A stretch of DNA of 44,047 bases from Nitrospirota bacterium (GTDB lineage: Bacteria > Nitrospirota > Thermodesulfovibrionia > SZUA-242): the NCBI GenBank assembly GCA_003235715.1, contig QJVM01000051.1, forward strand, positions 1 through 44,047, read 5' to 3'. Within the stretch, counting starts at the first letter, position 1. Each line of letters opens with the position of its first letter. The position numbers and the translations under genes are program-made. This document shows positions 1 to 44,047 of the stretch, in pieces. The notes under the pieces were generated by a model. The model was not told where the DNA came from. It saw only the letters and a program-made list of their open reading frames with translations, and did not search any database.

Positions 1-14
1 AGACCCTGTAACCC

Positions 15-1427
15 ATGTCTGAACCCATACGCGTTCGATTTGCACCGAGCCCCACCGGATACCTTCATATCGGGGGCGCGAGAACCGCGCTCTTCAACTG
101 GCTTTATGCCCGGGCCACCGGGGGAACCTTTATTCTGCGCATCGAGGATACCGATCGGGACCGTTCCACGGATGATTACATCCAGGCCATCCTGGAGGGC
201 ATGGAGTGGCTGGGCCTCACACATGATGAGGGTCCGTACCGCCAGACCGACCGGATGGACAGCTATCGCAGACACCTGGACCGGATGCTCTCGGAAGGGA
301 AGGCATATTACTGTTACTGCACCAAGGAAGAACTCGAAGAGAAGAGGTCTCTGGCCGCGGCCAGCAAGCAGGAGTACGGTTACGACGGCACCTGCCGCGA
401 CCGGAAGAACCCCCGGGAAGGTATTACGCCCGTTATCCGTTTCCGGATGCCGCCCGGTCTCACGGTCTTTGAAGACCTGATCCGGGGACACATCCGTTTT
501 GAGAACAGTCAGTTCGATGATTTCATCATCGCCCGGGCCGATGGCACGCCCGTATACAACTTCGTGGTCGTGGTGGATGACCTCGATATGGGAATCACGC
601 ATATCATTCGGGGCGATGACCATATCAATAATACGCCCAAGCAGATACAGCTCTATCGCGCGCTGGGCGACCGGGAACCCCCCAAGTTTGCCCACCTGCC
701 CATGATTCTCGGGTCTGACAAAACGCGTCTGTCCAAGCGGCACGGAGCCACCTCCGTCATGGCCTACAAAGAGATGGGCTACCTGCCCGAGGCCCTCAAT
801 AACTACCTGGTCCGGCTCGGCTGGTCCCATGGCGACCAGGAAGTCTTTTCGATGAAGGAGATGATCGAAAAATTCTCCTTCGAGAATATTGGCAAGGCGG
901 CGGCCGTCTTCAATCCCGAGAAACTGCTCTGGCTGAACGGACATTACATCCGGAACACGGACCCGGCAAAGCTTGCGGAACTGCTGTTCCCCTTCCTGGA
1001 GCCTCGTGGGCTGACCGCCGGGGAGCAGGCGCGCAACCCCGCATGGCTCGCCAAGGCGGTGGCCACACTCAAGGAGAGAAGCCAGACCCTGGTGGAGATG
1101 GCGGACCAGATGAGGTACTACCTTGCAGATGAGATCGACTTCGATGAGAAGTCGGCGTCAAAATTCCTCACGCCGGATAGCGTGCCCGTTCTCTCGCTGC
1201 TCCGGGAACGACTGGCCGGACTGGAAAACTTCTCACACGACGGATTGGAGTCCCTCTTCAAGGCCTTGTGCGAGGAGAAGGGGCTCAAACTCAAAAACCT
1301 GGCCCAGCCTGCCCGTGTGGCGCTGACGGGCGGCACCGCCAGCCCGGGCATCTATGAACTGATCGAGGTCATGGGCAAAACCATGACCCTGAACCGGCTG
1401 GACAAAGCCATCACGCGCCTCGGATGA
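15..1427 (+). CDS. gltX: Glutamyl-tRNA synthetase
   Basis: Cytoplasmic class I aminoacyl-tRNA synthetase that charges tRNA-Glu with glutamate. The N-terminal Rossmann core opens with APSPTGYLHIGGARTAL, which contains the HIGH-type motif, and the KMSKR-type motif appears as LSKRH around residue 242. A CYC pair near residue 100 and a later TCRD resemble the zinc site of bacterial GluRS, with Asp where E. coli has His. The length of 470 residues is typical and the protein is complete. The stop overlaps the start of the next gene by 4 bp (ATGA), so the two are probably translated together. Only 14 bases lie upstream in the window, so the promoter is not visible. A tRNA-Gln mischarging role (non-discriminating GluRS) cannot be excluded. 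Confidence 0.97.
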   Translation: MSEPIRVRFAPSPTGYLHIGGARTALFNWLYARATGGTFILRIEDTDRDRSTDDYIQAILEGMEWLGLTHDEGPYRQTDRMDSYRRHLDRMLSEGKAYYCYCTKEELEEKRSLAAASKQEYGYDGTCRDRKNPREGITPVIRFRMPPGLTVFEDLIRGHIRFENSQFDDFIIARADGTPVYNFVVVVDDLDMGITHIIRGDDHINNTPKQIQLYRALGDREPPKFAHLPMILGSDKTRLSKRHGATSVMAYKEMGYLPEALNNYLVRLGWSHGDQEVFSMKEMIEKFSFENIGKAAAVFNPEKLLWLNGHYIRNTDPAKLAELLFPFLEPRGLTAGEQARNPAWLAKAVATLKERSQTLVEMADQMRYYLADEIDFDEKSASKFLTPDSVPVLSLLRERLAGLENFSHDGLESLFKALCEEKGLKLKNLAQPARVALTGGTASPGIYELIEVMGKTMTLNRLDKAITRLG

Positions 1428-2776
1428 ACTCCTGGTCGCCCGTATCCTGGAGGCAGAAGCCGGCCACACAGATCCCGGTCTATCCTTCACAAGACGCCCT
1501 GGATGCCGCGCTTGAAGAGCTTGCCGTGCTGCCTCCGCTGGTCACAGTCTGGGAAATCGAGGCCCTCAAATCCAAGATTGCGGAGGCCGCCGACGGTCGG
1601 GCCTTTATGCTCCAGGGCGGGGACTGTGCCGAAAGCTTTGCCGACTGCACCCGCTCGGCCGTCCTGAACAAGCTTAAGATCCTTCTTCAGATGAGCGTGA
1701 TTCTGGTTCACGGGCTGGACCGACGGGTCATACGGGTGGGCCGGTTTGCAGGCCAATACGCGAAACCGCGCTCCGCGGACACGGAAACCCGGGACGGCGT
1801 CACCCTCCCCAGTTACCGGGGGGACCTCATCAATCACATCGGCTTCACGCCCGAGGAAAGAACACCGGATCCGGCTCTCCTGCTTCGGGGGTATGAGCGG
1901 GCCGCCCTGACGCTGAACTACGTGAGGTCCCTCGTCGAGGGGGGGTTTGCGGATCTGCATCATCCTGAGAACTGGGACCTCGAGTTTGTGGGCCATTCCC
2001 CCCTGGCCGAGGAATACCGGAAGGCGGTATCCGAGATCAGCCGCTCCGTTCATTTCATGGAGGCGATCCTTGGCACCCGGGCCTTTGAGGTCAACCGGGT
2101 GGATTTCTACGCCGGCCATGAGGCCCTCCACCTTTATTACGAAGAGGCCCATACGAAACAAACCGCAGGGTACGAAGGGTGGTACAACCTCACCACGCAT
2201 TTCCCGTGGATCGGCGCCCGCACGGTCGATATCCATTCGGCTCACGTCGAATACATGAGGGGCATCCGGAATCCCATCGGAATCAAGGTGGGGCCGGCCA
2301 TGACGCCGGAGGGACTCACGCATCTGCTATCCGTTCTCAATCCGATGCTTGAACCGGGACGCATCACCCTCATCCACCGCTTCGGAGTGCAGAAGATCCA
2401 ATCCGTCCTGCCGCCCCTGGTGGAGGCGGTCCGGAACAGCGGCCATCCGGTTCTCTGGATCTCCGACCCTATGCACGGAAACACCATCACCACAGCGGAC
2501 GGGGTCAAGACCCGCAGGTTCGAACACATCCTGGCCGAACTTCGCTATGCCTTTGTCATTCACAACGACCTCGGCTCACGGCTTGGCGGAGTGCATTTCG
2601 AACTGACCGGCGAAAATGTGACGGAATGTGTCGGCGGTGCACGGGGATTGAGTGAAGCGGATCTTCACAAGGCCTATCGATCCCAGGTCGACCCCAGGCT
2701 CAACTACGAACAGGCCGTGGAGATGGCCATGCTCATCGTGGATCTGGCCCAGACGGACCCTCCGTCCCAAACCTGA
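1424..2776 (+). CDS. Class II 3-deoxy-7-phosphoheptulonate (DAHP) synthase
   Basis: Catalyses the first shikimate-pathway step, condensing phosphoenolpyruvate and erythrose 4-phosphate. It is the plant/Mycobacterium (class II) type, not the E. coli AroFGH type. Family hallmarks are visible: an SPVSWR start, QGGDCAESF (metal-binding Cys), RVGRFAGQYAKPRS, LHHPENWDLEFV, ISDPMHGNT (metal-binding His) and FELTGENVTEC (metal-binding Glu). The length of 450 residues is normal, with no obvious regulatory extension at the N terminus. The ATG overlaps the gltX stop as ATGA, which suggests translational coupling. A strong hairpin terminator follows about 145 bp downstream. Coupling aromatic synthesis to a tRNA synthetase looks like neighbourhood rather than shared function. 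Confidence 0.95.
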   Translation: MNSWSPVSWRQKPATQIPVYPSQDALDAALEELAVLPPLVTVWEIEALKSKIAEAADGRAFMLQGGDCAESFADCTRSAVLNKLKILLQMSVILVHGLDRRVIRVGRFAGQYAKPRSADTETRDGVTLPSYRGDLINHIGFTPEERTPDPALLLRGYERAALTLNYVRSLVEGGFADLHHPENWDLEFVGHSPLAEEYRKAVSEISRSVHFMEAILGTRAFEVNRVDFYAGHEALHLYYEEAHTKQTAGYEGWYNLTTHFPWIGARTVDIHSAHVEYMRGIRNPIGIKVGPAMTPEGLTHLLSVLNPMLEPGRITLIHRFGVQKIQSVLPPLVEAVRNSGHPVLWISDPMHGNTITTADGVKTRRFEHILAELRYAFVIHNDLGSRLGGVHFELTGENVTECVGGARGLSEADLHKAYRSQVDPRLNYEQAVEMAMLIVDLAQTDPPSQT

Positions 2777-2918
2777 GCTCTCTTGACACCGCCGGATACG
2801 CGGCACCCCCATCCGTCCCCCTGCGCCACCATTCCCCCCCTTCTAACCAAAAGGCTGGAGAACTCGCGGATGACCCTATGGGTTGCGGGCTCGCTCAGGA
2901 AAGGGGCCGGCAAAAAGA

Positions 2919-2948
2919 AGCGGGGCCGTTCGGCCCCGCCTTTATTTC
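2919..2948. terminator. Bidirectional intrinsic terminator
   Basis: A perfect inverted repeat GCGGGGCC-GTTC-GGCCCCGC is flanked by T-rich sequence on both strands (CTTTATTT on plus, TTCTTTTTG on minus). It sits between the convergent DAHP synthase and nrfA genes and would stop transcription from both sides. Nothing else is seen in the 190-bp gap. Confidence 0.85.
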
Positions 2949-2966
2949 GGCTGGGTTGCCGCTGGG

Positions 2967-4451
2967 CTACATCTTCTTGATCATGAGGATTCGGTCCGTA
3001 ATGCCGTAGGGGTCCTCGACCTCCACGCCCGCCTGTGCCATCAACTGCTTCTTGCCCCTGTTGTTCAAATACTTATCAAGCTCCAGGTCGACCACCATGG
3101 GGACCTCCACACCTGCCTGGGTGAGCGCCTGTCGGAGAAGGGCCTCGGCCTTGCCGGCGAACCCCACCGCATCGCCCAGGATCCGTGCCGCCTCCGTAGG
3201 ATTATGGAAGCCGACTGAGTTCTCCGCGCCCACATAAAGGGACCGGAAGAACGCTTCCATGTAGAAATCCTTCGCTTTCTCATAGAATTCGGGGTCAATG
3301 TTCTTTCCCGCGGCCTGGGCCGCGTGGGTCTGCTCCAGCAGTTTCGCCACCGTGGCGGTCGCATACCCGGCTCGCAGCATCAGGGAAACGGTCCGGTCCT
3401 GAATCGCGAATACCTGTTCCCGCAGCCACTCGACACTCTCCGTGTGGCACTGCATGCAGGCCTTCAGGTCCTCCTTCAGAGGGCTCGTTACCCGATGGTT
3501 CGACGCCTTGACCGCACCCACCTTGGTATAGGACATATGGCAATCCGCACAGGCCGCTCCGGCCTTCCAGTGGACGCTGTTCATCGAGAAGAGTTCGAAC
3601 TCCGGATGACGCATAAACGGCATCTTGAATCCCGTCACCTTCTGCGTCCATTCCCCTACACTCTTATCCTCCCGGATTTGTTTGATGATGTTCTCCACCG
3701 GGATGTTTCCCCAGGAACTGCCCTGCCACGGGAAGTAAATGCCCACCGATTTCTTGTTTTCGTCCTTCTTGATGTTATAGGTCACATGGCACTGGCCACA
3801 CACCACACTCCGCATCTCCTGATGCGTCAGCTTGTTCGGATCCACGCCGATGGCTTCCAGCGCCTTCACCAGCGTGAAGCCCCTGGAGATCTTCAGGGAC
3901 ATATCCTTGTTGTCATGACAATCCACGCACGCCACCCCCAGTTCCTGATGCTTCTCCGGAATCATCAGGCGGACCTCGTTCCAGGGTTTGCTGTAGTAAT
4001 CAATCCCGTGCTCGGCTTCCAGCTTTGGGGCATAGGGCGTCTTGCATGTCAGGCACACCCCGCCGGCGCCAACCCGTGAGGGATCGATCTCGATCTGGTC
4101 CTTCAGCATATACAGATGCCCCCGGGGCTCGTTGTATTCCACCCCGAAGCCCCAGCCGTTGAAAAGCAGGGCCATGAACGGAAATTCAGACAATTTGTCA
4201 TACGTAATATTGTCAGCGTCGAACCCCTTCTTGTAACGGCTCTTGCCCGCCGGCGTGGCCTCCCCCGTCTTCTTCCAGAGTTCATATTCCGTGGGATAGG
4301 CTTTCCCCCATTCCGCCGGGTCCATCTCCCCGTCGGGGATAGTGACCGCCTTGACCTGCTGGGGTTTGGGCTGCTGACAGGCAGGCATCAACATGAACGG
4401 GACGACCACAACCATCAACAGAGCCACCATCAGAAAGACATTCCTCTTCAT
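2967..4451 (-). CDS. nrfA: Cytochrome c nitrite reductase, catalytic subunit (ammonia-forming)
   Basis: Pentahaem periplasmic enzyme that reduces nitrite to ammonium with six electrons. The catalytic haem site is the unusual CLTCK (residues 133-137), followed by four CXXCH sites: CVDCH (175), CGQCH (218), CADCH (301) and CMQCH (332). The active-site Tyr is probably in CHVTY and the His in RHPEFELFS. The N-terminus is a hydrophobic signal ending MPAC, which looks like a lipobox, so the enzyme may be membrane anchored. The start has a strong AAGGAGG site. It lies 16 bp downstream of nrfH, giving the nrfHA order usual outside the enterobacteria. The length of 494 residues matches the family. Confidence 0.96.
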   Translation of the reverse strand: MKRNVFLMVALLMVVVVPFMLMPACQQPKPQQVKAVTIPDGEMDPAEWGKAYPTEYELWKKTGEATPAGKSRYKKGFDADNITYDKLSEFPFMALLFNGWGFGVEYNEPRGHLYMLKDQIEIDPSRVGAGGVCLTCKTPYAPKLEAEHGIDYYSKPWNEVRLMIPEKHQELGVACVDCHDNKDMSLKISRGFTLVKALEAIGVDPNKLTHQEMRSVVCGQCHVTYNIKKDENKKSVGIYFPWQGSSWGNIPVENIIKQIREDKSVGEWTQKVTGFKMPFMRHPEFELFSMNSVHWKAGAACADCHMSYTKVGAVKASNHRVTSPLKEDLKACMQCHTESVEWLREQVFAIQDRTVSLMLRAGYATATVAKLLEQTHAAQAAGKNIDPEFYEKAKDFYMEAFFRSLYVGAENSVGFHNPTEAARILGDAVGFAGKAEALLRQALTQAGVEVPMVVDLELDKYLNNRGKKQLMAQAGVEVEDPYGITDRILMIKKM

Positions 4452-4467
4452 GGGTTCCCCCTCCTTT

Positions 4468-4932
4468 CTACAAGGTTGCCATGGCTCCGGTGCGCTTGTG
4501 CGCGAGCCTTCGATGGCAATCCCAGCACTGCCTTTCCTGGTTAATCATGGACACCGTGGTTTCATGACAGCGGATGCAGTTGGCCTGGAGCACTTCCCGG
4601 CCGTGGTCCGTGATGCGGATGGTGTCAGGGGCCAGCCCTGAGTAGAAGAAGCCTACATCCTTCATGCCGTCGATGGCTTTCCAGACGTAGTGCGCGGCCC
4701 GGTTTTCATTGGGCAGGTGACAATCGACACACTTGCCTCTCCTGTGCGCGCCGGCGTGGGACCAGGCCTCGAATTCCGCTTCCATGACGTGGCACCCCCC
4801 GCAGAATATCGGGGCCTCGGTCTTGGCCATCAGCTTGGGCGGCCCGAAAAACAGGAAGGCAAACAGCGCGGCACCTGCCGCAATGACGACCAGGAGAACT
4901 CCCATCACCCTTCCGTAGCGTCCTTTACCCAT
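4468..4932 (-). CDS. nrfH: Cytochrome c nitrite reductase, membrane quinol-oxidising subunit
   Basis: NapC/NirT-type tetrahaem cytochrome that takes electrons from menaquinol and hands them to NrfA. One N-terminal membrane helix is followed by four CXXCH motifs: CGGCH, CVDCH, CIRCH and CWDCH. The Met in CGGCHVME fits the Met-ligated first haem known for NrfH. The track starts at a GTG (4941). I prefer the ATG nine bases downstream because GGGGGTGAG sits at the right distance, giving 154 residues. It is first in the nrfHA operon. No clear FNR palindrome was found upstream, although a sigma-70-like promoter was. Confidence 0.94.
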   Translation of the reverse strand: MGKGRYGRVMGVLLVVIAAGAALFAFLFFGPPKLMAKTEAPIFCGGCHVMEAEFEAWSHAGAHRRGKCVDCHLPNENRAAHYVWKAIDGMKDVGFFYSGLAPDTIRITDHGREVLQANCIRCHETTVSMINQERQCWDCHRRLAHKRTGAMATL

Positions 4933-5025
4933 AGTTCTCACCCCCTTTTCAGGTGGACGGTTCGTTACGCAATGACAGGGTCCGTGTTCTTCGACAGATA
5001 TCGACTACTCCCTCCTTGTAGCCCA

Positions 5026-5053
5026 AGTCTATCAAAATTCCATTACCAGTCAA
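5026..5053 (-). promoter_or_regulatory. Candidate promoter of nrfHA
   Basis: Reading the minus strand, TTGACT (5048-5053) is followed by a 16-bp spacer and TAGACT (5026-5031), about 95 bp before the nrfH start. The rest of the 300-bp gap (4942-5240) shows no gene, no convincing FNR or NsrR palindrome and no clear terminator for the endopeptidase gene upstream. The call rests on consensus match by eye. Confidence 0.4.
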
Positions 5054-5240
5054 TCTCATAATCAACAAGAGGAGACCCAACGCTTCCGTTGCAGAAGCCT
5101 TGGGGCAAATCGCAGGGTCAAAACGTTGTGAATCAACGAGTTAGGGCCATTCGAAAGCAACAGGCGGGATACGGGAACATCGGGGCAAACTCGGCCGGGA
5201 GACCACGTCCGATTTGAACAGGGAAAAACAGGAAGAAAGG

Positions 5241-6152
5241 TTAGATCTGTCTGCCGTTGACGACGCGCTCCAGCCACTTGCGGATGCGGTTGGCATCACC
5301 CATGGGCGTAAGCTTTCCCCACGAATCCAGGAGCACAATCACCAGCGGACGTTCCGCGATCCAGGTCTGCATCACCAGGCATTTCCCGGCCTCATGAATG
5401 AATCCTGTCTTGGAAACGTCAATGCGCCAGTTGTCATTGCGCACGAGGGCATTGGTATTGCCGAATTCCCGAGTACGCCCCTTGACCTCCACCTTGTACT
5501 TCTCCGTGGTGGAAAAGGTGCGAATGGTGGGGTACGTCGCAGCCTCGCTGATCAGTTCGACGAGGTCCCGGGCCGTCGATACATTCCGGGCCGATATTCC
5601 GGTGGGATCGAAAAAGACCGTACCGCGAAGCCCCAGTTCCCCCGCCTTCCGGTTCATGGTTTTCACAAATTCGGCCTTTCCGCCCGGGTAATGCCGAGCC
5701 AGGGCTGAGGCCGCACGGTTCTCCGAGGCCATCAGGGCGAGCCTCAACATATCACCCCGCTTGAGTCTGGAGCCCACGGGGAGCCTGGAGGCACTCCAGC
5801 GTATCCGGTCCACGTCATCGCGGGTTACCGTGAGCTCTTCCTCGAAATCCTGTCCGGCATCGAGCACCACCATGGACGTCATCAGTTTGGTAATGGACGC
5901 GATGGGCACGACCGCGTCGGAATTCTTTTCATAAAGCACAGAACCGTCGGACAGGTCGGCCACGATGGCTGAGGCCGAACGAAGCGCAGGACGCCGGACC
6001 TTGGCCATCTCGATGGTACCGGCAAGGGTTATCCCTGGTGGCTCGGGCCGAAAAACGGGAAGCGCCGGACTTTCTCCGGCCAGAGTCCCTGCGGGAGAAA
6101 CGAGAAATGCGTTGACCGCGAGACCAAAGATCAAGGTATAGGCTTTCTTCAC
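5241..6152 (-). CDS. pbpG: D-alanyl-D-alanine endopeptidase (PBP7/PbpG type, S11 family)
   Basis: Periplasmic low-molecular-weight penicillin-binding protein that cleaves D-Ala-meso-DAP cross-links in peptidoglycan. A signal peptide covers roughly residues 1-26. All three serine-acyltransferase motifs are present: SITK (86-89), SEN (143-145) and KTG within DVSKTGFIHEAGK. The length of 303 residues matches PbpG, and there is no long C-terminal beta domain or amphipathic anchor as in PBP5, so endopeptidase is favoured over carboxypeptidase. The start is GTG with only a weak ribosome site. A good promoter lies about 60 bp upstream, so the gene is probably monocistronic. Confidence 0.88.
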   Translation of the reverse strand: MKKAYTLIFGLAVNAFLVSPAGTLAGESPALPVFRPEPPGITLAGTIEMAKVRRPALRSASAIVADLSDGSVLYEKNSDAVVPIASITKLMTSMVVLDAGQDFEEELTVTRDDVDRIRWSASRLPVGSRLKRGDMLRLALMASENRAASALARHYPGGKAEFVKTMNRKAGELGLRGTVFFDPTGISARNVSTARDLVELISEAATYPTIRTFSTTEKYKVEVKGRTREFGNTNALVRNDNWRIDVSKTGFIHEAGKCLVMQTWIAERPLVIVLLDSWGKLTPMGDANRIRKWLERVVNGRQI

Positions 6153-6213
6153 TGTTCAACCTGGCGAATCGGTATTGGGCCGGCCAGTGATAGCCGGTGG
6201 CACGACCGCGGAC

Positions 6214-6242
6214 ATTCTATACTGAAAACCATTTAATGTGAA
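6214..6242 (-). promoter_or_regulatory. Candidate sigma-70-type promoter of pbpG
   Basis: On the minus strand TTCACA (6237-6242), a 17-bp spacer and TAGAAT (6214-6219) each match consensus at 5 of 6 positions. The expected start of transcription gives a leader of about 55 nt. The remainder of the 259-bp divergent gap holds only the -10 element of the next gene. Confidence 0.55.
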
Positions 6243-6393
6243 CCCCTTACACGGAATCCCCTTCTTTTCGGCTTGAAGTTTTGGAATATACAGCCCCCCT
6301 TAATGGCCTTACAGGACCCGTTTTGTCCGGAGTTCAGGGTGGCCCCGAGCGTCCCGGCAGGGACAAAGCAGATCGAACAACCTGTTCCTGCCC

Positions 6394-6399
6394 TATAAT
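6394..6399 (+). promoter_or_regulatory. TATAAT -10 element close to the yihY-type start codon
   Basis: A perfect TATAAT ends 12 nt before the ATG of the BrkB-family gene. Transcription would begin near 6406, leaving about six leader bases and no room for a Shine-Dalgarno site. No good -35 is seen at 16-18 bp. This suggests a leaderless or nearly leaderless mRNA. Confidence 0.45.
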
Positions 6400-6411
6400 G
6401 ACGGCACAGTC

Positions 6412-7770
6412 ATGACACACACACGAAGCGAAAAGCCTCGACGTTTCTGGCGGCGCATCTGGGACACGGACCCGACAGGACAGCCGGCTATCAAGGCCGT
6501 GTGCATCCGGAGCCTGCGCGTGTTTCACGTGGTGGTACAGGAGGTCTCGGGTGGACACCTCACCATCAGGGCCCAAAGCCTGGTTTATACCAGTCTGCTC
6601 TCCCTGGTCCCGCTTCTGGCAGTGAGTTTTTCCGTCTTGAAGGGGCTTGGAATTCATGCCCGTTACGAGATCGTGCTTTACTATTTTCTCGAACCTCTCG
6701 GAGACCCCGGCGTGGAGTTGTCCATGACGCTGATCGGGTTCGTCGAGAACGCCCAGGCGGGAATCATTGGAACGGTCGGTCTGGCCTTCCTCTTCTATAC
6801 GGTCTTCTCCCTGGTGAGCAAGGTTGAGGAATCCCTGAACGACATCTGGTACGAGAAGAACAAGAAGCTGTGCCTGACGAGGTTTGCCACGTATATCAGC
6901 GTGATCCTGGCGGCTCCCCTGCTTGTGGCTTTAGCCGCCGGTTTTGCCGCCACGTTCCGGGAAATCGCGGTAGTCAAGAGTCTCATGGAGAGGTCCGGTT
7001 TGGTTTCGGTCCTGCCGGTCTTCAGCAAACTGCTGTTTCTTGCCATTGTCTCCGCTTCCTTTACGTTGATTTACGCCGTGCTGCCCAATGCCCGCGTCCG
7101 ACCCGTCCCCGCCCTGACCGGGGGCATCTTTGCGGGCACGTCCTGGCTCGTCACGGGTTGGCTCTTTGCCCGTTTCGTGGCCACCTCCGCCCGATACTCG
7201 GCCATCTACTCCAGTTTCGCCACGATTATCCTGTTTCTCATCTGGCTCTACTGGAGCTTTCTGATTCTGCTCCTGGGCGCAAAGGCCGCCTTCTACACGC
7301 AGTACCCCGGACTTCACAGGGCCGTTCGCTTGAAAACCGTCGGGGTTTCCGACGCCGAAGCATGCGCCTTGCGGACGATGTACATCCTCTCCAGAAACTT
7401 CCATGAAGGAATTCCTCCCCCCGGTATCGAGTCCCTCGTCAGGAACCTGCGCATGCCCTTTGAACTGGTCAAGGACGTTCTGGCCGCCCTCGAGAGTCGC
7501 GGTCTCGTGGTCAAAGTGGCCGAGTCCAGCGAGCAAACCTGGCTGCCGGCGCGGGATGCAGAGAGCATCACCGTACGGGAAACCCTCGAATCGGTGGGCG
7601 TCGTTGGAAGGAGAGAAGCACGCGGGGCCACAACGGAGAACCCGGTGTGGAGCCTGCTCGCGGAATCAGACCGTATACGAAACGAGTTTCTCGATAACAA
7701 GACCCTGGGCCAGATGGTGAGGTCGGAAGGCGAAAGGAGAGAGGAAACCGGTTCGAATGAGACCCGATAA
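6412..7770 (+). CDS. YihY/BrkB-family inner-membrane protein with C-terminal winged-helix-like extension
   Basis: Polytopic membrane protein of the family once misnamed ribonuclease BN; its molecular role is unsettled. Residues about 40-300 carry the family pattern: the SLLSLVPLLAV helix, the GTVGLAFLFYTVFSLVSKVEESLN region, an ILAAPLLVALAAGFA helix, and the conserved YSAIYSSFATIILFLIWLYWSF stretch. Residues about 310-400 are soluble and look like a helix-turn-helix or winged-helix segment (PFELVKDVLAALESRGLVV), which longer family members also have. The tail is charged and variable. The gene ends 8 bp from the convergent AsmA-like gene. Whether the extension binds DNA or protein cannot be told from sequence. 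Confidence 0.85.
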   Translation: MTHTRSEKPRRFWRRIWDTDPTGQPAIKAVCIRSLRVFHVVVQEVSGGHLTIRAQSLVYTSLLSLVPLLAVSFSVLKGLGIHARYEIVLYYFLEPLGDPGVELSMTLIGFVENAQAGIIGTVGLAFLFYTVFSLVSKVEESLNDIWYEKNKKLCLTRFATYISVILAAPLLVALAAGFAATFREIAVVKSLMERSGLVSVLPVFSKLLFLAIVSASFTLIYAVLPNARVRPVPALTGGIFAGTSWLVTGWLFARFVATSARYSAIYSSFATIILFLIWLYWSFLILLLGAKAAFYTQYPGLHRAVRLKTVGVSDAEACALRTMYILSRNFHEGIPPPGIESLVRNLRMPFELVKDVLAALESRGLVVKVAESSEQTWLPARDAESITVRETLESVGVVGRREARGATTENPVWSLLAESDRIRNEFLDNKTLGQMVRSEGERREETGSNETR

Positions 7771-7778
7771 GGGAGGGC

Positions 7779-10700
7779 TCAAGGGTTTGACCCGCCGGGC
7801 AGGATCGGTTCGATCACCTTCACCGGTGCGCCCAGAACCCTCCCCAGAAGTCCAAGCAGTCTCTTGCCGGTTCCCAGAGCAGACATGGGACTGATCGTGG
7901 GTTCCGTCACCGTGCCTCGGACCTCCAGGGGAACGGTCACGATGCTTCCGTCAAGAATGTAGGACACGATGGGGATTCGTTTTACCACGGCATCCACCGT
8001 GGTAAAGGGTGCAACCAGAATTTCACCCTGGATTTCGTTTGTTTCCAGGTTTACGGTTCCGGCCATGACCAGGTCCATGGCCCCTCCGTCAAGGGCGGCT
8101 TGCCTGATATTCAGAATTCCGTTCGCCATGTCCCCCTGCACATCCAGGGAATTGTATGCAAAGCCCTTATCTAGGCCCTCGAAACCGGCCCCCTTGATCA
8201 CCTCGGTCACGGTCAGAAACTCCAGGACCCGGGCCAGGAGAACCGCCCGGTGAATCCGGCCGTCCGTGGCCTTCATCGTAAAGACCCCGGTGGCGGACCT
8301 TATCAGTTCGGAGGGAGCCCCCGCCGACTTCACGCTTCCAGAGAGATCGAATACACCGGTCATGGCACTTCGTTTTTCCGAAAGGCAGAGAACCGTGGGG
8401 GCGAACTCCTGCTGCCGAGCCTGAAGGTTGAGGTCAAGACGAAAGCGATCTCCAACCTGTTCCACGGTTCCGGTGCTTGAAATATCACACAGGGCCGCAT
8501 CCCGGATATCCAGGCGGCGGCTTCCGTCAGGTTCAAGAACCAGGTCGCCGAGGAAAGGCCGCCAGGTATAACCGCCCAACTCAAGGTACCCCGCCTGCAG
8601 GCGGACAACACCCTTTACGGGGAAAGCCCGTTCTCGAGCTTCCTTCTTGTCTGTTCCCGTCGTGGCCTCCCGGTCCCGCAGAGCTGCGCGGATCCGGCTC
8701 CAGGGAATTCCTTCTGCCGAAACATCCAGGCTCAAGACAAGCGCGTCCTCGCTGGCCCTCACTTCGCCGCCGGTCAAAAAGGTTTGGTCAAAAACCCGGA
8801 GTTCGGCATCCTGAACATGAAGCACACTGCCGCGCCCAAGGAGCGAAACCCGGTCTATGTGGACCGGTCCGACCGGCGTCACAGGCAGGGTAAATCCCCG
8901 GCCTGCAAGACGCCCCGTAAAGAGGGAATCAAAAGGTTGCGCAAAATCCAGGTGAAAGAGAGCCTCTCCCTCGAGCAGAGAATCTTGCCACCAGCCTTCT
9001 GGGGCCCGAATCATGCCATCGAGAGTCTCTTGCCTCAGAGTGCCTCGGAATTCAACGTCTGCGGTCCTTTTCGTGGCCACAAGGCGCATGCGGGCTGAAG
9101 AGGAACCGTCGCGAATCTCCAGGTCATCCACCTCGATATCACCGGGCGTGTACCGAATGGCGGTGCGAACGGTCACGCCGGACTCAAAGCCCAAGGTCCC
9201 CTGCAGGTTCCCTCCCTCGCCCGACCGGTGCCTGATCCAAAGATTCGAAAACGATACGGGCGTCATCACCTGAATCTTCTCCGGCAACCGCAGACGGCCG
9301 GAGACGTAACGGGTCGCCTCGGTCCCGGCAAGGCCGGACAAATCCAGATTCCATTCCGCCGGTCCGGCCCGATAACCCGATACGCCCACGTCACCCCAGA
9401 CCTCCGCCTGCATGGCCCGCATCCGCAGGTAACGCGCGGCAAAAGCGTCTGTCGATACCTCGAAATCCCCCCGGTCGATCGTCAGCTCTCCGGGGAGAGC
9501 CTCGGTCCGCCCCGTGACCTCACGGAAGCGACCGGTCAGATGATAGGTCCAGGCCCTGGGCACAAAAAGGGGACCCTCCAGATTCACCTCCGAGATTTCG
9601 GCTATACCGCGCTCCACCGACTGGATGCCCAAAGTCAACTCCGCCCCGGTCTGCGTTCTCCGGACGAGTGCCAGAAACTCCGGCAGATCGGCCTTGCCGC
9701 CGCCGTTGTCAACGCGCAACACCGGTTCCCCCGCCCAGGACACCCTGCCGGAGACCCCGCCGAAGGAACTCGACCCCATGCTGCCAAACAGATGTCTGAA
9801 TCCAACGGACCGGTCCGCATAGTCTGCCGTACCCCGGTCCACCCTGAGCCGAAAGGGAAGTTTTTCATGGCTTACCGCGAGGCTCAACGCCGCGTCCCGT
9901 ACCTTCACATCAATGTGGCGGCGCGTACCTCCGAGGGCGACCCTCCCCTCAGCCCTTCCATAGACGTCCCTCAGACGGAACAGCTCGCTCCGAACCCGGT
10001 CATTACGGATGTATTCCTTCAGGAGGGCAAGAAGGGTTTTCATGCTAATCTCGCCATCACCCTCCAGACCAAAGACCCCGTCCGCGCGGAACAGATCGAG
10101 GATCAAGCCTGCTCCCGTGAGCCGCCCTCCTTCAATGGTCCCGCTCAGATTTCTGCCCGATAGAATCCCCTGCTCTATCCTCACGTTCCCGGTGGCTTCG
10201 GATATGGGAAACGGAAAATGCGGCACTTCTATTTCAAGCCCCTCGCCCCTTCCAGCCAGAACCCAATTGGCCGGGGCCAGAAGCCCGCGTGCATCCGGCC
10301 CGTGCGCCACAAATTCGACGCCCGATACCCTCCCGCCCCGGAGAATTCTGAAAAGGCCATGGGAGCCCTCCAAAGCAGGAAACACGGGAACGAGCACGTG
10401 CCTGACCGCGGCCACATCAGCCTGTGTTAACTGGATATCGGCCCGTGTACCGGCGTCGTCTGCATATCCTTTCTGATAATGCCCGGAGGCCTGGAGTTCA
10501 GGCTGCCCGATACGGAGGTCGTCGATGGCCAGGTCCAGGCCATCCTCCCTCACCGCCAGAGCCCCCTTCAAGCCCACCTTCTCAACGCTGAACTCCCGGC
10601 CCTCGTACCGGACCGGAAAGCGCGGGGCGGCCAAGGTGAATCGATAATCCTGAGCCAGCCCCCGAATGGACATGTCCATTTCCACGTCTGCAGGCAAGGG

Positions 10701-11450
10701 ACCCGGAAGGGTGACTCCACTCCGGGGAAGAAACTCCTGCAGGATATCTGCGTGGAAATCCTGAAGGCTCAGCGCACCCTCGAAGTGCGCCTCCGCTATC
10801 CGGGCCGAGGCCATGAGGGACATCCTCCGCCATAAGGAAGAGTCTGCGTCCAACAGAATATGAAGGAGGCTGCCGCGGACCTCTGCTGAAAGGTTCACGT
10901 TTTCCAGCCGAATCCTCGGTCGACCCGCAAGCTGAAACTCGACCCGGCCCTCAAAGGTGGATACCTGGAGTTCAGGAGGAAAGAGAGAAAGAAGACCTGC
11001 TGCCGTAAGCACCTGGGCCGAAAGTTCCTCAAAGAAAGAGGCATTCAAGGTTCGTTCGACGGGTGGCGTCACACGCGGGGTTTCCACGGGGACCACACGC
11101 ACCTGCGGCCGGATCAGTTCAACTCCACCCGGAACCAGGGATCCTCTCAGCAGATTCCTAAGGGACGGGTATAAACGGATCTCATCGGTACGGGCATCCA
11201 CCCCTCCCCGGGAAGACAGGGATACCCCATCCAGCACAAGCGAAGGAAAAGGGAGGACGTGAAAATCCATCCTGTCGATGTGAACGCTGCGACCCAGATA
11301 GCGCGAGGCGGAGACGGTGACGAACTCCCTCACGGTATCGGTTCGAATCACCCGGGGTGCGTAATAGAGAAAAACCAGGGCGAGAAGTCCCAGGAAGGCC
11401 GCAATTCCCAGACCCCACAGTGCAATCTTTCGCTTCAAAGACAGGCTCAA
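7779..11450 (-). CDS. Large AsmA-like envelope protein
   Basis: A 1223-residue protein with one N-terminal membrane helix (about residues 12-31) and a long periplasmic body. The start (YYAPRVIRTDTVREFVTVSASRYLGRSVHIDRMDFHVLPFP) is typical of AsmA, and the last 200 residues match the AsmA-like C-terminal domain (MKATDGRIHRAVLLARVLEFL, then LNIRQAALDGGAMDLVMAGTV). Family members form long beta-groove bridges and are linked to phospholipid transport between membranes. The start codon is TTG, preceded by GAGGA; no better start is available. A strong terminator of the upstream operon ends only 11 bp before this start, so the gene may rely on read-through or on a promoter inside the 97-bp gap. Many long plus-strand ORFs here are shadows. 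Confidence 0.88.
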   Translation of the reverse strand: MSLSLKRKIALWGLGIAAFLGLLALVFLYYAPRVIRTDTVREFVTVSASRYLGRSVHIDRMDFHVLPFPSLVLDGVSLSSRGGVDARTDEIRLYPSLRNLLRGSLVPGGVELIRPQVRVVPVETPRVTPPVERTLNASFFEELSAQVLTAAGLLSLFPPELQVSTFEGRVEFQLAGRPRIRLENVNLSAEVRGSLLHILLDADSSLWRRMSLMASARIAEAHFEGALSLQDFHADILQEFLPRSGVTLPGPLPADVEMDMSIRGLAQDYRFTLAAPRFPVRYEGREFSVEKVGLKGALAVREDGLDLAIDDLRIGQPELQASGHYQKGYADDAGTRADIQLTQADVAAVRHVLVPVFPALEGSHGLFRILRGGRVSGVEFVAHGPDARGLLAPANWVLAGRGEGLEIEVPHFPFPISEATGNVRIEQGILSGRNLSGTIEGGRLTGAGLILDLFRADGVFGLEGDGEISMKTLLALLKEYIRNDRVRSELFRLRDVYGRAEGRVALGGTRRHIDVKVRDAALSLAVSHEKLPFRLRVDRGTADYADRSVGFRHLFGSMGSSSFGGVSGRVSWAGEPVLRVDNGGGKADLPEFLALVRRTQTGAELTLGIQSVERGIAEISEVNLEGPLFVPRAWTYHLTGRFREVTGRTEALPGELTIDRGDFEVSTDAFAARYLRMRAMQAEVWGDVGVSGYRAGPAEWNLDLSGLAGTEATRYVSGRLRLPEKIQVMTPVSFSNLWIRHRSGEGGNLQGTLGFESGVTVRTAIRYTPGDIEVDDLEIRDGSSSARMRLVATKRTADVEFRGTLRQETLDGMIRAPEGWWQDSLLEGEALFHLDFAQPFDSLFTGRLAGRGFTLPVTPVGPVHIDRVSLLGRGSVLHVQDAELRVFDQTFLTGGEVRASEDALVLSLDVSAEGIPWSRIRAALRDREATTGTDKKEARERAFPVKGVVRLQAGYLELGGYTWRPFLGDLVLEPDGSRRLDIRDAALCDISSTGTVEQVGDRFRLDLNLQARQQEFAPTVLCLSEKRSAMTGVFDLSGSVKSAGAPSELIRSATGVFTMKATDGRIHRAVLLARVLEFLTVTEVIKGAGFEGLDKGFAYNSLDVQGDMANGILNIRQAALDGGAMDLVMAGTVNLETNEIQGEILVAPFTTVDAVVKRIPIVSYILDGSIVTVPLEVRGTVTEPTISPMSALGTGKRLLGLLGRVLGAPVKVIEPILPGGSNP

Positions 11451-11461
11451 AGGGCGTCCTC

Positions 11462-11490
11462 AAAAAGAAAGGGCAGGATGGATCCTGCCC
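11462..11490 (-). terminator. Intrinsic terminator of the kinase/channel operon
   Basis: On the minus strand GGGCAGGA-TCCA-TCCTGCCC is followed directly by TTTCTTTTT. The stem is a perfect 8 bp with a 4-nt loop, a textbook intrinsic terminator. The T-run abuts the GAGGA ribosome site of the AsmA-like gene, so it could also act as an attenuator for that gene. Confidence 0.85.
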
Positions 11491-11587
11491 CCATGATATC
11501 GCTAAATCGTGTGGGGGTCATGAATAGGAAACAGAACCGGGGGGCGTCAGCGTCCAGGACCGTCCCACGCAATCCCGGAAACCCTGT

Positions 11588-12562
11588 TTAAAGCCATTTC
11601 TTCCTTTTCATGACGAGAAGCTGCAACGCGGCCGCAACACCCAGAAGAATCACCACTTCGGTGAAGGCCCATTCGTTCTCGGAGCCCGGAATGCCCCCGA
11701 CGTTGATCCCGAGGAGGCCCGTAACGAAACCCAGCGGGAGGAAGATGGCGGCCACAATGGAAAGGATATACATTCGTCGTTCCGTCTGCTCCGAGAGACG
11801 ACTCACCAGTTCCTCATGGGTTACCGCCGCCCTGTCGCGGGCGGAATCCAGATCCTCCACATAGCGCGCAATCCTGTCCGTGGTTTCCCGAAGGTGGAGC
11901 CGATCCCCGTCCGTAAGCCAGGAAACCTTCTCCACTTGCAGCCGCGCCATGGCCTCCCGCTGGGGGGCAAGATATCGCCTCAGCGCAATGATCTGCCGGC
12001 GTATATCCGAAAGCATCGGCCGGAGCTCGCGGCTTTCCGCGTGGAGCACGCGCTCCTCCAGTTCATTGACGCGGTCGTCGACGCTCTCAACCACGTCCCC
12101 CATTCGGGTGACCAGACGGTCCGAGACCATCACGAGAAACTCTGCGGACGTCCCCGGCCCCTCGCCGCGGTCAACGTCCGAAGCCATGTCGGCGATGGAC
12201 AGGACCCGGCGCCGCCGGGAAGAAATGATTCGGGTCCCGTCAAACCAGAGCCGGAGCGATACCATGTCCTCGGGGTCAGACCCGGGATTCATGTTCACGC
12301 CCCTGAGAAAGACCAGCAGTCCGTCAGGAAAGGTCGCGCTCCCGGGCCGCGTATCCTCCTGCTGAAGGCCCCGGACAGCCACCTCATGAAGACCGCTCTT
12401 CTCGTCCAACCACAAAGCCGCGTCCGGGGCGGCGTAGTTCAGGTGCACCCAGAGGAGTCCATGGGCCGGTTCCCAGGAACCCAGTTCTTCCCGTTCGAGC
12501 CGTCGTCCTCCTCCCTGTCCGTCAAGCAGGTAGACATGAATAAAACCGCTTTCTCTGTTCAC
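11588..12562 (-). CDS. zntB: ZntB/CorA-family divalent cation transporter
   Basis: Two-TM-GxN inner-membrane transporter, closest in pattern to the zinc transporter ZntB. The N-terminal domain begins HVYLLDGQGGGRRLE and carries LLWVHLNY, as in ZntB. The C-terminus has two helices joined by a GxN loop written GINVGGIPGSE, where CorA has GMN, and ends RKKWL, close to the HRSKWL end of E. coli ZntB. The track starts at 12637 inside mscS. I choose GTG at 12562 because GAGGAGG lies five bases upstream and the resulting 324 residues match the family. It is the last gene of a five-gene minus-strand run. Cation specificity is inferred, not shown. Confidence 0.88.
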   Translation of the reverse strand: MNRESGFIHVYLLDGQGGGRRLEREELGSWEPAHGLLWVHLNYAAPDAALWLDEKSGLHEVAVRGLQQEDTRPGSATFPDGLLVFLRGVNMNPGSDPEDMVSLRLWFDGTRIISSRRRRVLSIADMASDVDRGEGPGTSAEFLVMVSDRLVTRMGDVVESVDDRVNELEERVLHAESRELRPMLSDIRRQIIALRRYLAPQREAMARLQVEKVSWLTDGDRLHLRETTDRIARYVEDLDSARDRAAVTHEELVSRLSEQTERRMYILSIVAAIFLPLGFVTGLLGINVGGIPGSENEWAFTEVVILLGVAAALQLLVMKRKKWL

Positions 12563-12611
12563 AGAGGCCTCCTCTTCGTGCCGCCTGGACAGCCCGGACG
12601 TTGAGACCCTC

Positions 12612-13475
12612 TCATGTTTCTTGCCCTGAAACAGCATTTCCGTTGACCACGCGTATGGGGAGGGGGTCGGTCATGCTGCCCGTGTAAAAGGTGATGTGCG
12701 GAAATGGAATTTCGATATTCGCGGCATCGAAGGCCTGTTTGATCTCGAACTGGATGCTCGTCTTGAGAGCGAGAAAGTTCTCACGCTTGGCCCAAACGGA
12801 AAATTGAATATTCAGGGACGAATCCCCGAACCCCTGAAAGATGAAAAGCGGAGGAGGTTCTTCCAGACAGAGCGGATTCCGGTCCGCCACCTTCAGGAGC
12901 ACTTCACGGACCCGCTCCAGGTCTTCCTTGTAGGCCACCCCCACCTGGAGGTCAATTCTTCGTATGGGGAACTTGGTCAGCGTGGTGACCACGGCCTTGA
13001 CCAGCGTTTCATTGGGAATGCGCACGTAAAGATTGTCAAAGGTTCGAATCTTCACGGACAGGAGGTCCACGGAAAGGACCTCTCCGGTAACGTCCTCAAC
13101 CCGTACGAGGTCGCCGATGGAAAAGGGTCGTTCCACGAGCAGGAAGAGCCCGCTGATCAGGTTAGAAGCCGAGGTTTGGGACGCAAACCCCACCGCCACG
13201 GAAAGAATCCCGGCCGCGCCGAGAAGAACGCCCAGGTTGAATCCCATCTGGTGGAGACCTGTGACGAGAAAGAGCCCCGACAGGGCGTAGAAGATGCCGC
13301 GTCGTATCAGGAGACCTTCGTGGTTCGTCACCCGGTTCTTGAGGAGCTTCACAACGGCCGAACTGACCAGCCGGGCCACGACGAGACCGACCAGCACGAT
13401 GACGACGGCCCGGAGGATTTCCAGCACCCTTTCCGCACCGAACAGACCCACCATTTCAGACACCTCCTTCTGCAT
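12612..13475 (-). CDS. MscS-family mechanosensitive channel
   Basis: Small-conductance mechanosensitive channel protein of 287 residues. Three N-terminal membrane helices are seen; the pore helix with its Gly/Ala pattern reads LGAAGILSVAVGFASQTSASNLISGLFLL, followed by the beta domain ERPFSIGDLVRVEDVTGEVLSVDLLSVKIRT and the mixed C-terminal cytoplasmic domain. Such channels open on membrane tension during hypo-osmotic shock. The ATG has a strong GGAGGTGAGG site. It lies 35 bp after the DUF432-like gene and 49 bp before zntB (GTG start), consistent with one operon in which channel, transporter and kinases act together. Confidence 0.92.
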   Translation of the reverse strand: MQKEVSEMVGLFGAERVLEILRAVVIVLVGLVVARLVSSAVVKLLKNRVTNHEGLLIRRGIFYALSGLFLVTGLHQMGFNLGVLLGAAGILSVAVGFASQTSASNLISGLFLLVERPFSIGDLVRVEDVTGEVLSVDLLSVKIRTFDNLYVRIPNETLVKAVVTTLTKFPIRRIDLQVGVAYKEDLERVREVLLKVADRNPLCLEEPPPLFIFQGFGDSSLNIQFSVWAKRENFLALKTSIQFEIKQAFDAANIEIPFPHITFYTGSMTDPLPIRVVNGNAVSGQET

Positions 13476-13510
13476 GACCTCACCTCCAGCGAGTCTTCCG
13501 GCACATGCGG

Positions 13511-14311
13511 CTACTTGAATATGGAACTAAAGGCCCGAACCAGCATCCCGGTTTCCGGCTTCTGGCGGGGTTCCACCAGGCGGACCGGCCTCTCCGCCTG
13601 GGATGGGGGTACTTCTCCCACCCGAACCTCGGCCATCTCGGTTTCGGCCTGTCGGACCAGGCTCAGCGGTTCCGTCCAGAGCAGTCCCTGGGCATCCGTA
13701 TAAAGGCCAAGATAGGGCACCGGGATGCTCAACCGTTCCAGAAAAAGATTACTGGGAGCCCGGTTGTGGACCATGACCGGCGTGATGGCCCGATGAGGGC
13801 GCCGGGGGACCTCACCGAGTCGAAGTCTGGCGCTGGTCCGAGTGGCATAACAGATCTCGCCCTCGAGGGTAGATGACCCGAACCATGTGTCCGAGGGCCT
13901 CACAATCGGAAGCTCCTGGAGAAACACCGGGGGGTCGTTGACCTCGATCCGAACCCAGAGCGGCGTACTTACAAATATGGTGGCGTCGATACCCGAAGGA
14001 ATATAAAAGGGGGTGTGGGGCCGGGTCACAACGGGCCGGTCGGCAAGGGCGGGTTTGAGAGACAGCCTGGCGGAGGTCAGACCAAAGACATATCGGGACA
14101 CCACGGCCCGTTCCGAAGGCTCGCATCGCCCGAACTCAACGCGCCATTCCAGAGGTCGGTCCTCCTCATGGCTGGTATATTCATGAGCCACCCTCCATTC
14201 CGAGTCCGTCCGCGTAATCCAGACGGAGAAGGGGCCGATCTCCCAGCAGAGGGTCTCGCCCACCGGGAATTCCATTTCCTTCCACCAGAGAGACTGATTT
14301 GTTCCGTTCAT
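13511..14311 (-). CDS. DUF432-like uncharacterised protein
   Basis: A 266-residue soluble protein with no signal peptide or membrane helix. It is rich in beta-strand-like segments (CWEIGPFSVWITRTDSEWRVAHEY, FYIPSGIDATIFVSTPLWVRIEV, CYATRTSARLRLGEVPRRPHRAITPVMVHNRAPSNLFLERL). The pattern reminds me of DUF432 proteins, known mainly from archaea and some bacteria and often encoded next to MscS channels; I could not check this. The ATG has GGGAGGA at good spacing. It lies 12 bp after the kinase gene and 35 bp before mscS. Function is unknown; the context suggests a cytoplasmic partner or regulator of the channel. Confidence 0.7.
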   Translation of the reverse strand: MNGTNQSLWWKEMEFPVGETLCWEIGPFSVWITRTDSEWRVAHEYTSHEEDRPLEWRVEFGRCEPSERAVVSRYVFGLTSARLSLKPALADRPVVTRPHTPFYIPSGIDATIFVSTPLWVRIEVNDPPVFLQELPIVRPSDTWFGSSTLEGEICYATRTSARLRLGEVPRRPHRAITPVMVHNRAPSNLFLERLSIPVPYLGLYTDAQGLLWTEPLSLVRQAETEMAEVRVGEVPPSQAERPVRLVEPRQKPETGMLVRAFSSIFK

Positions 14312-14323
14312 GAATCCTCCCGG

Positions 14324-15052
14324 TTACCACTCCATGGTCTCCAGGTACTTCCGGATATGAGACATCTTACGAAACTTTCGGAGAATGAGCGAGCGTTTGA
14401 GGCCGCAACAGATGAATTTCACGACCTCGGGCTGTCGCCTGTATGTCCTCGCCCCGCCCAGGATTTCATAGAAGACCCGGATCAGGTCGCAGATATCCTC
14501 CTGCTTGTTCTCCGCCTTGGGCGTTTCCCAGTGGAACGGATCGAATATCTTCGGTTCAAACGTCAGCCCCACGCGCTTGGTGATGATGTTCTCCAGGTGC
14601 AGGTCTCCGTGGTACTCCCCTTCCCGATGAATCTGCTCCATCCCGATCGCCAGCACGTACAGCAGGTGCAGGGCTTCAAAGGTCGAAAGTCGTCTCCCGG
14701 GAAGTTCTCTGATGAATTCCGACAGCGGTCTTCCTTCCACATATTCCGAAATGAGGATGGTCACGGGAATGTCATTGAAACGGAAACGCTCCTCGGTGTG
14801 GTACTGGATGAGCAGAGAGCAATTCCGCAATTTGTGCAGCTTCTTGGCATACCGCCGTGACGCCCGGTTGGCCAGATTTCGCTGCGGATAGAAAAGCTTG
14901 GCCGCCCGCTCGATGCCGGTTCGCATTTCCACGATCCGGTAGACCTCGCCCTCCCAGCCTCCACCCAGTTTGGAGACCACCTTGTACTTGTTCAGGATCC
15001 GGAATCCTGAAGGAAGGTCAAAGCAGTCAATCCGATAATTGCGTTTCTTCAA
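14324..15052 (-). CDS. Small protein-kinase-like protein (Ser/Thr kinase fold)
   Basis: A 242-residue, single-domain cytoplasmic protein. Kinase signatures are clear: a glycine loop KLGGGWEGEVY (about 29-39), the VAIK-type lysine in RAAKLFY, a catalytic loop HGDLHLENI (compare HRDLKPEN), and a metal-binding segment KIFDPFHW where DFG is replaced by DPF. The Asp residues needed for catalysis are retained. An EDICDLIRVFYEILGG helix matches the conserved alpha-F. There is no PASTA, receptor or membrane domain. The start is TTG, with GGGAG about ten bases upstream. It lies between a histidine kinase and the DUF432/mscS genes. Substrate unknown; aminoglycoside-kinase-like enzymes share this fold, but the glycine loop favours protein kinase. 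Confidence 0.8.
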   Translation of the reverse strand: MKKRNYRIDCFDLPSGFRILNKYKVVSKLGGGWEGEVYRIVEMRTGIERAAKLFYPQRNLANRASRRYAKKLHKLRNCSLLIQYHTEERFRFNDIPVTILISEYVEGRPLSEFIRELPGRRLSTFEALHLLYVLAIGMEQIHREGEYHGDLHLENIITKRVGLTFEPKIFDPFHWETPKAENKQEDICDLIRVFYEILGGARTYRRQPEVVKFICCGLKRSLILRKFRKMSHIRKYLETMEW

Positions 15053-15157
15053 GACAAAGACACTCCCTTAAGATGCCCTATCGGAATCCGCGCGGAGCGG
15101 TGAACGCCCGCAAGGCGACGGGATGGAAGCTCGATTTCGCCCACGCGCGGCACTCCG

Positions 15158-16498
15158 TCAGGTAACCGGAAAGACGAAGTAGAAATTGTTCCCGCCGGGG
15201 GTCGCTTCATATCCGACCACCCCCTCGTGCAGTTCAACCACATTTCTCACGAAGGCCAGACCATGTCCCGCCCCCGGTCGGCCGCTTGCGTTCGGTCCGC
15301 GAAATCCGTCCTCGAAGAGGCGCTCCCGGGCATCCGGAGTGAGATGCGGCCCGGTACTGAAGACATTGTATTTGATGCCGTCACGGCCTTCCCCAAAGAA
15401 ACCGGGAAGGAGCTGTCTGCCGTAGGAAACCCGCCTTCTGGATTCACCGGCCTGCCCCTCGGGCACCTCGGTGTACTTGATGGCGTTGGAAAACAGGTTG
15501 GCGTAGACCTGGGCCATGAGCCCCACATCCACCACCAGGATCGTCTCTTCTTCAGGCACGTGGCTCAGGCGATCATCCACGACAATGCCGGCCGCCACAA
15601 ACTTGTCCATATAGCGCTCGAGTTGAGGCTCGATCACATCCCTCTTCATGTTACAGCTCTTCTTCCGGGCCGTGAGTCGACCCTCGTCAAAATGGCTTCG
15701 CCGGAATAGGGTTTCGAGGAAAAGGCTGGTGTTCTTGTAATGGCCGTTGATGTTCCGGAATTCCTGCCATAGCCCCCGGTTCACATCGACCAGCTCGGCC
15801 AGCAACGTTCGAAGCTCCGGGTCGGTCTCGGTTCGTGCCTCGACATACTCCGAAAAGAGCCGTTCCACTTCTCTGTTCTTGTCCACCAGACCCTGCAGGT
15901 TTCGGAGATAGAGTTTATAGACCATATTGGGTACGATGACATTATGTTCAATGTCCGCGACGAGACCGCTGATGAATTTCAGGTGTTCGACGTGCCGTGC
16001 GGAGAGAAAACGGTTGTGCATGGAATAGCCGATGCGGTTCGCATATTTCTGGAAGAACAGTTGTCCGTCGCGGGTAAGGGGGGCAGGGGGCAGCATTTCC
16101 AGCATGCCCAGCAGGTTATCACTGGCGTCAAAGGGAAGCTCGTTCAGCCGCATGACCTTGCCTCGCACCGGGAACACGTACCCCCCGGTTTCTTCCACGA
16201 TATAAAACTCCTCAGAACTCCGGATGTAGGCCGGGGCCGGGACATAAAGTTCTTCGGCCAGGCTGCAGGCCACCAACACAGGGGTTCCCTCGCGGGCCAG
16301 ACCCGGCGCAAAGAGCCGGGCATCCATATCCAGAAAAACCTTGGGGACGCTTACACAGAGGGCGTAGAATTCTTCGAAACTTTCAAATTCCTGGGCAAGA
16401 TCGAAAAAGGCCTTGAACGCGTTGTTCTGCTTTTCACTGAAGCTGTAATTCTGATAATCCGCCTTCTTTTCGAGCAGCCGTCTCGTGACTGATTCCAT
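15158..16498 (-). CDS. Soluble sensor histidine kinase
   Basis: A 446-residue protein without membrane helices. The C-terminal third is a GHKL ATPase domain: N box NLFSNAIKYTE, a G-rich lid GRPGAGHGLAFVRNVVELH and a C-terminal PGGNNFYFVFP strand. A likely phospho-acceptor is the His in SGLVADIEHNV, within a helical segment. The N-terminal 170 residues look like a GAF-type sensor fold, but this is weak. No response regulator lies nearby; the next gene is a Ser/Thr kinase-like protein. The ATG has AAAGGT upstream. The gap of 105 bp to the kinase gene holds no visible terminator, so it is probably the first gene of the operon. Confidence 0.8.
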   Translation of the reverse strand: MESVTRRLLEKKADYQNYSFSEKQNNAFKAFFDLAQEFESFEEFYALCVSVPKVFLDMDARLFAPGLAREGTPVLVACSLAEELYVPAPAYIRSSEEFYIVEETGGYVFPVRGKVMRLNELPFDASDNLLGMLEMLPPAPLTRDGQLFFQKYANRIGYSMHNRFLSARHVEHLKFISGLVADIEHNVIVPNMVYKLYLRNLQGLVDKNREVERLFSEYVEARTETDPELRTLLAELVDVNRGLWQEFRNINGHYKNTSLFLETLFRRSHFDEGRLTARKKSCNMKRDVIEPQLERYMDKFVAAGIVVDDRLSHVPEEETILVVDVGLMAQVYANLFSNAIKYTEVPEGQAGESRRRVSYGRQLLPGFFGEGRDGIKYNVFSTGPHLTPDARERLFEDGFRGPNASGRPGAGHGLAFVRNVVELHEGVVGYEATPGGNNFYFVFPVT

Positions 16499-16649
16499 GA
16501 ATACCTTTGAAGACCATATTCCCCTGCAGGTCCGTCCGGGACAGGACAGTCCTGGAAGTCAGGGACGAAGAATAAATGTTGAAGATTACCCTTCAGTCCG
16601 GTCTTTGTCAACGAGAACACCCTGTGAAAAACCCCTCAAGGGAAACCCG

Positions 16650-17627
16650 GTGCAGACCTCCTGCGACAGGGGAATTTCAGGCTCATCGGACCCCGACCGA
16701 CGAAGGGGCCTCGCCGGGACGGCCGGCCTCCTGGGGGCCATGGCCTTCAGTCTCCTCCTCGCGGGACCCGTGCACGCGACCCCGGAGTATGCCGCACGCT
16801 CAGGGCAATCCTGCAAGACCTGTCATCTGGAAGCGGGCACGGGCGGGCCGCTTTCTGAAACCGGGCTTGAATTTGCCGCGTCCGGTTACGCGTGGCCACC
16901 TTCAGGCGGATATCGGGTGTTGGGGCCCATCCGCAAGCCCGTGCGGTTCGTGATCGGCTATATCCACATCCTTACGGCATTCCTGTGGTTCGGAACGATC
17001 CTGTATGTGCATATTCTGCTGCGACCCGCCTATGCCTCCAAGGGACTGCCCAAAGGGGAGGTCCGGCTGGGCCTTGTCTCCATGGTGACAGTTGGCATCA
17101 CCGGTATTCTGCTCCTGGTGTCCCGGGTCCGGGGCCTGTCGGTTCTCGTCAACAGTCCCTGGGGCCGCACCCTTCTTCTGAAGATCGTCCTCTACCTTGC
17201 CATGGTGGCCTCGGCCATCTTCGTGGTACGCGTCCTGGGTCCCCGCCTCGGTCGGTCCAAGCCACGCCTCCGTCCTCCGGACGACCGGGTCTTCGGGCCG
17301 GAAACGCTGGCTCCCTATGACGGGCAGGAGGGTCGCCCCGCCTATGTGGCTTATAGAAACAAGGTGTATGACGTAACCGGACTCAGGTTGTGGAAAGGCG
17401 GTTTACACATGAAACACAGCTCCGGAGCAGACCTGTCCGAAGCCATCCGAAAAGCTCCTCACGGCGACGAAAAGCTGGCCTCCGTCAAGGTCGTGGGCCA
17501 ATATGACGCCCATCGACCTGCACGGAAGACCGCGGCCCAGAAACTTTTCTACGCCATCGCCTATGCGAACCTCGCCATGGTCTTCGCCGTTCTGCTTGTG
17601 ATCGCCTGGTGGAGATGGGGTCTCTGA
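16650..17627 (+). CDS. Fusion: c-haem segment, CopD-like membrane domain and cytochrome-b5-like domain
   Basis: Predicted envelope haem protein of about 325 residues. A signal peptide (RRRGLAGTAGLLGAMAFSLLLAGPVHA) is followed by a single c-type haem site SCKTCH (about 55-59), then four membrane helices resembling CopD (GYIHILTAFLWFGTILYVHI and following), then a soluble segment like bacterial b5/steroid-binding domains (VAYRNKVYDVTGLRLWKGGLHM and APHGDEKL), and a final membrane helix. The track start (16485) overlaps the divergent histidine kinase start and adds a non-conserved leader, so I favour GTG at 16650; ATG 16740 is too short for the signal. A role in transmembrane electron transfer is inferred. 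I know of no named family with this exact order. Confidence 0.75.
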   Translation: MQTSCDRGISGSSDPDRRRGLAGTAGLLGAMAFSLLLAGPVHATPEYAARSGQSCKTCHLEAGTGGPLSETGLEFAASGYAWPPSGGYRVLGPIRKPVRFVIGYIHILTAFLWFGTILYVHILLRPAYASKGLPKGEVRLGLVSMVTVGITGILLLVSRVRGLSVLVNSPWGRTLLLKIVLYLAMVASAIFVVRVLGPRLGRSKPRLRPPDDRVFGPETLAPYDGQEGRPAYVAYRNKVYDVTGLRLWKGGLHMKHSSGADLSEAIRKAPHGDEKLASVKVVGQYDAHRPARKTAAQKLFYAIAYANLAMVFAVLLVIAWWRWGL

Positions 17628-17641
17628 AGACCAAGCGCAAA

Positions 17642-17665
17642 CGGGGTGCCGTCTCCGGCACCCCG
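17642..17665. terminator. Strong hairpin between convergent genes
   Basis: CGGGGTGCCG-TCTC-CGGCACCCCG is a perfect 10-bp stem with a 4-nt loop between the convergent haem fusion gene and groEL. T-runs are poor on both sides, so it may work as a weak intrinsic terminator or an RNA-stabilising 3' hairpin. Confidence 0.6.
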
Positions 17666-17700
17666 TAGAGGACTCGACCCGATACGTCGAAGTCTTGCTC

Positions 17701-19329
17701 TTAGTACATGTCCTCCATGCCCCCGCCCGGCATAGGAGGGCCGGCTTTCTTCTTTTCCGGTATATCGGTGACCATCACGGACGTCGTGAGCAGGAGGCCC
17801 GCCACCGATGCCGCGTTCTGAAGGGCGGTCCGTGTCACCTTGGTCGGATCGATAATCCCCGACGAAACCATGTCCGTATATTCCTCTTTCTGGGCGTCGA
17901 ACCCGTAGTTGATCGATTTGGACGCCTGCACCTTATCCACGACCACCGTCCCCTCGATTCCCGCGTTCTGGACGATCTGCCGGATAGGTTCTTCAAGGGC
18001 CTTCCTGAGGATATTGACACCAATCTTCCGATCATCGTCAAAGGAAAGCTTGTCCAGAGCCGCACGACAGCGCAGGAGAGCCACGCCCCCTCCGGGAACG
18101 ATCCCTTCCTCAACAGCGGCTCGAGTGGCATTGAGGGCATCTTCGACACGGGCCTTCTTCTCTTTCATCTCGGTTTCGGTGGCAGCCCCAACGTTAATCA
18201 CGGCCACACCGCCCACGAGCTTGGCCAGCCGCTCCTGAAGCTTCTCACGATCGTAATCGGAGGTCGTCTCACTGATCTGATTCTTGATCTGGCCTACTCT
18301 CCCTTTGATGTCGGCTGGTTTTCCCGCACCTTCTACGATGGTGGTGTTGTCCTTGTCAATGGAGATTTTCTTGGCCCGGCCCAGATCGCTCACGGTCACG
18401 GACTCAAGCTTAACCCCGATATCTTCAGAGATGACCTTACCGCCCGTCAGGATGGCGATGTCCTCAAGCATGGCCTTCCTGCGGTCTCCGAATCCGGGAG
18501 CCTTTACGGCACAGACCTTGAGGGTCCCCCGGAGCTTGTTGACCACGAGGGTGGCCAGAGCCTCCCCCTCCACGTCCTCGGCGATAATGAGAAGCGGTTT
18601 GCCCATCTTTGCGGTCTGCTCCAGAATGGGAAGCAGATCCTTCATCCCCGAAATCTTCTTTTCATGAATCAGCATGAGGACGTCCTCGAGGTTGCATTCC
18701 ATCCGGTCGGCGTCGGTGACAAAATAAGGGGAGATATAGCCCCGATCGAACTGCATGCCTTCCACCACATCCATGGTGGTCCCCATGCCTTTGGCTTCCT
18801 CCACCGTGATGACGCCATCCTTGCCAACCTTGTCCATGGCATCGGCAATGAGTTCACCGATGGTCGTATCGCTGTTGGCCGAGATGGCCCCCACCTGGGC
18901 AATTTCCTCCTTGCCCGAAATCTTCTTGCTCATCTTCTTGAGCTGTTCGAGGACCGCCTCCACGCCGGCGTCTATGCCCCGTTTCACATCCATGGAATTG
19001 GCCCCTGCGGTCACGGTCCTCATGCCCTCCCGGAAGACGGCGTGGGCCAGAACCGTGGCGGTCGTGGTGCCATCTCCCGCAACATCCGACGTCTTGCTGG
19101 CGACCTCCCGGACCAGCTGGGCCCCCATATTCTCAAAAGGGTCCTCCAGTTGAATCTCCTTGGCCACGGTCACCCCGTCCTTCGTGATCGTCGGGGATCC
19201 GAACTTCTTGTCGATTACGACGTTGTGCCCTTTGGGTCCGAGGGTGGTCTTGACCGCGTTCGTCAGGGTGGTCACCCCGCTCAGAATGGATTGCCGGGCC
19301 CGGTCGTCGAAAAACAACTGCTTTGCCAT
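17701..19329 (-). CDS. groEL: Chaperonin GroEL
   Basis: The 60-kDa chaperonin that folds proteins in the cytoplasm as a 14-mer with GroES. The sequence is full length (542 residues) and shows the family core: [31 protein letters not shown], the ATPase segment [11 protein letters not shown], and [14 protein letters not shown]. The C-terminus is [12 protein letters not shown], a short form of the GGM tail. The ATG has AAGGAGGAG upstream and lies 31 bp after groES. It is one of two chaperone operons side by side here. Confidence 0.98.
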
Positions 19330-19360
19330 GATTCATCTCCTCCTTGTTCTTTCTGAACGA

Positions 19361-19621
19361 TTAACTGAGAACGCCAAGAATATCTTCTTCCTTGATGATG
19401 AGGTACTCCTCGTCATCAAGCTTGATCTTGGAGCCGGAATAACGGTCAAAGAGAACCTCCTCACCCTTCTTGACGCCCTTCACTTCCGAGCCCACGGCCT
19501 GAACCGTTCCCCGCTGGGGCTTTTCCTTGGCAGCATCGGGAATGTACAGCCCTCCCTTGGTCCTTTCCTCCTCGCTCGAATACTTGACGAAAACCCTGTC
19601 CTTCAGCGGCTGGACTTTCAT
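19361..19621 (-). CDS. groES: Co-chaperonin GroES
   Basis: Lid of the GroEL chamber, 86 residues, slightly shorter than the usual 95. It starts [14 protein letters not shown], has the mobile loop region [15 protein letters not shown], and ends [10 protein letters not shown]. The ATG is preceded by GAGGAGG. It is first in the groES-groEL operon. A promoter and a perfect palindrome lie upstream, while a CIRCE element (HrcA operator) is not seen. Confidence 0.96.
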
Positions 19622-19654
19622 CGATTTCCTCCTCTGGTCATTTCCTTTATCTGT

Positions 19655-19731
19655 CCCGCCGCAAGGGCGGGTTTACGGGAATCCCGTACTGTTGCGGCCA
19701 ATAATATATCTCAGCGGGACCTCCGGGTGAA
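19655..19731 (-). promoter_or_regulatory. groES-groEL promoter with downstream palindrome and leader hairpin
   Basis: Reading the minus strand: TTCACC (19726-19731), a 17-bp spacer, TATATT (19703-19708), then a perfect 7-1-7 palindrome TACGGGA-T-TCCCGTA (19674-19688) about eight bases after the expected start, then a hairpin CCCGCC-CTTGC-GGCGGG (19655-19671) before the ribosome site. The palindrome sits where a repressor would block transcription. It does not match CIRCE. The operator role is inference. Confidence 0.5.
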
Positions 19732-20071
19732 GACGGTCGTTTCATGAACCTTGCGGGTCGAACAGCCCTTTTCAAGAGGGATGGAATCTGCTTCACATCC
19801 TCCCCGCTCCGGAACGGTCTTGAACGACGCCTCGCCAGGTCGAGGGCCCTCAGCATCGAACTCTCCGATAGGCGGCCGCAACGGCATGGGTCCTCCACGC
19901 CGTTGAAGGCCCACCATACTTCGTTTCCAGGTGTCGGTTTTAGGGCTATACCCAGCCGGTCTTACAGTGGTCCAGAACAGGTTCGACCGTTCTTCAGGAA
20001 ACGGCCCGTCTTCATTTGCGAGCGTTTGCCGGAACAAACCTGTAAATCCCGTCTCTTTAAAATATCAAGAT
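19732..20071. other. Intergenic stretch with no supported gene
   Basis: About 340 bp between the groES promoter and the hsp20 terminator. ORFs exist on both strands (108 and 116 codons), but they overlap one another, lack good ribosome sites and have no recognisable composition. I see no tRNA, repeat or conserved RNA here. Confidence 0.5.
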
Positions 20072-20075
20072 GGAT

Positions 20076-20121
20076 AAAACAGGACGGCCCGTGACCCCAC
20101 GCGGGAAATTCGTCACGGGCC
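20076..20121 (-). terminator. Intrinsic terminator of the hsp20 cluster
   Basis: A 10-bp perfect stem GGCCCGTGAC/GTCACGGGCC with a 16-nt loop starts about 10 bp past the stop of the last hsp20 gene. On the minus strand it is followed by GTCCTGTTTTA. Confidence 0.75.
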
Positions 20122-20131
20122 GCCTGGCCTG

Positions 20132-20647
20132 CTATTCTGTCTGGACCGTAATCTTCTTCTCGAGTTCTAGGCCCGACACGGACTTGGGGACCCTGACCGT
20201 CAGCACGCCCTTCTTGAAGGTCGCCTCCGCCTTTCCAGCCTCAATGTCCTCGGGGAGCTGGATCGAGCGTTCAAAGCTTCCATAAGAGCGTTCCGTCCGG
20301 TGATAGTCAGCCTTCTTCTCCTCGCTCTCATGCTTCTTCTCGCCCCTCAGTCGGAGCACATTCCGGGTCAGCGTCACGTCCACGTCCTTCTCGTCCATCC
20401 CGGGAAGTTCCGCCGAGATGGTGAACTCCTTTTCGTCCTCCCTGATATCCACTCTGGGATGGTAAGCACCCCAGGTCCCTCCAAGGAGGTTACCGAAAGG
20501 GGCCATTTCGAAGTCGCGGGTCAGGTCGTCAAAGAGCCGGTCCATACTTCTTTGAAAAGCGTAGATCGGGTCGTCATCCTCTCGCCTGACCTCGATGTTT
20601 TTCTTTGACCAGTTCCACGGTGCCAGATCCTTGATCGTCATCTTCAT
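20132..20647 (-). CDS. Small heat shock protein (Hsp20/alpha-crystallin), copy 1
   Basis: ATP-independent holdase of 171 residues. The alpha-crystallin domain spans about 60-165, starting PRVDIREDEKEFTISAELPGMDEKDVDVTL and ending with the conserved A-x-x-x-x-GVL motif (ATFKKGVLTVRVPK). The C-terminal tail lacks a clear IXI motif. The N-terminal arm carries RSMDRLFDDLTRDFE, typical of the family. It is the last of three hsp20 genes on this strand, 29 bp after copy 2, with an AAAGGGGGG site and a terminator beyond it. Confidence 0.93.
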   Translation of the reverse strand: MKMTIKDLAPWNWSKKNIEVRREDDDPIYAFQRSMDRLFDDLTRDFEMAPFGNLLGGTWGAYHPRVDIREDEKEFTISAELPGMDEKDVDVTLTRNVLRLRGEKKHESEEKKADYHRTERSYGSFERSIQLPEDIEAGKAEATFKKGVLTVRVPKSVSGLELEKKITVQTE

Positions 20648-20676
20648 CCCCCCTTTCTTCAGGGTTGTCGCCTCAG

Positions 20677-21081
20677 TTATCCCGCCTGAACCGTAATCTG
20701 GCGGGGTTTTACGGTTTCTGCCTTGGGGAGCGTAAGTTCGAGCACCCCGTCCTTGACCTTGGCCTTGATACCGTTCCGGTCCACCTCGTTGGAGATCGTG
20801 AACGCCCTCTGGTAATCACCCACAGGATACTCACGGTAGACCAGCTCGTGTCCGACCGGCGAGGCCTCTTCCACGGTGCCGGTTATCGTCAGAACATTCT
20901 TCTCCAGCGTGATGTCCACATGGTTCGCATCGACGCCGGGCATATCGGCCACGAGGTAGATGTTCTCCGTATCCTCGTAAATGTCCGTATTGGGAAGGAA
21001 CACGTTTCTCCTGCGCGTTCTTTCAACGCCCTCCGGAGCCGTGGCCTCCTTCTTCTGCAGTTCATCATTCCGTGTTGCCAT
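20677..21081 (-). CDS. Small heat shock protein (Hsp20/alpha-crystallin), copy 2
   Basis: Holdase of 134 residues. The crystallin domain begins PNTDIYEDTENIYLVADMPGVDANHVDITL and closes with KVKDGVLELTLPKAE. The track ORF starts 51 codons earlier, inside copy 3's downstream gap, but ATG 21081 has a perfect AAGGAGGTGA five bases away and the upstream part is not Hsp20-like. The N-terminal arm is very short and charged (MATRNDELQKKEATAPEG), unlike copies 1 and 3, so its oligomer state may differ. Confidence 0.92.
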   Translation of the reverse strand: MATRNDELQKKEATAPEGVERTRRRNVFLPNTDIYEDTENIYLVADMPGVDANHVDITLEKNVLTITGTVEEASPVGHELVYREYPVGDYQRAFTISNEVDRNGIKAKVKDGVLELTLPKAETVKPRQITVQAG

Positions 21082-21133
21082 ATACGTCACCTCCTTAAAT
21101 CGCGTCCGTTTTAGATAGTTTGTTCCAACCTCG

Positions 21134-21571
21134 TCACGAGTGGATCTCGATCTTGCGCGGTTTTTCCTCCTCAGCCCTTGGCAGACGGATGTGGAGCACG
21201 CCGTTGGAGCATTTGGCTTCCACTTTGCCGGCATCGGCCCTGAAGGGCAGTGAAATGGTTCTCGTGAATTCTCCGGTGGGACGCTCTCTGCGGTGCCAGG
21301 AGAACTTTCCTTCGTCGACGTCCGTCTTCCGGTCCCCTTTAAGGGTGAGTGTTTCTCCGGTCACGGAAATGCTAATGGTTTTTGGGTCCACCCCGGGTAT
21401 TTCCGCCGTCAGCACCGCATCGTCTGTCGAGGCCCAAAGGTTCATCGCCGGGTACCCTGCAGGGGTCCGTCTCTCGAATCCTTCAAACAGGCGGTTGAAT
21501 TCGTTCCGCATCCTTTCCAGTTCGCTCAGGGCCCCAAATCCAAGGGGTCTGTCATACATTCTGAGTAACAT
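21134..21571 (-). CDS. Small heat shock protein (Hsp20/alpha-crystallin), copy 3
   Basis: Holdase of 145 residues and first gene of the three-gene cluster. The N-terminal arm ELERMRNEFNRLFEGFE leads into a crystallin domain (MNLWASTDDAVLTAEIPGVDPKTISISV) with the GVL motif (KCSNGVLHIRLPR); the tail ends KPRKIEIHS, where IEI fits the IXI motif used for oligomer contacts. I moved the start from 21787 to ATG 21571, which has AAGGAGG nine bases upstream. An in-frame GTG at 21616 also has a good site. A CCTTCC stretch in the leader could pair with this ribosome site. Confidence 0.92.
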   Translation of the reverse strand: MLLRMYDRPLGFGALSELERMRNEFNRLFEGFERRTPAGYPAMNLWASTDDAVLTAEIPGVDPKTISISVTGETLTLKGDRKTDVDEGKFSWHRRERPTGEFTRTISLPFRADAGKVEAKCSNGVLHIRLPRAEEEKPRKIEIHS

Positions 21572-21804
21572 CTCCGTTAACCTCCTTCCCATGTTCGGGT
21601 TTCCTCGCCTTCTCACGGAAGGCACCTCCTTCATGAGGCATCCCCATAAATGCAGTACGCGTGCCAGATTGGGCCGCCCGAAGGATACGAGGGACGGGAC
21701 TTCCGGAGGTTGAGAAAATCGCAGGATAATCAAAGAGATGAGATACTTCTGAAGCCTGCCTGGAGAACTAGGCCACTCCAGGTCCAAACAGGAGGTTAGG
21801 GATA

Positions 21805-21836
21805 ACGTCGCAAATCACGGGAACGCGACGTCGCAA
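21805..21836. repeat. Direct repeat upstream of the hsp20 cluster
   Basis: The 9-mer ACGTCGCAA occurs at 21805-21813 and 21828-21836, a 23-bp period (about two helical turns). One copy overlaps a GCGACGTCGC palindrome. It lies about 235 bp before the first hsp20 start, in a 306-bp gap (21572-21877) where I see no gene. It could be an operator; no known heat-shock element was matched. Confidence 0.35.
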
Positions 21837-21877
21837 CCCGTAGAGGCGTGTGAAGGGGTGCAACCGCCAGGTGCAGC

Positions 21878-24772
21878 TTAGTCGACCTTCCGGAGGAGGG
21901 CCACGGGGAAGTGCAAAAGGAGGTCTCCGGCGGCTACCGGGGATGGTTCATCGGTAGGGTTCACCTCGATCCGTTCCTCGGTCAGTACATTAATATAAGA
22001 TCCGGACAGCGATTCGGCAAACCGGATATCCGTATCCCCCCACACCTCCCGACCAAGTGGAGTTCGGTTCCCGCCGGTCAGTCTCCAGAACCACCTCGGG
22101 GCCAGCACGATGAGGGTCTCTGTTTCAAGACTTCTCGAGAAAACGCACAGGTGGTCCCCATTCTCTCCACTCGTTTCAACAGGGACGTAATCGCCGCTCT
22201 CAAAGAGCGCGGGCAGAGACCTTCGGAGACGCAGCAGCGTGGCCGTAAGATAGAGCTTGGCCCTTCCATCCTCCAGGGAATCCAGGAGGGAAAGGCTGTA
22301 CGCGGCACGATCGTTTCCGGACTCGACAGCCCTGTCCATCTCTTCGATCAGCTGGATACGGTGCTCGTAGTCCACGGGTCTCCGATTGTCCGGGTCGACC
22401 AGACTGAAGTCCCAGACTTCGGTTCCCTGGTAGATATCCGGAACTCCGGGGCAAGTGAGTTTGAGCAGGGTCTGGCTCAGACTGTTGTACAGGCCATGGC
22501 GGCTGAGCGACTGCACGAAGGGAACGAGATCGTTCAGAAAGGAATTCGCCTCGGGAGTGGAAAGGAGTCGGTCCACAAAATGAGTGACTCCCTCTTCGTA
22601 TTCCTCGTTCCGGATAATCCAACTCGAATGAACCTTGGCCTCCCGAACCGCCTTCAGCATGTAAGCCTTGACCCGTTCCCGGAACTCCCCGAGGGCGGAA
22701 TCGAAAACCGGCCCGGGCGGAAGGGCCCCGGCGATCACCTGATACAGGTGATATTCGTCGTTTCGTGAAGGAGCCCACGTATCGGCAAGCTTCCTCTTGA
22801 ACCGACGGTTCGCACGTCCCCAGAGGGTCAGGCGCTTCCGCCATTCCCCCGGCATTTCCGAAAGCACGCTGAGCCGACTCCTCACATCTTCACTCCGTTT
22901 CGTATCGTGCGTCGACGTGGCGAGCATGGACCCAGGCCAGCGTCGGGCCCGCTCAGCGTTGGACCAGTGGAACCCCGCCATCGACTGTCCGAACCGCCTG
23001 GGATCTCCGCCGACCTCGTTCAGACTGAGCAATCGGTTGAAGATGTAGAAGGAGGTATCCTCCATCCCCTTGGCCATGACAGGCGCCGTATACTGCTGGA
23101 AACGCATCACGAATTCGACGGCCATACGTCGGTACACCGGCGGCTGATGCTCGGGGATCTCCATGTTCAGAATGGCCTGCACGAAATCGAAGATGGTCCG
23201 GTCCCGGGCCGTCGTGGTTTTCCGCGCCTTCCCCACGGCCCAGTCGATGTACCGCCGGTCATCCTGAGAGGGTCCGGTTTCGGTAACATACGTCCGGTAC
23301 ACGGGGAACCAGGCCACAATCTCGGTGAGCGCGTCCCGAAGAGCCTTCAACGTAAAGTCACGCGTATGGGGATCAAATTCCGTAATCCGGTCCAGCTGGT
23401 TGGCCAGCACGTGCATCTCACTCGAGAGTGACACATCCATGATCAGCTTCTTGGCCTGGTACAATAACTCGTCAAAGTCGAAGAACTCGCGGCTGAACCA
23501 GCGATAGACCCGCTCCATCTCCTTCAGCGCGGGAGCATAAACCAGGAACCCGCCCAGCTCGTTGGCAAAGTCATAACCCGTGGTGCCTGCCACGGGCCAG
23601 TCCTCTGGAAGCCTTTCATAACTGGCCAGGATCTTCTCCACCGTGACATAGAAGGCAGACTCCTGGCCTCGGTCTCGGCCTTGCCCCTCGGACTTGACGA
23701 TTCTTTCCCTGATGGCCTGCTGCAGCCTGCGATAGTAACCCGCCGGATCAAAAAGGCCATCCGGGTGGTCGATCCGAAGGCCCTGGACCACGCCTTCCCC
23801 AATGAGGTCAAGGATGAGACCGTGGGTGGTCTGAAAGACCTCTTCCCTTTCCATTCGGAGGCCGGCCAGTTCATTGATGTCAAAGAAGCGCCTGTAGTTG
23901 ATCTCGTCTGCGGCCACCTGCCAGTACGCCAGACGATAGGCCTGCTTGTCCAGAAGCGCATGAAGCAGACCTCCGCGGAGCCCCCCGGTTTCGCTGGTGT
24001 TGATGGCCAGGACCGCCGCATCGATGTGGGTGCGCACGGCTTCGTTCTTTTCGTAATGCCGGGCCAGTCGTTCCTTAAGCTTCTCTTTGGCAATGCGCCG
24101 TTCCTCGAGACGCTTCGGGTCGGTTTCCGCCCGGCCGGGAAGAAGGGCCAGTTCCGGAATGAGTGCCTGAAGCGGCTCCGGAAGATTCTCACGAGCCGAA
24201 CTGCCCTCCGGGCCCCATGACAGGATCTCGGGATAGGTCTTCGGGTCCACGGGAAAACGATGGTTGTAATACTGAATATGAAAGGACCCGTGCCGGGCCT
24301 CGAAGTGAAGCTCCAGTTCTCCGCGCTCAATAACATTCCCGTACCGGTCCCCCAGAACCGGAAGCAGGACCTTCTGCCTGAGTTCGTCCTTGAAGGGACT
24401 CCAGTCAATGTGAAAATAATCGGCATAGGGCGAGGCCTGCCCTGACTCCAGCACATCCAGCCACCACTGGTTGTCGTTTCCCCCCACGCCCATGTGGTTT
24501 GGAACAATGTCCAGGATCTGTCCCATCCCACAGGCCCTCAGCGCCTCAACAAAGGTCTGGTAATCCTCCCGGGTTCCTATCTCTGGGTTGATCTCGTTGT
24601 GGTCCACGATATCGTAACCATGGGTACTGCCCGACCGGGCCTTTAAATAGGGGGAGGAATAGACATGGGTGATGCCCAACCGGGCCAGATAAGGCGCCAG
24701 ATCCGCGGCCTGGCGAAAGGTGAAGTTCCTGCTGAACTGAATCCGGTAGGTGGAGGAAGGGGTCCTATTCAC
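21878..24772 (-). CDS. treY: Malto-oligosyltrehalose synthase
   Basis: GH13 enzyme that turns the reducing end of maltodextrin into a trehalose unit by transglycosylation. The start RTPSSTYRIQFSRNFTFRQAADLAPYL and the segment SGSTHGYDIVDHNEINPEIG are typical, as are IVPNHMG, the QGLRIDHPDGLFDP region holding the nucleophile Asp, and the late PGVPDIYQGTE. About 964 residues from GTG 24772, which aligns with known TreY starts; the track uses GTG 24826, adding 18 residues that look foreign. It follows treZ on the same strand. The two enzymes together make free trehalose from glycogen-type glucan for osmotic or heat protection. Confidence 0.95.
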   Translation of the reverse strand: MNRTPSSTYRIQFSRNFTFRQAADLAPYLARLGITHVYSSPYLKARSGSTHGYDIVDHNEINPEIGTREDYQTFVEALRACGMGQILDIVPNHMGVGGNDNQWWLDVLESGQASPYADYFHIDWSPFKDELRQKVLLPVLGDRYGNVIERGELELHFEARHGSFHIQYYNHRFPVDPKTYPEILSWGPEGSSARENLPEPLQALIPELALLPGRAETDPKRLEERRIAKEKLKERLARHYEKNEAVRTHIDAAVLAINTSETGGLRGGLLHALLDKQAYRLAYWQVAADEINYRRFFDINELAGLRMEREEVFQTTHGLILDLIGEGVVQGLRIDHPDGLFDPAGYYRRLQQAIRERIVKSEGQGRDRGQESAFYVTVEKILASYERLPEDWPVAGTTGYDFANELGGFLVYAPALKEMERVYRWFSREFFDFDELLYQAKKLIMDVSLSSEMHVLANQLDRITEFDPHTRDFTLKALRDALTEIVAWFPVYRTYVTETGPSQDDRRYIDWAVGKARKTTTARDRTIFDFVQAILNMEIPEHQPPVYRRMAVEFVMRFQQYTAPVMAKGMEDTSFYIFNRLLSLNEVGGDPRRFGQSMAGFHWSNAERARRWPGSMLATSTHDTKRSEDVRSRLSVLSEMPGEWRKRLTLWGRANRRFKRKLADTWAPSRNDEYHLYQVIAGALPPGPVFDSALGEFRERVKAYMLKAVREAKVHSSWIIRNEEYEEGVTHFVDRLLSTPEANSFLNDLVPFVQSLSRHGLYNSLSQTLLKLTCPGVPDIYQGTEVWDFSLVDPDNRRPVDYEHRIQLIEEMDRAVESGNDRAAYSLSLLDSLEDGRAKLYLTATLLRLRRSLPALFESGDYVPVETSGENGDHLCVFSRSLETETLIVLAPRWFWRLTGGNRTPLGREVWGDTDIRFAESLSGSYINVLTEERIEVNPTDEPSPVAAGDLLLHFPVALLRKVD

Positions 24773-24838
24773 GGGCGCTCCCCGGGCTCGGAGTCTGACC
24801 CGGCATCCCCGTTTCCAATGCGGCACGGCCCCCGAGAG

Positions 24839-26668
24839 TCATCGCGCCTCTTCAACAAACACCTGGACAGTCCAGGGGGCGGGGCTGAGGGTATCCGCAG
24901 AGGCCTCAGGGCCGAAAATGAGCCTGCCGGCAGGGCGTTTCACCGGCTCGCCCGGGGCAGGCCCGAGATTCGCCATCAGATGAAGCACAGCCCCATCCCC
25001 CAGGGTCCACTGGACGCAAAGCAGTCTGTGCCGGTACAGCCTGCGTTTCGCCAAACCCGCTCTCATGCCGGTGAGGCGCGGAATGATCTCCTGGCGGCGG
25101 AGCGCCAGAAGATGCTGATGGAAGCGGAACCAACTGAGGTGGGGCTCCCGGTTCAAGGCGTCCCATTCCAGCACCGACGCTTTGAACGTGGCGGTCTCTA
25201 CGGGGTCCGGAATTCTTTCGCGTACCCGCGGGTCGGCAAACTCCGGAAACCGGGCAAACTCCCTTCTTCGGCCTTCCGCAACCGCATGCCTGAGATCATC
25301 CCCGAAATCGCAGAAGAACAGAAAGGGTTGATCGGCCCCCCACTCTTGTCCCATGAAGAGAAGGGGCGGCGACGGGGCCAGAAGCATAACCGCCGTGAGG
25401 GACCGGAGGACCTCCTGGGGCGCCAGAGCAGAAATCCTCTCGCCAAAAGCCCGGTTGCCCACCTGGTCGTGGTTCTGGATAAAGGAGACGAAGGCCGAGA
25501 GGGGCAGGTGAGCCGAGGGCTCTCCCCGCAGGGCTCCGTTCCGGTAGGGCGAAGGATCATTCTGATAGGCAAAGCCCTCGGTGAGACAACGGCCGAGCTG
25601 GCCCAGAGGGTCCTTCGCATAGTCCTTGTAATAGCCTCCCACCTCTCCGGTCCCAAGAACATGAAGGGCATGGTGGATGTCGTCATTCCACTGGGCGACG
25701 TAAAACTCCGGCTGGCCCGTTCCCTTGCGGGCCAGGAACCGGGATTCGTTGTGATCGTTCTCAAGCACCAGATGAATATGACGGTGCAGTCCCGGTCCCG
25801 AATTCACCCGCTCTGCAATCTCTTCCAGAATATGGGGTGAAGAATCGTCCGCAATGGCGTGCACCGCATCGAAGCGAAGCCCGTCCAGATGATACTCTTC
25901 CAGCCAGTACAGGGCGTTCTGGATAAAGAACTCCCGCACGGTTCCGGTCGGGTCGGCATCGAAATTGATGGCCGCGCCCCAGGGAGTTTCATGCCGTTTG
26001 TTGAAGAACTCGGGGCAGTAGGCGTGCAGATAATTGCCCTCAGGCCCGAAATGGTTGTACACCACGTCCATGAAGACCATGATCCCCCGATGATGGCACG
26101 CCTGAACCAGCCTCTTGAGGTCCTCCGGCTTTCCGTAGGACGCATCGGGCGCAAAGGGAAGAACTCCGTCGTAGCCCCAGTTCCGTTTCCCGGGAAAATC
26201 AGAGACTGGCATCAGTTCGATGGCCGTGATGCCCAGGGCCACAAGATGGGCCAACCTCTGCTCCACCCCGGCATAGGTTCCTTCCGGGGAGAAGGTTCCC
26301 ACGTGCAGTTCGTAAAGAACGGTTTCCTCCCACGGCCGTCCGGTCCAACGGTCATCGGTCCAGGACCATCCCGTGATATCGACCAACTGACTGGGACCAT
26401 GGACGTCTTGCGGCTGAAAGCGGGAAGCCGGGTCCGGAACGCGGAGTTCTTCATCGATGCGATACGCATAAAGGCCCTCCGGTGACGCCTCCGCCTCCCT
26501 CTGATGCCATCCGCCCGGTACGGGGTGCATGGGAAGCAGCGTCTCGGAGTCTGCCTGGAAAAGGCAAAGGTCGACCTTTCGGCACGAGGGGGCCCAGAGG
26601 CGGAAGCGGTATCGACCGTTTCCGACGTCTTGCGGGCCAAAGGGCATTTGGTGCATGCGCTTAACCAT
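24839..26668 (-). CDS. treZ: Malto-oligosyltrehalose trehalohydrolase
   Basis: GH13 enzyme that releases trehalose from the maltooligosyl-trehalose made by TreY. The N-terminal beta domain (GNGRYRFRLWAPSCRKVDLCLF) is a CBM48-like module. The catalytic barrel shows MDVVYNHFGPEGNY, DGLRFDAVHAI with the nucleophile Asp, a VLENDHNESR segment with the acid Glu, and FIQNHDQVGNR. The length of 609 residues is normal. The start at ATG 26668 has no clear Shine-Dalgarno; an internal ATG at 26647-26649 (codon 8) is possible. First gene of the treZ-treY pair. TreX debranching enzyme is not in this window. Confidence 0.95.
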   Translation of the reverse strand: MVKRMHQMPFGPQDVGNGRYRFRLWAPSCRKVDLCLFQADSETLLPMHPVPGGWHQREAEASPEGLYAYRIDEELRVPDPASRFQPQDVHGPSQLVDITGWSWTDDRWTGRPWEETVLYELHVGTFSPEGTYAGVEQRLAHLVALGITAIELMPVSDFPGKRNWGYDGVLPFAPDASYGKPEDLKRLVQACHHRGIMVFMDVVYNHFGPEGNYLHAYCPEFFNKRHETPWGAAINFDADPTGTVREFFIQNALYWLEEYHLDGLRFDAVHAIADDSSPHILEEIAERVNSGPGLHRHIHLVLENDHNESRFLARKGTGQPEFYVAQWNDDIHHALHVLGTGEVGGYYKDYAKDPLGQLGRCLTEGFAYQNDPSPYRNGALRGEPSAHLPLSAFVSFIQNHDQVGNRAFGERISALAPQEVLRSLTAVMLLAPSPPLLFMGQEWGADQPFLFFCDFGDDLRHAVAEGRRREFARFPEFADPRVRERIPDPVETATFKASVLEWDALNREPHLSWFRFHQHLLALRRQEIIPRLTGMRAGLAKRRLYRHRLLCVQWTLGDGAVLHLMANLGPAPGEPVKRPAGRLIFGPEASADTLSPAPWTVQVFVEEAR

Positions 26669-26893
26669 GGCATGTCCATCTTACCATCCCGGTGAACACC
26701 GGACGTGGAGCTTCAAAGAATGCTTCGCCAGAAAGACCCCGCTACTGCATGGGTTGCTATCATCAGTCCCAGCCGGTATAGTAGACCCTGTTGCACGGAT
26801 TCCGGCAAGTCCCGGTTCCGACGTCTGGTTGAAACTCCCGCCTTCTGCCGCGTCGTTTCCCCGTTCTTGTTCCCGTCACAAAATTTCATCGGG

Positions 26894-26927
26894 CTTTAAC
26901 GTTCCTGTAACAATGCCGCGGTACGGT
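26894..26927 (+). promoter_or_regulatory. PhoB-type Pho box and -10 element upstream of two small genes
   Basis: CTTTAAC-GTTC-CTGTAAC is a 7-4-7 tandem repeat matching the Pho-box geometry (consensus CTGTCAT-type repeats 11 bp apart). Ten bases later comes TACGGT, a weak -10. The 18 bases TAACGTTCCTGTAACAAT are identical to the proximal box of pstS in this window. It lies 41 bp before the small gene at 26968, in a 299-bp gap otherwise empty. Confidence 0.7.
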
Positions 26928-26967
26928 ATACCCGAACGGGTGAAATCTCATTGAAGGAGGTGAACGC

Positions 26968-27189
26968 ATGATGGTGCTTGATATTCGAAGCGAGAAACAA
27001 AGTCTTCTGGCCGGCAGAGTCCGCCATGCCCTGACCGGAGGAGCCAACCGCCCCCGGGAGATGGCTGTGCTGGTCCGGTCGGCTGATGACGAACAGGTTG
27101 TGCAGTACCTCGCCGAACTCTCGGGTTACCGGACGACCTGTCCCATGGGCCCGGGTTCGCGAATCCTCGTCTTAAGAAAGGCGGCCTGA
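26968..27189 (+). CDS. Small unknown protein, possible TusA/SirA-like fold without the CPxP cysteine
   Basis: A 73-residue cytoplasmic protein with a near-perfect ribosome site (AAGGAGGTGA, four bases before ATG). It starts VLDIRSEKQ and continues with a helix, a strand MAVLVRS, a helix DEQVVQYLAELSGY and an end strand SRILVLRKA. This beta-alpha-beta-alpha-beta order and the LDIR start recall TusA/SirA or DUF2249 proteins, but the catalytic CPxP is absent and only one Cys (TTCPMG) is present. The family link is a guess from layout. It is the first gene behind a Pho box, so phosphate-starvation control is likely. The gene is probably real despite its size. Confidence 0.65.
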   Translation: MMVLDIRSEKQSLLAGRVRHALTGGANRPREMAVLVRSADDEQVVQYLAELSGYRTTCPMGPGSRILVLRKAA

Positions 27190-27246
27190 TGCCCGATAGG
27201 CAAAGAGACACGACGAGGACATTTCCGAAGAAAGGAGGAAGAATCG

Positions 27247-27453
27247 ATGAAGACCATGACCGTTTCAAAGGGCACGTATCGGACAGACATCCTGTTCTCG
27301 ACATCCTGCCCCTACCTTGATCCGCAGGATTCCGTCTGCGGCGCATCGCTGACACGGATTCACGTGGAAGAGGTCAAGAAAACCAAACTCTGCAGTACAG
27401 ACAATTCATGGGACTGCCCCATGCTTCTGTCCAAGATCCTGAGAAGGTCCTAG
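27247..27453 (+). CDS. Small four-cysteine protein of unknown function
   Basis: A 68-residue protein with four cysteines at 21, 31, 49 and 57 (TSCPYLDPQDSVCGAS and KLCSTDNSWDCPMLL), a pattern that could hold a zinc ion or iron-sulphur cluster. The tail is basic (SKILRRS). There is no signal peptide. Its ATG has AAAGGAGGAAG about nine bases upstream. It follows the first small gene by 57 bp and a terminator comes nine bases after the stop, so the two form one short transcription unit. Similar C-terminal CxxxxxxxCP patterns are common in short proteins of Geobacter- and Nitrospira-like bacteria, as I recall, but no function is known to me. Confidence 0.65.
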   Translation: MKTMTVSKGTYRTDILFSTSCPYLDPQDSVCGASLTRIHVEEVKKTKLCSTDNSWDCPMLLSKILRRS

Positions 27454-27461
27454 CCTTTCCC

Positions 27462-27485
27462 AAGGCTTGATCTCTCAGGCCTTTT
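27462..27485 (+). terminator. Intrinsic terminator of the small PhoB-linked unit
   Basis: AAGGCTTGA-TCTC-TCAGGCCTT forms a 9-bp stem with one G-U wobble and a 4-nt loop, running into TTTT and then CCCATTTT. It begins nine bases past the stop of the four-cysteine gene. Confidence 0.7.
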
Positions 27486-27509
27486 CCCATTTTCTCCAGC
27501 CAGGCCGGT

Positions 27510-27534
27510 AAAAACACCCTTTCCCTGAGAAGGG
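27510..27534 (-). terminator. Possible terminator after phoU
   Basis: On the minus strand CCCTT-(8 nt)-AAGGG is followed by TGTTTTT, about 35 bases past the phoU stop. The stem is only 5 bp, so this is a moderate candidate. Confidence 0.4.
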
Positions 27535-27567
27535 CCCGCCTGAACTGCGTCGTGATGACCTTGACCC

Positions 27568-28269
27568 TCAGTCTTCCGAGGGTTGACGCGTCCGTGAGCT
27601 GTCGATGAACTCCTGGGGAGTCTTCATATGCCGGACGATCTTGCCATCGATGAGATAGATCACCAGTTCCGCCACATTTGTGGCATGGTCCGCAATCCGC
27701 TCCAGATACTTGGAGACATAACTGATCTTGATAGCCCTCTGGACCGCGCCGGAATCCCGCATCATGATGGCGGTCAGTTCCTCTATAACGGCGGCGTTCA
27801 GGTCGTCCACCTCGTCATCCCGAATGATCACGTCCCAGGCCAGCTGACGGTCACCCCGGACGAAAGCATCAATCGCGTCCCGCACCATCCCCTGGGCGAT
27901 CCGTCCCATGTGGGGGATATCCACGTAGGGTTTGAGGTTGGGTTCCTCATTCAACTCCAGGGCCCGCTCGGAAATATTGACCGAGTTGTCGGCGATCCGC
28001 TCCAGGTCTGACGTGATCTTCATGGCCGTCGTGATGAAACGGAGGTCTGATGCCATGGGTTGCAGGAGCGCCAGCAGCTTGATACACTCCTCGTCGACGG
28101 CCACATCCATGGCATTGATCACGTGGTCGTTCTCGATCACTTGCCGGGCCAGTTCACTGTCCCGGTCCACAAGAGAACGGACGGAATCCCGGATGGAGGT
28201 TTCCACGGAACCCGCCATCCGGATCAACATGCCCCGCAATTTTTCTATCTCTGCTCCCCTGGCCACCAT
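27568..28269 (-). CDS. phoU: Phosphate-signalling protein PhoU
   Basis: Cytoplasmic negative regulator that links the Pst transporter to the PhoR kinase when phosphate is plentiful. The protein has two repeats of a three-helix PhoU domain; the metal-binding E/D-xxx-D patterns appear as NAMDVAVDEECIKL and DLERIADNSVNISERAL in the first repeat and KYLERIADHATNVAELVIY in the second. The length of 233 residues is typical. The ATG overlaps the pstB stop by one base (TGATG), so the genes are translationally coupled. Last gene of pstSCAB-phoU. Confidence 0.96.
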   Translation of the reverse strand: MVARGAEIEKLRGMLIRMAGSVETSIRDSVRSLVDRDSELARQVIENDHVINAMDVAVDEECIKLLALLQPMASDLRFITTAMKITSDLERIADNSVNISERALELNEEPNLKPYVDIPHMGRIAQGMVRDAIDAFVRGDRQLAWDVIIRDDEVDDLNAAVIEELTAIMMRDSGAVQRAIKISYVSKYLERIADHATNVAELVIYLIDGKIVRHMKTPQEFIDSSRTRQPSED

Positions 28270-29033
28270 CAGCCGAACCTCCCTGTAATGTAATCCTCGG
28301 TCAGCTTGTTGCCCGGATTCGTGAAGATCCGGTCCGTATCGCCTATTTCAATGAGTTCCCCCAGCATGAAGAACCCCGTGGTATCTGAAATGCGGGCCGC
28401 CTGCTGCATGTTGTGCGTCACGATGATGATCGTCACCGTCCTCTTCAGGGCCACCACCAGTTCCTCGATCTTGGCTGTGGAAATCGGATCCAGCGCAGAA
28501 GTCGGTTCGTCAAAGAGAAGAACCTCCGGCTCAACCGCCAGAGCCCGGGCAATGACGAGGCGCTGCTGCTGTCCTCCCGAGAGCCGGTAGGCGCTTTTCC
28601 CTAGCTGGTCCTTCACCTCGTCCCAGAGGGCGGCGCCTCGGAGGGCATTTTCCACGCGTTCGGAGAGTTCAGAACGCTTGCGCAGGCCTTTCAATTTGAG
28701 CCCGTAAGCGATGTTGTCAAAGATACTCATCGGAAAAGGCGTGGGTTTCTGAAACACCATACCCACCCGGCTCCGAAGGTCGATGAGGTCCACATCGCGT
28801 GACAGGATGTTCCGTCCTCCATAGAGGATTTCCCCCTCATACCGGTTTCCGGGATAAAGATCGTGCATCCGGTTGAAACAGCGCAGAAGCGTGGTCTTGC
28901 CACAGCCAGAGGGACCGATGAGGGCGGTCACCGAGTGCTTGCGCGCATAAAGGGAAACCGCCTTCAGGGCGTGGACCCCTCCGGCGTAGTAAAAATCGAG
29001 ATTCTTGACCTCCAGAGTGCTCTCGGGCGTCAC
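28269..29033 (-). CDS. pstB: Phosphate ABC transporter ATPase PstB
   Basis: ATP-hydrolysing subunit of the high-affinity phosphate importer. Walker A is GPSGCGKTT, the signature LSGGQQQR and Walker [14 protein letters not shown], with the H loop in VTHNMQQA. The track ORF begins 34 codons earlier, inside pstA. I choose GTG 29033, which overlaps the pstA stop as GTGA and gives 254 residues, the family norm. The following gene starts inside its stop codon. Expression is expected to follow the Pho boxes ahead of pstS. Confidence 0.95.
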
Positions 29034-29875
29034 CGATGACTGTACCTCCAGCGAATGATAGCGCGACCGGCCACCGTGAGGATCAGGATAAAAAGCGTGA
29101 TCACCAGGGAGGCCGCCCAGGCCTGGGTGTGCCATTCCTCGAAGGGGCCCATAGCGTACTGGAAGATCGTAGCCGTCAGGGAGGCGATGGGCTGTCCCAT
29201 GTCCGCCGAGTAATAGGCGTTATTGAAGGAGGTGAACAGCAGGGGCGCCGTTTCTCCGGAAACACGGGCCACCGAAAGAAGTACCCCGGTCAGGATGCCG
29301 GTGGCGGCTCCCCGGTAGACTACCTGGATGATGACCTTGTAATAAGGAGCCCCGAGAGCGAAAGCCGCCTCCCGCTGGCTCCAGGGAACCAGAGTGAGCA
29401 TATCCTCTGTCGTCCGGACGACCACGGGGATCATGATCAGGGCCAGGGCCGCGGCTCCGGCCCACCCGCTGAAGTGTCCCAGGGGCCTCACAAGAACCGC
29501 GTAAACAAACGTCCCGATGACAATGGAGGGAACGCTGACCATGATATCGGCCAGGATGCTGATGAACCGGGCAAACCCCTTGCCGCGAGCGTACTCGGCC
29601 AGAAAGGTTCCCCCCAGGATACCGAGGGGCACTCCGAACAGCGTTGCAAAAAACGTGATAAGCAACTGTCCGACAAACGCGTTCCGCATCCCTCCACCCG
29701 CCACTCCCGGCGGGGCAGGGTCCTTCATGAAGAGCTCGGGAGTCAGAGCCCCGATTCCGTGTATCACCACGTCGCTCAGAATAAAGAAAAGCCAGAACAG
29801 CCCCAGCGCCGCCGCCAGCGTGCTCAGGGAAAGCCCTCCATATCCCCGCAGTTTTCTCCACTGCTGGCCGGTCAC
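29030..29875 (-). CDS. pstA: Phosphate ABC transporter permease PstA
   Basis: Inner-membrane permease subunit, 281 residues with six predicted helices. The family pattern is visible in [35 protein letters not shown] and the cytoplasmic coupling loop [26 protein letters not shown], which contacts PstB. The start overlaps the pstC stop by 4 bp (ATGA), and its own stop overlaps pstB by 4 bp. It forms a heterodimer with PstC. Confidence 0.96.
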
Positions 29876-30918
29876 GCGCGCTCCTTTCTCTGGGCCCGGA
29901 GCAGGATGTACTTGGCCAGAGCCAGTACAACCAGGCTGAAGACAAAGAGAATGAGGGCCAGGTGAAAAAGAGCCGAAAGATAAGTGTCTGAGTCGGCCTC
30001 GGTGAATTCATTGGCCAGGGTCACGGTTATACTGGCGGCACCGTCAAAGAGGGACGACGTGATCTGGTGGTTGTTGCCGAGAACGAAGGCCACGGCCATT
30101 GTTTCGCCCAGGGCCCTGCCCAGCGACAACACAATACCCCCGAAAACTCCAAGTCTGGCGTGGGGAAGGATCACGTCCCGGATCACCTCCCACTTGGTGG
30201 CCCCCAACCCGTAGGCCGACTCCTTGACAAGAGCGGGGGTCAGGTTGAAGGCGTCCCGGGAGATGCTGGCCGCGAAAGGCACGATCATGATGCTCAGGAT
30301 CACGCTGGCCGTAAACAGGTCGATACCCATAGGGGTTCCGGCAAACAGCTGTCCGATGACCGGGATGTCGCCAAAGACGCTCTGAAGAGCGGGCTCCACA
30401 TGGTCGGCCATGATCGGGGCCAGAGTGAAGAGCCCCCACATCCCGAAGACGATGCTGGGGATCGCCGCGAGCAGTTCAATGGCTACCCCGATAGGGCCCT
30501 TCAGGAAGTTGGGAGAGACCTCGGAAAGAAAGATGGCAATCCCGAGGGCCACCGGGATGGCGAACACGAGGGCCAGCACCGTGGTTACGGCCGTGCCGAA
30601 GAGACCTGTGGCCGCACCAAAAAGTTCCTCTACCGGGTTCCACTCGGTCGAGAAGATAAAACCTATGGGGCCAAACTTCTCGATTGAAAGAACGGATTCG
30701 GACAGAAGGACCCCCAGAATCCCGAGAACGATGACGATGATGAAGACCCCGGCTGCGCCGGTGAGCGTCGCGAACAGAACATCGACCGGGGATCGCCGCC
30801 TGAAGAAAGCCGCAAGCCCTCGGGGTTCTGCCCGTGACAAAACAGGACCGGGCAAGGCCGTGGCCTCGCCCGTTCCCGGATCGTCCCTGTCAGGTTTTAT
30901 ATACCCGCCTTCTTCCAA
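29872..30918 (-). CDS. pstC: Phosphate ABC transporter permease PstC
   Basis: Second permease of the importer, 348 residues. A charged N-terminal cytoplasmic tail of about 45 residues precedes the helices; the ABC coupling loop reads DAFNLTPALVKESAYGLGATKWEVI and the glycine-rich GGIVLSLGRALGETMAVAFVLGN follows. The start overlaps the end of pstS by 22 bp; a later start is possible since the tail is not strongly conserved. It follows the pstSCAB order. Confidence 0.95.
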   Translation of the reverse strand: MEEGGYIKPDRDDPGTGEATALPGPVLSRAEPRGLAAFFRRRSPVDVLFATLTGAAGVFIIVIVLGILGVLLSESVLSIEKFGPIGFIFSTEWNPVEELFGAATGLFGTAVTTVLALVFAIPVALGIAIFLSEVSPNFLKGPIGVAIELLAAIPSIVFGMWGLFTLAPIMADHVEPALQSVFGDIPVIGQLFAGTPMGIDLFTASVILSIMIVPFAASISRDAFNLTPALVKESAYGLGATKWEVIRDVILPHARLGVFGGIVLSLGRALGETMAVAFVLGNNHQITSSLFDGAASITVTLANEFTEADSDTYLSALFHLALILFVFSLVVLALAKYILLRAQRKERA

Positions 30919-31913
30919 TACTCCCTCACCTTGTTCTTCAGGCTCTCCGGAAGAGGCACGTACACCAACCGCTCGGCCGTGGCGTCTCCGCTCTTGAAAG
31001 CCCAGTCAAAGAACCGGGTCGTTTTCAGATTCGATTCGGACTTCTCGCGGGCCAGGAGAATAAACGTTGCCCCGGCAATCGGCCAGGCCTTGGCTCCGGG
31101 CGCATTGGTCAGCCAGAGATGAAAATGTCTGGCCGGGTCGAAATCCGCGGAGGTCGCGGCTTCCTTGAAGGATTCCATGTCCGGCTCCACAAAGGTCCCG
31201 GCCGCGTTCTTGAGCTGGATATGTGCCAGTTTATTTTGCTTCGCATAGGCAAATTCCACATATCCAATGGCATTGCGGGTCCGCTTCACGTAGTTGGCCA
31301 CCCCCTCGTTTCCCTTTCCCCCGATTCCCGCGGGCCACTTCACCGCCTTGCCGGCCCCCACCGTGTCTTTCCAGGCGGAGCACGCCTCGCTCAAATACGT
31401 GGTGAAGATGGCGGTCGTGCCAGACCCGTCCGACCGGTAGACCACCGTGACAGATTCGTCCGGGAGCTTCAATCCTGGATTCAAAGCGGTCACCGCCGGG
31501 TCGTTCCACTTCTTTATCTCCCCGAGAAGGACTCGGCAGAGAGTCTCCGAATCCAGCCTGAGGTCTCCCGCCTTCACTCCCTTGATGTTGACCACAGGAA
31601 CGACCCCGCCGATCACGGCCGGAAACTGGAGCAGCTTTTCCTTCTCCGCATCCTCAGGAGACAGAGGGGCATCGGAGGCGCCGAAATCAACGGTGCGTGC
31701 CGTGATCTGGCGCTGACCCCCGCCGGAGCCAATGGACTGGTAGTTCACCTGAACTCCGGTGATCCCGTTGTACTCGTAGGCCCAGGCCGAATACACAGGA
31801 AAGGGGAATGAAGCTCCGGCGCCGTTCAGCCTTTCAGCCGCCTGAACGCCGGTAACCGCGACCAGCAGAACGAGCACGACAAGGATGGTGCTTTGAACAA
31901 AAGGGTTCTTCAT
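30897..31913 (-). CDS. pstS: Periplasmic phosphate-binding protein PstS
   Basis: Captures inorganic phosphate in the periplasm and delivers it to PstCA. A signal peptide ends near VTGVQA-AE. Ligand-binding segments are typical: LNGAGASFPFPVYSAW, YQSIGSGGGQRQI, DFGASDAPL and YRSDGSGTTAIF. The length of 338 residues is normal, with no lipobox, so it is soluble rather than a lipoprotein. GGAGGAA precedes the ATG. It is the first gene of pstSCAB-phoU, with a Pho box 33 bp upstream and another about 190 bp upstream. Confidence 0.97.
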   Translation of the reverse strand: MKNPFVQSTILVVLVLLVAVTGVQAAERLNGAGASFPFPVYSAWAYEYNGITGVQVNYQSIGSGGGQRQITARTVDFGASDAPLSPEDAEKEKLLQFPAVIGGVVPVVNIKGVKAGDLRLDSETLCRVLLGEIKKWNDPAVTALNPGLKLPDESVTVVYRSDGSGTTAIFTTYLSEACSAWKDTVGAGKAVKWPAGIGGKGNEGVANYVKRTRNAIGYVEFAYAKQNKLAHIQLKNAAGTFVEPDMESFKEAATSADFDPARHFHLWLTNAPGAKAWPIAGATFILLAREKSESNLKTTRFFDWAFKSGDATAERLVYVPLPESLKNKVREYWKKAGI

Positions 31914-31929
31914 GTTTCCTCCTTCGTAA

Positions 31930-31963
31930 AGTCTACGATCGAATTGTTACAGGAACGTTACAG
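31930..31963 (-). promoter_or_regulatory. Proximal Pho box and -10 of pstS
   Basis: On the minus strand CTGTAAC-GTTC-CTGTAAC (31946-31963) is a perfect tandem 7-4-7 repeat, the classic PhoB site. Ten bases later TAGACT (31930-31935) serves as a -10. This places transcription just before the pstS ribosome site. Confidence 0.85.
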
Positions 31964-32021
31964 GGTTGTCCTCGCCTCGCGAGACTGGGACACGGCCACC
32001 CGCCTGGAAAACCGCTTCCAT

Positions 32022-32066
32022 CAACACCGTGTTGTTCTCGAACGCGCTCCGCAGGGGAACGTTCCC
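32022..32066. repeat. Two perfect palindromes in the pstS upstream region
   Basis: CAACAC-C-GTGTTG (32022-32034) and GGGAACGTTCCC (32055-32066) lie between the two Pho boxes. They could be operators for another regulator or leader hairpins of the longer transcript. No coding sequence is supported in the 333-bp gap. Confidence 0.35.
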
Positions 32067-32086
32067 GTACAGCCTGCATGGAAGAA

Positions 32087-32120
32087 ACACTACAAGCCCC
32101 ATGTTACAGGATAATGACAA
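32087..32120 (-). promoter_or_regulatory. Distal second Pho box and -10 upstream of pstS
   Basis: On the minus strand TTGTCAT-TATC-CTGTAAC (32103-32120) repeats the 7-4-7 layout, and TAGTGT (32087-32092) follows at exactly ten bases, the same spacing as in the proximal box. It would give a transcript with a leader of about 170 nt before pstS. Confidence 0.6.
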
Positions 32121-32201
32121 TGAGGTTAAATTTCGGACAGGACAGGACCGACCTGTGGTCGAAGACCGGCCAGAGAGGAAAATAGGGGAACGACCCAAGG
32201 G

Positions 32202-32239
32202 CCTTTCAGCGAGGGGCCATGGAACGGGCCCATGAAAGG
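32202..32239. terminator. Hairpin after phoR
   Basis: CCTTTCA...TGAAAGG encloses GGGCC...GGCCC, just past the phoR stop. No T-run follows on the minus strand, so it is a weak terminator candidate or a 3' stabilising structure. Confidence 0.3.
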
Positions 32240-32246
32240 AAACAGG

Positions 32247-33998
32247 CTATGCAAGCGGATCCGTAAGGATACGGACCGTAGTCCCTTTTCCAGGACGGCT
32301 TTCCACGTTCATCTGCCATCCATGGGCACGCACGAGGTGCTTCACAATGGCTAGTCCCAGACCCGTGCCGCCTTCAGCCCTCGACCGGGCCGGGTCCACG
32401 CGGTAGAACCGCTCGCCGATACGGGGAAGATGTTCTTCCGGGATGCCCACTCCGGTGTCTCGAACAAACAGGGATACCCCGCTGTCCACGGCTTCCGCGC
32501 CGGCGGTAACCTCGCCGTGGGTCGTGTACTTCAGGGCATTGTCGACAAGGTTTGTGAGGATCTGCACCAGACAGCGCTCGTCCGCCCGGACTGCAGGCAC
32601 GCTTGGAGAGAGGATCACCTTAAGAGAAACCCCCTTGTCCCGCGCCTTCCGTTCGAAGTTCCCCACCACGCTCTGGAAGACCCCCTCAAGGGCGACGTCC
32701 TTCTTCTGTATCTGAACCGTTCCGGATTCGAGACTGGAAATGGTCAGCAGGTCATCCACAAGACTGTTGATCCGGTCACTGTTGGAACGGATGATTCCAA
32801 GAAAGCGCAGGGCCGTCTCCCGGTCTTGGAACCCTTCCTCGAGGAGGGTGTCGGCAAATCCCCGGATGGACGTGATCGGGGTCTTGATCTCGTGGGACAC
32901 GTTGGCTACAAAATCCCGTCGCATTCTTTCTAGCTGCTTGAGTCGGGTGATGTCACTGAACAGGAGCACGCAGGCCGGTTCACCGGCCGTCACCACCTCG
33001 AAGAAGGGCGCCACCTTCACGATGACATGCCGTTCACGCCCCTCGAGCAAGAGGGTAAGCTCCTTTTCCTCCGGAAGCCGGGTCTTCTTGGCCCGGTCGA
33101 GCAGAGCCAGGAATTCCGGGTTCCGGACGACTTCCGTGACCGGCCGGTTCACCAACGACTGGTCAAAGAAGTCCGAGGCCGCAGCGCTGTACAGCACGAT
33201 GGTATCCGAAGCATTGATGATCAGCAGGGCATCGGGGATGTTCTTCAGGATCGTGCCCAGGCGTTCGTTTTCAAGCTCGTTGGAGGAAATAAGTTCCCGC
33301 AGTTCCTCGGCCATTGTGTTCAGGTTCGTGGCGATCTGACCAAACTCGCCCACCCCCTCGAGGATCAGGCGGCTTTTCAGTTCCCCCCGGGCCAGGGACG
33401 TGGAGAAATCCGTCACCTGTCCCACCATGCGTCGAAGCCTGACCGCTTGCCACAGGGAAAAACCGCCCGTCACGAAAAGAAGCACGATAAGGGCACCCAG
33501 AACCCGGTGGCGAAGCTCCTGAATGGAATCGTTGACCGCCTTGAGCGGAACAGCCAGCCGTATGAACCCTGAGGGTTTCTCAGCGGTGCCCGTCCTGAGG
33601 GCGAAATAGAGGAAGTCGTAGCCCAGGGTCGTGCTGAACCGAACCGAAGACCCGGTGTTCTGCAGTATGGATTGCTGGATCTCGGGCCGCCTCAGATGGT
33701 TCTCCATCTCTGCGGCGGCTCCGTCCGAATCTCCAAGGACCACGCCGTCCCAGCTTACGATCGTGACCCTTGACCCGATACGGGCTTTGATTTTCCGGCA
33801 GGAGTCATCCAGGTTCCCCCCCCTGCCGGGGTCCAGCTGCTCCGCGATGAGGATCGCCTGCTTCTTCAGGCTTTCGGTGAGATTCTCGATGCGCGTCTGG
33901 CGCACGACCTGGGTGATGTATATCTCGGAAAACAGGAGGGACACCCCAACCAGCAAGGCAAATACGACCAGGACCGGCCCGAAATATCCCCTTCTCAC
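32247..33998 (-). CDS. phoR: Phosphate-regulon sensor histidine kinase PhoR
   Basis: Membrane sensor kinase of 583 residues that phosphorylates PhoB under low phosphate. Two membrane helices (about 8-30 and 168-190) bracket a periplasmic region larger than in E. coli, so it may sense more than PstB/PhoU. A HAMP segment, a PAS domain (LENERLGTILKNIPDALLIINASDTIVLYS), the HisKA box VANVSHEIKTPITSIRGFADTLLEEG and a GHKL ATPase (NLVDNALKYT, DTGVGIP, GGTGLGLAIVKHLV) follow in order. Its ATG overlaps the phoB stop by 4 bp. Confidence 0.93.
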   Translation of the reverse strand: MRRGYFGPVLVVFALLVGVSLLFSEIYITQVVRQTRIENLTESLKKQAILIAEQLDPGRGGNLDDSCRKIKARIGSRVTIVSWDGVVLGDSDGAAAEMENHLRRPEIQQSILQNTGSSVRFSTTLGYDFLYFALRTGTAEKPSGFIRLAVPLKAVNDSIQELRHRVLGALIVLLFVTGGFSLWQAVRLRRMVGQVTDFSTSLARGELKSRLILEGVGEFGQIATNLNTMAEELRELISSNELENERLGTILKNIPDALLIINASDTIVLYSAAASDFFDQSLVNRPVTEVVRNPEFLALLDRAKKTRLPEEKELTLLLEGRERHVIVKVAPFFEVVTAGEPACVLLFSDITRLKQLERMRRDFVANVSHEIKTPITSIRGFADTLLEEGFQDRETALRFLGIIRSNSDRINSLVDDLLTISSLESGTVQIQKKDVALEGVFQSVVGNFERKARDKGVSLKVILSPSVPAVRADERCLVQILTNLVDNALKYTTHGEVTAGAEAVDSGVSLFVRDTGVGIPEEHLPRIGERFYRVDPARSRAEGGTGLGLAIVKHLVRAHGWQMNVESRPGKGTTVRILTDPLA

Positions 33999-34696
33999 AG
34001 GTCCGCCTCCACGTAGTACCCGATGCCGCGCCGGGTCTTGATGTACATCGGCGAGGAAGGGTCGTCTTCGATTCGGGACCTGAGACGACGGATGTGGACA
34101 TCCACGGTCCGGGGTTCCACAAAAGCCTCGTCCTTCCAGACCGCGTCCAGCAGCTGGTCCCGGCTGAAGATACGGCCCTTTTTCTGAACCAGATAGTGAA
34201 GCAGGCGGAATTCGGTCGCGCTGAGGTCCACCTTCTGTCCGTTCTTCGTGACCGTGTAGGCCTCCGGATCGATGATCAGGCCCTCGAACTGAATCCGTCC
34301 GGTGGCTTCTTCGGAAGCCGACATTCTTCGCAGCACGGCCTTGATCCGGGCTAAAAGCTCCCGCGGGCTGAAAGGCTTCGTGATATAGTCGTCGGCCCCG
34401 AGTTCCAGTCCGAGAACGCGGTCCACTTCTTCGCTCCGGGCCGTAAGCATGATAATCGGGGTCAATTTCGTGGCGGGATTTCCCCGAACCATCCGACAGA
34501 TTTCCATCCCCGGAAGCCCCGGAAGCATCAGATCCAGAAGGATCAGATCAAAGGATTCCTGACGGATCCGGGACAAGGCCTCTGCTCCGTCACGGACCAC
34601 CGTCGCCTGATAGCCCTCTTTCGAAAGGGTATGGAGCACCAGGTCGGCAATATCCCTTTCATCTTCGACAATGATTATCCGTCTCAACGTGGGCAT
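33995..34696 (-). CDS. phoB: Phosphate-regulon response regulator PhoB
   Basis: OmpR-family transcription factor of 233 residues. The receiver domain starts RRIIIVEDERDIADLVL and has the phospho-acceptor Asp in FDLILLDLMLPGLPG and the Lys in DYITKPFSPRELLARI. The winged-helix DNA-binding domain is QKVDLSATEFRLLHYLVQKKGRIFSRDQLLDAVW with VDVHIRRLRSRIE. The track ORF (from 34816) adds an unrelated 40 residues; ATG 34696 or GTG 34705 (with AAAGG) fits the family. It is expected to bind the three Pho boxes found in this window. Confidence 0.94.
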   Translation of the reverse strand: MPTLRRIIIVEDERDIADLVLHTLSKEGYQATVVRDGAEALSRIRQESFDLILLDLMLPGLPGMEICRMVRGNPATKLTPIIMLTARSEEVDRVLGLELGADDYITKPFSPRELLARIKAVLRRMSASEEATGRIQFEGLIIDPEAYTVTKNGQKVDLSATEFRLLHYLVQKKGRIFSRDQLLDAVWKDEAFVEPRTVDVHIRRLRSRIEDDPSSPMYIKTRRGIGYYVEADL

Positions 34697-34858
34697 GAAA
34701 TTCACGGGTGCCTTTCGGTCCCGGAGAGCCCCAGAACGCCGGGGCCTCGTCTTCATTTCAAAAACAGGGTATCCTAAGAACCAGGTCTGCGATAAACCGT
34801 GGAACACCCTGTCCATGGTACTACATTACCTGTCATTTTTCTGCGCAAAGGAGGCATT

Positions 34859-35176
34859 ATGAAACGCACTGCAACCGCACTCTTCGTCGTTCTTTTCCTT
34901 GGAGCCCCTGTGTCCGGAGTCTGGGCCGGCGACCCTGAAGCCGGAAAGGCCAAAGCCACGGTCTGCGCCGCCTGCCATGGGCCCGCGGGATTCAGTCCCA
35001 GCGGACAGTGGCCGAATCTCGCAGCGCAGAAGGAGGAATACATCGTTCTGCAGCTCAAGGCCTTCAAGGATGGATCGAGGAAGAATGCCCTCATGTCTCC
35101 CCAAGCGGCCTCCCTCTCTGATAAGGATATCGAGAATCTGGCCTCCTATTATGCATCCATGAAGTGCGCGCCCTAG
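34859..35176 (+). CDS. Small periplasmic class I cytochrome c
   Basis: A 105-residue single-haem electron carrier. The signal peptide ends near VWA-GDPEAG. The haem site is CAACH, followed by [29 protein letters not shown], as in c4/c5 or SoxX-like cytochromes, with a likely Met ligand in LMSPQAASL and the helix [14 protein letters not shown] at the end. Start at the ATG with AAAGGAGG six bases upstream; the track ORF is 20 codons longer and implausible. It stands alone, divergent from phoB, with a strong terminator after it. Confidence 0.93.
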
Positions 35177-35239
35177 GCCCTTAGCCGAGGCTCCTCTCGC
35201 GCCTCCGGCGTATTCTGACTTTTACCCTTTTGTGTCCGG

Positions 35240-35287
35240 CCGGGCGCAGGATTCCCTGACAGGGTTCTGCGCCCGGTTGCGTTTTTT
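35240..35287 (+). terminator. Intrinsic terminator after the cytochrome c gene
   Basis: CCGGGCGCAG pairs with CTGCGCCCGG, with a smaller CCCT/AGGG stem inside, followed by TTGCG and six T residues. It is about 65 bp past the stop codon and separates this gene from the next. Confidence 0.85.
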
Positions 35288-35321
35288 CTGACGCCTTGCT
35301 GCATCCCGCCTGTTTCCCTCC

Positions 35322-35327
35322 TATAAT
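35322..35327 (+). promoter_or_regulatory. TATAAT -10 of the CNB-polyferredoxin gene
   Basis: A perfect TATAAT lies about 35 bp before the ATG at 35363. The only TTG-type -35 (TTGCTG) is 20 bp upstream, too far for a strong sigma-70 promoter, so an activator may be needed. Confidence 0.4.
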
Positions 35328-35362
35328 GGAAACGAACGCCCTTCACGCCGGGATACACCGAC

Positions 35363-38137
35363 ATGAAATCTCGACGCATCGGAGAATACCTGGCCGAACG
35401 AATCCACGGTGGCCGTGCGGTCGTCGAAGAAGCGCTGTGTAGCCAGGTCGCTTTGGCCACTGACGGGACAGGGGTGCCTCTTGGACAGCTCCTTATTGAA
35501 TCCGGTCATGCCGACCGTGCCGCCGTCAACGATTGCCTCACCCTTCAGCGACAGGATATTCTGGCCTCGGTCCAGCTGTTCCGAACGTTGAGCCAGGAAT
35601 GGGTCCGCCGGATTGCCGAAGTCAGCAGACAGATCTCCCTTCCCGCAGAGACCGTGGTCTTTCGGCAGCATGGCCCGGGAGATGGCTTTTACGTTCTTGT
35701 CACGGGTTCCGTCCGCGTCTACCGGGAATCGGAACATGGCCCTGAGACCACGCTGAGTGTTCTCGGTCCGGGCAAGACCTTCGGCGAGATTGCGCTCCTG
35801 ACCGGCGAACCGCGTTCGGCCTCCGTCATCACCGTGGAAGCCTCCCAGCTTCTCGTCGTGCCCCGGAAAAACTTTGAAGAACTGCTCTCGGCCGTCCCCG
35901 AACTTTCAAAAACCTTTGTTCGCATCCTGGCGGAATGGCTTTCACACGGAGATCGAACCATCGAAGCCGCCTCAGCCACCGAGCGGGATTATCAACAGTT
36001 CGTCTCAGCACACCTGCGGCCCATTCCGTCGCGGCTGAGCGGAAAAAGCCGGGAGTTCACAGGACTTCTCGCCAGGATACGCCAGCTTGCGGAAGGTGAC
36101 CGGCCGGTTTTGGTCACGGGCGAACCTGGCACCGAGAAACTGGAAGCAGCCAGTCTCATTCACCGCTTCAGCACACGACGGGGCAAGCCGTTTCTGTGGA
36201 TCGATGCCAGAAGTATCGTCCTGGACGGCATGGAGCAGGGCCCGACTCTTCAGGACCGGGTCCGACAGGAACTGGCCCAGTGCAGCGCCCTTTTCGGCCG
36301 GTCCAGGGAGGCGCTGCCCTTTGCCCCGGCTAGCCGGCTGGGCCTGCTCCGTGTGGGGGACGGAGGGACCGTGGTCATCCACAACACCGAAGACCTGGCC
36401 CCCGGGGTCCAGAAACATCTGGGCCGCTATCTGGCCACAGGAACCTATCATCCCTTGGGCGCGGAAGAGCCCGAATCTTCTTCGGTTCGCATCGTGATGA
36501 CCTCGTCCCTCGGGCCGGACCTGTATGCGGAAGCCGAAAGTATTCATCCCACGCTGAAGACGTTCCCGGAGTCCGACGTACTCTGGATCCCGCCCCTTCG
36601 ATCCCGGAAAAAGGACATTCGCCACCTGGTCGGAACCATGCTTCAAAGTCTGGGTCGCGAGTTCGGCAAGAAGGTAGAGGGACTCAGTGAGGAGGCCTAT
36701 CAGGCCATCATGGCCTATGACTGGCCCGGCAACACCGATGAGCTGGAGGTCGTGATCCGTCGTGGTGTCAGTATTGCGGAGCACGACCATCTTTGGCCTC
36801 AGGATATCTTTCTTGCCCAGCCACCGGTCACGAGTCGATACACCTTCAACCTCCTAAAGCTGGAACCGGTCCGGAAGTTCTTCCTGCAGGGAACCTTTGC
36901 AGCGCGGGCGCAGATCGTAACCGGCCTCTTCATTGTGGCCGTGGTGGCGTCAGGATTCCTCGGTTCTGAAAATCCGTCCCGGAATGTGGCTCCCGTGCTC
37001 ACGTGGGGCGTCTGGGAACCTCTGCTTGTTCTCAGTTGTTTTGGCTTGGCCAGGATGTGGTGTTCCGTCTGTCCCCTCAGGGGCCTGAGCCGGACCCTTC
37101 AGAAGCTGGGAACTCTTGAGAAGAACGTTCCCGGCATCGTTCGAAGGTACGGATATCTGGTCGCCGCAGGGGGCATCGGACTCATCTTCTGGGCGGAGTC
37201 TGCTTTTCATATGCTTCAGTCGCCTGTGGCCACGGCGGTCCTTATCACCGTGATCCTGATATATGCGTTGTCTGTGGCCTCGCTTTACAAAAGGATGGCC
37301 TGGTGCCGTTATCTCTGCCCCCTGGGGGCGATGGTCGGCTTAATTTCCAGATGCTCAGCCATTGAACTCCGGTCCAATTACAACATCTGCTGCAGCGACT
37401 GCGCCCAGCCCGTGTGTTTCACGGGAAATGCGTCAGGCGAAGGGTGTCCCATGTTCGAAGGTCCCTTCAGCGTTCGAGACAACCAGGATTGCACTCTCTG
37501 CGGAAACTGCATTCGGGTCTGCGAACGGAATTCTCCTGTTCTCAATCTCCGCATCCCCGGCCAGGAACTCTGGGCTATCCGTAAGCCCGACCGAAGAGTG
37601 GTCGCCTTGGGACTCGTACTTATAGGAAGCCAGGTCTTTCGCGCGTTGGAGGACAGTGGCGCTTTCAGCTCTCTGGTTACATCAGAATTCTGGAAACCCG
37701 CTTCAGCCCTTTTGGTGATTTTGTACACGCTACTCATGGCACTGCTGGCCGGGCTGTGGGGTTCCAGGCTTTTCAAGAATCCCGGAACGGGCCATACCGA
37801 AGCCATGGGGTTTATGGTCTACGGCCTGATTCCCCTTGCCGCCACCTTTGAACTCGCCTGGCATCTAGCACGTTTTCTGTCTTTGGGTGGAACTTTGGGA
37901 CGCGTTACCTCGGAGCAGTTGGACCTGCGGTTTGTTCTCCCCTCGTATCAAGCCTCGGAGACTTTCATAGGTTTCTCAAGCGTGCTGATTCTTCTTTGCG
38001 GCATGGTTTGGTCCCGGGTGGTGCTAACCCGCCTGTGGGGGGCCCACGGAACTTCCGCCCAAAGGCGGGAACTTCCGCCCTGGGGAAAGTGGCCCGGACT
38101 CGTTCTCGGTATCCTGCTGATCTGGCTGATCTATTGA
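35363..38137 (+). CDS. Fusion: GspE-N-like, cyclic-nucleotide-binding, degenerate sigma-54-type AAA+, membrane polyferredoxin
   Basis: A 924-residue protein. Residues 5-68 resemble the GspE N-terminal domain. Residues 72-190 form a cyclic-nucleotide-binding domain with a good phosphate cassette (FGEIALLTGEPRSAS, 140-154). Residues 228-485 look like a sigma-54 activator AAA+ domain, but Walker A is GEPGTEK instead of GTGK, Walker B acids are replaced (VVIHNTED), the GAFTGA loop is gone, and no DNA-binding HTH follows. From 508 on comes a NapH/NosR/CcoG-like membrane part: CSVCPLR (567), CRYLCPLGA (648), then two ferredoxin-type cysteine groups (CCSDC...C...C and CTLCGNCIRVC, 676-720) and more helices. 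It probably couples a nucleotide signal to membrane electron transfer. Not a transcription activator by these residues. Confidence 0.85.
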   Translation: MKSRRIGEYLAERIHGGRAVVEEALCSQVALATDGTGVPLGQLLIESGHADRAAVNDCLTLQRQDILASVQLFRTLSQEWVRRIAEVSRQISLPAETVVFRQHGPGDGFYVLVTGSVRVYRESEHGPETTLSVLGPGKTFGEIALLTGEPRSASVITVEASQLLVVPRKNFEELLSAVPELSKTFVRILAEWLSHGDRTIEAASATERDYQQFVSAHLRPIPSRLSGKSREFTGLLARIRQLAEGDRPVLVTGEPGTEKLEAASLIHRFSTRRGKPFLWIDARSIVLDGMEQGPTLQDRVRQELAQCSALFGRSREALPFAPASRLGLLRVGDGGTVVIHNTEDLAPGVQKHLGRYLATGTYHPLGAEEPESSSVRIVMTSSLGPDLYAEAESIHPTLKTFPESDVLWIPPLRSRKKDIRHLVGTMLQSLGREFGKKVEGLSEEAYQAIMAYDWPGNTDELEVVIRRGVSIAEHDHLWPQDIFLAQPPVTSRYTFNLLKLEPVRKFFLQGTFAARAQIVTGLFIVAVVASGFLGSENPSRNVAPVLTWGVWEPLLVLSCFGLARMWCSVCPLRGLSRTLQKLGTLEKNVPGIVRRYGYLVAAGGIGLIFWAESAFHMLQSPVATAVLITVILIYALSVASLYKRMAWCRYLCPLGAMVGLISRCSAIELRSNYNICCSDCAQPVCFTGNASGEGCPMFEGPFSVRDNQDCTLCGNCIRVCERNSPVLNLRIPGQELWAIRKPDRRVVALGLVLIGSQVFRALEDSGAFSSLVTSEFWKPASALLVILYTLLMALLAGLWGSRLFKNPGTGHTEAMGFMVYGLIPLAATFELAWHLARFLSLGGTLGRVTSEQLDLRFVLPSYQASETFIGFSSVLILLCGMVWSRVVLTRLWGAHGTSAQRRELPPWGKWPGLVLGILLIWLIY

Positions 38138-38235
38138 GGAATCGGCAGATCCTCCAGCATGTTTTGCGGCCCCGGTCCGCACCGTTCTATTATGTAACCG
38201 GTGTGATTTGACCCCATCCATCAAGGAGGCCCTTC

Positions 38236-38340
38236 GTGTACAGAACATTCTTGCTTGCGGCAATTCTCCTCTGGACGGCCCTGGCTGCAGGTTGCGGACT
38301 TCCGGACCTTCCGGGACCCATCGGCATTCCCGGCATCTGA
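38236..38340 (+). CDS. Tiny lipoprotein, 34 residues
   Basis: This ORF is too short for the track. It begins at GTG with AAGGAGG six bases upstream and reads MYRTFLLAAILLWTALAAGCG, then LPDLPGPIGIPGI. That is a signal peptide with a clear lipobox (LAAGC), giving a mature peptide of only 15 residues, rich in Gly and Pro with a PGP-IGIPG pattern. Size and layout resemble entericidin-type small lipoproteins, but the mature part differs. A TATTAT -10 (38188-38193) lies upstream. No role is known to me. Confidence 0.6.
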   Translation: MYRTFLLAAILLWTALAAGCGLPDLPGPIGIPGI

Positions 38341-38397
38341 AAAGGTAATGCGCCGGACAGAAAAAGTGTGTTCGTCGTCCCGACGGGGCGCCTCGCC

Positions 38398-38727
38398 ATG
38401 AAGAAAGCTCCTTTCGAAACCCTGGTCTGTTCTCCATGGTGCCGGTTCTACAAGGGCGGCAAGGAAGAGATGGCCTGTGCGGGGCTCATATTCTTCCAGA
38501 ACCGTTTTGAATGGAACAGCCTGAACAAGCTTCTCCAGACCCTGGAACCCATGTCATGGAACGCGTCCGAGGATCAGCTGCTGGCGGGTGTTCTCTGCGA
38601 CCCCTGTGAGTTCCGTGTGGATGGGTGCGGGTTCCGGGAAGGCGAGGAGGATTCTCCTCCCTGCGGGGGCTATATTCTCCTGGAACTCCTGATCCGGCAG
38701 GGTCTTGTTCAGCGGGAAGACCTCTAA
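38398..38727 (+). CDS. Cysteine-rich protein of unknown function
   Basis: A 109-residue cytoplasmic protein with seven cysteines at 11, 15, 27, 67, 70, 77 and 89 (CSPWCRFYKGGKEEMAC; CDPCEFRVDGCGF; PPCGGY). The two groups could hold a zinc ion or iron-sulphur cluster, possibly one group of three or four each. The C-terminal helix ILLELLIRQGLV is amphipathic. The track start is GTG 38368, ten codons earlier; I prefer ATG 38398 because the first residues there fit a normal start, though its ribosome site is weak. It lies 7 bp before the acetyltransferase and is probably cotranscribed. Confidence 0.75.
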   Translation: MKKAPFETLVCSPWCRFYKGGKEEMACAGLIFFQNRFEWNSLNKLLQTLEPMSWNASEDQLLAGVLCDPCEFRVDGCGFREGEEDSPPCGGYILLELLIRQGLVQREDL

Positions 38728-38734
38728 GGGTCCT

Positions 38735-39214
38735 ATGGAACAGATCCCGTTTCACATTTCGCCGGCCGGGTCTTCGGAGGACTTTGCCGCAGGCCGCGCC
38801 CTCATGGAAGCGTATGCTCGTGAACTCGGCATGGACCTCGGTTTCCAGAATTTTGAATGGGAGATGGAACACCTTGCCGAAGTGTACGGCAGTCCCCGGG
38901 GCTGTCTCCTGCTCGGCCGGTCGGGCACGGGTGCGGCGGGGTGTGTCGGTCTGCGAGAACTCGGCAGAGACGTCTCTGAAATGAAGAGGCTCTATCTCAG
39001 GCCTGAACAGCGGGGTAAGGGGCTGGCAACGCTCCTCGCCACGGTATGCGTCGGGCAGGCGAGGGCCATGGGCTACCGGAAGATCGTGCTCGACACCCTG
39101 CCCGGCATGGAGGCCGCTCACCGCGTTTACGAAATCCTGGGGTTCAGGCCTGTCCCGGCGTACTATGAGAATCCGCATGAGGGAACCCGGTACCTTGGGC
39201 TGAGTCTGGTCTAG
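38735..39214 (+). CDS. GNAT-family N-acetyltransferase
   Basis: A 159-residue acetyl-CoA-dependent acetyltransferase. The acetyl-CoA-binding motif A is MKRLYLRPEQRGKGLATLLATVCVGQARAMGY, where QRGKGL is the pyrophosphate loop, followed by motif B IVLDTLPGMEAAHRVYEILGFRPVPAYYENPHEGTRYLGL. The pattern with a YYENPHEGTRYL end is common in small-molecule GNATs. Start at ATG 38735 with AAGGG; the track ORF runs ten codons upstream into the previous gene. Substrate unknown. Confidence 0.88.
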   Translation: MEQIPFHISPAGSSEDFAAGRALMEAYARELGMDLGFQNFEWEMEHLAEVYGSPRGCLLLGRSGTGAAGCVGLRELGRDVSEMKRLYLRPEQRGKGLATLLATVCVGQARAMGYRKIVLDTLPGMEAAHRVYEILGFRPVPAYYENPHEGTRYLGLSLV

Positions 39215-39338
39215 GGGGGATCCGTCTTGCCCGCCGAGGCCAGCCCGAAACAGGTTCGATACGGTTCCCTCGTTTCCGGATGATGACGCCGGGATTCCTT
39301 CTGCCCGGGGACGCAAGCCGAAAGGCTGTAATACAGGC

Positions 39339-39989
39339 GTGAAAAACGATCTTAACCGTATCTATCACCTTCTCTTTGAACGGTTCGGCCCTCAGCATTG
39401 GTGGCCCGGCGATACGGCCTTTGAGGTGGCGGTGGGGGCCATCCTGACTCAGAACACGAACTGGACCAATGTGGAGAAGGCCATCAGGAACCTGAAGCAG
39501 GCACAGCGTCTTTCGGCCAAAGGCATAAACAACCTCCCGGAGCGACGACTCGCCGAGCTGATTCGGCCGTCCGGATATTTCAATCAGAAGTCACGAAGAC
39601 TGAAGGATTTCGTCGGATACCTGACGGAGCATTACCGCGGAAGCATGGCGGCCATGGCCCGGTCGGCACTGAAGGACCTGCGACATGAACTGCTTGCGCT
39701 GAAGGGAATTGGCCCGGAAACCGCTGATTCCATTCTCTTGTATGCCTTGAACAAGCCGGTCTTTGTGATCGATGCCTACACCCGGCGGGTCCTGACCCGG
39801 CACGGATTTGTGGATGAAGAGGCCACCTATCATCACCTTCAGGAACTGTTTCACCGTTACCTGGAGCCGGAGGTTCGTTTGTACAATGAATACCATGCCC
39901 TCTTTGTGCGCGTATGCAAGGAACATTGTTTGAAGAGAAGGCCGTCCTGCACCGGCTGTCCCCTGGAACGCCTGCCCCATTCCGTATGA
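39339..39989 (+). CDS. Endonuclease III-like DNA glycosylase (HhH-GPD; MagIII-like)
   Basis: Base-excision repair protein of 216 residues. The helix-hairpin-helix is LKGIGPETADSILLYAL (121-137) and the catalytic Asp is D145 in FVIDAYTRR. Endonuclease III has a catalytic Lys in its GxKTA motif; here it is Glu (GPETA), so this is a monofunctional glycosylase, as in MutY or MagIII, without AP-lyase action. The end has cysteines at 193, 197, 204 and 207 (CKEHC, then SCTGC), spaced differently from the C-x6-C-x2-C-x5-C cluster of Nth. Whether they bind 4Fe-4S is unclear. Start at GTG; the ribosome site is weak. It is monocistronic. Confidence 0.85.
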   Translation: MKNDLNRIYHLLFERFGPQHWWPGDTAFEVAVGAILTQNTNWTNVEKAIRNLKQAQRLSAKGINNLPERRLAELIRPSGYFNQKSRRLKDFVGYLTEHYRGSMAAMARSALKDLRHELLALKGIGPETADSILLYALNKPVFVIDAYTRRVLTRHGFVDEEATYHHLQELFHRYLEPEVRLYNEYHALFVRVCKEHCLKRRPSCTGCPLERLPHSV

Positions 39990-40031
39990 TTCACGGTTTA
40001 CCGCGAAGCCTCGGGCGGAACACGGCCCATT

Positions 40032-40040
40032 TGATATAAT
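40032..40040 (+). promoter_or_regulatory. Extended -10 directly before an ATG (leaderless candidate)
   Basis: TGATATAAT is an extended -10 (TGnTATAAT), ending five bases before the ATG at 40046. Transcription would start at or within a base or two of the ATG, so the mRNA would be leaderless. No -35 match is seen, as expected for extended -10 promoters. Confidence 0.5.
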
Positions 40041-40045
40041 ACGCG

Positions 40046-40777
40046 ATGCCTCTCCGGGAAGACTTTGAAAAAACGGGCAATCTCCTGTTTCGTTACCGCA
40101 GTTATTTCCCGCTCCTCCTCCTTCCTCTCATACTGGCGACGATATCGCGACCTCCCGAACCCTCCGCTCTTGAGGAGACCTGGGACAAGTTCTGTTTCCT
40201 CGTGACCGCGGTTGGCCTTGTGCTTCGGGCGCTCACGGTCGGCTATGTGCCGAAGGGCACCTCCGGGCGGAACACGAAACGCCAGAAGGCGGAGCATCTG
40301 AATTCCACCGGGATGTATTCCGTCGTGCGACACCCCCTGTATCTGGCCAATTTCATGGTCTGGCTCGGTATGGTCCTCTTCACGAAATCCCTCTGGTGCG
40401 TGCTCGTGGCCGTGCTTGCCTTCTGGATTTATTACGAGCGGATCATGTTTGCGGAAGAGGAATTCGTCAGGGAAAAGTACGGGGAGGAGTACCTGAAATG
40501 GGCCGAAAACGTGCCGGCTTTCATTCCGCGCCTGAGAAACTGGAAAACGCCCCGCATGTCCTTCTCCATGAAGAGCGTTCTGGCCCGGGAGTACACGACG
40601 ATCTTTGTGGCCGTTTCGTATTTTGTCCTTATGGACACCCTTGAAAACTTCTTTCAGGTCGGGGAGCTTTCCGTGGACCCGTTCTGGAGGAACCTTTTCG
40701 TGTTGACCGCCGTCTTCTACGGGCTGGTCCGGCTCGTCAAGAAGAAGACCCGAGTGCTCAAGGTCGAAGGGCGCTGA
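40046..40777 (+). CDS. ICMT/PEMT-like membrane methyltransferase
   Basis: A 243-residue polytopic protein of the isoprenylcysteine-carboxyl-methyltransferase family. It has about four to six helices and the family motif SVVRHPLYLANFMVWLGMVLF followed by EEEFVREKYGEEYLKWAENVPAFIP. The RHP-x-Y and EE parts bind S-adenosylmethionine. Known bacterial relatives modify lipids; LmtA of Leptospira methylates lipid A 1-phosphate. The substrate here is open. No Shine-Dalgarno is seen, in keeping with the extended -10 five bases upstream. Confidence 0.75.
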   Translation: MPLREDFEKTGNLLFRYRSYFPLLLLPLILATISRPPEPSALEETWDKFCFLVTAVGLVLRALTVGYVPKGTSGRNTKRQKAEHLNSTGMYSVVRHPLYLANFMVWLGMVLFTKSLWCVLVAVLAFWIYYERIMFAEEEFVREKYGEEYLKWAENVPAFIPRLRNWKTPRMSFSMKSVLAREYTTIFVAVSYFVLMDTLENFFQVGELSVDPFWRNLFVLTAVFYGLVRLVKKKTRVLKVEGR

Positions 40778-40819
40778 CGGACGATCGGCGCCCGCGAGCG
40801 TCCCCTTCCTTCGTTCAAC

Positions 40820-41491
40820 TTAATCCATCAGTTCGGTAAAGAGATGAATGCTCGTGAACTCGTCTGACCGGGTTACGGGCAGAGCGGAACTGGCACCGGC
40901 CTTGTGAAGGAGATGACGGATGCCAAAGGTTCTCGCCGTCCTCAGCACCGCCTGGGTATCGTCCACCAGCACGGCATAGACTTCGTATCCTTCCCCGAGG
41001 ATGCCGGCCAGTCTTCCCCAGAACTCGAGCCGCTCCTTGGGATAGCCCAGATCCCCCGACGTCACGACCCGGTCGAGGAACGGCCCGAGTCTGGTCTTCC
41101 GCATCTTGATGTCCAGAGCCTTGAAATGTGCATTGGTCACGAGCACGACGGACTTCTGCTTCCTCCTCATCTCTGTAAGAAACGGGATGACATGGGGATG
41201 TACGTCGATGAGGTGCTCGGTCTGTTTCTTGAGCGCCGGGATATCGATCTTCAATTGGGAGGACCAGTAGTCCAAATCCGTCCACTGGAGGGTCCCTTCA
41301 GTCTTTCGATACCTTTCCAGCAGATCCCGCCGGGCTTCTTCCGGCGTCAGGTGGTTCTTCTCGGCATAGCGCTCGGGCAAGAGATGTTCCCAGAAGTAGT
41401 CATCGAAATAACGGTCCAGAAGCGTGCCATCCATGTCGAGCAGGATGTATCGAATCTCATCGTTGATGAGGTGGGCGAATCTTCCGGCCAT
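40820..41491 (-). CDS. yrfG: HAD-family GMP/IMP nucleotidase, YrfG-like
   Basis: Cytoplasmic phosphatase of 223 residues. HAD motif I is LLDMDGTLLDRYFDDYFWEHLLPE, very close to YrfG of E. coli, as are motif II VVLVTNAHFKAL, the lysine in GYPKERLEFW and the acidic motif VLVDDTQAVL. E. coli YrfG acts on GMP and IMP. The track ORF runs to 42475, but that upstream part is a shadow of nagZ; the ATG at 41491 fits the family. A TATACT box lies eight bases before the ATG, so this gene may also be leaderless. It is divergent from nagZ. Confidence 0.87.
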   Translation of the reverse strand: MAGRFAHLINDEIRYILLDMDGTLLDRYFDDYFWEHLLPERYAEKNHLTPEEARRDLLERYRKTEGTLQWTDLDYWSSQLKIDIPALKKQTEHLIDVHPHVIPFLTEMRRKQKSVVLVTNAHFKALDIKMRKTRLGPFLDRVVTSGDLGYPKERLEFWGRLAGILGEGYEVYAVLVDDTQAVLRTARTFGIRHLLHKAGASSALPVTRSDEFTSIHLFTELMD

Positions 41492-41499
41492 GGCGGTGT

Positions 41500-41505
41500 A
41501 GTATA
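41500..41505 (-). promoter_or_regulatory. TATACT -10 element eight bases before the yrfG ATG
   Basis: On the minus strand TATACT (5 of 6 consensus) ends eight bases before ATG 41491. Transcription should begin one or two bases ahead of the start codon. No Shine-Dalgarno and no -35 are apparent. Confidence 0.4.
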
Positions 41506-41548
41506 TCGCCAGGGGACGGGATTTTGTTGATCTTCTGAGGGGCTTGGC

Positions 41549-43048
41549 ATGAGCAGAACCAGTGACCGGTTTCGGAGGATGGCGGGCCTTGTAGTGCCGC
41601 GCATGCAGGGCGAAAAGCTTGAGACCGACCTGGGTGAGTTTCGCCGGATGGTCCGCGACGGGTTTCGGGCCTTCATCGTCTTCGGGGCCCGCTTGCAGAC
41701 CCTCCGTGAAGGCATACGGGAACTCGAGCGGGAGGCAGGGGCTCCACTCCTGGTTCTCTCGGACCTCGAACAGGGGGTGGGGCAACAGGTGGAGGGAGGG
41801 ACCCTCGTTCCTTCGGCCATGTCCCTGGCCCATGCCATCGACCGGCGGAGCGCCGCAGATCACGACCTTTTCAGACATCTGTTCAGTCTCCTCGCATGCG
41901 AAGCCCGCATGGCCGGAGTCAACGTCGTCCTCGCACCCGTCGCGGACCTCCACGTCAATGACAGGAATCCCATCATCTGCACCCGGGCCTACGGCTCTGA
42001 TCCTGAAGAGGTGGCCTGGTTTACCGAGGCCCAGGTCCGGGGCCTTCAGGAAAATCCGGTCGAACGGGCCGTGCTGGCCTGTGCCAAGCATTTTCCCGGC
42101 CATGGCCGGACCGAGGTGGATTCTCATCTCCACCTCCCCCGGATTCATGAGTCTCTGGACGTCCTGACCAGATTCGATCTCCTGCCCTTCCGTGCCGCGG
42201 CCCGTGCAGGATGCCGAATGATCATGCTTGGACACCTGCTCGTCCCTTGCCTCGACCCGGACAGACCGACCAGCCGCTCGGGTCGGGTCATTCGGGACCT
42301 TCTCCGAAACGAAATGGGGTATGAAGGCCTGATCATCACTGACGCAATGAACATGGCGGGGGCCATCGAAGACGTGGGTGCCGAGACCGCCTGTCTCCAG
42401 TCCTTTCAGGAAGGTTGTGACCTGATCCTGCATCCTCCGGATCCGTACCAGGCCGTTGATATCCTGACCGCGCACTGGACGCTCCTGGAGCCGAGGTTCG
42501 ACGAGTCATGGAAGCGGGTCCAGAAGGCTTTTGACCGCGTGGGTCCGTGCACGGCCGGGGCCCCCGGAGCTGAATACATTACGGAAGAAATGACGCGGCT
42601 CGTGAACGGCCTGGTCCCCAGATCGCTCCGCGTGGAGAAAGGGCAGGCCTCGGTTTCAGGAATGGACGCGCTGGTGGTTCTTGACGAAGACCTGGCACCT
42701 TCCAACGGCAGGGAACTCGAAACGGGGTTTCGAAGAGCGTATCCGCATCTCGCCGTTTACGCCCCGGCATCGGTCGATGTTCTGGATGCCGAAGCCCTTT
42801 GTAACCGCGAGGTCGTGGTCGCCCTCTTTTCCAGAATTTCAGGCTGGAAGGGCAGAAGCGGGCTGTCTCTGTGGCGCGAGGCATTGCTGGAACGAATCGT
42901 CCGCACCGCCCGACGGTCCGTCGTCATTTCCTTCGGTTGCCCCACGCTTCTCCTTCCAGCCCGGGAAGCAGATACGCTGATACAGGCATGGTGGGCTTCG
43001 CCCCTGGCGGAGCGCGCCGTCGTCCAACGGCTATGCGGGAAGTCCTGA
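41549..43048 (+). CDS. nagZ: GH3 beta-N-acetylglucosaminidase (NagZ-like) with C-terminal extension
   Basis: Cytoplasmic muropeptide-recycling enzyme of 499 residues that would remove GlcNAc from anhydromuropeptides. The barrel has LSDLEQGVGQQV, the NagZ loop KHFPGHG (180-186) with the D-H dyad in DSHLHLP (191-), and the nucleophile D265 in IITDAMNMAGA. NagZ is usually about 340 residues; the extra 160 here (from about 335) resemble the C-terminal alpha/beta sandwich of larger GH3 enzymes (AVYAPASVDVLDAEAL, VVVALFSRISGWKG). No signal peptide is seen. ATG 41549 has GAGGGG. It overlaps the next gene by 16 bp. Confidence 0.88.
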   Translation: MSRTSDRFRRMAGLVVPRMQGEKLETDLGEFRRMVRDGFRAFIVFGARLQTLREGIRELEREAGAPLLVLSDLEQGVGQQVEGGTLVPSAMSLAHAIDRRSAADHDLFRHLFSLLACEARMAGVNVVLAPVADLHVNDRNPIICTRAYGSDPEEVAWFTEAQVRGLQENPVERAVLACAKHFPGHGRTEVDSHLHLPRIHESLDVLTRFDLLPFRAAARAGCRMIMLGHLLVPCLDPDRPTSRSGRVIRDLLRNEMGYEGLIITDAMNMAGAIEDVGAETACLQSFQEGCDLILHPPDPYQAVDILTAHWTLLEPRFDESWKRVQKAFDRVGPCTAGAPGAEYITEEMTRLVNGLVPRSLRVEKGQASVSGMDALVVLDEDLAPSNGRELETGFRRAYPHLAVYAPASVDVLDAEALCNREVVVALFSRISGWKGRSGLSLWREALLERIVRTARRSVVISFGCPTLLLPAREADTLIQAWWASPLAERAVVQRLCGKS

Positions 43049-43671
43049 TAACCGTCGCCGCCTTTTTCCTGTTTGCCGCCGTCCACTCCACCTGTGCGGC
43101 CGACCGGGTGAAGCAATGGAACGCGGGACTTTTTGGAAAGACTTTCGTGCAGAAATACTTCCGTTTCCTGTACATGGTCCTCAGTCTCGGGACAACCCTA
43201 GGCTGCTTCGCCTGGATCCGGAGCCTCCCGGACGTGGACCTTTTTCGTTTGCCGACGGCTCTCGCGTACTTCTTCCGGCTTATTCAACTGGGCGCCCTGG
43301 CCTTCATCCTCTCCTGTTTCGAGGTGATCAATTTCAGGGAGTTTTCGGGGTTCACGCAGGTGCTCCGTCCTGAAACCGACGAAGCTCAAAGGAGAGACCT
43401 TGAAGGGATTCGTCACCGACCCATCGAGCGAAAAGGTCCGTACCGTTACATGAGACATCCCATGTATGCCGGCGCCTTGCTGATCTTTGTTTTCAGCCCC
43501 GATTACTCGCGCAACTGGCTTGCGGTCCGCGTTCTGGCCATTCTCTACCTGTTTTACGGAATGTGGATCGAGGAACGCCGGCTTGTAGAGCGCTATGGCG
43601 AGGAATACCGTTCCTACCAGAGAGACGTCCCGCCCTTGATACCCCGCATCGGACCGAAGACATCTTCCTGA
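43033..43671 (+). CDS. Membrane methyltransferase-like protein (ICMT/NnrU-like)
   Basis: A 212-residue polytopic protein with helices at about 1-20, 43-62, 77-97 and 150-185. The conserved end reads GPYRYMRHPMYAGALLIFVFSP, then WIEERRLVERYGEEYRSYQRDVPPLIPRI, the same RHP-x-Y and EE pattern as the gene at 40046, although the rest differs. The start is ATG 43033, which overlaps nagZ and removes a shadow leader of 54 codons. NnrU and DUF1295-like proteins share this end. Function is not established. Confidence 0.7.
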   Translation: MREVLITVAAFFLFAAVHSTCAADRVKQWNAGLFGKTFVQKYFRFLYMVLSLGTTLGCFAWIRSLPDVDLFRLPTALAYFFRLIQLGALAFILSCFEVINFREFSGFTQVLRPETDEAQRRDLEGIRHRPIERKGPYRYMRHPMYAGALLIFVFSPDYSRNWLAVRVLAILYLFYGMWIEERRLVERYGEEYRSYQRDVPPLIPRIGPKTSS

Positions 43672-43707
43672 AGACCGGGTCAAGCCTGACCCTGCCCGTG
43701 AAAATAG

Positions 43708-43736
43708 TTGAAGAAGGCCCGGGTTTCGTGTATTAA
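43708..43736 (+). promoter_or_regulatory. Candidate promoter of the terminal cytochrome gene
   Basis: TTGAAG (43708-43713), a 17-bp spacer and TATTAA (43731-43736). The leader to GTG 43815 would be about 70 nt. Each hexamer matches consensus at 4 of 6 positions, so support is moderate. Confidence 0.35.
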
Positions 43737-43814
43737 GATTGGGGAGCGGGGTTCGGGAACCCATCCCTGCCATAGCCCCGGTTGAAATCTCACTTATACG
43801 GGCGTGACGTTTCT

Positions 43815-44047
43815 GTGGCAAGACAGCGTCTTATAATCCCTTTATGGGCCCTGGGGGCAGCCCTTCTGGTCACGGCCTGCGCCAGCCAGGGCGCCGGACT
43901 TTTCCGTTCCGAAGGTTGTATCAACTGTCATCGTTTCAGGGGCGAAGGCGGCAACATCGGACCGGACCTCACAGGGGTTACAGACCGGAGGTCCGAGGAA
44001 TGGATTGCCCGCCAGATCCATAATTCCAAGGAACACAATCCGGATTC
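43815..44047 (+). CDS. Lipoprotein cytochrome c, cut by the window end
   Basis: Open to the edge, so absent from the track. From GTG 43815 the protein reads ARQRLIIPLWALGAALLVTAC, a signal peptide with lipobox VTAC, then the haem site SEGCINCHRFRGEGGNIGPDLTGVTDRRSEEWIARQI, like the class I cytochrome domains of membrane electron carriers. At least 77 residues are visible and the C-terminus is missing. It may begin a longer operon beyond the window. No strong ribosome site is seen. Confidence 0.75.
   Translation, partial: MARQRLIIPLWALGAALLVTACASQGAGLFRSEGCINCHRFRGEGGNIGPDLTGVTDRRSEEWIARQIHNSKEHNPD

Follow-up and report, generated by a model that had tools for sequence, protein, structure and literature searches.

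The two small genes that face the pst operon of this Nitrospirota bacterium, here called ORF1 and ORF2, most likely form a PhoB-activated operon of the Pho regulon. As judged from its sequence, ORF2 founds a family that is undescribed in Pfam and NCBIfam, and this family is very probably a real, hitherto unstudied part of the phosphate-shortage response in these bacteria. An undescribed family thereby gains a physiological setting, phosphate starvation, from two independent lines, the gene neighborhood and the promoter. Coordinates refer to the window, which is the whole 44,047-nucleotide stretch of DNA that was analyzed.

Layout of the unit and of the pst-pho locus

The unit consists of the following elements (source of each in brackets; PWM, position-weight matrix).

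26883..26911, plus strand: triple Pho box ATTTCAT N4 CTTTAAC N4 CTGTAAC, 11-bp repeat (sequence; PWM; whole-genome patterns)
26922..26927, plus strand: -10-like hexamer TACGGT, ten bases 3' of the box (sequence)
26954..26962, plus strand: ORF1 ribosome-binding site AAGGAGGTG (sequence)
26968..27189, plus strand: ORF1, 73 aa, TusA/SirA-like by predicted fold, CPxP cysteine absent (model; no Pfam or NCBIfam match)
27232..27239, plus strand: ORF2 ribosome-binding site AAGGAGGA (sequence)
27247..27453, plus strand: ORF2, 68 aa, with Cys21, Cys31, Cys49 and Cys57; conserved undescribed family (homologue searches)
27462..27483, plus strand: 9-bp inverted repeat AAGGCTTGA-TCTC-TCAGGCCTT, weak terminator candidate (sequence)

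The initial annotation had described a 7-4-7 tandem repeat with 18 bases identical to the proximal box of pstS, a -10 element at the pstS-like distance of ten bases, and two short ORFs (73 and 68 residues) with strong ribosome sites and four cysteines in the second product, in a unit facing the pst operon; all of these are present in the sequence, and the unit is indeed convergent with phoU-pstBACS. The box as read there is CTTTAAC-GTTC-CTGTAAC (26894-26911), and the 18-mer TAACGTTCCTGTAACAAT is common to it and to the pstS proximal box, the latter on the minus strand. A further repeat that had gone unmentioned, ATTTCAT at 26883-26889, lies 11 bp 5' of the repeat at 26894. At pstS the spacing from box to -10 is identical (hexamer TAGACT, ten bases), and relatives carry TAAGCT or TATGCT hexamers at equal spacing. 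Known PhoB promoters have the same ten-base spacing (PMC1906773). GC by codon position in ORF1 (0.68/0.49/0.66) resembles that of its neighbors, and ORF2 (0.41/0.46/0.71) retains the high third position. The weakest element of the unit is the terminator. The 9-bp stem that had been called one is there, but its T-run is poor, the plus-strand terminator scan does not list it, and folding of this stretch at minimum energy yields another hairpin (z = -1.5), so that it is a weak candidate.

The pst-pho locus in the window comprises the following features.

27568..28269, minus strand: phoU (PF01895)
28269..29060, minus strand: pstB (PF00005, named by context)
29030..29875, minus strand: pstA (PF00528, named by context)
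29872..30918, minus strand: pstC (PF00528, named by context)
30897..31913, minus strand: pstS (PF12849)
31945..31963, minus strand: pstS proximal Pho box CTGTAACGTTCCTGTAACA (sequence; whole-genome pattern)
32097..32133, minus strand: pstS distal triple Pho box (PWM from other genomes, 30.5 bits; patterns)
32247..33998, minus strand: phoR-like histidine kinase (PF02518, PF00512)
33995..34816, minus strand: phoB-like response regulator (PF00072, PF00486)

Rarity of the box and a Pho-box motif from relatives

Whole-genome pattern searches revealed that the box is rare in its own genome. The pattern YTKWMAYNNTCCTGTAACA, with at most one mismatch, has three matches in the whole 3.24-Mb assembly, all inside the window (the unit, pstS proximal and pstS distal), while the reversed-pattern control has none. 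When a longer three-repeat pattern was applied with up to three mismatches, only the unit and the pstS distal box were found in the whole genome. Since both patterns were drawn up with the sites in view, these counts demonstrate rarity, not independence, and the independent test is a PWM from other genomes.

The DNA 5' of ORF2 homologues carries a common element, and a 37-bp PWM (consensus AAATTTAAc.t..CcTTAATAaTCCTGTAACATtc.T) was built from 40 distinct sites there, with the window left out of training. This matrix exceeded 8 bits in 42 of 75 upstream regions of homologues, against 0.4 in shuffles. Counting two heptamers against shuffles was too blunt to reveal the box in many homologues, and the 37-bp PWM was used instead. 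The scan of the 44-kb window with this PWM is the main independent test of the unit's promoter: the pstS distal box scored 30.5 bits, the unit (26881-26917) scored 30.1 bits, and the next site reached 7.5 bits. Matrix scoring had been named as a check on the claim that the unit stands under a pstS-type Pho box, and a matrix trained elsewhere bears that claim out.

Across 0.89 Mb of related loci, 235 sites reached 18 bits or more, compared with none in the shuffled loci. The sites precede ORF2 homologues (56), pstS (44), a family-21 glycosyltransferase (GT21; 35), pstC (16) and phoB (5), with PsiE (PF06146), alkaline phosphatase (PF00245), methylglyoxal synthase, an OlsB-like acyltransferase and a porin as further targets, a list that is not the full regulon since the scanned loci were picked around ORF2. 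Because pstS, phoB, PsiE and alkaline phosphatase are among the targets and the shuffled loci gave no sites, we take the motif to be a Pho box. The unit has this box in common with the accepted Pho genes pstS, phoA and psiE, and carries it at the promoter position, ten bases from the -10. The matrix can serve as a Pho-box model for a group that is mostly uncultured, and it gives a first outline of the group's Pho regulon.

The arrangement resembles the Pho regulon of the E. coli PhoB/PhoR type in its tandem box of 11-bp period, in the ten bases to the -10, in the placement of the box before both pstS and the unit, and in the adjacent phoB-phoR genes. It differs in that the E. coli box is CTGTCAT-N4-CTGTCAT, whereas the lineage consensus here has three repeats (TTTAAY-N4-CTTAAT-N4-CTGTAAC), and in that the targets here include undescribed microproteins. 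Cyanobacterial SphR boxes consist of three tandem CTTAACCT repeats (PMC1906773); the three repeats, the TTAA core and the 11-bp period are alike, but the promoter-proximal repeat here is of the CTGTAAC kind.

The two pstS boxes lie ~150 bp apart. The distal one matches the lineage consensus (30.5 bits), while the proximal one scores 0.7 bits with the lineage PWM despite its 18 bases in common with the unit box. Other small proteins were also seen with Pho boxes in the relatives. These include a zinc-ribbon protein of 98-108 aa (PF12760/PF03811-like; L018:5761-, L019:10506, L204:3351, L151:12642, L144:7322, L149:6857-) and a protein of 62-82 aa that begins like Rho_N/SAP and has cysteines clustered at its C-terminus (L019:9931, L204:5924, L207:1692-). 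Further small four-cysteine families (CPHLKG...C...LC...FEAC; KCPHL...C...YC...KCPF) lie behind a Pho box or beside pst (L018:6102-, L204:3031, L175:6908-, L199:7210, L021:10876-, L174:8047).

The ORF2 family and its neighborhood

A single-sequence search with ORF2 gave homologues in 15 of 61 genomes, its own included, and a profile search gave them in 90 of 230 genomes of the class Thermodesulfovibrionia (Nitrospirota), spread over 57 of 115 genera. The family was found in 66 genomes of a phylum sample of 395, eight of these outside the class. A scan of 84,980 species with one peptide pattern, which divergent members would escape, returned 37 loci, 36 titled Nitrospirota (Nitrospirae, Nitrospira, Thermodesulfovibrionales) and one titled uncultured bacterium. 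Cys21, Cys31, Ala33, Cys49, Cys57 and Pro58 are invariant in 30 family sequences; ORF2 fits the family signature CPY...CxAS...C...DxCPxxL followed by a basic C-terminus, the latter with the conserved segment F-L-x-K-x-L-R-R-R. Neither ORF1 nor ORF2 matched a family in Pfam or NCBIfam at E up to 10, 15 ORF2 homologues gave only scattered sub-threshold matches in Pfam, and a sequence search of solved structures with both profiles stayed at chance level (best E 0.45 and 0.61). Searches of open-access papers for these small proteins returned nothing relevant, which, with the empty Pfam and NCBIfam searches, agrees with the earlier view that they lie outside any known Pho regulon. An AlphaFold model of ORF2 built on 30 sequences was unusable (pLDDT 48).

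For the neighborhood census, 79 loci from 72 genomes were collected by ORF2 sequence similarity alone, and the gene context is therefore an unbiased readout. Within 6 kb of the ORF2 homologue, any pst or phoU match was present in 41 of the 79 loci, GT21 in 38, and either in 63. In a stricter count that omits PstB, since lone PstB matches may be other ABC ATPases, PstS, PstC, PstA or PhoU lay within 6 kb in 37 of 79 loci, 35 of them on the same strand. The gene immediately 3' of the homologue is pstS in 24 loci, the homologue stands directly behind GT21 in 23, and a metallophosphoesterase is near it in five; 16 loci, several on short contigs, lack both pst and GT21 within 6 kb. By position alone ~0.8% would be expected, by our own estimate from operon and genome size, and the binomial p for proximity to pst is ~1e-55, a value that is overstated because the genomes are related. 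The many genera and the differing arrangements make chance proximity to pst untenable.

The gene is nonetheless patchy, as both the closest sampled relative and a genome of the bacterium's own family (G002) are without ORF2. The former (G001, PhoU 76% identical) has the equivalent pst operon with neither ORF1 nor ORF2 there, and no ORF2 anywhere in its genome. Conservation along with the pst locus, on which the initial annotation had staked its reading, thus fails in this closest relative but not for the class as a whole; the proposed search for the gene pair beside pst in relatives succeeded for ORF2 (37 of 79 loci) but not for ORF1, which showed no sequence link. In G002, another small cysteine protein (MCPKFNKGICEVAGIEPEYIEC...) is encoded just 5' of pstS (L134:696-869).

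Possible roles of the two proteins

The single-sequence AlphaFold models of ORF1 (pLDDT 62-83 over five models, best 83) have the order beta-alpha-beta-alpha-beta-beta, and the best Foldseek match was the SirA-like 3hz7 (TM 0.78, E 3e-3). Structural realignment gave a tie between Smr (Z 10.0) and SirA-like (Z 9.8), and the predicted fold is also common to Smr, Alba and IF3-C. Although the predicted fold is like that of the TusA/SirA family, ORF1 has no Pfam match and no cysteine after the first strand, hence no CPxP cysteine, its sole cysteine being Cys58. The models suggest that ORF1 folds like TusA/SirA but lacks the cysteine that would carry sulfur; it is probably a small binding partner. 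The profile of pst-linked TusA-like proteins (A3) did not recover ORF1 at E 0.01 (1.8 bits, rank 11 of 2001 when set against 2000 shuffles), so the tie of ORF1 to these proteins is one of fold and place only. TusA-like genes occur in seven census loci with an ORF2 homologue, six with pst (L028, L139, L141, L145, L146, L147) and the seventh with GT21 (L159), and L136 has a TusA-like gene beside pst without ORF2 proper. A search of the class with ORF1 gave weak matches only (best E 0.009); the best of them (L208:306-1734, in G086) is a TusA-like protein that lacks CPxP, its gene following one for a YeeE/YedE-like membrane protein and not pst. The assignment of both small proteins to the phosphate-starvation response is strongly supported for ORF2 by its family, its pst/phoBR neighborhood and its box; for ORF1, which directly follows the box, support comes from the promoter and not from a family of its own.

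In the most likely scheme, PhoR would phosphorylate PhoB at low phosphate, PhoB would bind the three-repeat box at 26883-26911 in place of a -35 element, and ORF1-ORF2 would then be transcribed in parallel with pstSCAB-phoU and would rise at low phosphate. The four invariant cysteines of ORF2 may together bind a single metal ion, either zinc or an iron-sulfur cluster, while its basic C-terminal segment may dock onto a partner; as that partner we would first suspect the phosphate-starvation membrane apparatus, because the gene stands before pstS or directly behind GT21. These two usual settings suggest a general starvation role rather than a dedicated subunit of either. From its sequence, we tentatively picture ORF2 as a metal- or thiol-holding adaptor, and if the cysteines do bind metal, there would be an unrecognized link of phosphate to metal or redox state. 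A speculative extension is that small cysteine proteins as yet undescribed, namely the ORF2 family and at least four other cysteine-rich types, some paired with TusA-like proteins, make up a whole set within the Thermodesulfovibrionia Pho regulon. They might act as a metal- or thiol-dependent layer of the phosphate-starvation response, perhaps one through which the cell's redox or metal state is coupled to Pst/PhoR signaling or to the synthesis of phosphate-free lipids.

The same cysteines could instead serve metal buffering, in which polyphosphate and nucleotide ligands are lost on phosphate starvation and small C4 proteins take up the freed zinc or iron or supply zinc to alkaline phosphatase. 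We consider this unlikely: several unrelated small cysteine-rich proteins, including the Zn-ribbon type (PF12760/PF03811), do stand behind Pho boxes in relatives, but four cysteines in conserved surroundings resemble a structural site, not a metallothionein, and no metal gene was found among the recurring neighbors tested. Arsenic defense appears improbable. It would have pst let arsenate in and ORF2 bind the arsenite from an ArsC-like reductase, hence the co-induction, and small cysteine-rich proteins suit such thiol chemistry. Twelve of the 79 loci do have an ArsC-like gene no more than 6 kb away, and four Pho-box sites precede such a gene, but the other 67 have none nearby, and we know of no arsenite site that fits the ORF2 cysteine spacing. 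That the small genes are not phosphate-regulated, the box likeness being due to chance or serving another gene, would agree with the absence of the unit from G001 but is very hard to reconcile with a box that sits where a promoter would, followed by a -10 and SD, is oriented to ORF1 5 kb from the pst promoter, is detected by a PWM trained elsewhere, and also stands 5' of ORF2 homologues with no pst in reach (e.g., L019, L144). A role of ORF1 as a genuine sulfur carrier (TusA), with the four-cysteine ORF2 as recipient or relay of the sulfur, would match the predicted fold of ORF1 and the repeated pairing of TusA-like and C4 genes at seven loci, but it is highly unlikely from sequence, as the CPxP cysteine is missing in ORF1 and in most pst-linked TusA-like proteins.

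With ORF1-ORF2 read as a Pho-regulated unit, the setting of the ORF2 family is also similar to the PlcP-Agt lipid renovation of Pseudomonas (PMC8528852), in that a Pho-boxed lipid-type glycosyltransferase recurs near ORF2 homologues; in contrast to that system, the glycosyltransferase here is of family 21 (PF13506), and the metallophosphoesterase of five loci is a possible counterpart of PlcP. The family-21 enzyme probably serves phosphate-free lipid synthesis; in this window, none was seen close to the unit. Together with GT21 (38 of 79 loci), an OlsB-like acyltransferase suggests that phosphate-free lipid synthesis belongs to the group's Pho regulon. The OlsB-like acyltransferase (PF13444) was seen behind a Pho box at L149:4451, L204:5795-, L151:15384- and L175:4605.
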